Shown here in pieces: positions 1 through 43,292 of a stretch of DNA of 43,292 nt. Numbering within the stretch: position 1 is the first letter of the stretch; each line of letters starts with the position of its first letter. A program made the position numbers and the translations under genes. Origin of the DNA: Coriobacteriales bacterium (GTDB lineage Bacteria > Actinomycetota > Coriobacteriia > Coriobacteriales > UBA8131); assembly GCA_031264075.1 (NCBI GenBank), contig JAISEO010000098.1, positions 1 through 43,292 on the forward strand, given 5' to 3'. Below the pieces are notes generated by a model, which did not search any database, had not been told where the DNA came from, and saw nothing but the letters and a program-made list of their open reading frames with translations.

Positions 1-164
1 TAAGGAAGCGATGATTAATGCTTGTATACCAGATTTCGAGTCAGTTTGCCTCAGGTCTGTTTGTGCGCGTGATGCCACTACTTGCGGTAATGGCGTCATG
101 CGTACGGGCAGAGCTGAGACAAACTGGCCGAAAGATGGTGTGCAATGATTAATCATCGCTTCTA
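1..164 (+). repeat. Long imperfect palindrome / candidate hairpin RNA
   Basis: Positions 5-19 (GAAGCGATGATTAAT) are the exact reverse complement of 148-162. Inside them the arms keep pairing: 22-31 with 136-145, 34-38 with 129-133, 40-48 with 120-128, 50-54 with 114-118, 56-77 with 91-112 and 79-82 with 86-89, around a loop at 83-85. By hand I count about 70 pairs, of which 10 are G.U if the plus strand is the RNA. The minus-strand RNA would have only 2 G.U and about 10 A.C mismatches in the same places. TA flanks both ends (1-2 and 163-164). The right end coincides with the stop codon of the neighbouring minus-strand gene. It could be a MITE-like palindromic element, a structured RNA or an outsized terminator. 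The structure is clear; the function is unknown. Confidence 0.75.
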
Positions 165-1319
165 GCTCAACTTAATATGAAGCATCCGCTGGGATGGCTG
201 TCTGTCCGGGGTATTTTCCACGCCGCTGGCACCATAGTCATAGGTGTAGCTGATCTCAAAGCTCGTGGGCGGCTGTTGTGACACGAGCGCCCCGCTCCAT
301 TCCCGTGTTTCCTTCCGTATCTTCCTGATGCTGGCCTCGGGATCCACATAGGTCGTGTACTCCTCCTCGGTGAGCGTGGGATAGGCCAGCTCCGGTGCCA
401 CCGTTGCTCCGGCGGAGTTGAGCGTGGCGACAAAGGAGTTTCTGGTTGCCACCAGATCGGCAAAGCTCGAGATGGGAAAATCGAGGAGGTTCATGGAGCT
501 GGTAAAGTACAGCTCCACTGTTACGCCGGACTCATCCAGGCTCAGATAGATATTCTGGACCTGCGTGGCACCCACCTGGCTTGCCTGGTCGGGGGAGGCA
601 TAGCTGATGGTCACCACCTGCGCGATGGCGGAAGCTGTCTCGTCTGTTGCCGCGTCGGCGGGCTCGTCGGTGGGGTTCTCTGCTGGGGTATCCGCTGGAT
701 TGTCCGTTTCTGAAGTGGATGTATCGGTATCTGCAACCGTGTCGGTCTTGGTTATGGTGTAGCCTGAGCCCAACTGGGCCACCACCGACTCCGGTGTCTT
801 TCCAAACATCTGAGTCAGCTGAGGCATCGCTATGGTCTGCGTAGTGCCTCGGTCCTGGATTTCGTCCTCGTCCGTAAGGACGATGGTCGGCTGCGTAACG
901 GTGCCGGTGACCTGCGCAATGTTGACATAGTAGTAGAGCGCGGTGCCGGCAGTACCGAGCAGTATCACCAGGAGCAGCACGATGATGACGATGAGAACGC
1001 GCTTGATACGTTTTGCCCGGGCGAGCTTCTCCTCAGGGATAGGCGTAAAGTGCGCGGGAAGCGCTGGCTCGTTGGCATCTGTCTGCTCTGTTGTGGGTTC
1101 GAGGGAAGCCTCGTCCCGGGCGTTCTCACCCTGGGCGTTCTGGCTGTTGCTAGCCTGCTCACCGGCATCGGATGAGGAGGCGTCGGGGGCATCGGAAGCG
1201 GCAGAATCCGGCGCAGGAGCAGCAGCAAGCGGCGCAGTAGCAGCTTCCTGGGCTTCCCCCGCTTCGTTGGCGGGATCGCTGGCAGGACTGTCTTCGTAGT
1301 GCTGTTCGTCTTTGCTCAC
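162..1319 (-). CDS. Single-pass membrane protein of unknown function, last gene of the his operon
   Basis: A 385-residue protein that I do not recognise. Residues 1-90 are acidic and rich in Ala, Ser, Asp and Glu (disordered). Residues 106-132 form one clear transmembrane helix preceded by basic RAKRIKR, so the N-terminus should be cytoplasmic and the rest outside. A Thr/Asp/Pro-rich linker (about 193-230) splits the outer part. The remainder looks like a folded alpha/beta domain ending HIKLS. The GTG start overlaps the hisE stop in GTGA, so it is translationally coupled to hisE and probably co-transcribed with the his genes. Nothing in it resembles a histidine enzyme. It may be a lineage-specific surface or regulatory protein that shares the transcript. 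The coding call is sure; the function is unknown. Confidence 0.85.
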   Translation of the reverse strand: MSKDEQHYEDSPASDPANEAGEAQEAATAPLAAAPAPDSAASDAPDASSSDAGEQASNSQNAQGENARDEASLEPTTEQTDANEPALPAHFTPIPEEKLARAKRIKRVLIVIIVLLLVILLGTAGTALYYYVNIAQVTGTVTQPTIVLTDEDEIQDRGTTQTIAMPQLTQMFGKTPESVVAQLGSGYTITKTDTVADTDTSTSETDNPADTPAENPTDEPADAATDETASAIAQVVTISYASPDQASQVGATQVQNIYLSLDESGVTVELYFTSSMNLLDFPISSFADLVATRNSFVATLNSAGATVAPELAYPTLTEEEYTTYVDPEASIRKIRKETREWSGALVSQQPPTSFEISYTYDYGASGVENTPDRQPSQRMLHIKLS

Positions 1320-1705
1320 ACTTGTCTCCGTTGGTCCTGAGTCTCCGCTGGCAGGTCGGTTGCGCTGGCCCTGGGCTTACGATATGCCTGAGGCATACGA
1401 GCGTCAAGCTCTCCCGCTAACTCGTCTGCGCTGACACCCGTGCGCTCCAGCACAACCAGCAGGTGATAGAGGAGGTCGGCCGCTTCATACCGAATATGGT
1501 CATGGCTCTGGTCTTTGACCGCCATGACAAGCTCGGTACCCTCCTCGCCAATCTTCTTAAGCAGCTGATCCAGATTGCCCTTGAGCAGTTTGGCCGTGTA
1601 CGACGTGGCAGGATCGGCAGTGCTGCGCTCATGTATGACGCCGGTAAGCAGCTCAAGTGTGTGGCCAAGATTCCCCGGCTGTACATCGGGCGTTGCCTCA
1701 CCCAT
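1316..1705 (-). CDS. hisE: Phosphoribosyl-ATP pyrophosphatase HisE
   Basis: Hydrolyses phosphoribosyl-ATP to phosphoribosyl-AMP and pyrophosphate, the second step of histidine synthesis, in the cytoplasm. The 129-residue protein shows the family's all-alpha MazG-like core: KIGEEGTELVMAVKD supplies the metal-binding acidic helix and YEAADLLYHLLVVL the second acidic helix. The C-terminal 25 residues are a basic/polar tail beyond the usual domain. HisE is separate here rather than fused to HisI, which lies just upstream with a 114-bp gap. That gap has no other gene in it. The ATG at 1705 is the only good start; further upstream the frame lacks family-like sequence. The stop overlaps the next gene's GTG. 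Confidence 0.95.
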   Translation of the reverse strand: MGEATPDVQPGNLGHTLELLTGVIHERSTADPATSYTAKLLKGNLDQLLKKIGEEGTELVMAVKDQSHDHIRYEAADLLYHLLVVLERTGVSADELAGELDARMPQAYRKPRASATDLPAETQDQRRQV

Positions 1706-1819
1706 GAGCGTTCTCGCGTCTCCCTGTGTCCGCTGCGGAGCGCACGCCCGCGGGACTTCTGTTGCCTGCTCTCGCTTCTGTCGCTACTCGTTGCCGATAC
1801 CGCAAGGGCTTCCATTCTC

Positions 1820-2155
1820 CTACAGGGGCAGCGTTTGGTAAAAACAGCTGCGCCTACCCGTATGACACGCAAAACCGGGGCTGTCTACCTGTACGAGAAG
1901 ACAGTCCTGGTCGCAGTCATAGTATATCGCTTTAACGCTCTGGTAGTTGCCGCTTGTTGCTCCTTTGTTCCATAGCTCCCTGCGGCTTCTACTCCAAAAC
2001 CAGGTGGTGGCGGTGCTCCTCGTCAGCTCGAGTGCCTCAGGGTTCATCCACGCCAGCATGAGGACTTCTTTGCTGTCGTACTGCTGGACAATAGCGGGAA
2101 TAAGCCCCTGGTCGTTATAGACGAGGCTGTCTGGGGCGAAGTCTTCTGTGTGCAT
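1820..2155 (-). CDS. hisI: Phosphoribosyl-AMP cyclohydrolase HisI
   Basis: Opens the adenine ring of phosphoribosyl-AMP (third step of histidine synthesis) using zinc. In 111 residues it carries the complete family signature: LMLAWMN, then [16 protein letters not shown], the metal-binding [11 protein letters not shown], and the C-terminal [10 protein letters not shown] with its zinc-ligand cysteines. Length fits the stand-alone cyclohydrolase, without a HisE domain. An AAGGAA ribosome-binding site sits a few bases before the ATG at 2155. It follows hisF by 15 bp in the same operon. Confidence 0.96.
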
Positions 2156-2170
2156 GGTGGTTCCTTCCGC

Positions 2171-2941
2171 TCATAGCTTCTCACGAACCGGGATGCCCTG
2201 CGTTGCGAGATAGGCCTTGACCTCCCGGATCCGGAACTCCCCGAAGTGAAACACGCTCGCCGCCAATACGGCATCTGCCTCTCCCTCGAGTATACCCTCG
2301 GCAAAGTGCTCCAGCGTGCCCACGCCGCCGCTCGCAATGACGGGGATGTCCACCTCACGAGCTACGGCGCGCGTGAGGGCAATATCAAAGCCGGCCTTTG
2401 AACCATCGCGGTCCATGGACGTGAGCAGTATCTCTCCGGCTCCCCTTCTGGCAGCCTCCGCTGCCCAGGCCACCGCGTCCAGGCTGGTCTCCTCGCGTCC
2501 GCCGCTCAGGTACACCTGCCAGCTGTCCACACCGGGCTTACGCTGCTTGGCATCGATTGCGCAGATGACCGCCTGGGTGCCAAACAGAGCCGCCATCGTC
2601 GTGAGCAGCTCCGGGCTGCGCACAGCCGCGGAGTTGACGGAGATCTTGTCGGCGCCTGCCGCTATCATCGCGCGTACGTCGGTGAGGGCCTTGAATCCGC
2701 CGCCAACGGTGTAGGGGATGTGAAGTTCTTCTGACGCTCTGGCTGCCATGGCAACCGTGGTTTTGCGGCCCTCATGCGTGGCGTTGATGTCGAGGAATAC
2801 CACCTCATCGGCACCCTCGGCGTCGTAGCTGGCCGCCAGCTCCACCGGGTCGCCCGCATCGCGGAGATTGACGAAGTTGACGCCCTTGACCACACGCCCA
2901 TCCTTGACGTCCAGGCAGGGTATGACACGTTTAGCGAGCAT
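2171..2941 (-). CDS. hisF: Imidazole glycerol phosphate synthase cyclase subunit HisF
   Basis: Uses ammonia channelled from HisH to convert PRFAR into imidazole glycerol phosphate and AICAR. The 256-residue (beta/alpha)8 barrel begins [20 protein letters not shown], with the catalytic Asp11. The second catalytic Asp is in VICAIDAK, and phosphate is held by VGGGFK and ASGGVG. The ATG at 2941 overlaps the end of hisA by 11 bp, so the two barrel enzymes are translationally coupled. Nothing unusual is seen. Confidence 0.98.
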
Positions 2942-3683
2942 GGTCCTCCCCTTCTTCCTCTTCCGCCACTACCCGCAAGGCCTCCTCTACGGTAAAACTC
3001 TGCTCATAGAGCGCTCTTCCCACAATGATGCCCTCCACGACGGAGCTGCCGAGACGCGCGAGCGAGCGGATGTCGTCCAGCGTGGAGATGCCGCCCGAGG
3101 CCGTCACGGCAAAGCCGGCAAGGCCGGCAATGCGCCGGTAGGCCTCCGCGTCGATACCGGTCTGCATGCCGTCACGGCTGATGTCGGTATACACCAGGTG
3201 AGAAAAGCCCCGCTCCCCAAGCGAGCAGACGAGCTGCCGGGCACCGAGGCCCGAGCCCTCCTGCCAGCCCTCTACCGCGGCCTCGCCGTCTCGGGCGTCC
3301 ACTCCCGCGGCAATGAGGCTACCGTAGCGCGTAACGGCCTCGCTCGCAAGGGCGCGGTCACGCACGAGGGCGGTGCCCAGCACGATGCGGCTCACGCCGG
3401 CCTCGCTCAGGCACCTGATATGCTCGAGGGTGCGCACTCCCCCGCCCGCCTCTATGCTAAGGCCCGTGGCCTCCCTGATAGCGGCGATGGTGTCGAGCTG
3501 GCAGGGCACACCGCTGCGCGCGCCCTCCAGGTCCACGACATGCACCCAGGTCGCTCCCGCGGCGGCAAACTCACGGGCCTGCTCCAGCGGGCTTACCCGA
3601 TACACCGTAACCGCTTCGTAGTTGCCGCGCTTAAGACGCACGACCCTGTTATCGAGGATGTCTATGGCGGGAAGAAGCTTCAT
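2931..3683 (-). CDS. hisA: ProFAR isomerase HisA
   Basis: Isomerises ProFAR to PRFAR by an Amadori rearrangement. It is a 250-residue (beta/alpha)8 barrel starting [20 protein letters not shown] with catalytic Asp8. The second acidic residue lies in [10 protein letters not shown], and the phosphate-binding loops are EAGGGVR and TASGGIS. Although TrpF can share this barrel in some Actinobacteria (PriA), I cannot tell from the sequence whether this enzyme is bifunctional. The start is supported by AAGGAAG about 8 bases upstream. It lies between hisH (13 bp gap) and hisF (11 bp overlap). Confidence 0.95.
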
Positions 3684-3696
3684 CCTGGCACTTCCT

Positions 3697-4434
3697 TCAG
3701 TCGTGTCCGGTCTGTGCGAGCCGCACGAAGTTCTTCATGACGGCGAGGCCCGCATCAGACGACTTCTCCGGGTGGAACTGTACCCCATAGGCCCTGCCTT
3801 TGCAGACCGCGGCCGGCATGACACGCGCATGGGTAACGGTGGCCACGACGTCTCTGGGCTCAGCAGGCTCGCAGCCGTAGGAATGGGTGAAGTAGAAGTG
3901 CGAGCCGCCGGCTACGCCGTCAAACAGAGGGCTCGTGCCTTGGCGCACCTCGCCTGTGTGGACGTGCGAATACGCGGTCTGCGCTGGAGGGGCTGTGCCG
4001 GTGCTGTCCCGCACGTCCGCGACATAGCTCACCTGGTTCCACCCCACATGCGGAACCTTATAGCCTGCGCCCCTGCTGTCGGTACTCGCGATGCGCGTAC
4101 AGCGGCCGGAGAGGATGCCCAGGCCCTCGGCCCAGCTGCCCTCCGGCATACCCTCGTTGCCGTATTCAAACAGCAGCTGCATGCCCAAACAGATGCCGAG
4201 GAAGGGCACGCCCGCGTCCAGGCGCTCTGAGAGTGCCTGCATCTGACCGGTTGCGAGCATGACTTCTGAGGCATCGGCAAAGGAGCCTACTCCCGGCAGC
4301 ACCAGAGCGTCGGCGCTGCGGATAGCTGCCGCGTCCGCGCTGATGAGCGCATGCGCGCCGGCAAGCTCCAGGCCCTTCTGGACGCTTCGCAGGTTGCCCT
4401 TGCTGTAATCGACGACGACGCAGGTCAAGGGCAT
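3697..4434 (-). CDS. hisH: Imidazole glycerol phosphate synthase glutaminase subunit HisH
   Basis: Hydrolyses glutamine and passes ammonia to HisF. The class I amidotransferase triad is visible: Cys82 in GICLGMQLLFE, and His221 and Glu223 in VQFHPEKS. At 245 residues it is longer than the usual 200 or so. The extra length is mostly an insertion of about 28 residues (about 137-165, VADVRDSTGTAPPAQ and following) between PHVGWNQVS and the SPLFDGV segment, on the outside of the fold. The ATG shares one base with the hisB stop (TGATG) and has an AAGGAAG ribosome-binding site. The active site is intact, so function is expected to be normal. Confidence 0.96.
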   Translation of the reverse strand: MPLTCVVVDYSKGNLRSVQKGLELAGAHALISADAAAIRSADALVLPGVGSFADASEVMLATGQMQALSERLDAGVPFLGICLGMQLLFEYGNEGMPEGSWAEGLGILSGRCTRIASTDSRGAGYKVPHVGWNQVSYVADVRDSTGTAPPAQTAYSHVHTGEVRQGTSPLFDGVAGGSHFYFTHSYGCEPAEPRDVVATVTHARVMPAAVCKGRAYGVQFHPEKSSDAGLAVMKNFVRLAQTGHD

Positions 4435-5033
4435 CAGAGGCTTCCTTTTGTCGAGGGCACGCTCTGGCCTCTCCGCGGGTCGAGGGCCACCGCCTGGGCC
4501 AGGGCGCGTGCCACGGCCTTGGCGGCCGCTTCTATGATGTGGTGGGCGTTCTCGCCTGCAAGCTCGCGCACGTGAAGCGTCAGGGCCGCGTTGGACGCCA
4601 GGGCAATGAGAAACTCCTTCATGAGCGAGCTGTCAAAACTGCCGATGAACTCAATGGGAAGCTCAACGCTCCAGTGCAGCTGTCCCCTGCCTGAGAGGTC
4701 TACCGCCGCCAGGACGAGGGCCTCGTCCATGGGCACCAGGGCCTCGCCAAAACGGGTGATGCCGCGCTTGCTGCCCAGCGCTTCGGCAAGGGCCGTGCCG
4801 AGCACTATGCCCACGTCCTCCACCGTGTGATGGGCATCGACCTCCAGATCGCCGATGGCCCTGATGGTGAGGTCAAAGAGGCCGTGGCGGCCCATGGCAT
4901 TGAGCATGTGGTCAAAGAAGGGTATGCCCGTGCTGATGTCGCAGCTTCCGCTGCCGTCCAGATTGAGCGCCAGCGTAATATCGGTCTCGGTGGTGCGCCT
5001 TTCAACGGTGGCGGAGCGGCTGGTCGTATCCAT
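4434..5033 (-). CDS. hisB: Imidazoleglycerol-phosphate dehydratase HisB
   Basis: Dehydrates imidazole glycerol phosphate to imidazole acetol phosphate. At 199 residues it is the monofunctional form, without a histidinol-phosphatase domain. The diagnostic metal-binding histidine motifs are both present (HHTVEDVGI and ENAHHIIEA), along with the FFDHMLNAMGRHG segment. AGGAGAAC precedes the ATG at 5033. Since no HisN or PHP-type histidinol phosphatase is seen in this window, that step must be encoded elsewhere. Confidence 0.97.
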   Translation of the reverse strand: MDTTSRSATVERRTTETDITLALNLDGSGSCDISTGIPFFDHMLNAMGRHGLFDLTIRAIGDLEVDAHHTVEDVGIVLGTALAEALGSKRGITRFGEALVPMDEALVLAAVDLSGRGQLHWSVELPIEFIGSFDSSLMKEFLIALASNAALTLHVRELAGENAHHIIEAAAKAVARALAQAVALDPRRGQSVPSTKGSL

Positions 5034-5078
5034 GGGCTTGTTCTCCTTTGTCTGGGCTCAGGGCGATGCGCCGGGTAC

Positions 5079-6224
5079 TCATGCAGGAGTATCCAGAGCT
5101 GCGGAAGGCGGGGCGGTGGCCTGGTCTTTGCTGAGGATGGTAGCGAGGGCCTCGAGGAAAGCGTCGTTTTCCTGCGGCGTGCCCATGCTCACCCTCAGGC
5201 AGCTGGCGAGGCCCGGCATGAGGCTGAGATCCCGCACGAGTATGCCGTAGCCGTCGTAGAGTCTTTGCCAGACCTCGTGGGCAGCCGGCACGCGAAACAG
5301 CAGGAAATTCGCCTCACTCGGTGCCACGAAGAGACCCAGACCGAGCTGCCCGAGGGCCTTCGCGACGCGCTCCCGCTCGGAGTTGCTGTGGGCAATGGCG
5401 GCGAGCGTCTCGGCTTCTTCCTCCAGGGCCGCGAGGGCCGCGAGGGCCGCGAGCGTGTCTACAGAATAGGGCTGGCGAACCTTCCGGAGCTCTCCTGCTA
5501 TCTCCTCGCTCGCCACGAGATACCCGATGCGCAGGCCGGCCAGACCATAGGCCTTGGAGAAGGTGCGCAGCAGGGCCAGATTGGCGTTGTTCCTGAGAAG
5601 CGGCGTGGCATCGTAGCTGGGATGGGCAAACTCGACATAGGCCTGATCGATGAGCACGACCGCGTCGGTGGCATCCAAAAGCTCCTGTATAAAACTCAGC
5701 GTGAGGCAGTCGCCCGTGGGATTGTTGGGCGAGGTAAGCACGACGAGGTCCGGATTGCTGGCGCTGAGCTGCTGCAGGATGGCCTCCTCATGCACCCGGA
5801 AGTCAAGGAGCCCCTCGGGGCTGATGCCGCTTGCGCGGGGCACCTCAAGCAGCGCCGTACGCGTAAGAACGGCGTTGGTGTGGTAGGCCGAGAAGGTCGG
5901 CGGTGCGGTGAGCACGGTGCGCCCGGCGCCGCCGTAGGCCAAACAGAGGTTAAAGAGCAGCTCATCGCCGCCGTTCCCGAGTACCACACAGGCGCGGGGC
6001 ACATCGAGCCTGTGGGCCAGTGCAGTACACAGCTCAAGACCCAGGGGGTCTGGGTAGCGGTACAGCGGCTCTGAGTCCAGCGCGTTTTTGAGGGCCAGCT
6101 TTGCCGCCGCCGGCATACCATACGGGTTCTCATTGGCATTAAGACCGATGCGCGCGGACAGATACCGGGGATCATAGGGCTCGAGATCCCGGAGGTGTTC
6201 TGCTGCTGCGCGTACGGTGTGCAT
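5079..6224 (-). CDS. hisC: Histidinol-phosphate aminotransferase HisC
   Basis: PLP-dependent transfer of an amino group from glutamate to imidazole acetol phosphate. It is a fold-type I aminotransferase of 381 residues with LNANENPYG near the start, LTSPNNPTGD, and the PLP lysine at about 224 in RTFSKAYGLAGLRIGY. A run of Ala-Ala-Leu repeats (about 265-280) extends one helix. The ATG at 6224 has GAGGAG upstream. A second copy of this ribosome-binding site, start codon and first eight codons occurs about 150 bp further upstream, next to an interspersed repeat. The enzyme itself is intact. Confidence 0.96.
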   Translation of the reverse strand: MHTVRAAAEHLRDLEPYDPRYLSARIGLNANENPYGMPAAAKLALKNALDSEPLYRYPDPLGLELCTALAHRLDVPRACVVLGNGGDELLFNLCLAYGGAGRTVLTAPPTFSAYHTNAVLTRTALLEVPRASGISPEGLLDFRVHEEAILQQLSASNPDLVVLTSPNNPTGDCLTLSFIQELLDATDAVVLIDQAYVEFAHPSYDATPLLRNNANLALLRTFSKAYGLAGLRIGYLVASEEIAGELRKVRQPYSVDTLAALAALAALEEEAETLAAIAHSNSERERVAKALGQLGLGLFVAPSEANFLLFRVPAAHEVWQRLYDGYGILVRDLSLMPGLASCLRVSMGTPQENDAFLEALATILSKDQATAPPSAALDTPA

Positions 6225-6242
6225 GTGTATTGTGCTCCTCGC
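6193..6242 (-). repeat. Downstream copy of duplicated hisC start region
   Basis: This 50-bp stretch holds the ribosome-binding site, ATG and first codons of hisC. It matches 6345-6394 at 44 of 50 positions, counted by hand. The two copies are 152 bp apart and flank a 102-bp insert containing an interspersed repeat. Confidence 0.85.
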
Positions 6243-6259
6243 TTCATTCCTCTATTACT

Positions 6260-6376
6260 TCAAACAGCAAGCGAGAGTGAAACAATCCGAAGGTTGAGAA
6301 AAGAACTGGATTGCCGCGTCGCTTCGCTCCTCGCAATGACAAAAAGGTGTTCTGCTGTTGCGCGTACGGTGTGCAT
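6260..6376 (-). pseudogene. Duplicated hisC start running into repeat (38-codon remnant)
   Basis: The upstream copy of the hisC start reads MHTVRATAEHL, nearly identical to the real HisC N-terminus MHTVRAAAEHL. It then runs into FVIARSEATRQSS, the translation of the interspersed repeat, and stops after 38 codons. It keeps a GAGGAG ribosome-binding site, so it could be translated as a short peptide ahead of hisC. Most simply it is a by-product of the duplication. Confidence 0.6.
6308..6340 (-). repeat. Interspersed repeat of the GTCATTGCGAGGAGCGAAGC type
   Basis: Read on the minus strand this is GTCATTGCGAGGAGCGAAGC followed by GACGCGGCAATCC. The motif recurs in intergenic regions of many unrelated bacterial genomes and is often mis-translated as VIARSEATKQS-like peptides. 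Here it is in the hisD-hisC gap. No transposase is nearby. Recognition is from memory of the motif; a genome-wide search would show the copy number. Confidence 0.75.
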
Positions 6377-6394
6377 GCTGCTCGTGCTCCTCGC
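6345..6394 (-). repeat. Upstream copy of duplicated hisC start region
   Basis: Partner of 6193-6242 (44 of 50 identical). It lies just downstream of the hisD stop and includes a full ribosome-binding site plus ATG. Confidence 0.85.
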
Positions 6395-6398
6395 GTGG

Positions 6399-7697
6399 TT
6401 ACTCGTCCTCGAAGAGCTCAAAGCGGGCGCGCACCGACTTTCCGTGTGCCCAGAGACCTTCTGCCGCCGCAAGGGTGAGGATGGTTTGCTCGTCCTTTTT
6501 GAGCGCCGAGAACGAATAGGACACGACGTTGGAAAACTTGATGAAGTCGTCCACGCTGAGTGGGCTGGAGAAGCGCGCGGTACCGCTCGTGGGCAGCGTG
6601 TGATTGGGGCCGGCAACGTAGTCGCCCACCGTGGTGGGGCTCCAGGTTCCGATAAAGATGGCGCCGGCGTTGTCAATGAGGCCAAGCAGGTCCAGGGCGT
6701 CTGAGCACTGTATCTCCAGATGCTCCGGGGCAATGGCATTAACGGCTCCGACGGCGGTGGAAAGATCGGGTGCCACAAAGATGATGCCGTTGTTTTCGAG
6801 TGCCGCGAGCGTCGTTTCCGCACGAGGCGAGTCCTCGACAAAGGCGGCAATCTCGTCAGACACCTCCTCAACAAGATCCGGATCGGTGGTGACGAGATAA
6901 CAGGCCGCAGACGGGTCGTGCTCCGCCTGCGCCATGAGATCGAGAGCAAGCAGGGCGGGCTCCGCGCTGTCATCGGCAAGGATGGCCAGCTCCGAGGGCC
7001 CGGCGAGCAGATCGATGCCCACATCCCCACTCACCGCGCGCTTGGCCGCTGCCACATAGGCATTGCCCGGGCCGACTATCTTGTCTACCGCTGCGATGCT
7101 CTCTGTGCCATAGGCCAGCGCCGCAATGGCCTGCGCACCGCCCACGGCGTATACCTCGGTGACACCCGCAATCTGAGCGGCCGTGAGGAGGAGGGGGTCT
7201 ACCTGGCCTTTGGAATCCGGCGGCGTTACCATGACAATGCGGCGCACCCCGGCTACGCGGGCCGGCAGGGCACACATCAGAACCGTGGAAGGATAGAGCG
7301 CCCTCCCGCCGGGAACATAGATGCCCACGCTGTCCAGGGGGCTGACCTTGGTGCCGATAAGTGCCCCGTCGTCGCGGGCGTAGAGCAGGCCGTCGCGCCG
7401 CTGCCGCTCGTGGAAGTCGAAGATACTCTGGCCGGACTCATGGAGGGCCTTGACGACATCTTGATTGGCCCGCTTCTGAGCGGTCTGCATCTCCTGCTCG
7501 GACACGGCGAGTTCTTTGAGCGCAGCGCCGTCAAACTCCTGCGTGTAATCAAACAGGGCCTGGTCGCCCCGCTCGCGTACGGTTTGGATGATCTCGCTTA
7601 CCGCTGAGACGATCTGTGGCTCAAAGACCACCCCGCGCCTGATGAGGTCTGCGGCGGGCTTCTCGCCCTGTTCCAGTGTTACTACTCGCATGCTCAC
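6399..7697 (-). CDS. hisD: Histidinol dehydrogenase HisD
   Basis: Oxidises histidinol to histidine in two NAD-dependent steps using zinc. The 432 residues show the family landmarks: IYVPGGRALYPSTVLM, VGPGNAYVAAAKR, DLLAGPSELAILAD, AEHDPSAACYLVT, and the catalytic Glu/His pair in AIAPEHLEI. The first possible start is GTG at 7697; the ATG two codons later (7691) is equally likely and would give 430 residues. The gene is 32 bp downstream of hisG. Between its end and hisC lies the 174-bp gap with the repeat insertion, so hisC and later genes may be expressed differently from hisZGD. Confidence 0.97.
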   Translation of the reverse strand: MSMRVVTLEQGEKPAADLIRRGVVFEPQIVSAVSEIIQTVRERGDQALFDYTQEFDGAALKELAVSEQEMQTAQKRANQDVVKALHESGQSIFDFHERQRRDGLLYARDDGALIGTKVSPLDSVGIYVPGGRALYPSTVLMCALPARVAGVRRIVMVTPPDSKGQVDPLLLTAAQIAGVTEVYAVGGAQAIAALAYGTESIAAVDKIVGPGNAYVAAAKRAVSGDVGIDLLAGPSELAILADDSAEPALLALDLMAQAEHDPSAACYLVTTDPDLVEEVSDEIAAFVEDSPRAETTLAALENNGIIFVAPDLSTAVGAVNAIAPEHLEIQCSDALDLLGLIDNAGAIFIGTWSPTTVGDYVAGPNHTLPTSGTARFSSPLSVDDFIKFSNVVSYSFSALKKDEQTILTLAAAEGLWAHGKSVRARFELFEDE

Positions 7698-7729
7698 TTC
7701 TTTCTTTTTGGAGGGAGTGCCATTGTAAC

Positions 7730-8506
7730 CTATCTCACCAGTGTGGCGAGGCTCCGGGCGAGTGCGCGTATGCGTGGGTCGGTGCGCACGCTGGCCGTAT
7801 TGCCCACAAAGCGAGCCGTGGATGCCAGCACCTCGTCCACCACGACAAGGCGATTCTCCCTGAGCGTGGCCCCGGTGGCGGTGATGTCTACGATGCGCTC
7901 GGCCAGGCCGGAAAGCGGGGCCAGCTCGACGTTGCCGTGAAGCTTTACTATCTCCACCTGCACACCGATGCGGTCATAATAGTCCTGCGTGATGGCGGGA
8001 TACTTGGTGGCAACCCGCATGACTCCGCGCCGCTGATAGCTGTGTTCGGCTCTCTGGCGGGCGTCCTCTGGCTCGGCCACTACAAAGCGGCAGGCGCCAA
8101 ACCTGAGATCAACGAGCTCCACCAGCTCCAGGCCCTGCTCCGCGAGCGAATCGTAGCCGCACAGAGCACAGTCCACACCACCCAGCGAGGTAAACACGGG
8201 CACGTCGGTAGGCCGGACGATAAAGAACTGATAGCCCTCTGTCGCTATCATCAGCTGGCGACCAGGCTTCTCCAGACCGGCGGTATCAAGGCCGGCCCGG
8301 GCGAGCAGCTTGACCGAATCGGCATAGAGCGAGCCCTTGGGAAGAGCAATTTTCAGGGGAGGCTGAGACGGTGTTTCGCGGGGTGTTTCAAGCGGCAATT
8401 CAAGCTGAGTTTCATCCGGGGCCACGGGAGAAGTCGCAGGCGTGGCCCGGAGTGGGACCTCAAGCGGAGATGCATCCGGAGCCTGGGGCGGCCTTGTGTC
8501 CGACAT
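7730..8506 (-). CDS. hisG: ATP phosphoribosyltransferase catalytic subunit HisG (short form)
   Basis: Condenses ATP and PRPP, the committed and feedback-controlled step. It is the short form: after KIALPKGSLYADSVKLL come the two catalytic lobes, with the PRPP loop in VDITATGATLRENRL near the end, and no C-terminal regulatory domain. Short HisG needs HisZ, which is encoded immediately upstream. The first 50 residues are an unusual Pro/Glu/Thr/Leu-rich extension with internal repeats (PLEVPL, QLELPLE) that other HisG proteins lack. The ATG at 8506 is supported by a TAATG overlap with hisZ and a GGGGGAG ribosome-binding site, so the extension is probably real. Confidence 0.95.
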   Translation of the reverse strand: MSDTRPPQAPDASPLEVPLRATPATSPVAPDETQLELPLETPRETPSQPPLKIALPKGSLYADSVKLLARAGLDTAGLEKPGRQLMIATEGYQFFIVRPTDVPVFTSLGGVDCALCGYDSLAEQGLELVELVDLRFGACRFVVAEPEDARQRAEHSYQRRGVMRVATKYPAITQDYYDRIGVQVEIVKLHGNVELAPLSGLAERIVDITATGATLRENRLVVVDEVLASTARFVGNTASVRTDPRIRALARSLATLVR

Positions 8507-9798
8507 TATCGCTCCCCCTCTCTTGTGCCCAGCATGACGGCCTGACCCTGTGCCCTGAGTCGAGCGGCCTCGATAAAGGCGGCGGCGGGATTATCATCGT
8601 CCAAGGGCACGAGCCTGAGTTCATTTTGCGCGGCTGCCGGCCCGGGGGCATCCCTGTTGAGGAGGGCGTCCTCGTTGAGGAGGGCCTGCATGATGGTTTC
8701 CAGACCCAGGGCAAAGCCTGCCGCCGGGGCACTGATACCAAAGCCCTCCAGCATCCGGTCGTAGCGGCCACCGTTGCCGAGTGCCTTGCCGAGACCGGGA
8801 GCATAGGCCTCAAACACCAGGCCGGTGTAATAGTCATACGCACTCACCACAGAAAAGTCCACGGTCACCCGCTCAGCGAGGCCACAGGCCTGGATGATGG
8901 CCCAGGTGGCGCGGAGCTGCTCAAGGCCGTCGCGGATGCCAAGCGGAGCCACCAGCCTGTCCACTCGGTCGAGGGCCTCGGACTTGCCATTGATGAGCGG
9001 GAGCGCGCGCAGGACCTCCGCGTAACGCGACGGAAGGCCCGGCGCAGAGGAAAGCTGGTTGATGGCAACAAGGTTGCCGGCATGAAACGCCCTGAGCATC
9101 GCCCTGCTCCAGTCGCGGTCCACCGCGCCGCTGGCCTCACAGAGCGCCAGAAGCTCCCTCAACACGCCCACGGTGCCAAGCGCAAGAGTAAAATTGGTGA
9201 GCCCGGCCGCCCCCAGCACCTCTGCCGCAAGCAGCACCACCTCGGCGTCGGCCTCAGCGCCGGACAGACCGATGGCTTCTATGCCAATCTGGGTGAACTG
9301 CCTGGAGAGCGCCTTGAGGCCCTCCTCCTCGCGATAGACGCGCTCGACATAGCGCAGACGGAGCGGCATGTCCTCGCGGCTCAGGCGTGAGGCAGTCATC
9401 CGCGCTACCTGCAGGGTTACGTCCGGGCGCAGGACCAGGAGTTCGTTGTCGGTATCGAAGAGCCTGAAGGGGGTGGAGCTCAGCTCGCCGCCCTGCTCCA
9501 GCACCTCCAGCACCTCCAGCGTGGGGGTCTCGATCGGCGCATAGCCCCAGAGCGAAAGCGTCGTGCGCGTAGCGGAGACAATCGCCTCACGCCAACGCGC
9601 CTCACCCGGCAGTACGTCCTTGAATCCTCGTGGCGTTATGGGTAGCAAAACTGATTTCCTTTCCAGCGGCAGGTAATTCGGCTTTCTTTCCTGTGGCAGG
9701 TACCGAGAGCAAAACCGACTTTCTTTCCTGGAAAACCGGCTTTCTTTCCTCTGGCTCTTCTGCGAAACGCAGATGAGCAGTGTTAAGGTGAGCAGCAT
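8506..9798 (-). CDS. hisZ: ATP phosphoribosyltransferase regulatory subunit HisZ
   Basis: A HisRS-like protein without aminoacylation activity that binds short HisG and gives histidine feedback control. The class II core starts at about residue 54 with TPRGFKDVLPGEARWRE, then the motif 2-like region RLRYVERVYREEEG and the late VDFSVVSAYDYYTGLVFEAY segment. It is an unlikely true HisRS because of its short length and its pairing with hisG. The first 50 residues (from the ATG at 9798) are repetitive and basic. TTG at 9648 with upstream GGAAAGG would give a normal 380-residue protein. However, the predicted promoter would place the transcript start only a few bases before 9798, which suits leaderless initiation there. 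The start is unresolved. Confidence 0.9.
   Translation of the reverse strand: MLLTLTLLICVSQKSQRKESRFSRKESRFCSRYLPQERKPNYLPLERKSVLLPITPRGFKDVLPGEARWREAIVSATRTTLSLWGYAPIETPTLEVLEVLEQGGELSSTPFRLFDTDNELLVLRPDVTLQVARMTASRLSREDMPLRLRYVERVYREEEGLKALSRQFTQIGIEAIGLSGAEADAEVVLLAAEVLGAAGLTNFTLALGTVGVLRELLALCEASGAVDRDWSRAMLRAFHAGNLVAINQLSSAPGLPSRYAEVLRALPLINGKSEALDRVDRLVAPLGIRDGLEQLRATWAIIQACGLAERVTVDFSVVSAYDYYTGLVFEAYAPGLGKALGNGGRYDRMLEGFGISAPAAGFALGLETIMQALLNEDALLNRDAPGPAAAQNELRLVPLDDDNPAAAFIEAARLRAQGQAVMLGTREGER
9643..9752 (-). repeat. Imperfect tandem repeats at the hisZ 5' end
   Basis: Read on the minus strand, the units GGAAAGAAAGCCGGTTTT, GGAAAGAAAGTCGGTTTT, GGAAAGAAAGCCGAATTA and GGAAAGGAAATCAGTTTT follow one another at irregular spacing, two of them followed by TACCTGCC. 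Each unit contains a Shine-Dalgarno-like GGAAAG. They are in frame with hisZ and encode its repeated RKESRF / QERKP / LERKS segment. Confidence 0.7.
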
Positions 9799-9809
9799 AC
9801 GATTGCGAT

Positions 9810-9839
9810 ACTATATCACACTACTGTGATGGAGTGCAA
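9810..9839 (-). promoter_or_regulatory. Probable his operon promoter with operator-like palindrome
   Basis: On the minus strand TTGCAC (9839-9834) and TATAGT (9815-9810) are separated by 18 bp, close to the sigma-70-type consensus. The spacer contains TCACAGTAGTGTGA (9829-9816), an inverted repeat TCACA-N4-TGTGA directly abutting the -10 box. A protein bound there would block the polymerase, so this is a candidate site for repression of the his genes. The regulator is unknown. Confidence 0.6.
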
Positions 9840-9847
9840 CCCGCAAA

Positions 9848-9938
9848 AGAAAGCGGCGTATCTGTCCCTGGATTACACCTTAGCGTAAGAGCTTACCAAT
9901 TGATTGGCATGGTATCTTGGGCGATGCCGCCGCTTTCT
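9848..9938. other. Stem-forming element between hisZ and glf
   Basis: AGAAAGCGGCG at 9848-9858 is the exact reverse complement of 9928-9938. The 69 bases between contain smaller complementary pieces (TTAC/GTAA, CCAAT/ATTGG, TACC/GGTA, CCC/GGG) and the string TCTGTCCCTGGATTACACC. It lies upstream of the his promoter and far from the glf start, so its role is unclear. It may be a palindromic repeat. The rest of the gene-free stretch 9799-10158 shows only the his promoter and a possible glf -10 box. Confidence 0.5.
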
Positions 9939-10098
9939 GTTACCTCTGTTATACGCTCCTCTACGCCCTAAGTCAAGTAACGTTTTGGCCAGCTGTCGGG
10001 CAAGGCAAGGTTCACACCCACCGTTATTCAGAGAGGGCCTGAACACAGGGCACGGGCTGTTTTTCTCCCGTTAGTGGGTATCTGCGCCAGGTTTTTGG

Positions 10099-10104
10099 TA
10101 TAGT
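10099..10104 (+). promoter_or_regulatory. Possible -10 box for glf
   Basis: TATAGT lies 55 bp before the preferred glf ATG. No convincing -35 hexamer is present at 16-18 bp, so this is a weak call. Confidence 0.3.
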
Positions 10105-10158
10105 GATGGCACTACTGCTTCTGCTCGCTTGCTGCGCTCAGCTCAAAGAAAGACACAG

Positions 10159-11268
10159 ATGACTCGACCATACGATGTTTTGATAGCAGGCAGCGGCCTG
10201 TTTGGTGCGATACTCGCGTATGAGGCTCGCCAGAGGGGCCGCTCGGTTCTCGTCGTGGAACGACGCAACCACATCGGAGGCAATTGCTTTACCGAGGAGT
10301 GCTCCGGCATCCAGGTCCACCGCTATGGCGCCCACATATTCAGGACGAGTTCCCAGCGGATCTGGCGCTACCTTCACCAGTTCTGCGAGTGCAACAACTT
10401 TATCAACGCGCCCCTGGCCAATTATAAGGGGAGCCTGTACAACCTGCCCTTTAACATGAACACCTTTCATGCGCTGTGGGGCGTCAACACGCCTGAGCAG
10501 GCACGAGAGAAACTGGAGGAACAGCGGGTGGCGTGCTCCGCCCCTCGCAACCTCAAGGAGCACATCCTCGACCTTGTGGGCGTGGATATGTACGAGAAGC
10601 TCGTCAAGGGCTATACCGAGAAGCAATGGGGCAGGCCGTGCGAGGAACTACCGGCTTCTCTCATGCGGCGAATCCCCCTGCGCTTTACCTTTGACAACAA
10701 CTACTTTAACGATGCCTATCAGGGCATACCGCTGGGTGGCTATACCCGCATCTTTGAACAGCTGCTTGAGGGGGTAGAGCTGCGTTTGGGGGTTGACTAC
10801 CTGAAGCACCGGGAGGAACTCCGGGAGGCTGCCGAGCTTGTCGTGTTTACCGGTACCATCGATTCCTATTATGACTACTGCTTTGGGCCGCTTGAATACC
10901 GCAGCCTGCGCTTTGAGCATGAGACGCTCGCCACCGAGAACTATCAGGGTGTGGCGGTGATGAACTTTACCGACTCCGAGACACCCTATACCCGCGTCAT
11001 CGAGCACAGGCACTTTGAGCCCCAGGCCGCTGCCGCCACGGCTCAGACCGTCATCTCGCACGAGTATCCTTCGGCCTGGACACCGGGCGCGGAGCCCTAT
11101 TACCCCATGGAGGACGAGAAAAACAGGCAGCGCTATCATCGCTACGCACAGCTGGCAGCCCAGGAGAAAGGGCTCAGGTTTGGTGGACGGCTGGGAGAAT
11201 ATCGATATTATGACATGCAGGACACGATACTCTCGGCACTCGAAAAGGTGGAGCAGTGGCTGGTATAG
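10159..11268 (+). CDS. glf: UDP-galactopyranose mutase
   Basis: Interconverts UDP-galactopyranose and UDP-galactofuranose with reduced FAD, supplying Galf for cell-surface glycans. From the ATG at 10159 the protein is 369 residues, the normal Glf length. It starts TRPYDVLIAGSGLFGAILAY with the FAD-binding GxGxxG, then ERRNHIGGNCF, RYGAHIFRT, NLPFNMNTFH, YTEKQWGRP and RIPLRFTFDNNYFND, all typical of Glf. A TTG ten codons upstream is in frame but has no family support. The glycosyltransferase that follows is in the same direction and may use UDP-Galf or act on the same glycan. Confidence 0.96.
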   Translation: MTRPYDVLIAGSGLFGAILAYEARQRGRSVLVVERRNHIGGNCFTEECSGIQVHRYGAHIFRTSSQRIWRYLHQFCECNNFINAPLANYKGSLYNLPFNMNTFHALWGVNTPEQAREKLEEQRVACSAPRNLKEHILDLVGVDMYEKLVKGYTEKQWGRPCEELPASLMRRIPLRFTFDNNYFNDAYQGIPLGGYTRIFEQLLEGVELRLGVDYLKHREELREAAELVVFTGTIDSYYDYCFGPLEYRSLRFEHETLATENYQGVAVMNFTDSETPYTRVIEHRHFEPQAAAATAQTVISHEYPSAWTPGAEPYYPMEDEKNRQRYHRYAQLAAQEKGLRFGGRLGEYRYYDMQDTILSALEKVEQWLV

Positions 11269-11328
11269 ATGACTGTTGTGGTATGCGATACGATGTCTTG
11301 CCAGAGAAACTTTGCTGAAGGAAGGCTT

Positions 11329-12507
11329 ATGGGTCGTAAAATCAGTGTCATCATGCCGGTGTATAACGGAGAGCAGTTTCTGGAGGAAAGCCTCGAGAGT
11401 TATTTTTCGCAGACGATTGCTTCGGAATGCGAGCTCATCTTTGTCGACGATGGTTCGACCGATGCTACGAGGGAGATACTGGACGCCTGCACCGAGCGCT
11501 TTAATGGGTATGTCCGGGTGTTTTCGCAGACGAATCAGGGGTCAGGCAAGGCGCGCAATCTGGGCATCGAAGCCGCCGTGGGTGAATATATCGCTTTTCT
11601 TGATGCCGATGACCTGTACCCGAACGAGCAGACGCTCGAGGCTCTGTACCGGGCTGCAAAGGAGCATGAGGCGCAGATAGCAGGGGGCTCGCTCATCATG
11701 TTTGACTCAACAAGCGAGTACTGCGATTATGCGGCTACCGTGGGTTTTGAGGGCCACACCTTCTCCGAATCCAAGATGATGGACTACGTGGATTATCAAT
11801 TTGACTATGGGTATCTCCGTTTTATATATGAGAGAGCGCTGCTGCGAGACTGGGGCATCGTATTTCCCGATTATCTTCGTTATCAGGATCCGCCCTTCTT
11901 TGTGCGAGCCATGCTTGCCGCCGGGAGGTTTTTTGCCCTGGAGGAACCAAGCTACAAGTATCGGGTGTCGGCGAAAGCTGTTTCGTGGGATACGCGCCGT
12001 GCTCTCGACATGATACGCGGCATAACAGAGGTGGCGGTTCTGGCCGCTGAAAACAATCTCGAAACGCTGCTCAGCTACGATCTCATGCGCCTGAATGTGG
12101 ATAACCGCAGGGTGTTTTTTCAGTTGATTCTTGAAGAAGGAAACCTCGAAGTGCTCGCAGCCCTGTTTGCTGCCAAAAACACGGTAGTGCAAACAAAAAG
12201 CAGGCTTGACCTTGAGTCTCTGCTCAAAGCAACGCCATCTATCCTGGATGACCTCCAGCTTGCGTTAACCCAGGCCCGCACGTATCGTCAGGCTATCGAA
12301 CTCAGCAACTCACTCACCGAGGAACTGGCGCACAAGACAGACGAATACCGCCAGCTTCAAGCCTACAACGAAACTATCCTGTCATCGACTGCGTGGAAAG
12401 TGGGCAGAAACGTCACCTGGCTGCCGCGCACTCTCAAGAAACAACTGCAGGGAGAGGCTCCCCCATCAGGCCCGTTGGATGAGGAAGAAGCCGCTTTCCT
12501 GCCCTGA
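11329..12507 (+). CDS. Family 2 glycosyltransferase
   Basis: Transfers a sugar from a nucleotide-sugar donor, probably to a surface glycan. The GT-A core is at residues 4-110: KISVIMPVYNGEQFLEESL, LIFVDDGSTDAT, NQGSGKARNLG and the metal-binding AFLDADDLYP. The C-terminal quarter contains a probable coiled coil (about residues 320-365) and ends STAWKVGRNVTWLPRTLKK, a tail frequently seen in such actinobacterial enzymes. The ATG at 11329 is chosen because AAGGAAGG precedes it and the fold starts immediately. An in-frame ATG at 11269 right after glf would add 20 residues of no family character. The acceptor and donor cannot be deduced. Confidence 0.9.
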   Translation: MGRKISVIMPVYNGEQFLEESLESYFSQTIASECELIFVDDGSTDATREILDACTERFNGYVRVFSQTNQGSGKARNLGIEAAVGEYIAFLDADDLYPNEQTLEALYRAAKEHEAQIAGGSLIMFDSTSEYCDYAATVGFEGHTFSESKMMDYVDYQFDYGYLRFIYERALLRDWGIVFPDYLRYQDPPFFVRAMLAAGRFFALEEPSYKYRVSAKAVSWDTRRALDMIRGITEVAVLAAENNLETLLSYDLMRLNVDNRRVFFQLILEEGNLEVLAALFAAKNTVVQTKSRLDLESLLKATPSILDDLQLALTQARTYRQAIELSNSLTEELAHKTDEYRQLQAYNETILSSTAWKVGRNVTWLPRTLKKQLQGEAPPSGPLDEEEAAFLP

Positions 12508-12511
12508 CGGG

Positions 12512-12525
12512 CGTGCCCTGGCACG
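12512..12525. terminator. Weak hairpin between convergent glycosyltransferase genes
   Basis: CGTGCC and GGCACG flank a two-base centre in the 18-bp gap between two convergent stop codons. There is no T tract on either strand, so it is only a possible bidirectional stop signal. Confidence 0.2.
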
Positions 12526-14967
12526 TCATCCGGTCAGCCGTTCTTTCAGTGCTCTGGCACCTTGGGTTTTAACGAGCTTTTTGCCCAGGGAGGTTCTGGC
12601 GATTCTCCGGGCCGCCGCGCGCATTGCCCTTTTTGCCGTGCGTTTGTGCGCTCCCTTTTCAAGCGAGACAAAGCGCTGGGCCTTTTGGGGATCAAACCCG
12701 CTCCGCCGTGCGTCTTTGACCGCCCCATAACGGGCACCGCAGGCCCGATACAGCTCCGGCGCGTTTTCCTTCAAAAAATGGTCAAACTCCTGTGCGCGGG
12801 CGCAGCCCCGTGTTTTGTCTGGGTCCCACAGGAGGCTGAGCAGGTAATGACTCCTGAGCAGGTGCCGCACGAACAGACTCCGCATGTACCGGGCCTGACC
12901 CTCAGGCATCGTGGGCAGCATCTCCTCATAATAGGCCACCATGCGTCGGATAACGCGGTCATGATGATCGTAGCGTTTGATGAACAGCTCGGGGTTGATG
13001 CTTTGCTCGGCATTGCCCACCGCGTAGCGATACAGATATTCAGGGGTGAACATCACGGTTTTTACAAAGGGGATGGGCAGCAGGATATACTCAACGTCAA
13101 CGTAGTAACTCTGCTCCTGAAGCCTGACGTGCGCCTGTCTGAGCAGCTCGGTTTTAATCATGCTGCTTGCCATCGTAAAATACTCCATGGTAAAGTCCTC
13201 GTCGCCAAAGTCAAACACGTGATAGTTTGCCACGTCGCTTATCTTTGTCCAGTGAACCGTATGGCCATCGTCAAGGTACACCTGATGGTAGTTTGTTGAG
13301 ACAAGATCCGCGTCGAAGTCCTGCTCCAGGATCGTCTCCATCAGCTTTGCGAGGTTGATGCTATCAAGCCAGTCGTCGCTGTCCACCACGCGAAAATACC
13401 GGCCCTCGGCGCAGGCAAGCGCGGTGTTGATGGTTGATCCATGCCCACCGTTTTGTTTGTCGATACACCGCACGATGCCGGGATACTGCTGCTGATAGGC
13501 CCAGGCTATGGTGTGGGTGGCATCGGAGGAACCGTCGTTGACGACGATGATGTCGAGGAGCTGAGCCAGCTTGCAGGAAACAAGCGAGAACAGGCAGCGA
13601 TCAAGATAGACCTCAGCATTATAGGCGGGCACACAGATGCTCAGGAACTTCTCAGCGTCTGCATCCGCGTGGACAACGGGCCAGGAGTCGCGGGTAAACG
13701 GGGCGTCAGCGTAACCTGTTGACTGCTCAATAATGCGGTCAAAGTCCGCCGCAACCCTTACAGCATCATAGCCACTGCGATACTCCCGGTTAACGGAGGG
13801 GTGCAGCGTGCCCTGTGCAATATGAGAGAAGGCCTCTGCAATCCCTTCAATGTCTTCTGGGTCAAAACACAGGCCGCCGGCGTTTCGGACAATCTCATCA
13901 GCCGGAGAGTAGCGTCCGGTCAGCGCGAGGATGGGAGTGTCGGTTCCCATGTAATCGGCCAGTTTTCCCGCGAAGAATATCGATTTGCCGGCACAGTCCA
14001 GAAAGCCGAACTTTGCGTCAACATGCAGTAACCAATCCGACTCTTCCATGAGCGCGAGACTTGTTTGATACGCAACGCTGGGCTCGATGCTGATATGGTC
14101 GTACAGATAAAAATTGTAGACGAGCGTGCGCACCTGCTCGGTAACGTTGCCGATAAAGCGTATGCGTAGTCTGCTGAGTGCTCTGCTGTCACGGCGCTGC
14201 AGCACATCGAGGGCGCGCACGAACGGTTCCAGCGAACGCACGGTATCCGAATGTCCGAGAAAGGTCAGCATCACAGGGTCCTGGGAAGAAGGGGTATCCG
14301 CTGTGGAGCGTACGGGATACAGCGAGCGATCAAAGGTATGAGGCAGAGAGAACACACGGCTTCGCCGCCTGCTCCCGAGCACATAGCTCTTTAAGCTGTC
14401 GCAGGGAAAGATGATGCTGTCCGCGCCGTGGATTATCTCGTCCTCAAGCTCCTTGAGCTCACACATCAGTCCGATGCCCTCAGCAGGGTTGTTTTTCCAG
14501 GCTTTGCAGCCAGCTGTCAACGCCACTTGAAAGTCTGCCTTTTCCTGTTCACTCAATTCCTCTGATTCGATTACCCAGCTTTTTATATGGTAGGGCGACT
14601 TTGCTATGGGGTCGGCAAGGGAGGCAATCCAGGGTATATCGGGATATGCTGCCTTGATGCGCAGCGCACAGAGTACGCTTTCGGGCGGCATGGATCGGGT
14701 CATGATGGCGTCGTATGGCTCCTGCGCGTGGCGCTCGCAGAAAATCCGCACCGCTTCTTCTATCCAGACAGCAAAATCATCGGTGTCCACAGAAAGCAGC
14801 GTGATATTCTCGGCGTCAAGCGGCAGCGTCTGCCCATAACTCCACCGGGAACTTGCTGATGAACAGACATCGTAGAGATGCCGGGAGTTCCTGAGCAGCT
14901 TATAGGAGACGATTCCCTCCGATGACGTAGAAGGCGGAAAAAACCAGCTTGCGACAAATATCCTCAT
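12526..14967 (-). CDS. Two-domain glycosyltransferase (GT-B-like plus family 2 GT-A)
   Basis: An 813-residue fusion. Residues 1-430 resemble a GT-B enzyme, opening MRIFVASWFFPPSTSSEGIVS with a later Rossmann half (VMLTFLGHSDTVRSLEPFV and a GKLADYMGTDTPILAL donor-site region). Residues 441-600 are a family 2 GT-A domain: FLSICVPAYNAEVYLDRCLFSL, IVVNDGSSDATH, NGGHGSTINTA and the DxD-type VVDSDDWLDS at 527-534. The last 200 residues are helical and basic. Such fusions are expected to add two sugars or act in polymer extension, but no substrate can be named. It follows the epimerase gene by 93 bp on the same strand and is convergent with the plus-strand glycosyltransferase. Confidence 0.9.
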   Translation of the reverse strand: MRIFVASWFFPPSTSSEGIVSYKLLRNSRHLYDVCSSASSRWSYGQTLPLDAENITLLSVDTDDFAVWIEEAVRIFCERHAQEPYDAIMTRSMPPESVLCALRIKAAYPDIPWIASLADPIAKSPYHIKSWVIESEELSEQEKADFQVALTAGCKAWKNNPAEGIGLMCELKELEDEIIHGADSIIFPCDSLKSYVLGSRRRSRVFSLPHTFDRSLYPVRSTADTPSSQDPVMLTFLGHSDTVRSLEPFVRALDVLQRRDSRALSRLRIRFIGNVTEQVRTLVYNFYLYDHISIEPSVAYQTSLALMEESDWLLHVDAKFGFLDCAGKSIFFAGKLADYMGTDTPILALTGRYSPADEIVRNAGGLCFDPEDIEGIAEAFSHIAQGTLHPSVNREYRSGYDAVRVAADFDRIIEQSTGYADAPFTRDSWPVVHADADAEKFLSICVPAYNAEVYLDRCLFSLVSCKLAQLLDIIVVNDGSSDATHTIAWAYQQQYPGIVRCIDKQNGGHGSTINTALACAEGRYFRVVDSDDWLDSINLAKLMETILEQDFDADLVSTNYHQVYLDDGHTVHWTKISDVANYHVFDFGDEDFTMEYFTMASSMIKTELLRQAHVRLQEQSYYVDVEYILLPIPFVKTVMFTPEYLYRYAVGNAEQSINPELFIKRYDHHDRVIRRMVAYYEEMLPTMPEGQARYMRSLFVRHLLRSHYLLSLLWDPDKTRGCARAQEFDHFLKENAPELYRACGARYGAVKDARRSGFDPQKAQRFVSLEKGAHKRTAKRAMRAAARRIARTSLGKKLVKTQGARALKERLTG

Positions 14968-15060
14968 TGCTCCCTTTCTGTGCGTTTTGCTTCAGCAGAC
15001 TCAGTAGACTACCATACCCTCAGAAGCTCTGCACGCCATCGCTGCGGCGCCACACCACAG

Positions 15061-16158
15061 TCACAGCTTCTGCAGGAGAGACACGATGCGTTCAGAGGCG
15101 TGTCCGTCTCCATATGGATTAATGGCCTGGCTCATGGCCTGGTATCGCTCCGTGTTGTTGAGCAGCTCCTCAACCGTGTTGACTATGGCTTCTGTCTCTA
15201 CCCCGGCAACCACAACCGTGCCTGCCGCCACCGCTTCGGGCCGCTCGGTTTCGGTGCGCAGGACGATGACGGGCTTTCCCAGATGCGGAGCCTCCTCCTG
15301 CAGGCCGCCCGAATCGGTCAGAACAAGATACGACCTGCTCAGAGCGTTGTGCATGTCCTCAACATCAATGGGGTCTATGAGCAGGACCTGGCACTGGTTT
15401 TCCAACAGGGCAAAGACGGTATCCCTCACAGCCGGATTAAGGTGAACAGGATAGATGAAGCTGAGCTCCGGATGGCGCTCGCACAAAACTCGGACGGCGT
15501 GGCAGATGTTTTCCAGGGGACGTCCGAGGTTTTCGCGGCGGTGAGCCGTCATCAGTATGGTGCGCTGGGAGAAGCTATGCGCCCTGAGCACCGGGTTATG
15601 AAAGAGGTAATTCCAGCTGAGGGTATACCGAAACGCATCAATGACGGTGTTGCCGGTGACGTAGACCTGTGTGGCGATACCCTCCTGCCGTAAGGCCTCT
15701 CGGTTGCCCTCGGTTGGCGCAAAATGACAGGTGGCAAGCGCAGAGATAATCTTGCGGTTCATTTCTTCCGGAAAGGGCGAATACCGGTTATAGGTGCGCA
15801 GGCCCGCTTCGACGTGCGCCACGGGAATCTGCGCATAGAATGCCGCCAGGGCCGCTGACATGCTGGTAGTGGTATCGCCGTGAACCAGCACAACATCGGG
15901 AGCACTGCGTTGCAACACGCCTTCCATTCCGTTAAGCACCGCGGTGGTGATGGACGCAAGGGTTTGGCGAGGCTGCATGATGTCCAAATCGTAATCGGGA
16001 GAAACCTGGAAAATCTCCAGGACCTGATCAAGCATGGATCGATGCTGGGCAGTAACACACACCTGGCAGTTGATGTCTTCAGCCTTTGACAAAGCGAGCA
16101 CCAAAGGACACATCTTTATCGCCTCGGGCCGTGTTCCAAAAACGACCAAAACCTTCAT
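15061..16158 (-). CDS. wecB: UDP-N-acetylglucosamine 2-epimerase (non-hydrolysing)
   Basis: Converts UDP-GlcNAc to UDP-ManNAc, a precursor for surface polymers such as teichoic-type linkage units. The 365 residues begin MKVLVVFGTRPEAIKMCPLV, and the expected catalytic residues sit at their usual places: Asp95 (LVHGDTTT), Glu117 (HVEAGLRT), Glu131 (FPEEMNR) and His206 (TAHRRENLG). The donor-binding DSGGLQEEAPHLGKPVIVLR motif is intact. AAAGG precedes the ATG. It lies in an envelope gene block on the minus strand upstream of the two-domain glycosyltransferase. Confidence 0.96.
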   Translation of the reverse strand: MKVLVVFGTRPEAIKMCPLVLALSKAEDINCQVCVTAQHRSMLDQVLEIFQVSPDYDLDIMQPRQTLASITTAVLNGMEGVLQRSAPDVVLVHGDTTTSMSAALAAFYAQIPVAHVEAGLRTYNRYSPFPEEMNRKIISALATCHFAPTEGNREALRQEGIATQVYVTGNTVIDAFRYTLSWNYLFHNPVLRAHSFSQRTILMTAHRRENLGRPLENICHAVRVLCERHPELSFIYPVHLNPAVRDTVFALLENQCQVLLIDPIDVEDMHNALSRSYLVLTDSGGLQEEAPHLGKPVIVLRTETERPEAVAAGTVVVAGVETEAIVNTVEELLNNTERYQAMSQAINPYGDGHASERIVSLLQKL

Positions 16159-16216
16159 CAGGAACCTTTCTTCGCGCAGGATACCGTACGGGAAAGCATC
16201 AGTATACCCAAAGATT

Positions 16217-16238
16217 GGCCCTCCCCTTGCGGAGAGCC
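16217..16238 (-). terminator. Candidate stem-loop after the L,D-transpeptidase gene
   Basis: On the minus strand GGCTCTCC (16238-16231) pairs with GGAGGGCC (16224-16217), including one G.U, around a six-base loop. It sits in the 143-bp gap before the epimerase gene. The following bases AATCTTTGGG are only slightly T-rich, so termination would be weak or absent. Confidence 0.3.
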
Positions 16239-16301
16239 TCCCCCCTGCACGCCTTGCACCTACCTGAGTCTCAGGGCAAAAACGTCGCTCGGAGGCAGCA
16301 C

Positions 16302-18746
16302 TCAGTAATGCACTACCACCAAATCTCCCGCGGAGATGGAGTTGTAGAGGGTCCGGGCTGCTTCATAGGGCATGTTTATGCAGCCGTGGGAGCCGTTGGT
16401 CAGGTGGCGGGTGCCGCCAAACTCAGGCTGCCAGGGAGCATCATGAAAGCCTATGCCGTCGTTGAACGGCATCCAGAAGCTCACGGGTTCCCGGTAGCCC
16501 GGGCCCACGAGCACGGTGGGGCCGGTCTTGTACGCCAGGCGGAAGGTGCCCGGAGGCGTAGCCATGGAAGGCGCACCACTCACTATGTCGGTTTCCAATA
16601 TCAGGACGCTGTCCTTGACAAAAATCATCCGTTGCGTGGTGAGGTTGACATCGGCAAAGGTACCCGAATACTGGGGAGGCGGCGTGTAGGTCGTGGCCGT
16701 GAACATGAACTTCTGCGCCCCGTTGCCGCGAGCCGCCGTCCGGGAGACACACACCTGGTCGCCGCTTGAGCTGCCGCCCGCCGCCGCGCTGAGGTAGGAG
16801 CCGCTTTGCGACTGGAGATAGAACCAGCCGTCCCCGGTGGGCACCAGCTTCCAGCGTTGCGCGGCGGTGCCGTTGTCGTCCCACTGCCAGACCCTGGCTC
16901 CCTCTGCAAGCGAACCCTGTGCTATGTCGAGGACCTTCTCGGACGCGGCGTTTGCCACGGTGTAAAAGCCATCCGGATTAAGGGTGAGATCCCACTTCTG
17001 GGCGCCGGTGTCATTGTTGGCATACAGTTGCACGTAGGCACCACGGTCGTGGCTTCCCGCTGCGACATCCAGGGCCAGCCCCGTGGCAGAGCTGAGGATA
17101 TAACAGCCCGGCTCCATCGCATGAACGGACGCAACGCGGAATATCTGGGCAGCGTCGTTGCCGGCTTGTGCGGTGAGGATTCTGCCGTCAGCAACCGTCA
17201 TGACCTCTGGCTTTGCGCGGTTGGTGAGCACGACGCCTCCGGGTACCTGCTCCACAGCCCACTGCTGGGCGGCAGAAGGTCCCGTAGCAGGTGCAGGCCT
17301 CTGGAAGACATTCGAGCCCTCCTGTGTCAGATACAGCCCCGAGGCGAGCGAACGAAAGCTGTAGGAGCTGCTGCCCACCATGCTCACCTCATACTTCTGC
17401 GCAACCGTGCCATTGGAGCGATGTGCCTGGGCCCTGGCACCCGAATCGCGGGACGCTCCGGCAATATCCACGCGTAGCGAGGTGTCTGCATAGGGCGTAA
17501 TGCTCACGATGCCCTGGGTAGGTATCTGAGGCGCTGCCGGCGTGAGCTGGAAACTCTGCCCGGCAGCCTGCGCATTGGGATAGTACTGTTGCAGGGGAGT
17601 CCTCGCCACGCTTTGCGCACCGACTACGTCCAGGGCAAGGCCGGATACCTGCGAGATAAGCTGTACGCTGCCATTGGCGTTTTGGCGGATAGCCCATCTC
17701 TGGGCCGGGGTGCCGTTGGATCGGTACTGTTGTATGGCGGCGGTGGCCATAAGGCTTCCCCCCGCAACGTCCAGGGCAAGGCCCGAGACCATTGAGCGGA
17801 TGAGGTAGAAGCCGTCTGCCTGCATACGGATGTCAAACATCTGGGCACGGGTGCCGTTTGGCGTATAGAGCTGCAAGCGCTCCCCTGAGGCATCCGAAGC
17901 CCCGGGTATGTCGAGTGCCAGGGCGCCCGGTAATGCCGAGCTGATGGTGTAGACGCCATCGACTACGGTTCTCTCCGATGCCACCTGGGGTACAGCGGGC
18001 ATGAAGGAGAAGCTTTGCGCCGCGGTGTTGTTGGCGCGGTATATCTGGATGTTTGCGCCATGGGCGTCGGCGCCACTGCTCACATCCAGAACAAACTCAG
18101 GGTTCAGGGCGCTTACGAGGGTATAGCTGCCGTCCCCGTTGCTGTTGATGGCCCACTTCTGCGCGTCGGTGCCGTTTTGTGTGTATTGCCAGACATTGGT
18201 GCCCGACTGCGCCAGGCCCCCGGCCACATCCAGGGCGAGGTTTGACTTCTCATTTACCAGCACGTAAGAGCCGTCTTCAATGCGAAGCTCAAAGCGCTGG
18301 GCGGGAGTCTTGTTGGCACCCCACAGTTGTATGTTGGCGCCGCCTGCCACCGAGCCTCCCGCTACATCAAGCACACGGGTATGGGAGACGGCAGGCCGGA
18401 GATAGTAGCTGCCCGGGCTCACGGGGTGCTCCTCAGACAGGGTAGCGGCCAAGGCTGGTGCGGCTTCCTCTGCTCCTGCCGCCGTATCTGTCTCCTCTGT
18501 GCTGTCCGGCTCCTCTGTGGCATCTGCCTCTTCTGTACTGTCTGTTTCTTCAGTGGAGTCTACCACGCTGGCGCTCGCCACACTGGGCTTTGGATCAAAC
18601 GGGCCCGTGTCAGATGGGTCCTGCGCAGGCTCTACGACGCCAGGAGCTGCTGTCGGGCTGCCAAAGGCTACCGCGGGCACAGATAGACCCAACATCCCCA
18701 GCGCAAGCAGGCAGGAGAGCAGGGCAGCTAGTGTTTTTTGCATCAT
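16302..18746 (-). CDS. Secreted ricin-repeat protein with C-terminal YkuD L,D-transpeptidase domain
   Basis: An 814-residue exported protein. Residues 1-29 are a signal peptide (KTLAALLSCLLALGMLGLSVPAVAFG). A Thr/Glu-rich low-complexity linker follows (about 60-100). Residues 105-670 hold twelve ricin-B-like subdomains, each with an ALDVAGG-type start and an AQxW-type end (AQRFEL, AQKWAI, AQSFSF, AQMFDI, AQRWAI, GQSFQL, AQKYEV, AQQWAV, AQIFRV, AQKWDL, AQRWKL, AQKFMF), enough for four beta-trefoils. The last 125 residues are a YkuD domain with the catalytic signature TNGSHGCINMP (active Cys) and GIGFHDA. It probably binds glycans through the repeats and forms 3-3 peptidoglycan cross-links or anchors proteins. 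Start is supported by GGAAG before ATGATG. The neighbouring envelope genes fit. Confidence 0.93.
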   Translation of the reverse strand: MMQKTLAALLSCLLALGMLGLSVPAVAFGSPTAAPGVVEPAQDPSDTGPFDPKPSVASASVVDSTEETDSTEEADATEEPDSTEETDTAAGAEEAAPALAATLSEEHPVSPGSYYLRPAVSHTRVLDVAGGSVAGGANIQLWGANKTPAQRFELRIEDGSYVLVNEKSNLALDVAGGLAQSGTNVWQYTQNGTDAQKWAINSNGDGSYTLVSALNPEFVLDVSSGADAHGANIQIYRANNTAAQSFSFMPAVPQVASERTVVDGVYTISSALPGALALDIPGASDASGERLQLYTPNGTRAQMFDIRMQADGFYLIRSMVSGLALDVAGGSLMATAAIQQYRSNGTPAQRWAIRQNANGSVQLISQVSGLALDVVGAQSVARTPLQQYYPNAQAAGQSFQLTPAAPQIPTQGIVSITPYADTSLRVDIAGASRDSGARAQAHRSNGTVAQKYEVSMVGSSSYSFRSLASGLYLTQEGSNVFQRPAPATGPSAAQQWAVEQVPGGVVLTNRAKPEVMTVADGRILTAQAGNDAAQIFRVASVHAMEPGCYILSSATGLALDVAAGSHDRGAYVQLYANNDTGAQKWDLTLNPDGFYTVANAASEKVLDIAQGSLAEGARVWQWDDNGTAAQRWKLVPTGDGWFYLQSQSGSYLSAAAGGSSSGDQVCVSRTAARGNGAQKFMFTATTYTPPPQYSGTFADVNLTTQRMIFVKDSVLILETDIVSGAPSMATPPGTFRLAYKTGPTVLVGPGYREPVSFWMPFNDGIGFHDAPWQPEFGGTRHLTNGSHGCINMPYEAARTLYNSISAGDLVVVHY
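18486..18557 (-). repeat. Four 18-bp tandem units coding six-residue repeats
   Basis: Codes STEETD, STEEAD, ATEEPD, STEETD in the linker after the signal peptide of the L,D-transpeptidase. The units differ at several third positions. Repeat number may vary between strains, altering linker length. Confidence 0.7.
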
Positions 18747-18809
18747 GAGCTTCCTTTCAACGGAGCTTTGGCAGCGGCTCGTCGGGCACCGTTGGCTAAA
18801 GGGGAGGCG

Positions 18810-20447
18810 CTACGAAAGGTTCTGCGACTCCACCAGATACCTGGCACCGTAGAGCTCACGCAGTTTTGGCTTTTCTATCTTGCCGGTGGCATTGCGGGGC
18901 ACAGGGGCAAATATCAGGGTGCGGGGCCGTTTGTAACGCGGCAGCTCCGAGCAGAAGTCCCTGACCTGCTCCTCGCTGAGGCTGTGCCCGTCCTCCACCT
19001 GAATGATGGCAGCAGCCACCTCACCCAGGCGCTGGTCCGGCAGACCGATTACCGCCACGTCCTTGATGTCCGGATGGCCATGCAGGAAATCCTCAATCTG
19101 CACGGGATAGATATTCTCGCCGCCCGAGATGATGACATCCTTCTTGCGGTCTACGAGGTAGATGAAGCCGTCCTCGTCCTGCTGCGCCATGTCGCCCGTA
19201 AACAGCCAACCGTCTTTGAGCGCCGTCGCCGTTGCCTCGGGGTCGCGGAAGTATTTGAGCATGAGGCCGTCGCCGTGTACACACAGCTCACCCACACTCC
19301 CCTGCTCAACTTCTACGCCGTTTTCATCCACAATCCTGGCCTTCCAGCCAAAGCCGGGGATGCCGATGGCACCCACCTTGGCCACGTTCTCCACGCCCAA
19401 ATGCACGCAGCCCGGACCGATTGATTCTGAGAGACCGTAGTTGGTGTCATATTGATGCAGCGGAAAATACTCAAGCCAGCGCGTCACGAGGCTCCGCGGC
19501 ACGGGTTGGGCTCCGATGTGCATGAGCCGCCACTGCTCAAGGTCGTAGTCAGCGATGTTGAGCTCGCCGCTGTCCAGGCAGCTCAGTATGTCCTGCGCCC
19601 AGGGCACGAGCAGCCAGACGAGCGTGCAGCGCTCGCTTGAGACGGCATCAAATACGTAGCGAGGCTCGGTTCCCTTGAGCAATACGCCCTTGCCGCCAAC
19701 CAGAAATGAGCCCATCCAGTGCATCTTGGCGCCGGTGTGATAGAGCGGCGGAATGCAGAGAAAGACGTCGTCGTGTGTCTGTCCGTGATGGGCCTGCTCG
19801 GTGAGACAGGCATGCATCAGCGCCCGGTGCGCGTGGAGTATCGCCTTGGGAAAGCCCGTTGTGCCGGAGGAGAAATAGATGGCCGCCAGGTCGTCGTCGG
19901 TAAGCTCAACGTCCTTGAACTGCGACGAGCAGTCTGCGGTAAGCTCGTGATAGTCCTCGGCAAAGCTGGGGCTCGTGCCCGAGCCGCAGTAGATGAGCAG
20001 CCTGCCTTCGCCTATCTCGGGAGCAATCTCCTCCACGCGGCCTATGAACTCCGGGCCAAAGATGAGCACATCCACCTCCGCCAATTCGACACAGTATTGA
20101 ATCTCGTCGGCGGTATACCTGAAGTTCAACGGCACGGCCAGAGCGCCCGTCTTGAGAACGCCAAAGTAGATGGGCAGCCATTCCAGCCCGTTCATGAGGA
20201 GAATGCCGACCTTGTCGCCCTTGGCAACCCCGCGGCTGGTAAGCATGTTGGCCACGCGATTGGCCTTTTCGCAGAAGATATTCCAGGTTATGTCGCGACG
20301 GTAATAGCCGGTGCTCTCCGGCTCGATGAGTTCATATTCCTTCCACGTAACGCGCCTGACTGCCTCGCGGCCCGGGTTGATCTCGACCAGGGCCACCTCG
20401 TCGCCGTAAAGACGGCAGTTCTCCGCGAGTATATGTGTGATAGGCAT
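18810..20447 (-). CDS. AMP-forming acyl-CoA synthetase / AMP-dependent ligase
   Basis: Activates a carboxylic acid with ATP to an acyl-adenylate and then, probably, transfers it to CoA. The 545-residue ANL-family enzyme has the P-loop YFSSGTTGFPKAILHAH (191-207), the core YGLSES and GFGWKARIVDENG segments, the hinge GWLFTGDMAQQDEDGFIYLVDRKKDVI followed by SGGENIYP, and the C-terminal catalytic-lysine motif NATGKIEKPK. It is most like medium/long-chain fatty acid ligases, but the acyl specificity cannot be read from the sequence. The ATG overlaps the stop of the upstream FHA gene (TGATG), so the two are coupled. The 63-bp gap to the L,D-transpeptidase suggests possible shared transcription. 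Confidence 0.92.
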   Translation of the reverse strand: MPITHILAENCRLYGDEVALVEINPGREAVRRVTWKEYELIEPESTGYYRRDITWNIFCEKANRVANMLTSRGVAKGDKVGILLMNGLEWLPIYFGVLKTGALAVPLNFRYTADEIQYCVELAEVDVLIFGPEFIGRVEEIAPEIGEGRLLIYCGSGTSPSFAEDYHELTADCSSQFKDVELTDDDLAAIYFSSGTTGFPKAILHAHRALMHACLTEQAHHGQTHDDVFLCIPPLYHTGAKMHWMGSFLVGGKGVLLKGTEPRYVFDAVSSERCTLVWLLVPWAQDILSCLDSGELNIADYDLEQWRLMHIGAQPVPRSLVTRWLEYFPLHQYDTNYGLSESIGPGCVHLGVENVAKVGAIGIPGFGWKARIVDENGVEVEQGSVGELCVHGDGLMLKYFRDPEATATALKDGWLFTGDMAQQDEDGFIYLVDRKKDVIISGGENIYPVQIEDFLHGHPDIKDVAVIGLPDQRLGEVAAAIIQVEDGHSLSEEQVRDFCSELPRYKRPRTLIFAPVPRNATGKIEKPKLRELYGARYLVESQNLS

Positions 20448-20896
20448 CAGGAATGAAACCTCATGGAGAAGGTGCCGATCTGCACGAGGATGCCGTCGGT
20501 AAGCTCGGCCTGGTCGCTTATCTTGCCGTCGATCCAGGTGCCATTGAGTGAGCCGAGGTCTTTGAGCATAAGCATGTTGCCTTCCTTTTCGATGATGGCA
20601 TGGCGGCGCGAGACCGTCATATTATTGAGGAAGAGGTCGCATTCCGGATCGCGTCCGATAACCACCGGCAGGGGTTCGAGGTCAAAGACCTGGTTCTGCA
20701 GCGAGCCCTTGGTCACGGTGAGCGTTGGCTTGCCGCGGTACACCGCACCGGTGCTGGGAATGCCGCCGGTGCCGGGTGAGGGTATCTCCTGCGTAATGCC
20801 AACCAGCATAAAGCCGCAGCACGAGCACTTGTTGCTCCCGGGCCGCACGGGTTGACTACATACAGGGCAGGTCAGTTCTGTATCCACGTTCCTCAC
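20447..20896 (-). CDS. Zinc-ribbon plus FHA domain protein
   Basis: A 149-residue cytoplasmic adaptor. Residues 8-30 hold two CxxC pairs (CPVC and CSCC), a zinc ribbon. A Pro/Gly linker follows. Residues 52-149 are a forkhead-associated domain with the phosphothreonine-binding residues in VIGRDPECD, TVSRRHAIIE and LGSLNGTWIDG. FHA domains bind phosphothreonine peptides made by Ser/Thr kinases; no kinase is seen here. The start is GTG at 20896 with GAGAAAG before it. Translational coupling to the acyl-CoA ligase suggests that the ligase or its partners may be under phospho-dependent control, which is inference. Confidence 0.9.
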   Translation of the reverse strand: MRNVDTELTCPVCSQPVRPGSNKCSCCGFMLVGITQEIPSPGTGGIPSTGAVYRGKPTLTVTKGSLQNQVFDLEPLPVVIGRDPECDLFLNNMTVSRRHAIIEKEGNMLMLKDLGSLNGTWIDGKISDQAELTDGILVQIGTFSMRFHS

Positions 20897-20996
20897 ATTG
20901 CTTTCTCAGGGAATGCCTTTCCACCTTTTCCTAATCATAGCAGAACATGCCGGAGAATCACGGGCCGGGAGCAAGAAATGTGGTTTCTGTTAGTTG

Positions 20997-21002
20997 TATA
21001 AT
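20997..21002 (+). promoter_or_regulatory. Possible -10 box for the two-component operon
   Basis: A perfect TATAAT lies 111 bp upstream of the response regulator ATG. No good -35 is present at 17 bp (AGAAAT there), so an activator may be needed or this may be chance. On the opposite strand TATGAT at 20939-20934 could serve the FHA gene. Confidence 0.4.
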
Positions 21003-21067
21003 GAGTTATGGCAGTGTCCGCCAGAATGTTTTAAGCTTGCTTTCAGTTGCGGGGGTTACACTACGCG

Positions 21068-21084
21068 GACGCTCTGAGAGCGTC
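21068..21084. promoter_or_regulatory. Perfect 7-bp inverted repeat upstream of the response regulator
   Basis: GACGCTCTGAGAGCGTC: GACGCTC and GAGCGTC around TGA. It ends 29 bases before the ATG at 21114, inside the presumed 5' untranslated region. It may be an autoregulatory operator or an RNA hairpin. Confidence 0.45.
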
Positions 21085-21113
21085 GATACCTACCAGCAGG
21101 TGCGAGGAGTGCC

Positions 21114-21911
21114 ATGTATATCTTGATAGTGGAGGACCAGCAACGGCTCGCCGCAGCGCTTAAGGCAATTTGCGAGGAGGACGGCTATCGGGTTGATCTG
21201 GCCTTTGATGGGCAAGAGGGCCTCGATTATGCCTCTCTGGCTGAGTATGACGCCCTGGTCCTGGACATCATGCTGCCCAAACTGAACGGTTTTGAGGTGA
21301 TTGCAGAGCTGCGCAAACGGCAGAACAATGTGCCGGTTATCATGCTCACGGCCCGGAGCGCCATGGGCGATAAGATACGGGGACTTGACCTGGGCGCGGA
21401 CGACTACCTCACCAAGCCCTTTAATCCGGCGGAATTGCTGGCTCGGCTCAGGGCCCTGACCCGCAGGCAGGGCACGGTCATCCTCGATACCATCCGTCTT
21501 GGCAACACCGTCCTCAACCTTGAAACTGCGGATATATCGGTGGAAACATCGGCAGAGGCGGGTCAAGACGAAGAATACGACGAGGGAGAGGGCGACAGGC
21601 TCGAAGAAGGCAGGCAGGGCGCGCCCGAAGGTGAGAAGGCTGCCTCCTCCGCGCGGGACACCGAAGCGGCAGCCGTGCATCTCTCGCAGCGCGAACGCGA
21701 TGTGCTCAAACTGTTTCTGGGCGTACCGGGCAAGACCTTCTCCAAGACGGATATACTGCAAAGGGTCTGGGGCCCGGAAAGCGATGCCGAAGAGAACAGC
21801 GTGGAGGTCTATGTGTCTTTTCTGCGCAAGAAGCTCGCTCACATCGGCTCCAACCTCAGCATTCTCACCATCCGTTCACTTGGCTACCGCATAGAGGTGG
21901 GCGATGCCTGA
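21114..21911 (+). CDS. OmpR-type response regulator with acidic insertion
   Basis: DNA-binding partner of the next gene's kinase. Receiver domain residues 1-115: acidic Glu7/Asp8, phospho-acceptor Asp51 (LVLDIMLPK), Thr79 and Lys101 (YLTKPF). A winged helix follows, but it is split. The first strand (VILDTIRLGNTVLNLETADISVE) is followed by about 44 mostly acidic, low-complexity residues (144-187). The rest then resumes at VHLSQRERDVLKLF with the recognition helix region ENSVEVYVSFLRKKL and the wing LTIRSLGYRIEV. In typical family members this loop is only a few residues. AGGAG precedes the ATG. The kinase ATG overlaps its end by 8 bp. Confidence 0.95.
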   Translation: MYILIVEDQQRLAAALKAICEEDGYRVDLAFDGQEGLDYASLAEYDALVLDIMLPKLNGFEVIAELRKRQNNVPVIMLTARSAMGDKIRGLDLGADDYLTKPFNPAELLARLRALTRRQGTVILDTIRLGNTVLNLETADISVETSAEAGQDEEYDEGEGDRLEEGRQGAPEGEKAASSARDTEAAAVHLSQRERDVLKLFLGVPGKTFSKTDILQRVWGPESDAEENSVEVYVSFLRKKLAHIGSNLSILTIRSLGYRIEVGDA

Positions 21912-23325
21912 GCTGGCGCGGTTACGGCACCGCTTCATACTGATTTTGATGGGATCGGTGAGCCTGGTGCTCACCGTTGTGCTTATTGCGAGCATTGTCA
22001 CGGGGTTTTCCTCGCAGTACGGCCGCATTCAGAGTTCTCTTGACGCCGCCATGGCGGTAGAGGGAGACAGGGAGTTGCGTCCCTTTATCGGCGGCTTTGG
22101 TGGCCCGGACCTTTCCGGCCCTCTTGCCGGAGGAAGCGTACAGGGGGGCAGAGGGGGCGATCCTTCCCAAACAGTAACGGATACGGTTCCCATGTACGTG
22201 GTGGATATCGCGAGCAACACCGGCAAGATAAGCTATTACGGCAGCGCGGCGGAGATGGACGAGGACACGCTTGTGGAGGCGCTCTCGCGCATCGACGTGG
22301 AGACGGACTCGGATTCTCGGGGGGCGTATCTGGACCTCGGGCTTTTCTATTCGGTGCAGGACCTGCCCCATGGCGAGTTGCGCATTGCCTTTGCCGACGC
22401 CTCGCAGCTCTACAACACCACCCTCAGCCAGAGCCTGATAGCGCTGCTTATATGGGTTCTGGCGATGGTGGCGTTTTATTGCCTGGGCCGGGTGCTCAGT
22501 CGCATGGCGCTGAGGCCGGTGGAACAGGCGTGGAGCAAGCAGCACCAGTTTATCGCCGATGCCTCGCACGAGCTCAAGACGCCGCTCACGATCGTTCTGG
22601 CCAACAACAATATCGTCATGGCGCATCCAGAGAAAACGATGGCCGAGCAGCAGCAGTGGCTGGAGAGCACGGAAGAGGAAACCACCCGCATGAACAGCCT
22701 GGTCACCGACCTCCTCATGCTGGCGCAGGTCGAGGATGCTGCGGGAGCCTCTGAGGCTTCCGTTGATCTCAGCACCCTCGTTAAGCGTTCCCTGCTCCAG
22801 TTCGATGCCGTGTTCTTTGAGCGAGGCCTCGCCTCTGAGGCGGAGATTGAGGAAGGCCTGCATACCAGAGGCAACCAGGAACACCTGCGGCGACTCATTG
22901 ACATCCTCCTGGACAACGCCTCAAAGTATGGCAACACGGGAGGCACGGTAGCGGTGCGTTTGGCTCATAGCGCGCACAAGCCTCACTCCGCGATCCTTAC
23001 GGTGAGCAACAGCGGGGCCGTTATCCCACCCGAGAAGATCTCCCGGGTCTTCGAGCGATTCTACCGCGTGGATGAGGCACACAGCACCGCCGTAGAGGGC
23101 AGCGGGCTCGGCCTTGCCCTCGCGCAGGAAATCGTGTGGGAACACGAGGGCAGCATCAGCGTTACCAGCGTGCCGCTGGATGCCGCCGTGCCGCCTGAAG
23201 ATTCCGCGAAGTGGGAGGGCGCTCCTCAGCAGGAAGACTCTGCGCCAGACAAGCGCTCCGACGGGGAGCAGCTCGCGCAGACCACCTTCGTGGTAACGCT
23301 GCCGTTGTCCAGCCCTGACTTGTAA
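21904..23325 (+). CDS. Membrane sensor histidine kinase
   Basis: A 473-residue kinase pairing with the upstream regulator. TM1 is at residues 11-33, an extracytoplasmic sensor region at 35-173 (with a Gly-rich stretch 62-86), and TM2 at 176-196. HisKA comes next with phospho-acceptor His222 in FIADASHELKTPLTIV, then HATPase with LLDNASKYGNTGG (N box) and GSGLGLALAQEIV (G box). A polar insert of about 40 residues (405-445) lies near the C-terminus before the last strand TTFVVTLPL. The signal is unknown. Because an ABC exporter follows 72-100 bp downstream, sensing of an exported or envelope-active compound is a reasonable guess. Confidence 0.95.
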   Translation: MPELARLRHRFILILMGSVSLVLTVVLIASIVTGFSSQYGRIQSSLDAAMAVEGDRELRPFIGGFGGPDLSGPLAGGSVQGGRGGDPSQTVTDTVPMYVVDIASNTGKISYYGSAAEMDEDTLVEALSRIDVETDSDSRGAYLDLGLFYSVQDLPHGELRIAFADASQLYNTTLSQSLIALLIWVLAMVAFYCLGRVLSRMALRPVEQAWSKQHQFIADASHELKTPLTIVLANNNIVMAHPEKTMAEQQQWLESTEEETTRMNSLVTDLLMLAQVEDAAGASEASVDLSTLVKRSLLQFDAVFFERGLASEAEIEEGLHTRGNQEHLRRLIDILLDNASKYGNTGGTVAVRLAHSAHKPHSAILTVSNSGAVIPPEKISRVFERFYRVDEAHSTAVEGSGLGLALAQEIVWEHEGSISVTSVPLDAAVPPEDSAKWEGAPQQEDSAPDKRSDGEQLAQTTFVVTLPLSSPDL

Positions 23326-23424
23326 TCAGTCTGGTTACGCATACGGCCCCAGGGGAGGCGGTAGTGCTAGCGTTACTTCCTGCGCGTAAATCCGCGCGTG
23401 ACAATCCTCTCGAAAGCTGTGTGC

Positions 23425-25953
23425 ATGCTGAGACTCGCTCGTTTTATCAGACCTTTTCTGGGAGCCATTGCGGTGGCCGTGGTATTGCTTTTTGTTCAGG
23501 CGCTGTGCGATCTCAATCTCCCCAACCTGATGAGCAATATCGTCAATGTGGGCATACAACAGGGCGGTGTGGAGGATCGCTCACCGGTGGCCATCTCTTC
23601 CGAGGGCTATGAGCTTGTTCAGGCTTTCATGGACTCCAGCCAGAAGGCACAGATGGATGAGCATTACGAGCGCGTCCTGCCCGGCGATATCGCGCCAGAC
23701 GGCCGCCCCTGGAGCGAGCAGTACCCCGACGCTTCGGCCGATGGCTTCTCTGTGCTGAGGGAGGGCATTACTGCCGAGAGCCGTGCGGAACTTGATTCCG
23801 CCTTTGGCGAGGCTACGTGGACCATGATAAAGGTCTTGCAGGAGTTTGCCGCACACGGCACGGAAAACCTCGGCATCACACTTCCGCCGGGCTCAGACGC
23901 GGGAGCAGGCGACACTGCGCTTCTCTCGACCTTCGCTGCCTCTCGGGAGGGTACTGAGGACACGGAGAGCGGCGATGCCGCGACGGCAGACCTGCAGAAC
24001 ATCGACTTCTCCACCCTCTACCAGATCCTGCCGCTCATCAATTTGATTCCCGCAGACACCATGGCCGGCTTCCGGGCCGCGGCGGCCGCCACCGACGAGA
24101 TGATGCTGAACGAAAGCGCCACCATGCTCGTCCGCAACTTCTACAGGGAGCTCGGACTTGCCATGGACAGCTACGAGTTCAGCTATATCATGCGCATCGG
24201 CCTCATCATGCTGCTTATCACGCTCATCGGTGGCGCGGCTACCGTGTTGGTGGGGCTGCTGTCCAGCCGTGCCGGAGCCGGAATAGCCCGCGACCTGCGC
24301 AGCGCCGTGTTTAAGAAGGTACTGGCGTTTTCGCACACGGAGTTTGACCGCTTCTCCACCGCCAGCCTTATCACCCGGTCAACCAATGACGTTACCCAGA
24401 TACAGATGGTCGTGACCATGGGCATCCGGATGCTGTGCTACGCGCCCATCATGGGCGTGGGAGCCGTTATCATGGCGCTCCAGAAAAGCGTGGACATGAG
24501 CTGGATAATGGGCGTGGCGGTCATCTTCATGCTGGGCATGGTAGGCATTCTCATGGCCATAGTCCTGCCCAAGTTCAAAATAATCCAGAAGCTCGTTGAT
24601 CGCCTCAACCTCGTGGCACGCGAGACCCTGATGGGGCAGATGGTCATCCGTGCCTTCTCGCGCGAGCGCTTTGAGATGGATCGCTTTGAGAAGGCCAACA
24701 CCGACGTGACCAATACCACGCTGTTCATACAACGAGCCATGGTCTTCATGATGCCGGTGATGATGATCTTCATGAACGCCCTCACCGTGCTGATTATCTG
24801 GATTGGCGCCGAGCAGGTGGCGGCCAGCCAGATGCAGGTGGGCGACATGATGGCCTATATGCAGTACGCCATGATGATGGTGATGAGCTTCATGTTCATA
24901 GCCATGGCCTTTATCCTCGTGCCCCGTGCCGCGGTGAGCGCCGTGCGTATTGCCGAGGTGCTGGATACCGAGCCGGTCATCGCCGATCCCGAGCATCCTC
25001 TCCAGATTTCCGACACGCTCCCGGCAGACCAGCGAGGACGCGTGGAGTTCAAGGATGTGTCCTTTGGCTTTGAGGGAGCGGAGACCTGCGCGCTCGAGCA
25101 CATCGACTTTGTGGCCCGGGCGGGCTCCACTACCGCCATCATCGGTTCAACGGGCTCCGGCAAGTCGAGCGTTCTCAATCTCATTCCCCGCTTTTACGAC
25201 GCAAGCGAGGGAACCGTGCTGTTTGACGGCGTGGACGTGCGCGCGCTCAGTACCCACGACCTGCGGAGCCGCATTGGCTACGTGCCGCAGAAGAGCCTGT
25301 TGATGAGTGGCAGCATCGCAGAGAATATCGCCTATGGCAACCCGGCCCTGCCACCAGCCGACGTGGAGAAGGCCGCTGAGGTGGCCCAGGCCATGGACTT
25401 CATCAACAAATTGCAGGCCGAGACGGGAGACGACGACCCCGAGGCTCTGCCCGAAGAAGTTGCCGTGATGCAGCAGGTTGCTGAACAGGTAGAAGAACGG
25501 GAAACAGCGCCTGTTCATGAGGGGCCCAGCGCCCCAGCTGCTGTTGACACTGCCGCCTCGGCACTCGCACCCGGCTTTGATTTTGCGATAGCCCAGGGAG
25601 GAAGCAACGTCTCCGGCGGCCAGCGCCAGCGCCTGGCCATCGCTCGCGCCCTGGCGGTACAGCCTGAGGTCTTCCTCTTTGACGACAGCTTCTCCGCCCT
25701 GGACTTTGCCACCGATGCCGCGCTTCGCCGGGCACTCGCCGCCTACACACACGACGCCACCCTCATCATCGTCGCCCAGCGCGTGGGCACCATCATGGAC
25801 GCTGAGAGTATCTATATGTTGGATGAGGGAAGAATCATCGGCCACGGAACCCACGCCCAGCTCCTGCGCAGCTGCGCCCCGTATCGGGAGATTGCCGAGT
25901 CTCAGCTCTCGCCCGAAGAAATCGCGGCCTCGATGGGCGGTGATGCCCAGTGA
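23425..25953 (+). CDS. ABC exporter half with degenerate ATPase site and large outer insertion
   Basis: One half of a heterodimeric type IV ABC exporter. TM1 is near the N-terminus (RFIRPFLGAIAVAVVLLFVQ), and TM2-TM6 run from about residue 255 to 500. Between them lies a roughly 210-residue hydrophilic segment predicted to be outside the cell, which ordinary exporters lack. The ATPase domain has Walker A GSTGSGKSS, Q-loop VPQKS, signature VSGGQRQR and Walker B VFLFDDSFSALD. The catalytic Glu is replaced by Asp, and the H-loop His by Gln (IVAQRV), the classic degenerate subunit. A 55-residue acidic insert precedes the signature. Coordinates use the ATG at 23425 (842 residues); a GTG at 23398 adds nine. 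Confidence 0.93.
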   Translation: MLRLARFIRPFLGAIAVAVVLLFVQALCDLNLPNLMSNIVNVGIQQGGVEDRSPVAISSEGYELVQAFMDSSQKAQMDEHYERVLPGDIAPDGRPWSEQYPDASADGFSVLREGITAESRAELDSAFGEATWTMIKVLQEFAAHGTENLGITLPPGSDAGAGDTALLSTFAASREGTEDTESGDAATADLQNIDFSTLYQILPLINLIPADTMAGFRAAAAATDEMMLNESATMLVRNFYRELGLAMDSYEFSYIMRIGLIMLLITLIGGAATVLVGLLSSRAGAGIARDLRSAVFKKVLAFSHTEFDRFSTASLITRSTNDVTQIQMVVTMGIRMLCYAPIMGVGAVIMALQKSVDMSWIMGVAVIFMLGMVGILMAIVLPKFKIIQKLVDRLNLVARETLMGQMVIRAFSRERFEMDRFEKANTDVTNTTLFIQRAMVFMMPVMMIFMNALTVLIIWIGAEQVAASQMQVGDMMAYMQYAMMMVMSFMFIAMAFILVPRAAVSAVRIAEVLDTEPVIADPEHPLQISDTLPADQRGRVEFKDVSFGFEGAETCALEHIDFVARAGSTTAIIGSTGSGKSSVLNLIPRFYDASEGTVLFDGVDVRALSTHDLRSRIGYVPQKSLLMSGSIAENIAYGNPALPPADVEKAAEVAQAMDFINKLQAETGDDDPEALPEEVAVMQQVAEQVEERETAPVHEGPSAPAAVDTAASALAPGFDFAIAQGGSNVSGGQRQRLAIARALAVQPEVFLFDDSFSALDFATDAALRRALAAYTHDATLIIVAQRVGTIMDAESIYMLDEGRIIGHGTHAQLLRSCAPYREIAESQLSPEEIAASMGGDAQ

Positions 25954-27902
25954 GCGCGACACGCGACGAAAAGAACTCCCCGCCCGCCCGTGAGGGACGG
26001 TTCAAGCGGTTCAGACGACGCGGTTCAGGTGCCGGGCCGGGCGGTGGCCAGGCACGCGGTGGCATCATGGACGGAGGCAGGCCCGGCGGCCCCCTCGGCG
26101 GCATGATGGGCGGCGACAAGCCCAAAGACCTGAGGGGCACGCTACGCAAACTCATCCGGTATCTGGGGTCGTATAAGCTGGCTCTTCTGTGTGTTGCGAT
26201 CTTCGCCATCGCTTCCACGGTGTTCAACATCATCGGTCCCAAGCTCATGGGCGGAGCCACCACCGAGCTGTTTGAAGGCATCATGGCTCAGATAGCGGGC
26301 ACGGGCACGGGCCCCGACTTCAGCGTTATCGGCACCATACTGCTCTCCACGCTGGCTCTGTACGTGGTTGCCGCGCTGTTTCAGTTTGTGCAGGGCTTGA
26401 TCATGGCCAGCGTAGCCAACAAGATCTCGTATCGCATGCGCCGTGACATCGATGCCAAGATACTGCGTCTCCCCTTCTCCTACTACGACAAGGTGTCCAC
26501 GGGCGATGTCATGAGCCACATCACCAACGACGTGGATGCCATCAACCAGAGCCTCAGCCAGTCCATCACGCAGATCATCACCTCCGTCGCCACGCTCATA
26601 GGCGTCATCGTCATGATGCTCTCCATATCCTGGCAGATGACCCTGGCGGCCCTGCTCACCCTGCCCTTCAGCGTGGGCATCATCGGCATCATTGTGAGCA
26701 AGTCGCAGCGACACTTTGGCGATCAGCAGAAATACCTGGGGCGGGTCAATGGTTCGGTTGAGGAACATTTTGGCGCTCACAGTGTCGTTCAGGCCTTTAA
26801 CGGGCAGCGTCGCGCCCAGGAGGAGTTTGAGAAGAACAACACGATCCTCTTCTCCTCGGCCTGGAAGGCCAACTTCCTCAGTGGGCTCATGATGCCGCTG
26901 ATGAACGTCGTGGGTAATATCGGCTATGTGCTCGTCTGCATCATCGGTGCCTGGATGGCCATTGGCGGCAACATGCAGGTGGGCAATATCCAGGCCTTTA
27001 TCCAATACATGCGTAACTTCCAGCAGCCCATTGTTCAGGCCGCGCAGATCTCCAATATTCTGCAGCAGACCATTGCCGCTGCCGAACGGGTCTTCACCTT
27101 CCTGGACGAAGACGAGGTTGTGGCCGATGTCCCCGGCGCGCTTGTCGCGGATCCGGCCAGTATCAAAGGCGCGGTGGACTTTGAGCACGTGCGCTTTGGC
27201 TACACTCCCGAAAAGACCATCATCAAGGACTTCTCCGCTGCCGTGGCGCCGGGTGCCAAGATAGCCATCGTCGGGCCCACCGGTGCCGGCAAGACCACCA
27301 TCGTCAAGTTGCTGGAGCGCTTCTACGACGTGGACAGCGGCGCCATCCTCGTGGACGGTTCTGACATACGCGAGTACGAGCGCAAGGGCCTGCGCAGCCT
27401 CTTTGGCATGGTGCTGCAGGATACCTGGCTCTATTCGGACACGATTGCCGAGAACATCCGCTTTGGCAGGCTCGATGCCACCGATGAGGAGGTGCGCCAT
27501 GCCGCTGCCGTGGCCCAGGCCGACCACTTCATCCAGACCCTGCCGGGCAGCTATGGCATGGTGGTTAACGAAGAGGCGTCCAATATCTCGCAGGGCCAGA
27601 AGCAGCTCTTGACCATCGCACGCGCCGTGCTGCACGATCCCCGCATCCTCATCCTCGACGAGGCCACCTCGTCGGTGGACACGCGCACCGAGCTGCTCAT
27701 CCAAAAGGCCATGGACAACCTCATGGCGGGCCGCACGAGCTTCATCATCGCGCACCGGCTCTCCACCATCAAAAACGCCGACCTCATCCTCGTGCTCGAC
27801 GACGGCGACATAGTAGAGCAGGGCTCCCATGAGGAACTACTGGCCAGAAACGGCTTCTACGCGATGCTGTACAACTCTCAGTTTGATGTAGGGGAAGAAT
27901 AG
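25950..27902 (+). CDS. ABC exporter half with catalytic ATPase site
   Basis: Partner of the preceding gene, starting with GTG in a GTGA overlap. The 650 residues have a basic, Gly/Arg-rich cytoplasmic N-terminus (1-60, with GGRPGGPLGGMMGG), six TM helices (about 70-360) and an ATPase: Walker A GPTGAGKTT, Q-loop VLQDTWLYSD, signature NISQGQKQ (non-canonical), Walker B ILILDEATSSVD with its Glu, and H-loop IIAHRLSTI. Its weak signature would pair with the partner's degenerate Walker B, leaving one working site made from this Walker B and the partner's VSGGQ. This is the EfrCD/BmrCD/TM287-288 arrangement. The substrate is unknown; drugs, lipids or peptides are possible. Confidence 0.94.
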   Translation: MSATRDEKNSPPAREGRFKRFRRRGSGAGPGGGQARGGIMDGGRPGGPLGGMMGGDKPKDLRGTLRKLIRYLGSYKLALLCVAIFAIASTVFNIIGPKLMGGATTELFEGIMAQIAGTGTGPDFSVIGTILLSTLALYVVAALFQFVQGLIMASVANKISYRMRRDIDAKILRLPFSYYDKVSTGDVMSHITNDVDAINQSLSQSITQIITSVATLIGVIVMMLSISWQMTLAALLTLPFSVGIIGIIVSKSQRHFGDQQKYLGRVNGSVEEHFGAHSVVQAFNGQRRAQEEFEKNNTILFSSAWKANFLSGLMMPLMNVVGNIGYVLVCIIGAWMAIGGNMQVGNIQAFIQYMRNFQQPIVQAAQISNILQQTIAAAERVFTFLDEDEVVADVPGALVADPASIKGAVDFEHVRFGYTPEKTIIKDFSAAVAPGAKIAIVGPTGAGKTTIVKLLERFYDVDSGAILVDGSDIREYERKGLRSLFGMVLQDTWLYSDTIAENIRFGRLDATDEEVRHAAAVAQADHFIQTLPGSYGMVVNEEASNISQGQKQLLTIARAVLHDPRILILDEATSSVDTRTELLIQKAMDNLMAGRTSFIIAHRLSTIKNADLILVLDDGDIVEQGSHEELLARNGFYAMLYNSQFDVGEE

Positions 27903-28053
27903 CCTCAATGGTCCGCATGCCAGTCGCCCTCGCGGTGGGTCCGTGCGGCGAAACGGGCAAAAATGAACTGCTATACTTACCAGGGTATTCACTTGGAAGC
28001 AGAGATGGAGGAACTCCGCACTGTTTCCAGGACAACGAGAAAAGGAGAAGAGT

Positions 28054-28977
28054 ATGTTCCACGCCAAGAAAGAAGGCAGGTTTTCTGCCGGCAGGTTTGT
28101 CGCATTGCTGCTGAGCGTCGTACTGGTTGCGTCCACCGGCCTCGGACTTGCGGCCTGCGGAGGCTCCACGCCGGCTCCGACGAGCGGCACTGCATCAAGC
28201 GGTTCGGGCTCCAGTGGGGCCGCTACTGAGCCGGCTGCCGCCGTAGAGCTACAGATCTTTGCCGCCAATTCGCTTGAGAGGGCGCTTCCAGAGGTCCAGG
28301 CCCTCTACACGGCCGAGAATCCCAATGTCAGCTTTGCCGACAGTCAGTTCAAGGGTTCTGGCGACCTCGTCACCGAGCTTGAGGGTGGTGCTCCGGCAGA
28401 CATCCTCATCACAGCCTCGTCCGCAACGATGGATACCGCCGTTGAGAACGGCAACATCGATGAGGCCACACGCAGCAATATGTTCCAGAATGACCTCATC
28501 ATCGTCAAGCAGGCCGGTTCCAGCGTTACCATCAGCAGCCTTTCAGACGTCAATGGCAGTGCCATCAGCAAGGTGGCCATCGGCGACGCCGACGCGGTGC
28601 CCGCCGGCTCCTATGCAAACCAGAGCCTGTTTACCATCGGCCTGTACTCCGCCGAGTCCGGCAAGGGCGGCGAGTACCTTGAGGGCTTTGCCGACAAAGT
28701 CGTTATCCAATCCAGCGTGGGCAATGTAGCCAAGACGGTCGCCACCGGAGACGCCCAGATAGGATTCGTCTACACCAGCGACCTGTACCGCTATGATGAC
28801 ATCGAGCAGGCCTTTGTCGTACCGGCCGATACCCACAAGAACATCGTCTATCCGGGTGCCGTCGTTGCCAGTTCGGCCCATGCCAGCGAGGCCGACCGGT
28901 TCCTCGAGTTCTGCCTCACCAATCCCGATGCCCTCAGGATCTGGGCGCAGTACGGCTTTGAGGTAGCCGCGTCCTAG
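28054..28977 (+). CDS. modA: Molybdate-type ABC transporter binding lipoprotein ModA
   Basis: Captures molybdate (or tungstate) outside the membrane for ModBC. A 307-residue lipoprotein: signal sequence with lipobox LAAC (Cys35), a Ser/Gly/Thr/Ala linker to about 64, then the ModA fold starting LQIFAANSLERALPEVQALYTAENP, with the oxyanion-site segments DSQFKGSGDLVTELEGGAPADILITAS, QNDLIIVKQ and AIGDADAVPAGSYANQSL. AGGAG precedes the ATG. TATACT at 27972-27977 is a possible -10 box. No ModE palindrome or molybdenum cofactor riboswitch was recognised in the 151-bp upstream gap. modB follows after 57 bp. Confidence 0.93.
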   Translation: MFHAKKEGRFSAGRFVALLLSVVLVASTGLGLAACGGSTPAPTSGTASSGSGSSGAATEPAAAVELQIFAANSLERALPEVQALYTAENPNVSFADSQFKGSGDLVTELEGGAPADILITASSATMDTAVENGNIDEATRSNMFQNDLIIVKQAGSSVTISSLSDVNGSAISKVAIGDADAVPAGSYANQSLFTIGLYSAESGKGGEYLEGFADKVVIQSSVGNVAKTVATGDAQIGFVYTSDLYRYDDIEQAFVVPADTHKNIVYPGAVVASSAHASEADRFLEFCLTNPDALRIWAQYGFEVAAS

Positions 28978-29034
28978 CGTCTGAGAAGAACCCTATGCGG
29001 TGGCAGCCCCAAGTGGACTATACTGCCCCACGAG

Positions 29035-30489
29035 ATGCGGAATCGGTTGAAATTGACAGCACGAACCATCCTGGTGCTCATCGTTATGGTGAGCACCACG
29101 CTTCTCATGCCCTTTTCCGCGCAGGCGGCTGAGGAGGCTGAGGAGCTTACCCTGGATGCCAGCGGTTCTGCCGCGGCACTTGAGGGGGTGAGTTTTGCCG
29201 TGGATGGCTTCGCCCGCAACAACAAGGGTACGGCGCGCGCCTACGCGGGTGAGGACATCGGCTATCGCTACCCTCTCGCAGGGCGCGGGGCCTTTGTGGT
29301 AGTGGCTCTGGAAGACGAGCTGCTCATCTACCTCCCTGAGGAGACAAACGCGTCCTTTGGGCTGGATTTTTCGCAGGATACGGCGGCCCAGACGCAGCTG
29401 CTCACGCTGCTGTTTGCGCTTGATGAGGCCAACTCCAACGGGGGCATCACGCTTGAGCAGTTGGATCTGCCAGCGGTGTTCACCCACTCGGACACGGTTG
29501 CCCATAGAGGTTGCCTCATCCGCTTTGGCGTTGAGGTAGAGCCAGGGTACTACTACGTCACAGTTACCGCGGAGGCCGATGCTCTCCCTGCTCCGGATAC
29601 GGCCAGACAGGCCTCTTTTGTGGAGACCGGTTTGCTGGTGCCCGCAGACACGCTCACCATCCAAACCGCCCCAGAGGGCCTCGATGCCCTCACGGACTTC
29701 CTCACCAACATGGACTACCGACCCTTCTGGGTCAGTCTTCGCACCTCGCTCACGGCCATGATCTTCGTGTTTGTGCTGGGGCTCGCGGCCGCACGCTTCT
29801 CGCTCAAGGTCTCTGAGCATGTCAAGGATGTCCTCGACGCCGTCTTTACCATCCCCATGGTGCTGCCTCCTACGGTTATCGGTTTTCTTTTGCTGGTGGT
29901 GTTTGGCAATTCAACGGATTTTGGCCGCTGGCTGATAGACCATGGCATCGAGCTGGTGTTCTCGTGGCCCGCGGCGGTGATAGCGGCCACGGTGGTGGCG
30001 TTTCCACTGCTCTACCGCACGGCACGCGGCGCTTTTGAGGCCCAGGACGCCAACATGCTCGACGCTGCCCGCACGCTGGGCTGGGGAGAGGGGCGCATCT
30101 TCTTCAAGCTGATGCTGCCGCTGGCCTGGCCCTCTATCGCCGCTGGCACGGTGCTGGCCTTTGCGCGAGCCATGGGCGAGTTTGGTGCCACCCTGTTTGT
30201 GGCAGGCAACTATGCCGGTGTCACGCAGACCATGCCCATCGCCATCTATTTTCAATGGATGGGCGGACGCAGCGACGTGGCGACCTTCTGGGTGTTCGTG
30301 GTCATCCTCATCTCGTTCGTGGTCATCCTCTTCATCAATCTCTACGCGCGCCATACCCAGAAGTTCCGCCTCGGCACAACGGCACGGAAAGAAAGAAGCA
30401 CAGGAGAGGAGCAGGAGGAAGAGGACGTGGAGCGCGAGAGCCTCGAGAGGAGCGTACGGGACACGGGGGAAGAGAGGAGCGGGCCTTGA
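29035..30489 (+). CDS. modB: Molybdate-type ABC permease ModB with extra secreted N-terminal domain
   Basis: Membrane channel of the importer. The permease part starts at about residue 231 (FWVSLRTSLTAMIFVFVLGL) and has five or six TM helices, the IPMVLPPTVIGFLLLVVFG segment typical of ModB and the EAA-type loop AARTLGWGEGRIFFKLMLP that contacts ModC. Unusually it is preceded by a signal-like helix (10-31, ending SAQA) and about 200 extracytoplasmic residues (33-230) rich in beta strands that I do not recognise. The 484 residues are about twice the normal ModB length. The C-terminus is a charged Glu/Arg tail. The stop overlaps the modC start (TTGA). Confidence 0.92.
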   Translation: MRNRLKLTARTILVLIVMVSTTLLMPFSAQAAEEAEELTLDASGSAAALEGVSFAVDGFARNNKGTARAYAGEDIGYRYPLAGRGAFVVVALEDELLIYLPEETNASFGLDFSQDTAAQTQLLTLLFALDEANSNGGITLEQLDLPAVFTHSDTVAHRGCLIRFGVEVEPGYYYVTVTAEADALPAPDTARQASFVETGLLVPADTLTIQTAPEGLDALTDFLTNMDYRPFWVSLRTSLTAMIFVFVLGLAAARFSLKVSEHVKDVLDAVFTIPMVLPPTVIGFLLLVVFGNSTDFGRWLIDHGIELVFSWPAAVIAATVVAFPLLYRTARGAFEAQDANMLDAARTLGWGEGRIFFKLMLPLAWPSIAAGTVLAFARAMGEFGATLFVAGNYAGVTQTMPIAIYFQWMGGRSDVATFWVFVVILISFVVILFINLYARHTQKFRLGTTARKERSTGEEQEEEDVERESLERSVRDTGEERSGP

Positions 30490-31535
30490 GCATCGAAGTC
30501 GCCATCAAAAAGCGTTATCCCTCCTTCAGCCTGGATGTCGCCTTCACAACCGGAGATGAGACCCTGGGCTTTCTCGGTGCGTCGGGCTGTGGCAAGAGTT
30601 TGACGCTCCGTTGTATTGCCGGGCTCGTCACCCCCGACGAGGGGCATATCGTCGTTAACGGCGAGGTCTTTTTTGATTCCGCCGAGAGAGTAAACCTCAA
30701 AGCCCAGCGGCGCAAGACGGCCCTGCTTTTTCAGGATTACAAGCTCTTTCCCAATTTGACCGTGGCCCAGAATATCTCCGCCGGGCTGCCGCGGCACCTG
30801 AGCCGCGACGAGGTGCACGCGCAGGTGAGCGCCCAGCTGGAGCGCTTCAAGCTCAAGGGCTATGGATCGCGGTATCCGGCGAGGCTTTCCGGGGGACAAC
30901 AACAGCGGGTGGCCCTGGCCCGTATGCTGGCCGCCGGACCGAGCATCCTCATGCTCGACGAGCCCTTCTCGGCACTTGACGCACACCTCAAGGCCGATCT
31001 CGAAGAGGGCCTCATCGAACTCTTCGAGCGCTTCGAGGGCACGGTGCTCTACGTCTCACACGACATAGACGAGGCCTTCCGTTTCTGTGACGACATCGCC
31101 GTGGTCGATAACGGCAGCATAGCGCAGATCGCTCCCTCCGCCGAGCTGGTCTCTGCACCCAGCACGCTGGCCAGCATCAAGGTCTCCGGCGTCAAGAACA
31201 TCAGCAGAGCGCGGAAGACCGGAGCGCACACGGTTGAGGCCCTGGACTGGGGCATAACGCTTACCACGACAGACGAGGTGCCAGACCGTGTGGCCTGGCT
31301 GGGGGTACGCGCCTCCTACCTGCGCCATGCCCTGCCGGATGAGTGTCTTAATGTCTACGAGCTCACGGTACGCTTTACCGCCGACTCGCGTTTTGACCGC
31401 ACGGCGGTGCTCGACCCGGGCAAGATCCGCTGGATTGCCGATAAGCTGACCCTGCCTCCCGAAGCGCTGCCGGTCAAAGGCCAGACGCTCCGCATCCATA
31501 TTCCCCCGGATCAGATCTATCTGGTGGGTGAGTAG
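30486..31535 (+). CDS. modC: Molybdate-type ABC transporter ATPase ModC
   Basis: Powers molybdate uptake. From a TTG at 30486, overlapping the modB stop and preceded by AGGAG, the protein is 349 residues: Walker A GASGCGKSLTL (31-41), Q-loop LLFQDYKLFPN, signature RLSGGQQQRVALARML, Walker B ILMLDEPFSALD and H-loop VLYVSHDIDEA. The C-terminal 70 residues fit a TOBE/Mop-type regulatory region. The reading frame continues 231 bp upstream to an ATG, but that part lies inside modB in another frame and is not ABC-like, so the TTG start is preferred. The gene is convergent with the reductase gene 24 bp away; no terminator is evident. Confidence 0.93.
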   Translation: MSIEVAIKKRYPSFSLDVAFTTGDETLGFLGASGCGKSLTLRCIAGLVTPDEGHIVVNGEVFFDSAERVNLKAQRRKTALLFQDYKLFPNLTVAQNISAGLPRHLSRDEVHAQVSAQLERFKLKGYGSRYPARLSGGQQQRVALARMLAAGPSILMLDEPFSALDAHLKADLEEGLIELFERFEGTVLYVSHDIDEAFRFCDDIAVVDNGSIAQIAPSAELVSAPSTLASIKVSGVKNISRARKTGAHTVEALDWGITLTTTDEVPDRVAWLGVRASYLRHALPDECLNVYELTVRFTADSRFDRTAVLDPGKIRWIADKLTLPPEALPVKGQTLRIHIPPDQIYLVGE

Positions 31536-31559
31536 GCGCAGGTGCTCTGAAGGACGCAG

Positions 31560-32894
31560 CTACAGACGCGTGAATACCCGTACGGCGAGGTTGCCGAGCG
31601 GATAGGCTGAGCAGGGGTGGAAGTAGCCTACGTCTCGGTCGCGCGCACGAACGCCGTCCGACTCGGGTCGCTGCCAGACCTCACCGTCCTCAAGCAGGCT
31701 TCTACACCAGCCGCACTCACCGCTGCGACAGCGTGTGTCGGCGGCAAGCCCGGCCCGCTCCAGCGCCACGGCAACCGTCTCGGTGCTCCTGGCCGCAACA
31801 AGCTGCTCGTCTCTACCAAAGCGCACGGCGAGCTTGTAGGTCATACCCGGCATACCGGGAAAGCCCGGATGCTGCTCGATACAGCTGCTCTCGCCATAAG
31901 CCTCAAGGCGCCTACGTGTAGGCGGTATGGCGAGCCGGTCCAGCTCGGGCACGATGTAGTCGTAGAGCGCCGCCGGACCACTGACATAGAAGCTCGCCTC
32001 GGCATAGTCGGGCACGAGACGAGCGATGAGTTCCGCGGAGAGAAAGCCCGTCTCGCCCTGCCATCCCTCCTCCGGCTCGCTCAGCACGTGGACGATGCGG
32101 ACACGACCCTTGCTGGCGGCCGCCAGACGGTCAAGCTCCGCGCGGTAGAGTATGTCTGCGGCACAGCGCGAGCCAAAGAGTAGCGTGAGGCGTTCGGGGC
32201 GCTGGCCGCGTTGGAGCATATCCTTGATAATCGAGCGGAAGATGGTCACGCCACTGCCGCCTGCCAGGCCTATGACGTGCGCGGCATCGCGGATGCCGTT
32301 GTAATACGTAGTGCCAAAGGGTGCGTCAAGGAGTAGCTCGCTGCCCTTCTCCCAGTGTTCCCAGACGTACTCGCTCACATAGCCGCCGGGCTTGCGCTTG
32401 AGGGTTATCTCCACAAAGCCAGCTTCTTCGGCCGGCGACATCCCCCCAAGGCCGACCTTCTCACCAAGCGCTTCTGCCGGACCGGAAGAGATGGCAAAGG
32501 GACGCGAGGTAGCGCGGCCCTCTATGAGGAACTTGACGGAGAGGTACTGCCCTGCGTGAAAGGCGGGAAGCCTGCGCCCTGCCTCTGCCTCTTCGGGTGC
32601 GAGGACGAGGCGGAAGGTACGTGTGCTGGGCGTCTCCTGCCGTAGCTCGGCGATGCGCGTGCGCAGAAGGCCGGGGTGCAGGTGCGCCGCCAGATCCGCG
32701 ATGGGGTCCGTGGTATCGAGCGCCCAGTGGGGGTTTCCCGTGTTGATCCATGCGGCACGTTTCCTGAGGAGCGAGAACCAGCCACCGAGGTCCTTGAAAT
32801 AGCCGTTGATGCTGATCTTTGCCTTGCCGGGGCCTGCTCTTCGAGTTCGTGTTTGAGGCCTGCTCCGACTTTCGGTTTTTTCCTGCACTGTCAT
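31560..32894 (-). CDS. Flavin reductase with C-terminal [2Fe-2S] ferredoxin domain
   Basis: A 444-residue electron-transfer protein. After about 75 N-terminal residues without clear homology it has an FNR-type module: FAD-binding TSRPFAISSGP and NAD(P)-binding HVIGLAGGSGVTIFRSI. A plant-type ferredoxin domain follows, with cluster ligands CRSGECGWC (CX4CX2C) and the fourth Cys in FHPCSAYPLG. This order (reductase then ferredoxin) resembles the hybrid-cluster-protein reductase and phenol/benzoate oxygenase reductase families. The ATG at 32894 is chosen for its strong GGAGGTGAG ribosome-binding site, two bases after the stop of the flavoprotein gene. Longer in-frame starts lie inside that gene. 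It probably feeds electrons to or from the upstream flavoprotein. Confidence 0.93.
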   Translation of the reverse strand: MTVQEKTESRSRPQTRTRRAGPGKAKISINGYFKDLGGWFSLLRKRAAWINTGNPHWALDTTDPIADLAAHLHPGLLRTRIAELRQETPSTRTFRLVLAPEEAEAGRRLPAFHAGQYLSVKFLIEGRATSRPFAISSGPAEALGEKVGLGGMSPAEEAGFVEITLKRKPGGYVSEYVWEHWEKGSELLLDAPFGTTYYNGIRDAAHVIGLAGGSGVTIFRSIIKDMLQRGQRPERLTLLFGSRCAADILYRAELDRLAAASKGRVRIVHVLSEPEEGWQGETGFLSAELIARLVPDYAEASFYVSGPAALYDYIVPELDRLAIPPTRRRLEAYGESSCIEQHPGFPGMPGMTYKLAVRFGRDEQLVAARSTETVAVALERAGLAADTRCRSGECGWCRSLLEDGEVWQRPESDGVRARDRDVGYFHPCSAYPLGNLAVRVFTRL

Positions 32895-32895
32895 G

Positions 32896-34698
32896 CTACT
32901 CACCTCCGAGTATCTTGAGTGTGTCGCGCGCGGTATCGTATCCGTTGGTGATGGACGAGCAGAAGCCGTGAGCCCGTCGCCCAAAGCCTCCCACAAAGTC
33001 CAGCCCGGGCACGTACTGCTCCTCACGTATGCGGAGCGTGCGCGGCACGATGCCGTCCAGCACGGTCATCTCATAGCCGTAGATGTTGCCAAACGGCGTG
33101 CCGGAATAATGCACATAGGTTGCCGGCGTGGCAATCTCTATCTCCTCGATATGCTCGCGGATGCGGGCACCGGTGATGCTCTCAAACAGGGTGATGAGGC
33201 CGTCGGTAAACTCCTCCTTGTTCCTCTGATAGCCGGACGCACCCGTGTGGCCCACCATGGCCTCAGGGTCGTAGAGGCAGGTAAAGTTCATCTGGCAGCG
33301 GTCGGGCCCGGTAAGGCCGGGAATGGCAATGTCGGGGCAGGTCACACTGATCTTCGTGGAGATCTGCCACCGTCTCGAGAGCTCGTAGATGCGCGCCGTG
33401 TCCATGTCCTCCGAGAAGAAGAGCTCGTAGCTCTCAATGCCCATCTCCTCCGGCAGCGCGTCGAGCCCCAGGTAAACGCCAAAGGGTGAGGCACCGAGCG
33501 TGCGTGCTCCCGTAAGCCTGAGAGCCTCCTCCGGCACGGTGCCATGGGGCATCATCTTGGCAAAGACCGTGTTGGGGGAGAGGTTACACAGCACCCGTCG
33601 GGCATACATCTGCTCGCCCGAGCTGGTCTCGACGCCTATGACGGCGCCGTTCTCGACCAGCAGCCCCACAATCGCAACATCGGTTTCCACCTGTGCGCCC
33701 AATTCGCGCAGCCGCATCTCCATGTCAATTGCCAGGGCATGCGAGGTTTTGTTGATGATGTGTGCGCCGTCGCGGATATAGAGGTAGAGCATGAGCGCCC
33801 ACACGGTAAAGCTCGTCTTGTCGAGCCGCCGTGTAACATACCCATAGTAGGCGCTCATGAGGTCCTTGGTGAGCGGCGAGAAGCCCAAGGCGTTATAGAC
33901 ATCCTCAACCGAGTAGGCCGCCGTTCTGAGGAAGGAACTGTACTTCGTGGCCATGACCAGAGGGTTGGGGTTCATGTCGCTGCTCTGGATATACATGAGC
34001 GCGTCATAGATCTCGCCGCACAGGGTAAAGAGGTTGCGCACCTTGGGCCCTTGCCCCGGTTCAAGTTCCTCAATGGCCGCGATGGCGTTTTCTATGCCAA
34101 AAGGCATCGTAAAGTCAATGCCCCACTTGCTGAGTATGACACGATACGCGTCGGGAACCCGCACGTACTCGGGAAACACACCCAGGCTGTCGAGGATGGT
34201 GCGTACGCCGCCAAAGCTTGCGCCATTGGTGCCGTCGCCGCATTCGCAGAGCTCGTGCAGGCTCACCTCAAACTCATAGCGGCCACGGACGAAGCTGCTC
34301 GCATAGCCGCCGGTGAGATTGTGCTGTTCAAGGAGCAGAACGTCCACGTCGTTGTTGGCAAGCTCCAGCGCCGCCGTCATGCCACCCACGCCGCTTCCCA
34401 CCACGATGACGTCGTACGCGTCCTTGAAGCGGGGGTGCCTGCGTTGCTGTTGCTGCCGCTCGTGCCACTCGCGTTGCTGCTCGCGCTGTACGTGATGGCC
34501 ATGCCGCCCGAAACGGGCATGCGGTGGATGCGGTTTGCCATGGGGAGGATGGTCGTGACGATCGTGCCTGCTGTGACGGTCGTGGTGGTCGCGCTGCTCG
34601 TGGTCGTCGTGCCTGCGGGGGCCGTGGTGCTCGTGCCGGGTATGATGCTGGCCGCACTGGCCGCGCTGATCGCGCTGTATACGCTGCTGTTTACTCAT
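32896..34698 (-). CDS. CrtI/CrtISO-like FAD oxidoreductase with histidine-rich N-terminus
   Basis: A 600-residue flavoprotein of the phytoene desaturase / all-trans-retinol saturase type. The FAD dinucleotide fold begins at residue 95 (YDVIVVGSGVGGMTAALELA) with Glu at LLLEQHNLTGGYASSF, and the C-terminal FAD motif is near VPGLDFVGGFGRRAHGFCSSITNGYD. Before it, residues 1-92 contain about 21 histidines mixed with Arg, Gln, Asp and Pro (for example RHSRHDRHDHPPHGKPHPPH). This is a likely metal-binding or disordered extension. The substrate is unknown; hydrophobic polyenes or lipids are typical for the family. GAGG precedes the ATG. It is probably co-transcribed with the downstream reductase and divergent from a GntR-type regulator. 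Confidence 0.9.
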   Translation of the reverse strand: MSKQQRIQRDQRGQCGQHHTRHEHHGPRRHDDHEQRDHHDRHSRHDRHDHPPHGKPHPPHARFGRHGHHVQREQQREWHERQQQQRRHPRFKDAYDVIVVGSGVGGMTAALELANNDVDVLLLEQHNLTGGYASSFVRGRYEFEVSLHELCECGDGTNGASFGGVRTILDSLGVFPEYVRVPDAYRVILSKWGIDFTMPFGIENAIAAIEELEPGQGPKVRNLFTLCGEIYDALMYIQSSDMNPNPLVMATKYSSFLRTAAYSVEDVYNALGFSPLTKDLMSAYYGYVTRRLDKTSFTVWALMLYLYIRDGAHIINKTSHALAIDMEMRLRELGAQVETDVAIVGLLVENGAVIGVETSSGEQMYARRVLCNLSPNTVFAKMMPHGTVPEEALRLTGARTLGASPFGVYLGLDALPEEMGIESYELFFSEDMDTARIYELSRRWQISTKISVTCPDIAIPGLTGPDRCQMNFTCLYDPEAMVGHTGASGYQRNKEEFTDGLITLFESITGARIREHIEEIEIATPATYVHYSGTPFGNIYGYEMTVLDGIVPRTLRIREEQYVPGLDFVGGFGRRAHGFCSSITNGYDTARDTLKILGGE

Positions 34699-34744
34699 AC
34701 TGTCAACCTCGTCTCTTGTTCAATCACGGTGAGATATTGTTGGC

Positions 34745-34856
34745 TATACCAGAAACCACATACCAAGAGAGTGACAAGATTTCAACGTAAAGTCAAGAAA
34801 GATGCGGCAAAAGGTTAGTATTCACGGTGGTTTCTCATTTGGTATATGGTATATAC
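34745..34856. promoter_or_regulatory. Divergent control region with TGGTATA-like half-sites
   Basis: Between the flavoprotein and its divergent regulator gene, TATACCA (34745-34751) and CATACCA (34759-34765) face two direct TGGTATA copies (34840-34853). The latter also form GTATA-N5-TATAC (34842-34856). TGGT...ACCA palindromes are common operators of FadR-subfamily GntR regulators, so these are candidate binding sites controlling both directions. Confidence 0.45.
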
Positions 34857-34895
34857 ACTTGAGGCGCACGTGCGGAATAGGAGATTGGACAACCT

Positions 34896-35618
34896 ATGCC
34901 CTTCAGAAAACTGGAAGCCCCATCACTCAAAGAGCTCTTTGTGCGCGAGTTGCGCGAGGACATACTCTCCGGAGAACTTGCCGTTGGCGTAAGGCTGCCG
35001 CCCGAGCGTGAGCTGGCACTTGCGATGGGTGTCTCGCGGGCTGTCATCAACGGCGGCATCCGCGAACTCGCGCGCACCGGCTTTGTTGAGATAATCCCGC
35101 GCAGGGGCACATTTGTGGCGGACTATAAGCGCCATGGTCGCATGGAAACGCTCACGGCGGTTATCGAGTACAACAACGGCCATCTTGACCCCGTCATACT
35201 TGATTCCATCTATGAGATGCGCACTGTCATTGAGCGACATCTGGCAGAGCTTGCCGCACGCCGTCACTCTGCAGAGGACCTGGCTGAGCTGCGCGACCAG
35301 CTGGAGATAATCGCCGCCAGCGACGATATGGAGGTGCTGGTTGAGGCCACAACCGAGTTCTATCACCTGCTGGCGCTGGCCTCCGGCAACATCATTTACC
35401 CCCTTAATATGCAGGCGTATCGCCCGTTGTACCTGGCAATGTTTCGCCGCGTCTATGAGCGCAGCAGCAAGGCGGAGCGGGTAGCCCAACTCACCGTGCT
35501 CTGCGAGTGTCTGGAAGCGGGCAACGCCGAGGCCGCCGCCGACACTGTCTCCGCCATCATAGAATGGGGACGGGGCATAGTACTGGGCGGTGGGCCTCCA
35601 ACCACAGCCGATGTGTAG
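34896..35618 (+). CDS. FadR-subfamily GntR transcriptional regulator
   Basis: A 240-residue repressor/activator. Residues 9-72 are the GntR winged helix: LFVRELREDILSGELAVGVRLPPERELALAMGVSRAVINGGIRELARTGFVEIIPRRGTFVAD. Residues 88-230 are an all-helical FCD effector domain (YEMRTVIERHLAELAARRHS, EFYHLLALASGN). It is divergent from the His-rich flavoprotein/reductase pair, the usual position for a local regulator, and probably senses a small carboxylate or lipid-related ligand. AGGAG lies 12 bases before the ATG, slightly far. No autoregulation is proven, but operator-like repeats lie just upstream. Confidence 0.93.
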   Translation: MPFRKLEAPSLKELFVRELREDILSGELAVGVRLPPERELALAMGVSRAVINGGIRELARTGFVEIIPRRGTFVADYKRHGRMETLTAVIEYNNGHLDPVILDSIYEMRTVIERHLAELAARRHSAEDLAELRDQLEIIAASDDMEVLVEATTEFYHLLALASGNIIYPLNMQAYRPLYLAMFRRVYERSSKAERVAQLTVLCECLEAGNAEAAADTVSAIIEWGRGIVLGGGPPTTADV

Positions 35619-36033
35619 CACGCAAGGGCCTATTCTGCGGCATCGCACGGGCACTCCCCTACCTCAGACTCCTCTCATCTTCCACCGGGCAGAAATATCT
35701 CGCAGAATCTCATTCTTTTCCCTTTGTCGCGCACATCTTGCGTACAAAATGCTGTATCGTGGTCTCATGCACTCCTACAGCAATAAAACGTAGTTGATAC
35801 GCCAGCAGACAGGTTGGTGTAGCGAGTTGCGCTCTCGCCATGCGAGGCTGCTTTCTGAGACCGCAAGAGGCAGACCCACAAGACGGCGGAGGCTGCCCTG
35901 CGGGGCTGCCCTACAAGGTCGTCGTCGGAAACTGACAGAGGCGGACGCAGGAGACAGGCGCGCGACGGGAGGTTTTGTTGGAAGGAATTGGCTGCCGTCA
36001 AGGTGCAGCCGGGAGAGAATCCGGAGGAATGCA
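35619..36033 (+). promoter_or_regulatory. Long gene-free leader with several stems before the purine importer
   Basis: No gene is supported in these 415 bases. An open frame runs through the second half but lacks any protein-like character. Several stems are possible: GCGAG/CTCGC near 35822-35838, GGC-TG-CCC-TGC-GGG-GCT-GCC at 35891-35910, GGCTGC/GCAGCC at 35990-36010 with a nine-base loop, and CCGG/CCGG at 36009-36024. The last borders the GGAGG ribosome-binding site, so the leader may control translation. It does not match the purine riboswitch core. A promoter could not be placed with confidence. Confidence 0.4.
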
Positions 36034-37227
36034 ATGAAGAAGAAAGCACTCGCGATTGTATGGTTGACGGTGATGGCGCTGGCGGCGTTCATGCTGGTTG
36101 GTTGCGGCGAGCCCGCGGCTTCAAGTGGCAGTGCCAGCAGCGGCGGCGGAACAGATTCGGTAGCCGCAACCGGACCCAGCTATGAAACCGTCAAGGTAGG
36201 ATTCGTACACATCTCAGACCCCAGCGACATGGGCTACACCTACAACCACGACCTCGGTACACAACAGATGCAGGCCAACCTTGGGCTCAGCGCCGACCAG
36301 ATTATCAGTAAGTACAACGTTCCGGAGGGAGCGGAATGCGATACCGCCCTGCGCGAGCTCGTTGATGCGGGCTGCAACATCATCTTTGCCACCAGCTTTG
36401 GCTTTGAGGACTACGTCAAGGAGATAGCGGCTGAGTATCCCGAGGTACAGTTCTGCCACGCCACCGGCTATCAGGCCGCAAGCTCCGGCCTCCCCAATTT
36501 TCACAACTACTTCGCCTCCATCTACGAGGGACGCTATCTGGCCGGCATAGCCGCGGGCCTTAAGACCGAGAGCAATCAGCTCGGTTATGTGGCGGCCTTT
36601 CCCTTTGCAGAGGTTATCAGCGGCTACACGGCGTTTTATCTGGGAGCCAAGAGCGTTAATCCTGAGGTGACCATGGACATCATGTACACCAACTCCTGGA
36701 ACGACCCCACCGTTGAGTCGCAGGTGGCCAAGGCCCTCATCGACCGGGGCTGCGACGTCATCTCCCAGCACTCAGACTCCACAGCACCGGCCACCACCGC
36801 CGAGGAGAACGGCGTATGGCAGGTGGGCTACAACAACGACATGATCTCCGCCGCACCCAATGCCTCGCTCATCTCTGCCCGCATCGACTGGAGCGTCTAC
36901 CTCACCGAGACCGTGAGCGCACTGGTTGAGGGCACGGAGATCCCGGTTGACTGGTGCAAGGGCATTGCCGACAATGTTGTCTACCTCAGCCCGCTCAACA
37001 CGGCTATTGCGGCCAGCGACACCCAGGCAGCCATAGACGACGCGGCGGCGGCCATCAAGAATGGCAGTCTCAAGGTCTTTGCCGGCCCGCTCCTTGGTTC
37101 CGGTGTGGATTTTGACAACAACCCCGTGAGCATCGACATACCGGCAGGCGAGTATTACAAGGAGCAGGAGGAGGCCTCGGCACCTTCCTGGAACTACATC
37201 ATCAGCGGTTGTACCGTTATTGAGTAG
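36034..37227 (+). CDS. BMP-family (PnrA-like) purine nucleoside binding lipoprotein
   Basis: Substrate-binding component of the importer encoded downstream. From the ATG at 36034 (strong GGAGG ribosome-binding site) it is 397 residues: lipoprotein signal with lipobox LVGC (Cys at about 19), a Ser/Gly linker, then a Bmp/Med domain: VKVGFVHISDPSDMGYTYNHD, IIFATSFGFEDYVKEIA, PEVQFCHATGY, NYFASIYEGRYLAGIAAG and LGYVAAFPFAEVISGYTAFYLGA. The frame is open 240 bp upstream, but that part lacks signal-peptide logic. The xanthine phosphoribosyltransferase at the end of the cluster suggests purine (nucleo)bases or nucleosides as cargo. Confidence 0.94.
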   Translation: MKKKALAIVWLTVMALAAFMLVGCGEPAASSGSASSGGGTDSVAATGPSYETVKVGFVHISDPSDMGYTYNHDLGTQQMQANLGLSADQIISKYNVPEGAECDTALRELVDAGCNIIFATSFGFEDYVKEIAAEYPEVQFCHATGYQAASSGLPNFHNYFASIYEGRYLAGIAAGLKTESNQLGYVAAFPFAEVISGYTAFYLGAKSVNPEVTMDIMYTNSWNDPTVESQVAKALIDRGCDVISQHSDSTAPATTAEENGVWQVGYNNDMISAAPNASLISARIDWSVYLTETVSALVEGTEIPVDWCKGIADNVVYLSPLNTAIAASDTQAAIDDAAAAIKNGSLKVFAGPLLGSGVDFDNNPVSIDIPAGEYYKEQEEASAPSWNYIISGCTVIE

Positions 37228-37304
37228 AGACAACAGCGCGTACGCCACGAGTGAGTACCGTTGCGGTGTACGTGCAGGCACAGCGTGAGGGACAAGATGC
37301 AGCC

Positions 37305-37343
37305 GAGCAGCCGGAGACGACACCACCGTATCTCCGACTGCTC
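37305..37343 (+). other. Strong intergenic stem-loop between binding protein and ATPase genes
   Basis: GAGCAG (37305-37310) and CGGAGA (37312-37317) pair with TCTCCG (37331-37336) and CTGCTC (37338-37343), twelve pairs with one internal mismatch and a 13-base loop. No long T run follows (GTTGGTTAG). Such structures after binding-protein genes often protect the upstream mRNA or partly stop transcription, raising the binding protein to membrane protein ratio. Confidence 0.6.
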
Positions 37344-37373
37344 GTTGGTTAGAGGGTCAAAGGAAGAGCGTCA

Positions 37374-39074
37374 ATGACGGACACCGTTGCGGTTTGCATG
37401 GAGCATATCACCAAGACCTTTGGCAAGGTCTGTGCCAATAGAGACGTGAGCCTTGACCTGAGGCGAGGCGAGATACTGGCGCTCCTCGGAGAAAACGGCA
37501 GCGGCAAGACCTCGCTCGTCAACATGCTCTCGGGCATTTACTTTCCCGATTCCGGCGAGATTTTCGTGCACGGCAAGAGGGTCATGATCCGCTCACCAAA
37601 AGACGCCTCTAACCTGGGCATTGGCATGATACATCAGCACTTCAAGCTCGTGGAGGTGTTCTCGGCTGCCGAGAACATCGTCCTGGGACAGCCGGGCAGC
37701 CTGTTCATGAGCAAAAAGCGCATCGAGGCCGAGGTAGCCGCCCTGGCACAGCGCTACGGCTTTGAGATAGACCCTGCCAAGAAGGTCTACGCCATGTCGG
37801 TCTCCGAGAAGCAGACCGTGGAGATAATCAAGATACTCTACCGAGGCGCGGACATCCTCATACTCGACGAGCCCACGGCCGTGCTGACGCCCCATGAGAC
37901 CGAGAAGCTCTTCGCGGTCATGCGCAAGATGAAGGATGACGGCAAGTCGCTCATCATCATCACACATAAACTGGGCGAGGTCATGGCGGTGTCAGACCGG
38001 GTGGAGGTGCTGCGTAAGGGCGAGTATATCGCCACGGTCAACACCCGGGATACCGGGCAGGCAGAGCTTACCGAGATGATGGTGGGCCGCCCGATAAGCC
38101 TGAGGATAGAGCGGCCCGAGCGGCCCGTGGGCGAGGAACGCTTACAGGTGGTGGACCTCAGCTGTCTCAATGCGGAGGGGTTCAAGGCCCTGGACAAAGT
38201 GAGCTTTTCTGTGTTTGGCGGCGAGATACTCGGCATCGCTGGCATTGCCGGCAGCGGGCAAAAGGAGCTCTGCGAGTCGGTGGCGGGCCTGTACCCCAGC
38301 ATCGGCGGTGCCGTATTGATGAAAAGCGAGTACGAGGGGGAGCCGGTCATGGAGCCCATCCTCGGGCTCAAGCCGGATGTCGTCTCAAGCAAGGGCATCT
38401 CGATGGCCTTTGTTCCCGAGGATCGGCTGGGCATGGGCCTTGTCGCCTCTCTGGATATTACCGACAACGTCATGCTCCGCAGCTATAAGAATGGCAGAGG
38501 CCCTTTCGTCGATCGCAAGCGCCCCCGCGCACTGGCCGAATACCTTATCGAGCAGCTGGAGATAGTTGCGACCGGGCCCGGTGCCATCGTAGGACGGCTC
38601 TCCGGCGGCAATGTGCAGAAGGTGCTGATTGGCCGCGAGATAGCGCAGGATCCCACGGTGCTCATGGTCGCCTATCCCGTGCGCGGCCTCGACATCAACT
38701 CGTCGTACAAGATATACGACCTCCTCAACGAGCAGAAGAAGAAGGGCGTGGCCGTGGTCTTTATCGGGGAGGACCTGGACGTGCTGCTGGAACTCTCCGA
38801 CCGGCTCCTCGTGCTGAGCGGCGGCAGGGTCTCCGGCGTGGTTGACCCCCGCACGGTTACCAAGGAGGAGGTAGGCCTGATGATGGTGCAGGATCTTTCC
38901 CGTGCGTCCGATGGAGAGGAAGCGCCTCCGCCTGAGCAACTCAGGCTGGACCTTCAGATGCAGGGCGTGAGGCCGGGCGATGATCCTGGCAGCGGGCTGG
39001 GCGATGTTCCCCACAGCACACAGAACGTGGCGAGCGACGGACACAGCGATGGGGCAGAAAGGCGCGAGCCGTGA
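37374..39074 (+). CDS. Nucleoside/sugar-type ABC transporter ATPase (two ATPase domains)
   Basis: Energises the BMP-type importer (YufO/NupA/RbsA class). The 566 residues carry two ATPase domains. The first has Walker A GENGSGKTSLVNML, signature YAMSVSEKQTVEI, Walker B ILILDEPTAVLTP and H-loop IIITHKL. The second (about 265-500) has the usual degenerate Walker A (GIAGSGQKEL), signature RLSGGNVQKVLIGREI and a Walker B VLMVAYPVRGLD in which the catalytic Glu is replaced by Tyr. The last 60 residues are a Pro/Gly/Asp-rich tail without family match. The ATG has AAAGGAAG upstream. The stop overlaps the GTG of the next permease. Confidence 0.94.
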   Translation: MTDTVAVCMEHITKTFGKVCANRDVSLDLRRGEILALLGENGSGKTSLVNMLSGIYFPDSGEIFVHGKRVMIRSPKDASNLGIGMIHQHFKLVEVFSAAENIVLGQPGSLFMSKKRIEAEVAALAQRYGFEIDPAKKVYAMSVSEKQTVEIIKILYRGADILILDEPTAVLTPHETEKLFAVMRKMKDDGKSLIIITHKLGEVMAVSDRVEVLRKGEYIATVNTRDTGQAELTEMMVGRPISLRIERPERPVGEERLQVVDLSCLNAEGFKALDKVSFSVFGGEILGIAGIAGSGQKELCESVAGLYPSIGGAVLMKSEYEGEPVMEPILGLKPDVVSSKGISMAFVPEDRLGMGLVASLDITDNVMLRSYKNGRGPFVDRKRPRALAEYLIEQLEIVATGPGAIVGRLSGGNVQKVLIGREIAQDPTVLMVAYPVRGLDINSSYKIYDLLNEQKKKGVAVVFIGEDLDVLLELSDRLLVLSGGRVSGVVDPRTVTKEEVGLMMVQDLSRASDGEEAPPPEQLRLDLQMQGVRPGDDPGSGLGDVPHSTQNVASDGHSDGAERREP

Positions 39075-40186
39075 GCCAGAAGCAGCGCAAAGGCAGGGAG
39101 CCGCTCATCCGCATGGTCAAGCGCGACGACCTCTCGACGCGCAGGGCATGGTGCTACCGCGGCATCGCCTTTGTGCTGGCACTCATCACCGGCGGCCTGC
39201 TCATCCTCGCGCTCGGACACAATCCCTTCAGCGTCTACAGAGATATGGTGGTGGGAGCCTGGGGCTCGGCCACCGTCATCCGGGAGACCATCAAGCTCAC
39301 CGTGCCCCTGCTCATCACCTCGCTGGCCTTGGCCCTGGCCTTTAAGATGCAGTTCTGGAATATCGGTGGTGAGGGACAGATCATGGTGGGTGCCATGGCG
39401 GCCGGCCTCTTTGGCTTCTTTGCCGCCGAGATCTTCTCCACTCCCGTGTTGATAGGGCTCATGCTCGTGGCCGGCATGATTGCCGGCGGCATCTACGGCC
39501 TCATCCCCGCCTTTTTCAAGGCAAAATGGAACACCAACGAGACCCTCTTCACGCTGATGCTCAACTACGTGGCGCTGGCCTTTCTCAAGTTTTTGATGAA
39601 CGGCCCCTGGAAGGCGCCGGGCAGCAGTTTTCCCAAGATGCCCATGCTGGTGCCGGGCGGCAGGCTTGAGCAGGTACTGGGCGTGCATTGGGGCTGGATA
39701 CTGGCCCTGGTGCTCGTGGTGGTGGCCTGGTTCTACTTCAACAAGACCAAGCAGGGCTACGAGGTTACCGTCGTGGGCAAGAGTCAGGACACGGCCCGCT
39801 ACGCAGGCATCAACGTCAAGCGCGTCATCATGCGCACGATGTTCATCTCCGGCGCGCTGTGTGGGCTCGTGGGCATGTTGCAGTTCGCCGGCGCGGACTA
39901 TACGATTACCGAGGGCATCACGGGCGGCGTGGGCTTCACCGCCATCATGGTGGCCTGGCTCGCCAAGATGAACCCCTACGGCATGGTGGTGGTGTCGGTG
40001 TTCATCGCCATGCTGGAGCGGGGCTCCAACACCATCCAGACCATCTACAAGATTCCTGCCTCGGCCTCGGATCTGCTCATCGGCATCATCCTGTTCTTCA
40101 TGCTGGGCTGCGAGTTCTTCATCCGGTATCGCATCGTCGTGCGCGGAAGAGGCCCTCGGTCAAGGGAGGAGGCCGGACATGCTTGA
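39071..40186 (+). CDS. ABC permease, BMP-type purine nucleoside importer (first)
   Basis: A 371-residue inner-membrane permease of the BPD_transp_2 family with about eight to ten TM helices. It contains MQFWNIGGEGQIMVGAMAAGLFG, the conserved periplasm-facing segment, and AKWNTNETLFTLMLNYVAL, typical of YufP/NupP-like permeases. YAGINVKRVIMRTMFISGALCGLVGM is also present. The GTG start overlaps the ATPase stop (GTGA), and the end overlaps the second permease by 8 bp, so the membrane subunits are translated together. It pairs with the next gene as a heterodimer. Confidence 0.93.
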   Translation: MSQKQRKGREPLIRMVKRDDLSTRRAWCYRGIAFVLALITGGLLILALGHNPFSVYRDMVVGAWGSATVIRETIKLTVPLLITSLALALAFKMQFWNIGGEGQIMVGAMAAGLFGFFAAEIFSTPVLIGLMLVAGMIAGGIYGLIPAFFKAKWNTNETLFTLMLNYVALAFLKFLMNGPWKAPGSSFPKMPMLVPGGRLEQVLGVHWGWILALVLVVVAWFYFNKTKQGYEVTVVGKSQDTARYAGINVKRVIMRTMFISGALCGLVGMLQFAGADYTITEGITGGVGFTAIMVAWLAKMNPYGMVVVSVFIAMLERGSNTIQTIYKIPASASDLLIGIILFFMLGCEFFIRYRIVVRGRGPRSREEAGHA

Positions 40187-41174
40187 TACGGCCACCACCC
40201 TCGTCATGGCCGCCGTGCTCGCGGGAACCCCGCTGCTCCTCGGTGCCCTCGGCGAGATCCTCACCGAGCGCTCAGGCAACCTCAACCTCGGAGTCGAAGG
40301 CATGATGTTCATGGGAGCCATTACCGGCCTCATTGGCTCGTGGGGCTACGAGCAGGCCATGGCGGCGGCGGGTATTGAGGCCATAGGGGCTGTCTCGGCG
40401 CTGATTTCTCTCCTCGTGTCCTTTATCGCCGGAGGCTTTGGTGCCCTCATCTACAGCTTCCTCACTATCACGCTGCGCGCCAACCAGAATGTCACCGGGC
40501 TGGTGCTCACTATCTTCGGCACGGGCTTTGCCAACTTCTTCGGAGAGTATGTGGGGCTTGCGGCCGGCGGCTATGTGGCCGTGAGTTCCGTGACCAAAGA
40601 GGCCTTCCTGCCGCTCCACATTCCTGTTCTCTCGGACATACCCGTACTGGGCCAGCTGCTCTTTCAGTACAACTGGATAGTCTACTTTGCCATCGGGGTG
40701 GCCGTGGTCATGTCGCTTTTCCTGTTCAAAACCCGTTTTGGACTCAATCTGCGCTCGGTGGGAGAGGACCCTGCCGCCGCCGACGCCGCGGGCATCAATG
40801 TCTCCCGCTACCGCTATATGGCAACGGTCATCGGCGGTGGCATCTGCGGCATCGGCGGCATGTATATGAGCATGGTCACCACGTCGGGCGTCTGGGTGCA
40901 CGGCTGCGTCACGGGTTACGGCTGGCTCGCCGTGGCGCTCGTGATATTTGCCACGTGGAGCCCGCTCCGCGGCATACTCGTGGCGGGCATTTTCGGCGGG
41001 TTGATGATAGTCCGTATGTACATCAGCATCCCGGGCCTGCCGGTGCAGATCTACGAGATGCTGCCGTATATGGCAACCATACTCGTGCTCATAAGCACCA
41101 GCGTCAGACAGAGCAAGGAGCATGCCATGCCTGCCAGCACGGGCCTCAACTACTTCCGAGAAGACCGGGAATAG
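40179..41174 (+). CDS. ABC permease, BMP-type purine nucleoside importer (second)
   Basis: A 331-residue permease of the YufQ/NupQ type: [25 protein letters not shown] near the N-terminus is the signature of this subunit, followed by [29 protein letters not shown] and [39 protein letters not shown]. About nine TM helices. GGAGG precedes the ATG at 40179. The C-terminal residues are hydrophilic and cytoplasmic. Five bases later the phosphoribosyltransferase gene begins. Confidence 0.93.
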
Positions 41175-41179
41175 CGGCC

Positions 41180-41755
41180 ATGGAACTGCTGAAGCAGCGC
41201 ATACTCTCCGACGGGGTCGTGAGTCCCGGCAACGTGCTCAAGGTGGACAGCTTTCTCAATCATCAGATCGACGTAGAGTTGCTCGACGCCATTGCCGAGG
41301 AGTTCTATCGCATCTACGCGGACAAGCCAATAGACAAGGTGCTCACCATTGAGGCGTCGGGCATTGCCATAGCCTGTTTCGCGGCCCAGCGCTTTGGTGC
41401 CCCGCTGGTATTTGCCAAAAAGGCCCAGAGTATCAATCTCGAGGGCGATTCCTATGTCACGCGTATCGAGAGCTACACCCATGGCCGCATCTTTGACGTC
41501 ATAGTCTCCAAGAAGTATCTGGCCGCCGGCGACCATATCCTTATCGTGGATGATTTTCTCGCCAATGCCTGCGCCCTCGACGGCCTCATCGCCATTGCCG
41601 AGGAGGCCGGTGCCGTCATCGAAGGCATTGGCATCGTCATAGAAAAGGGCTTCCAGCGCGGCGGTGCGTCTCTGCGCGAACGGGGCTATCCCCTCTCCTC
41701 GCTCGCCATTATCGAGAGCATGGACGCCGAAACCGGGGAGGTGGTGTTCGGGTAA
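41180..41755 (+). CDS. xpt: Xanthine phosphoribosyltransferase
   Basis: Converts xanthine and PRPP to XMP in purine salvage. The 191 residues align along their whole length with the Xpt family: [55 protein letters not shown] and the PRPP loop [18 protein letters not shown], ending GETGEVVFG-like. The ATG at 41180 lies five bases after the permease stop; upstream in-frame codons belong to the permease in another frame. Being last in the importer operon, it probably traps imported xanthine or xanthine made from imported nucleosides. Confidence 0.95.
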
Positions 41756-41807
41756 TCTTGGGAGTAGCGAGGCATCTCTTCTTCTGCGCAGAATCTTGCG
41801 GGCATCA

Positions 41808-42197
41808 TCAAAAAAGCTGGAAAAAAATCAACGCATTCAAAACAACGACGGCAAGGAACACCACAAGCCTCCGTATCACCGGCCCCGTCCAGCTGCGGCT
41901 CCGCAGCTTGTTCCTTCGGATGCAGAAGTACAGGATCATTGCGATGAGGAAGACAAGGAATATGGGGATGGCGCTTGTAATCATAAGTGATAGATGCTGT
42001 AGGAAAAACGATTCATAGTGTGATTCTGCCGAGGTGTGGTAAAACAGCAAGACGAGTCCGCCAACAAGAACAGCAAAGAATCCGCAGACAGCAAGCAGGA
42101 GATAATCCACCAGTGCCGCGATCAAGTACCCAGCGCCAAGGTCGTCCCGTCTGCTCTCTGGCAGCTGAGGTGCGTTGGGTTCATTACTACCGTTCAT
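41808..42197 (-). CDS. Small three-helix membrane protein of unknown function
   Basis: A 129-residue protein that I do not recognise. It has a polar N-terminus (1-22), then hydrophobic helices at about 23-52, 70-93 and 107-128, with a basic loop (CIRRNKLRSRSWTGPVIRR) between the last two. The ATG overlaps the end of the surface-protein gene upstream by 11 bp, so the two are probably expressed together. It is convergent with xpt. The base composition (A/T-richer, poly-A runs near its 3' end) differs from the purine operon, so it may have a different history. Confidence 0.75.
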   Translation of the reverse strand: MNGSNEPNAPQLPESRRDDLGAGYLIAALVDYLLLAVCGFFAVLVGGLVLLFYHTSAESHYESFFLQHLSLMITSAIPIFLVFLIAMILYFCIRRNKLRSRSWTGPVIRRLVVFLAVVVLNALIFFQLF

Positions 42198-43292
42198 CCT
42201 GCCTCCGTTTCGCTCTCATCCTTGTCAGTACAGCGATGTAGACAAGGATGCCAACTGCGACTATTACAACGGCCCCTATGACAAAGGGGACAAGGGAAGG
42301 GGCTGCCTCGGTCTGTTGGAGATCCGTGTCGGTTGCTTGACTGAGCGCACTCTCTGTCTGTGCAGATGGCCGAACTGCGGAATTCTGAAGGGCCTGCTGA
42401 TTGTTGGCTGGAGAGGCAGAGGCAGAGGCAGAGCTGCCCTGATCAGAGCCGTTTGTGAGTAAACTATCTACAAGAAAAGTAAGAGGAACTGCCTGTGACG
42501 TGTTGCCTGCATTGGCTCCACCATCTGATCTGCCGCCGTTGTTCCCAACAGGCCCGGTGCTCGGCCCCCTGTCATCGCCCTCATCGCTACCGGTTTCTAT
42601 CTCCCTTTCCACATAGCGACCGTTTGCAGCTGCAGAAGGGGAGCGGTCTATGGTACCGTCACCGTCATCATCAATGGCGAGTACCGTGTCTGTGTCTGGG
42701 TCAGACCCGGTGAGAATCTTCGTGTCCTCGGTGATACGGATGCTCTCAAAGGTGCGGCGCTGCTCCAACTCACCCTCTTCGTCAAAGAAGCGGATTTCGT
42801 AGTCCATCGTGCCTGTGTCGGTACCGTCTAGTGAGATGGTATAGTCTGTCCTCGGGTCAAGGCAGAGAAGCTTTATCTCACCGTCCTCGCCCATGGGGTC
42901 AAGCCTGCCAAAGGAGGAGAGCCTGCGGTAGTCGTCAGAAGCAGAGGAGAGATAGTCGCCCTCTGCCTCTATACGCACATCCACAGGACAGGCAATGCGG
43001 ATGACGAGGAAGTGGGTCGAGACAAGCTCATCTACGAGCTCGGGCACCTCGTCTTCGGGAAGCGACAGGATAGCCACTATCCTGTCAAGGCTCCGTTTTG
43101 CGGCCTCGGCCCTGGCGGGGTTTTCAGGACTGCCGATAGTGCCGGTATGGTCGTGAGATTCTCGTCGTAGTAGACATCCCCCGCACTCGGCAGTGAGCCG
43201 GACAGGAGGATGAGGCTCTTTTTCGCCCCTGGACGGCCTGACATCTCGTCCTTTTCTACGAGGCGGGTTATCGACTGAGCCAGGTTGGTGGT
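42187..43292 (-). CDS. Membrane-anchored surface protein, frameshifted and cut by the window edge
   Basis: From 43077 to 42187 one frame gives 296 residues: a beta-rich domain (VSTHFLVIRIACPVDVRIEAEGD..., LDPRTDYTISLDG, DYEIRFFDEEGE), an Asp/Gly/Ser-rich linker, and a C-terminal TM helix (LVPFVIGAVVIVAVGILVYIAVL) followed by RMRAKRRQDER, a type I surface protein layout. Upstream the gene continues to the edge in a different frame (reading LILLSGSLPSAGDVYYDEN and TTIPALSAVLK). Adding one A to the A4C4 run at 43124-43117 would join them as AVLKNPARAEAAKRSLDR. So there is either a real frameshift or a sequencing error. Family unknown; the start lies outside the window. Confidence 0.75.
   Translation of the reverse strand, partial: HQPGSVDNPPRRKGRDVRPSRGEKEPHPPVRLTAECGGCLLRRESHDHTGTIGSPENPARAEAAKRSLDRIVAILSLPEDEVPELVDELVSTHFLVIRIACPVDVRIEAEGDYLSSASDDYRRLSSFGRLDPMGEDGEIKLLCLDPRTDYTISLDGTDTGTMDYEIRFFDEEGELEQRRTFESIRITEDTKILTGSDPDTDTVLAIDDDGDGTIDRSPSAAANGRYVEREIETGSDEGDDRGPSTGPVGNNGGRSDGGANAGNTSQAVPLTFLVDSLLTNGSDQGSSASASASPANNQQALQNSAVRPSAQTESALSQATDTDLQQTEAAPSLVPFVIGAVVIVAVGILVYIAVLTRMRAKRRQDER

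Follow-up and report, generated by a model that had tools for sequence, protein, structure and literature searches.

Several families of bacterial MITEs, among them ERIC/IRU, YPAL, and Correia/NEMIS, fold as long hairpins (PMC2229807). ERIC, YPAL, and Correia/NEMIS are 100-170 bp in length, carry inverted repeats, and give rise to long RNA hairpins; both filled and empty sites are known for YPAL (PMC2229807; PMC2267715). REPs measure 20-40 bp and bear GTAG/CGTC tags (PMC3733652), and they are linked with RAYT tyrosine transposases (PMC2817692). MITEs that form hairpins occur widely among bacteria, and whether the fold is selected or is a by-product of the palindrome is usually left undecided. 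In this work we analyzed a hairpin at the start of a 43,292-nt stretch of DNA (the window) from a Coriobacteriales bacterium (assembly GCA_031264075.1, contig JAISEO010000098.1; genome G000). The feature is almost certainly a non-autonomous MITE of ~158 bp.

When positions 1-170 of the window were folded, a single continuous hairpin of 70 pairs spanning 4-162 was obtained, in agreement with a preliminary description that had counted about 70 pairs by hand. The plus-strand fold has an energy of -112 kcal/mol (shuffled sequences, -47.5 +/- 3.75; z -17.2; 0 of 200 as low), while the minus-strand fold reaches -79.4 kcal/mol (z -11.0), so that the comparison of strand energies proposed in that description gave unequal values; with DNA parameters the plus strand of the window copy is again the more stable (-55.7 versus -43.4). 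There are 60 Watson-Crick and 10 G.U pairs in the plus fold, and 59 and 2 in the minus fold, which reproduces the earlier hand count of 10 versus 2 exactly. The perfect inverted repeat of 15 bp noted before was located at 5-19 and 148-162. The hairpin had been said to match no nameable RNA family, and Rfam covariance models indeed gave no match to window positions 1-2000 at E <= 1. Table 1 lists the parts of the element and its flanks.

Table 1. Parts of the hairpin element and adjoining features in the window.
Feature	Position	Strand	Basis and remarks
Copy of the element (MITE, almost certainly), near end-to-end hairpin	4-162	+	Folds, genome matches, family search; plus is the G.U-bearing strand
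Left terminal inverted repeat, GGAAGCGATGATTAAT	4-19	+	Sequence and family alignment; degenerate form in the ends of IS5-family IS
Right terminal inverted repeat, reverse complement of 5-19	148-162	-	Sequence
Interior hairpin arms, holding strand-polarized G.U pairs and two-sided covariation	20-147	+	Family counts
Apical stem-loop, GCCACTACTTGCGGTAATGGC	74-94	+	Family alignment
TAA, remnant of the left YTAR target copy	1-3		Comparison with other copies
CTAG, right target-site copy	162-165		Sequence and family flanks; holds the TAG stop of the flanking gene on the minus strand
Flanking gene, 385 aa, ending at the element	162-1319	-	Gene call; a single probable transmembrane stretch seen by eye

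The stop codon of the flanking gene lies at 162-164, which places the hairpin just past the 3' end of the gene and not, as had been suggested, antisense to the end of a membrane-protein gene. On the other side, the first base of the left YTAR target copy would fall past the contig end. The repeat itself caused the contig to break at the left edge of the window, and the true left flank lies beyond that break. Contigs C85, C18, and C14 of the same genome start inside identical copies (100% over 114-119 bases); these identical copies at contig ends indicate recent movement and account for the start of the window exactly at the element. Beyond the element-adjoining gene, the window carries a histidine-biosynthesis cluster recognized by eye (hisE/I, hisF, hisA, hisH, hisB, and hisC-like genes; 1316-6224, minus strand), and a 60-bp direct repeat (83% identical) is found at 6193-6252, at the putative hisC start, and at 6345-6404, 152 bp further upstream.

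A search for a second copy had been recommended, and the 170-bp query detected the element at ~30 distinct places in its own genome, several of them at contig ends; a second species of the genus gave 24 matches, and five further genera gave many. A covariance model built from 25 diverse copies (seven genera) then located copies in 13 of 33 genomes belonging to the same bacterial family; when 120 genomes of the order were searched, just two that lie outside this family gave matches, which were few and weaker. Most of the genomes used are incomplete MAGs. No match to the element was found in the plasmid and phage records searched. Scanning the genome collection with 16-mers lacked the specificity to find copies, most of the matches looking chance-like. 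Sequence differs among the subfamilies and no conserved reading frame was seen in the element; the apical stem-loop ranks with the most strongly conserved parts of the family and is present also in the distant G009 subfamily. Two variants were noticed. In three genera, a second type carries an extra ~55-bp GC-rich stem-loop (CCCACCCCACAAAACTCAGTCGCTTCGCTCCTTCGAGTTTTGCGGGG...) in the left arm at the same insertion point, with the main hairpin mostly kept (L161 at 890-1113, L160, and L145 in G000; L183 in G022; L014 in G006). A short version of ~65 bp (L016, ~1470-1540, G020) retains both ends and the lower stem, and the upper hairpin is absent.

The alignment of extended copies placed the element boundaries at (Y)TA(R)|GG.. 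and ..CC|(Y)TA(R). Across the family the terminal repeats measure 15-18 bp and come in three end subtypes, GGAAGCGATGATTAAT, GGAGACGATGATTAAT, and GGAGGYRCCGATTAATT; the outer helix that they form is paired in 94.5% of the cells. Matches to this end pattern number in the tens per genome, with 0 occurrences in the reversed control. The commonest 4-bp flank is CTAG, and identical 4-bp flanks border 23 of 106 copies, against 9.0 expected by shuffling; the unequal flanks of the remaining copies are probably due to age. Three sites occupied in G000 (L147, L149, and L151) are empty in the sister species G003, with the flanks continuous at or next to the target. The suggestion of a MITE was thus borne out by the many copies, the terminal inverted repeats, the CTAG-type target, and the empty sites, while the proposed TA on both sides was nearly right: the family target is the 4-bp CTAG/YTAR, and the left flank in the window is lost at the contig break. 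At L147 and L149 the TAG within the target CTAG serves as the stop codon of the upstream gene; the window shows the same arrangement with its flanking gene. Copies lying exactly at a gene stop codon were observed at L147, L149, L152, L167, L182, L282, L299, and in the window (162-165); many copies sit at stop codons because the CTAG target contains TAG, and the protein is left intact by the insertion. Genes predicted to end at the edge of the element (-3) were seen on both sides of it. The G022 copies (L184, L185, L186, and L297) often have CCAG or CTGG flanks where others have CTAG, a pattern suggestive of either very-short-patch repair of CTAGG or decay.

The end pattern also flanks IS5-family transposase genes in two genomes of other genera in the same bacterial family (G010:C96 and G006:C21), whose products match NCBIfam transpos_IS5_4 with 207 and 264 bits, respectively. 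Both IS copies begin and finish with CTAGGGAASCACCGATTWA, the DNA similarity between them stops at CTAG on both sides, and a single CTAG in G010 serves both the IS and a MITE-like arm. These IS resemble the element in the outermost ~18 bp and in the CTAG boundaries; they differ from it in being ~1.1-1.4 kb long and encoding a DDE transposase, and no MITE similarity was seen inside their terminal repeats. Neither PF01609, PF13358, nor a homologue of the IS5-family transposase was detected in the G000 assembly, which is 90% complete and has contigs broken at repeats. An IS630 parent, first suggested by the TA/CTAG target, was rejected on the lack of DDE_3 (PF13358) in G000, and the other PF01609 loci considered (L193, L194, and L196) are without matching ends. 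From the matching ends and CTAG boundaries of the IS5-family IS, we infer that an IS5-type transposase very likely moves the element. Such an enzyme would be supplied in trans and would act on the terminal repeats.

Next, we examined how pairing is kept among the 25 copies from seven genera. Of the consensus-structure cells, 96.8% are paired, versus 35.9-45.1% when the partners are slid by 1-3 columns. Two-sided changes were found at 39 of 68 pairs (20.6 +/- 2.5 in shuffles; shared ancestry ignored). The pairing is thus conserved in relatives, a check that the preliminary description had called for, and the ~125-nt interior is maintained as a hairpin via two-sided changes. As this structure was predicted on the same sequences, the strand question was put to a separate, strand-neutral arm-to-arm alignment. 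In 107 copies from 11 genomes it gave 996 G.U on the plus strand versus 301 A.C (equal to G.U on the minus strand), with ancestry ignored and with copies located and oriented by a plus-strand-trained model that could inflate the bias in weak copies; the apical sequence motif, present in most copies, fixes orientation independently of the model. The own genome alone gave 176 G.U versus 28 A.C. In the 25-copy alignment the counts are 236 versus 8 in interior cells and 19 versus 8 in terminal-repeat cells.

Changes were also counted as departures from the Watson-Crick pair within clusters of similar copies, not placed on a tree. Interior changes common to several copies number 84 G.U to 12 A.C, those private to one copy 59:39 (p 0.05; tightest clusters 32:14, p 0.01), and private changes in the terminal repeats 25 G.U to 23 A.C. 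The bias is strongest in propagated changes, weaker in those probably arising after insertion, and absent among private changes in the terminal repeats, which the transposase has to recognize as DNA. When each interior change was collapsed to a single event for a given cluster, site, and arm, the ratio was 91:48 (p 0.0003). The strand bias in favor of plus-strand pairing that had been suspected from one copy is therefore real and family-wide. It suggests that the shape of an RNA (or single-stranded DNA) matters, and plus-strand folding as RNA is, on balance, probably what was selected.

RNA and single-stranded DNA cannot be separated by sequence. The plus strand might instead fold as single-stranded DNA during replication, intergenus transfer, or transposition, with selection on that fold; this alternative we consider improbable. 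In 12 copies folded with DNA parameters the plus strand is indeed more stable, by about 8-19 kcal/mol, and the patchy presence over genera suggests horizontal spread, but the GC skew of the flanks, taken as a proxy for the replication strand, is balanced and shows no bias, so that a replication-strand role was rejected, and single-stranded DNA hairpins are not known from IS5-type transposition. Less probable again is arm-to-arm correction, in which template switching or hairpin repair in replication perfects the palindrome and two-sided changes arise without a selected function. The process is known in general for quasipalindromes, and the terminal repeats too have frequent two-sided changes (at 8 of 13 pairs); it would explain such changes but not the polarity, as it predicts equal numbers of G.U and A.C when copies lie both ways, and the shared interior changes are strongly unequal in copies whose orientation is random. 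Strand-specific mutation, with cytosine deamination of an exposed strand creating the bias without selection, is very unlikely: C>T leads the interior changes (58 collapsed events versus 29 G>A), but A>G exceeds T>C to a similar degree (33 versus 19, p 0.07 alone; 49 versus 20 per copy), so that cytosine deamination alone, raised earlier as a possible whole cause, fails to explain a bias to which both contribute, and the terminal repeats are unbiased and two-sided changes frequent.

We also examined the position of the 107 copies relative to genes, with genes called by a simple codon model. A gene reading into the element follows its plus strand in 38 cases and its minus strand in 47; for genes leaving it the counts are 48 versus 47, and no orientation preference was found. 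A cis role in read-through transcripts was rejected on this result. In view of the same counts, and of the fact that the element abuts the stop codon, the antisense action on the neighboring gene that had been envisaged is not supported.

Taken as a whole, we regard as likely an explanation in which an IS5-moved MITE has had its plus-strand fold selected, most simply as RNA. Single changes to G.U, which leave the plus strand paired, were retained far more often than those giving A.C on that strand; the lineages that multiplied would be those with a folding plus strand, most simply an RNA hairpin in transcripts. Through G.U pairs the RNA would keep its pairing while the DNA palindrome becomes imperfect. 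An imperfect DNA palindrome should lower cruciform formation and nuclease attack. Candidate roles of the folded strand are end protection, RNase III processing, and insulation. It is also conceivable, though doubtful, that the element depends on the plus-strand hairpin in its own life cycle, its transcript or single strand having to fold for spread; a transposase or host factor might, for example, bind the conserved apical loop. The element would then be a DNA transposon in which the shape of an RNA or of single-stranded DNA is under selection, a reading that we offer only tentatively.

A hairpin-forming MITE is a kind of element already known, and as a mobile element this one is ordinary. It shares with REP/REPIN sequences a palindromic, dispersed nature and, probably, mobilization in trans, and differs from them in having terminal inverted repeats and a duplicated target. 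Like ERIC/IRU, YPAL, and Correia/NEMIS, it falls within 100-200 bp, has inverted repeats and a target duplication, and is mostly intergenic; several of those families have TA termini, and their transcripts form long stem-loops (PMC2229807). Unlike ERIC, YPAL, and Correia, it has another sequence and host group and is paired over its whole length. Identity with ERIC was rejected: eight ERIC copies compared by eye have other ends and another apical sequence. The test applied here, in which G.U and A.C are counted at identical pairs and compared between interior and terminal repeats and between shared and private changes, uses sequence only, and it points to one-strand folding selected during the spread of the element and not measurably via its position beside genes. 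The G.U/A.C count may be used likewise for ERIC, YPAL, and others. In the eight ERIC copies it gave 27 G.U versus 15 A.C, with the plus strand more stable by 4-13 kcal/mol (a small sample, ancestry ignored), so that the polarity of the present element, both in the family and in its own genome, is stronger than that of ERIC.
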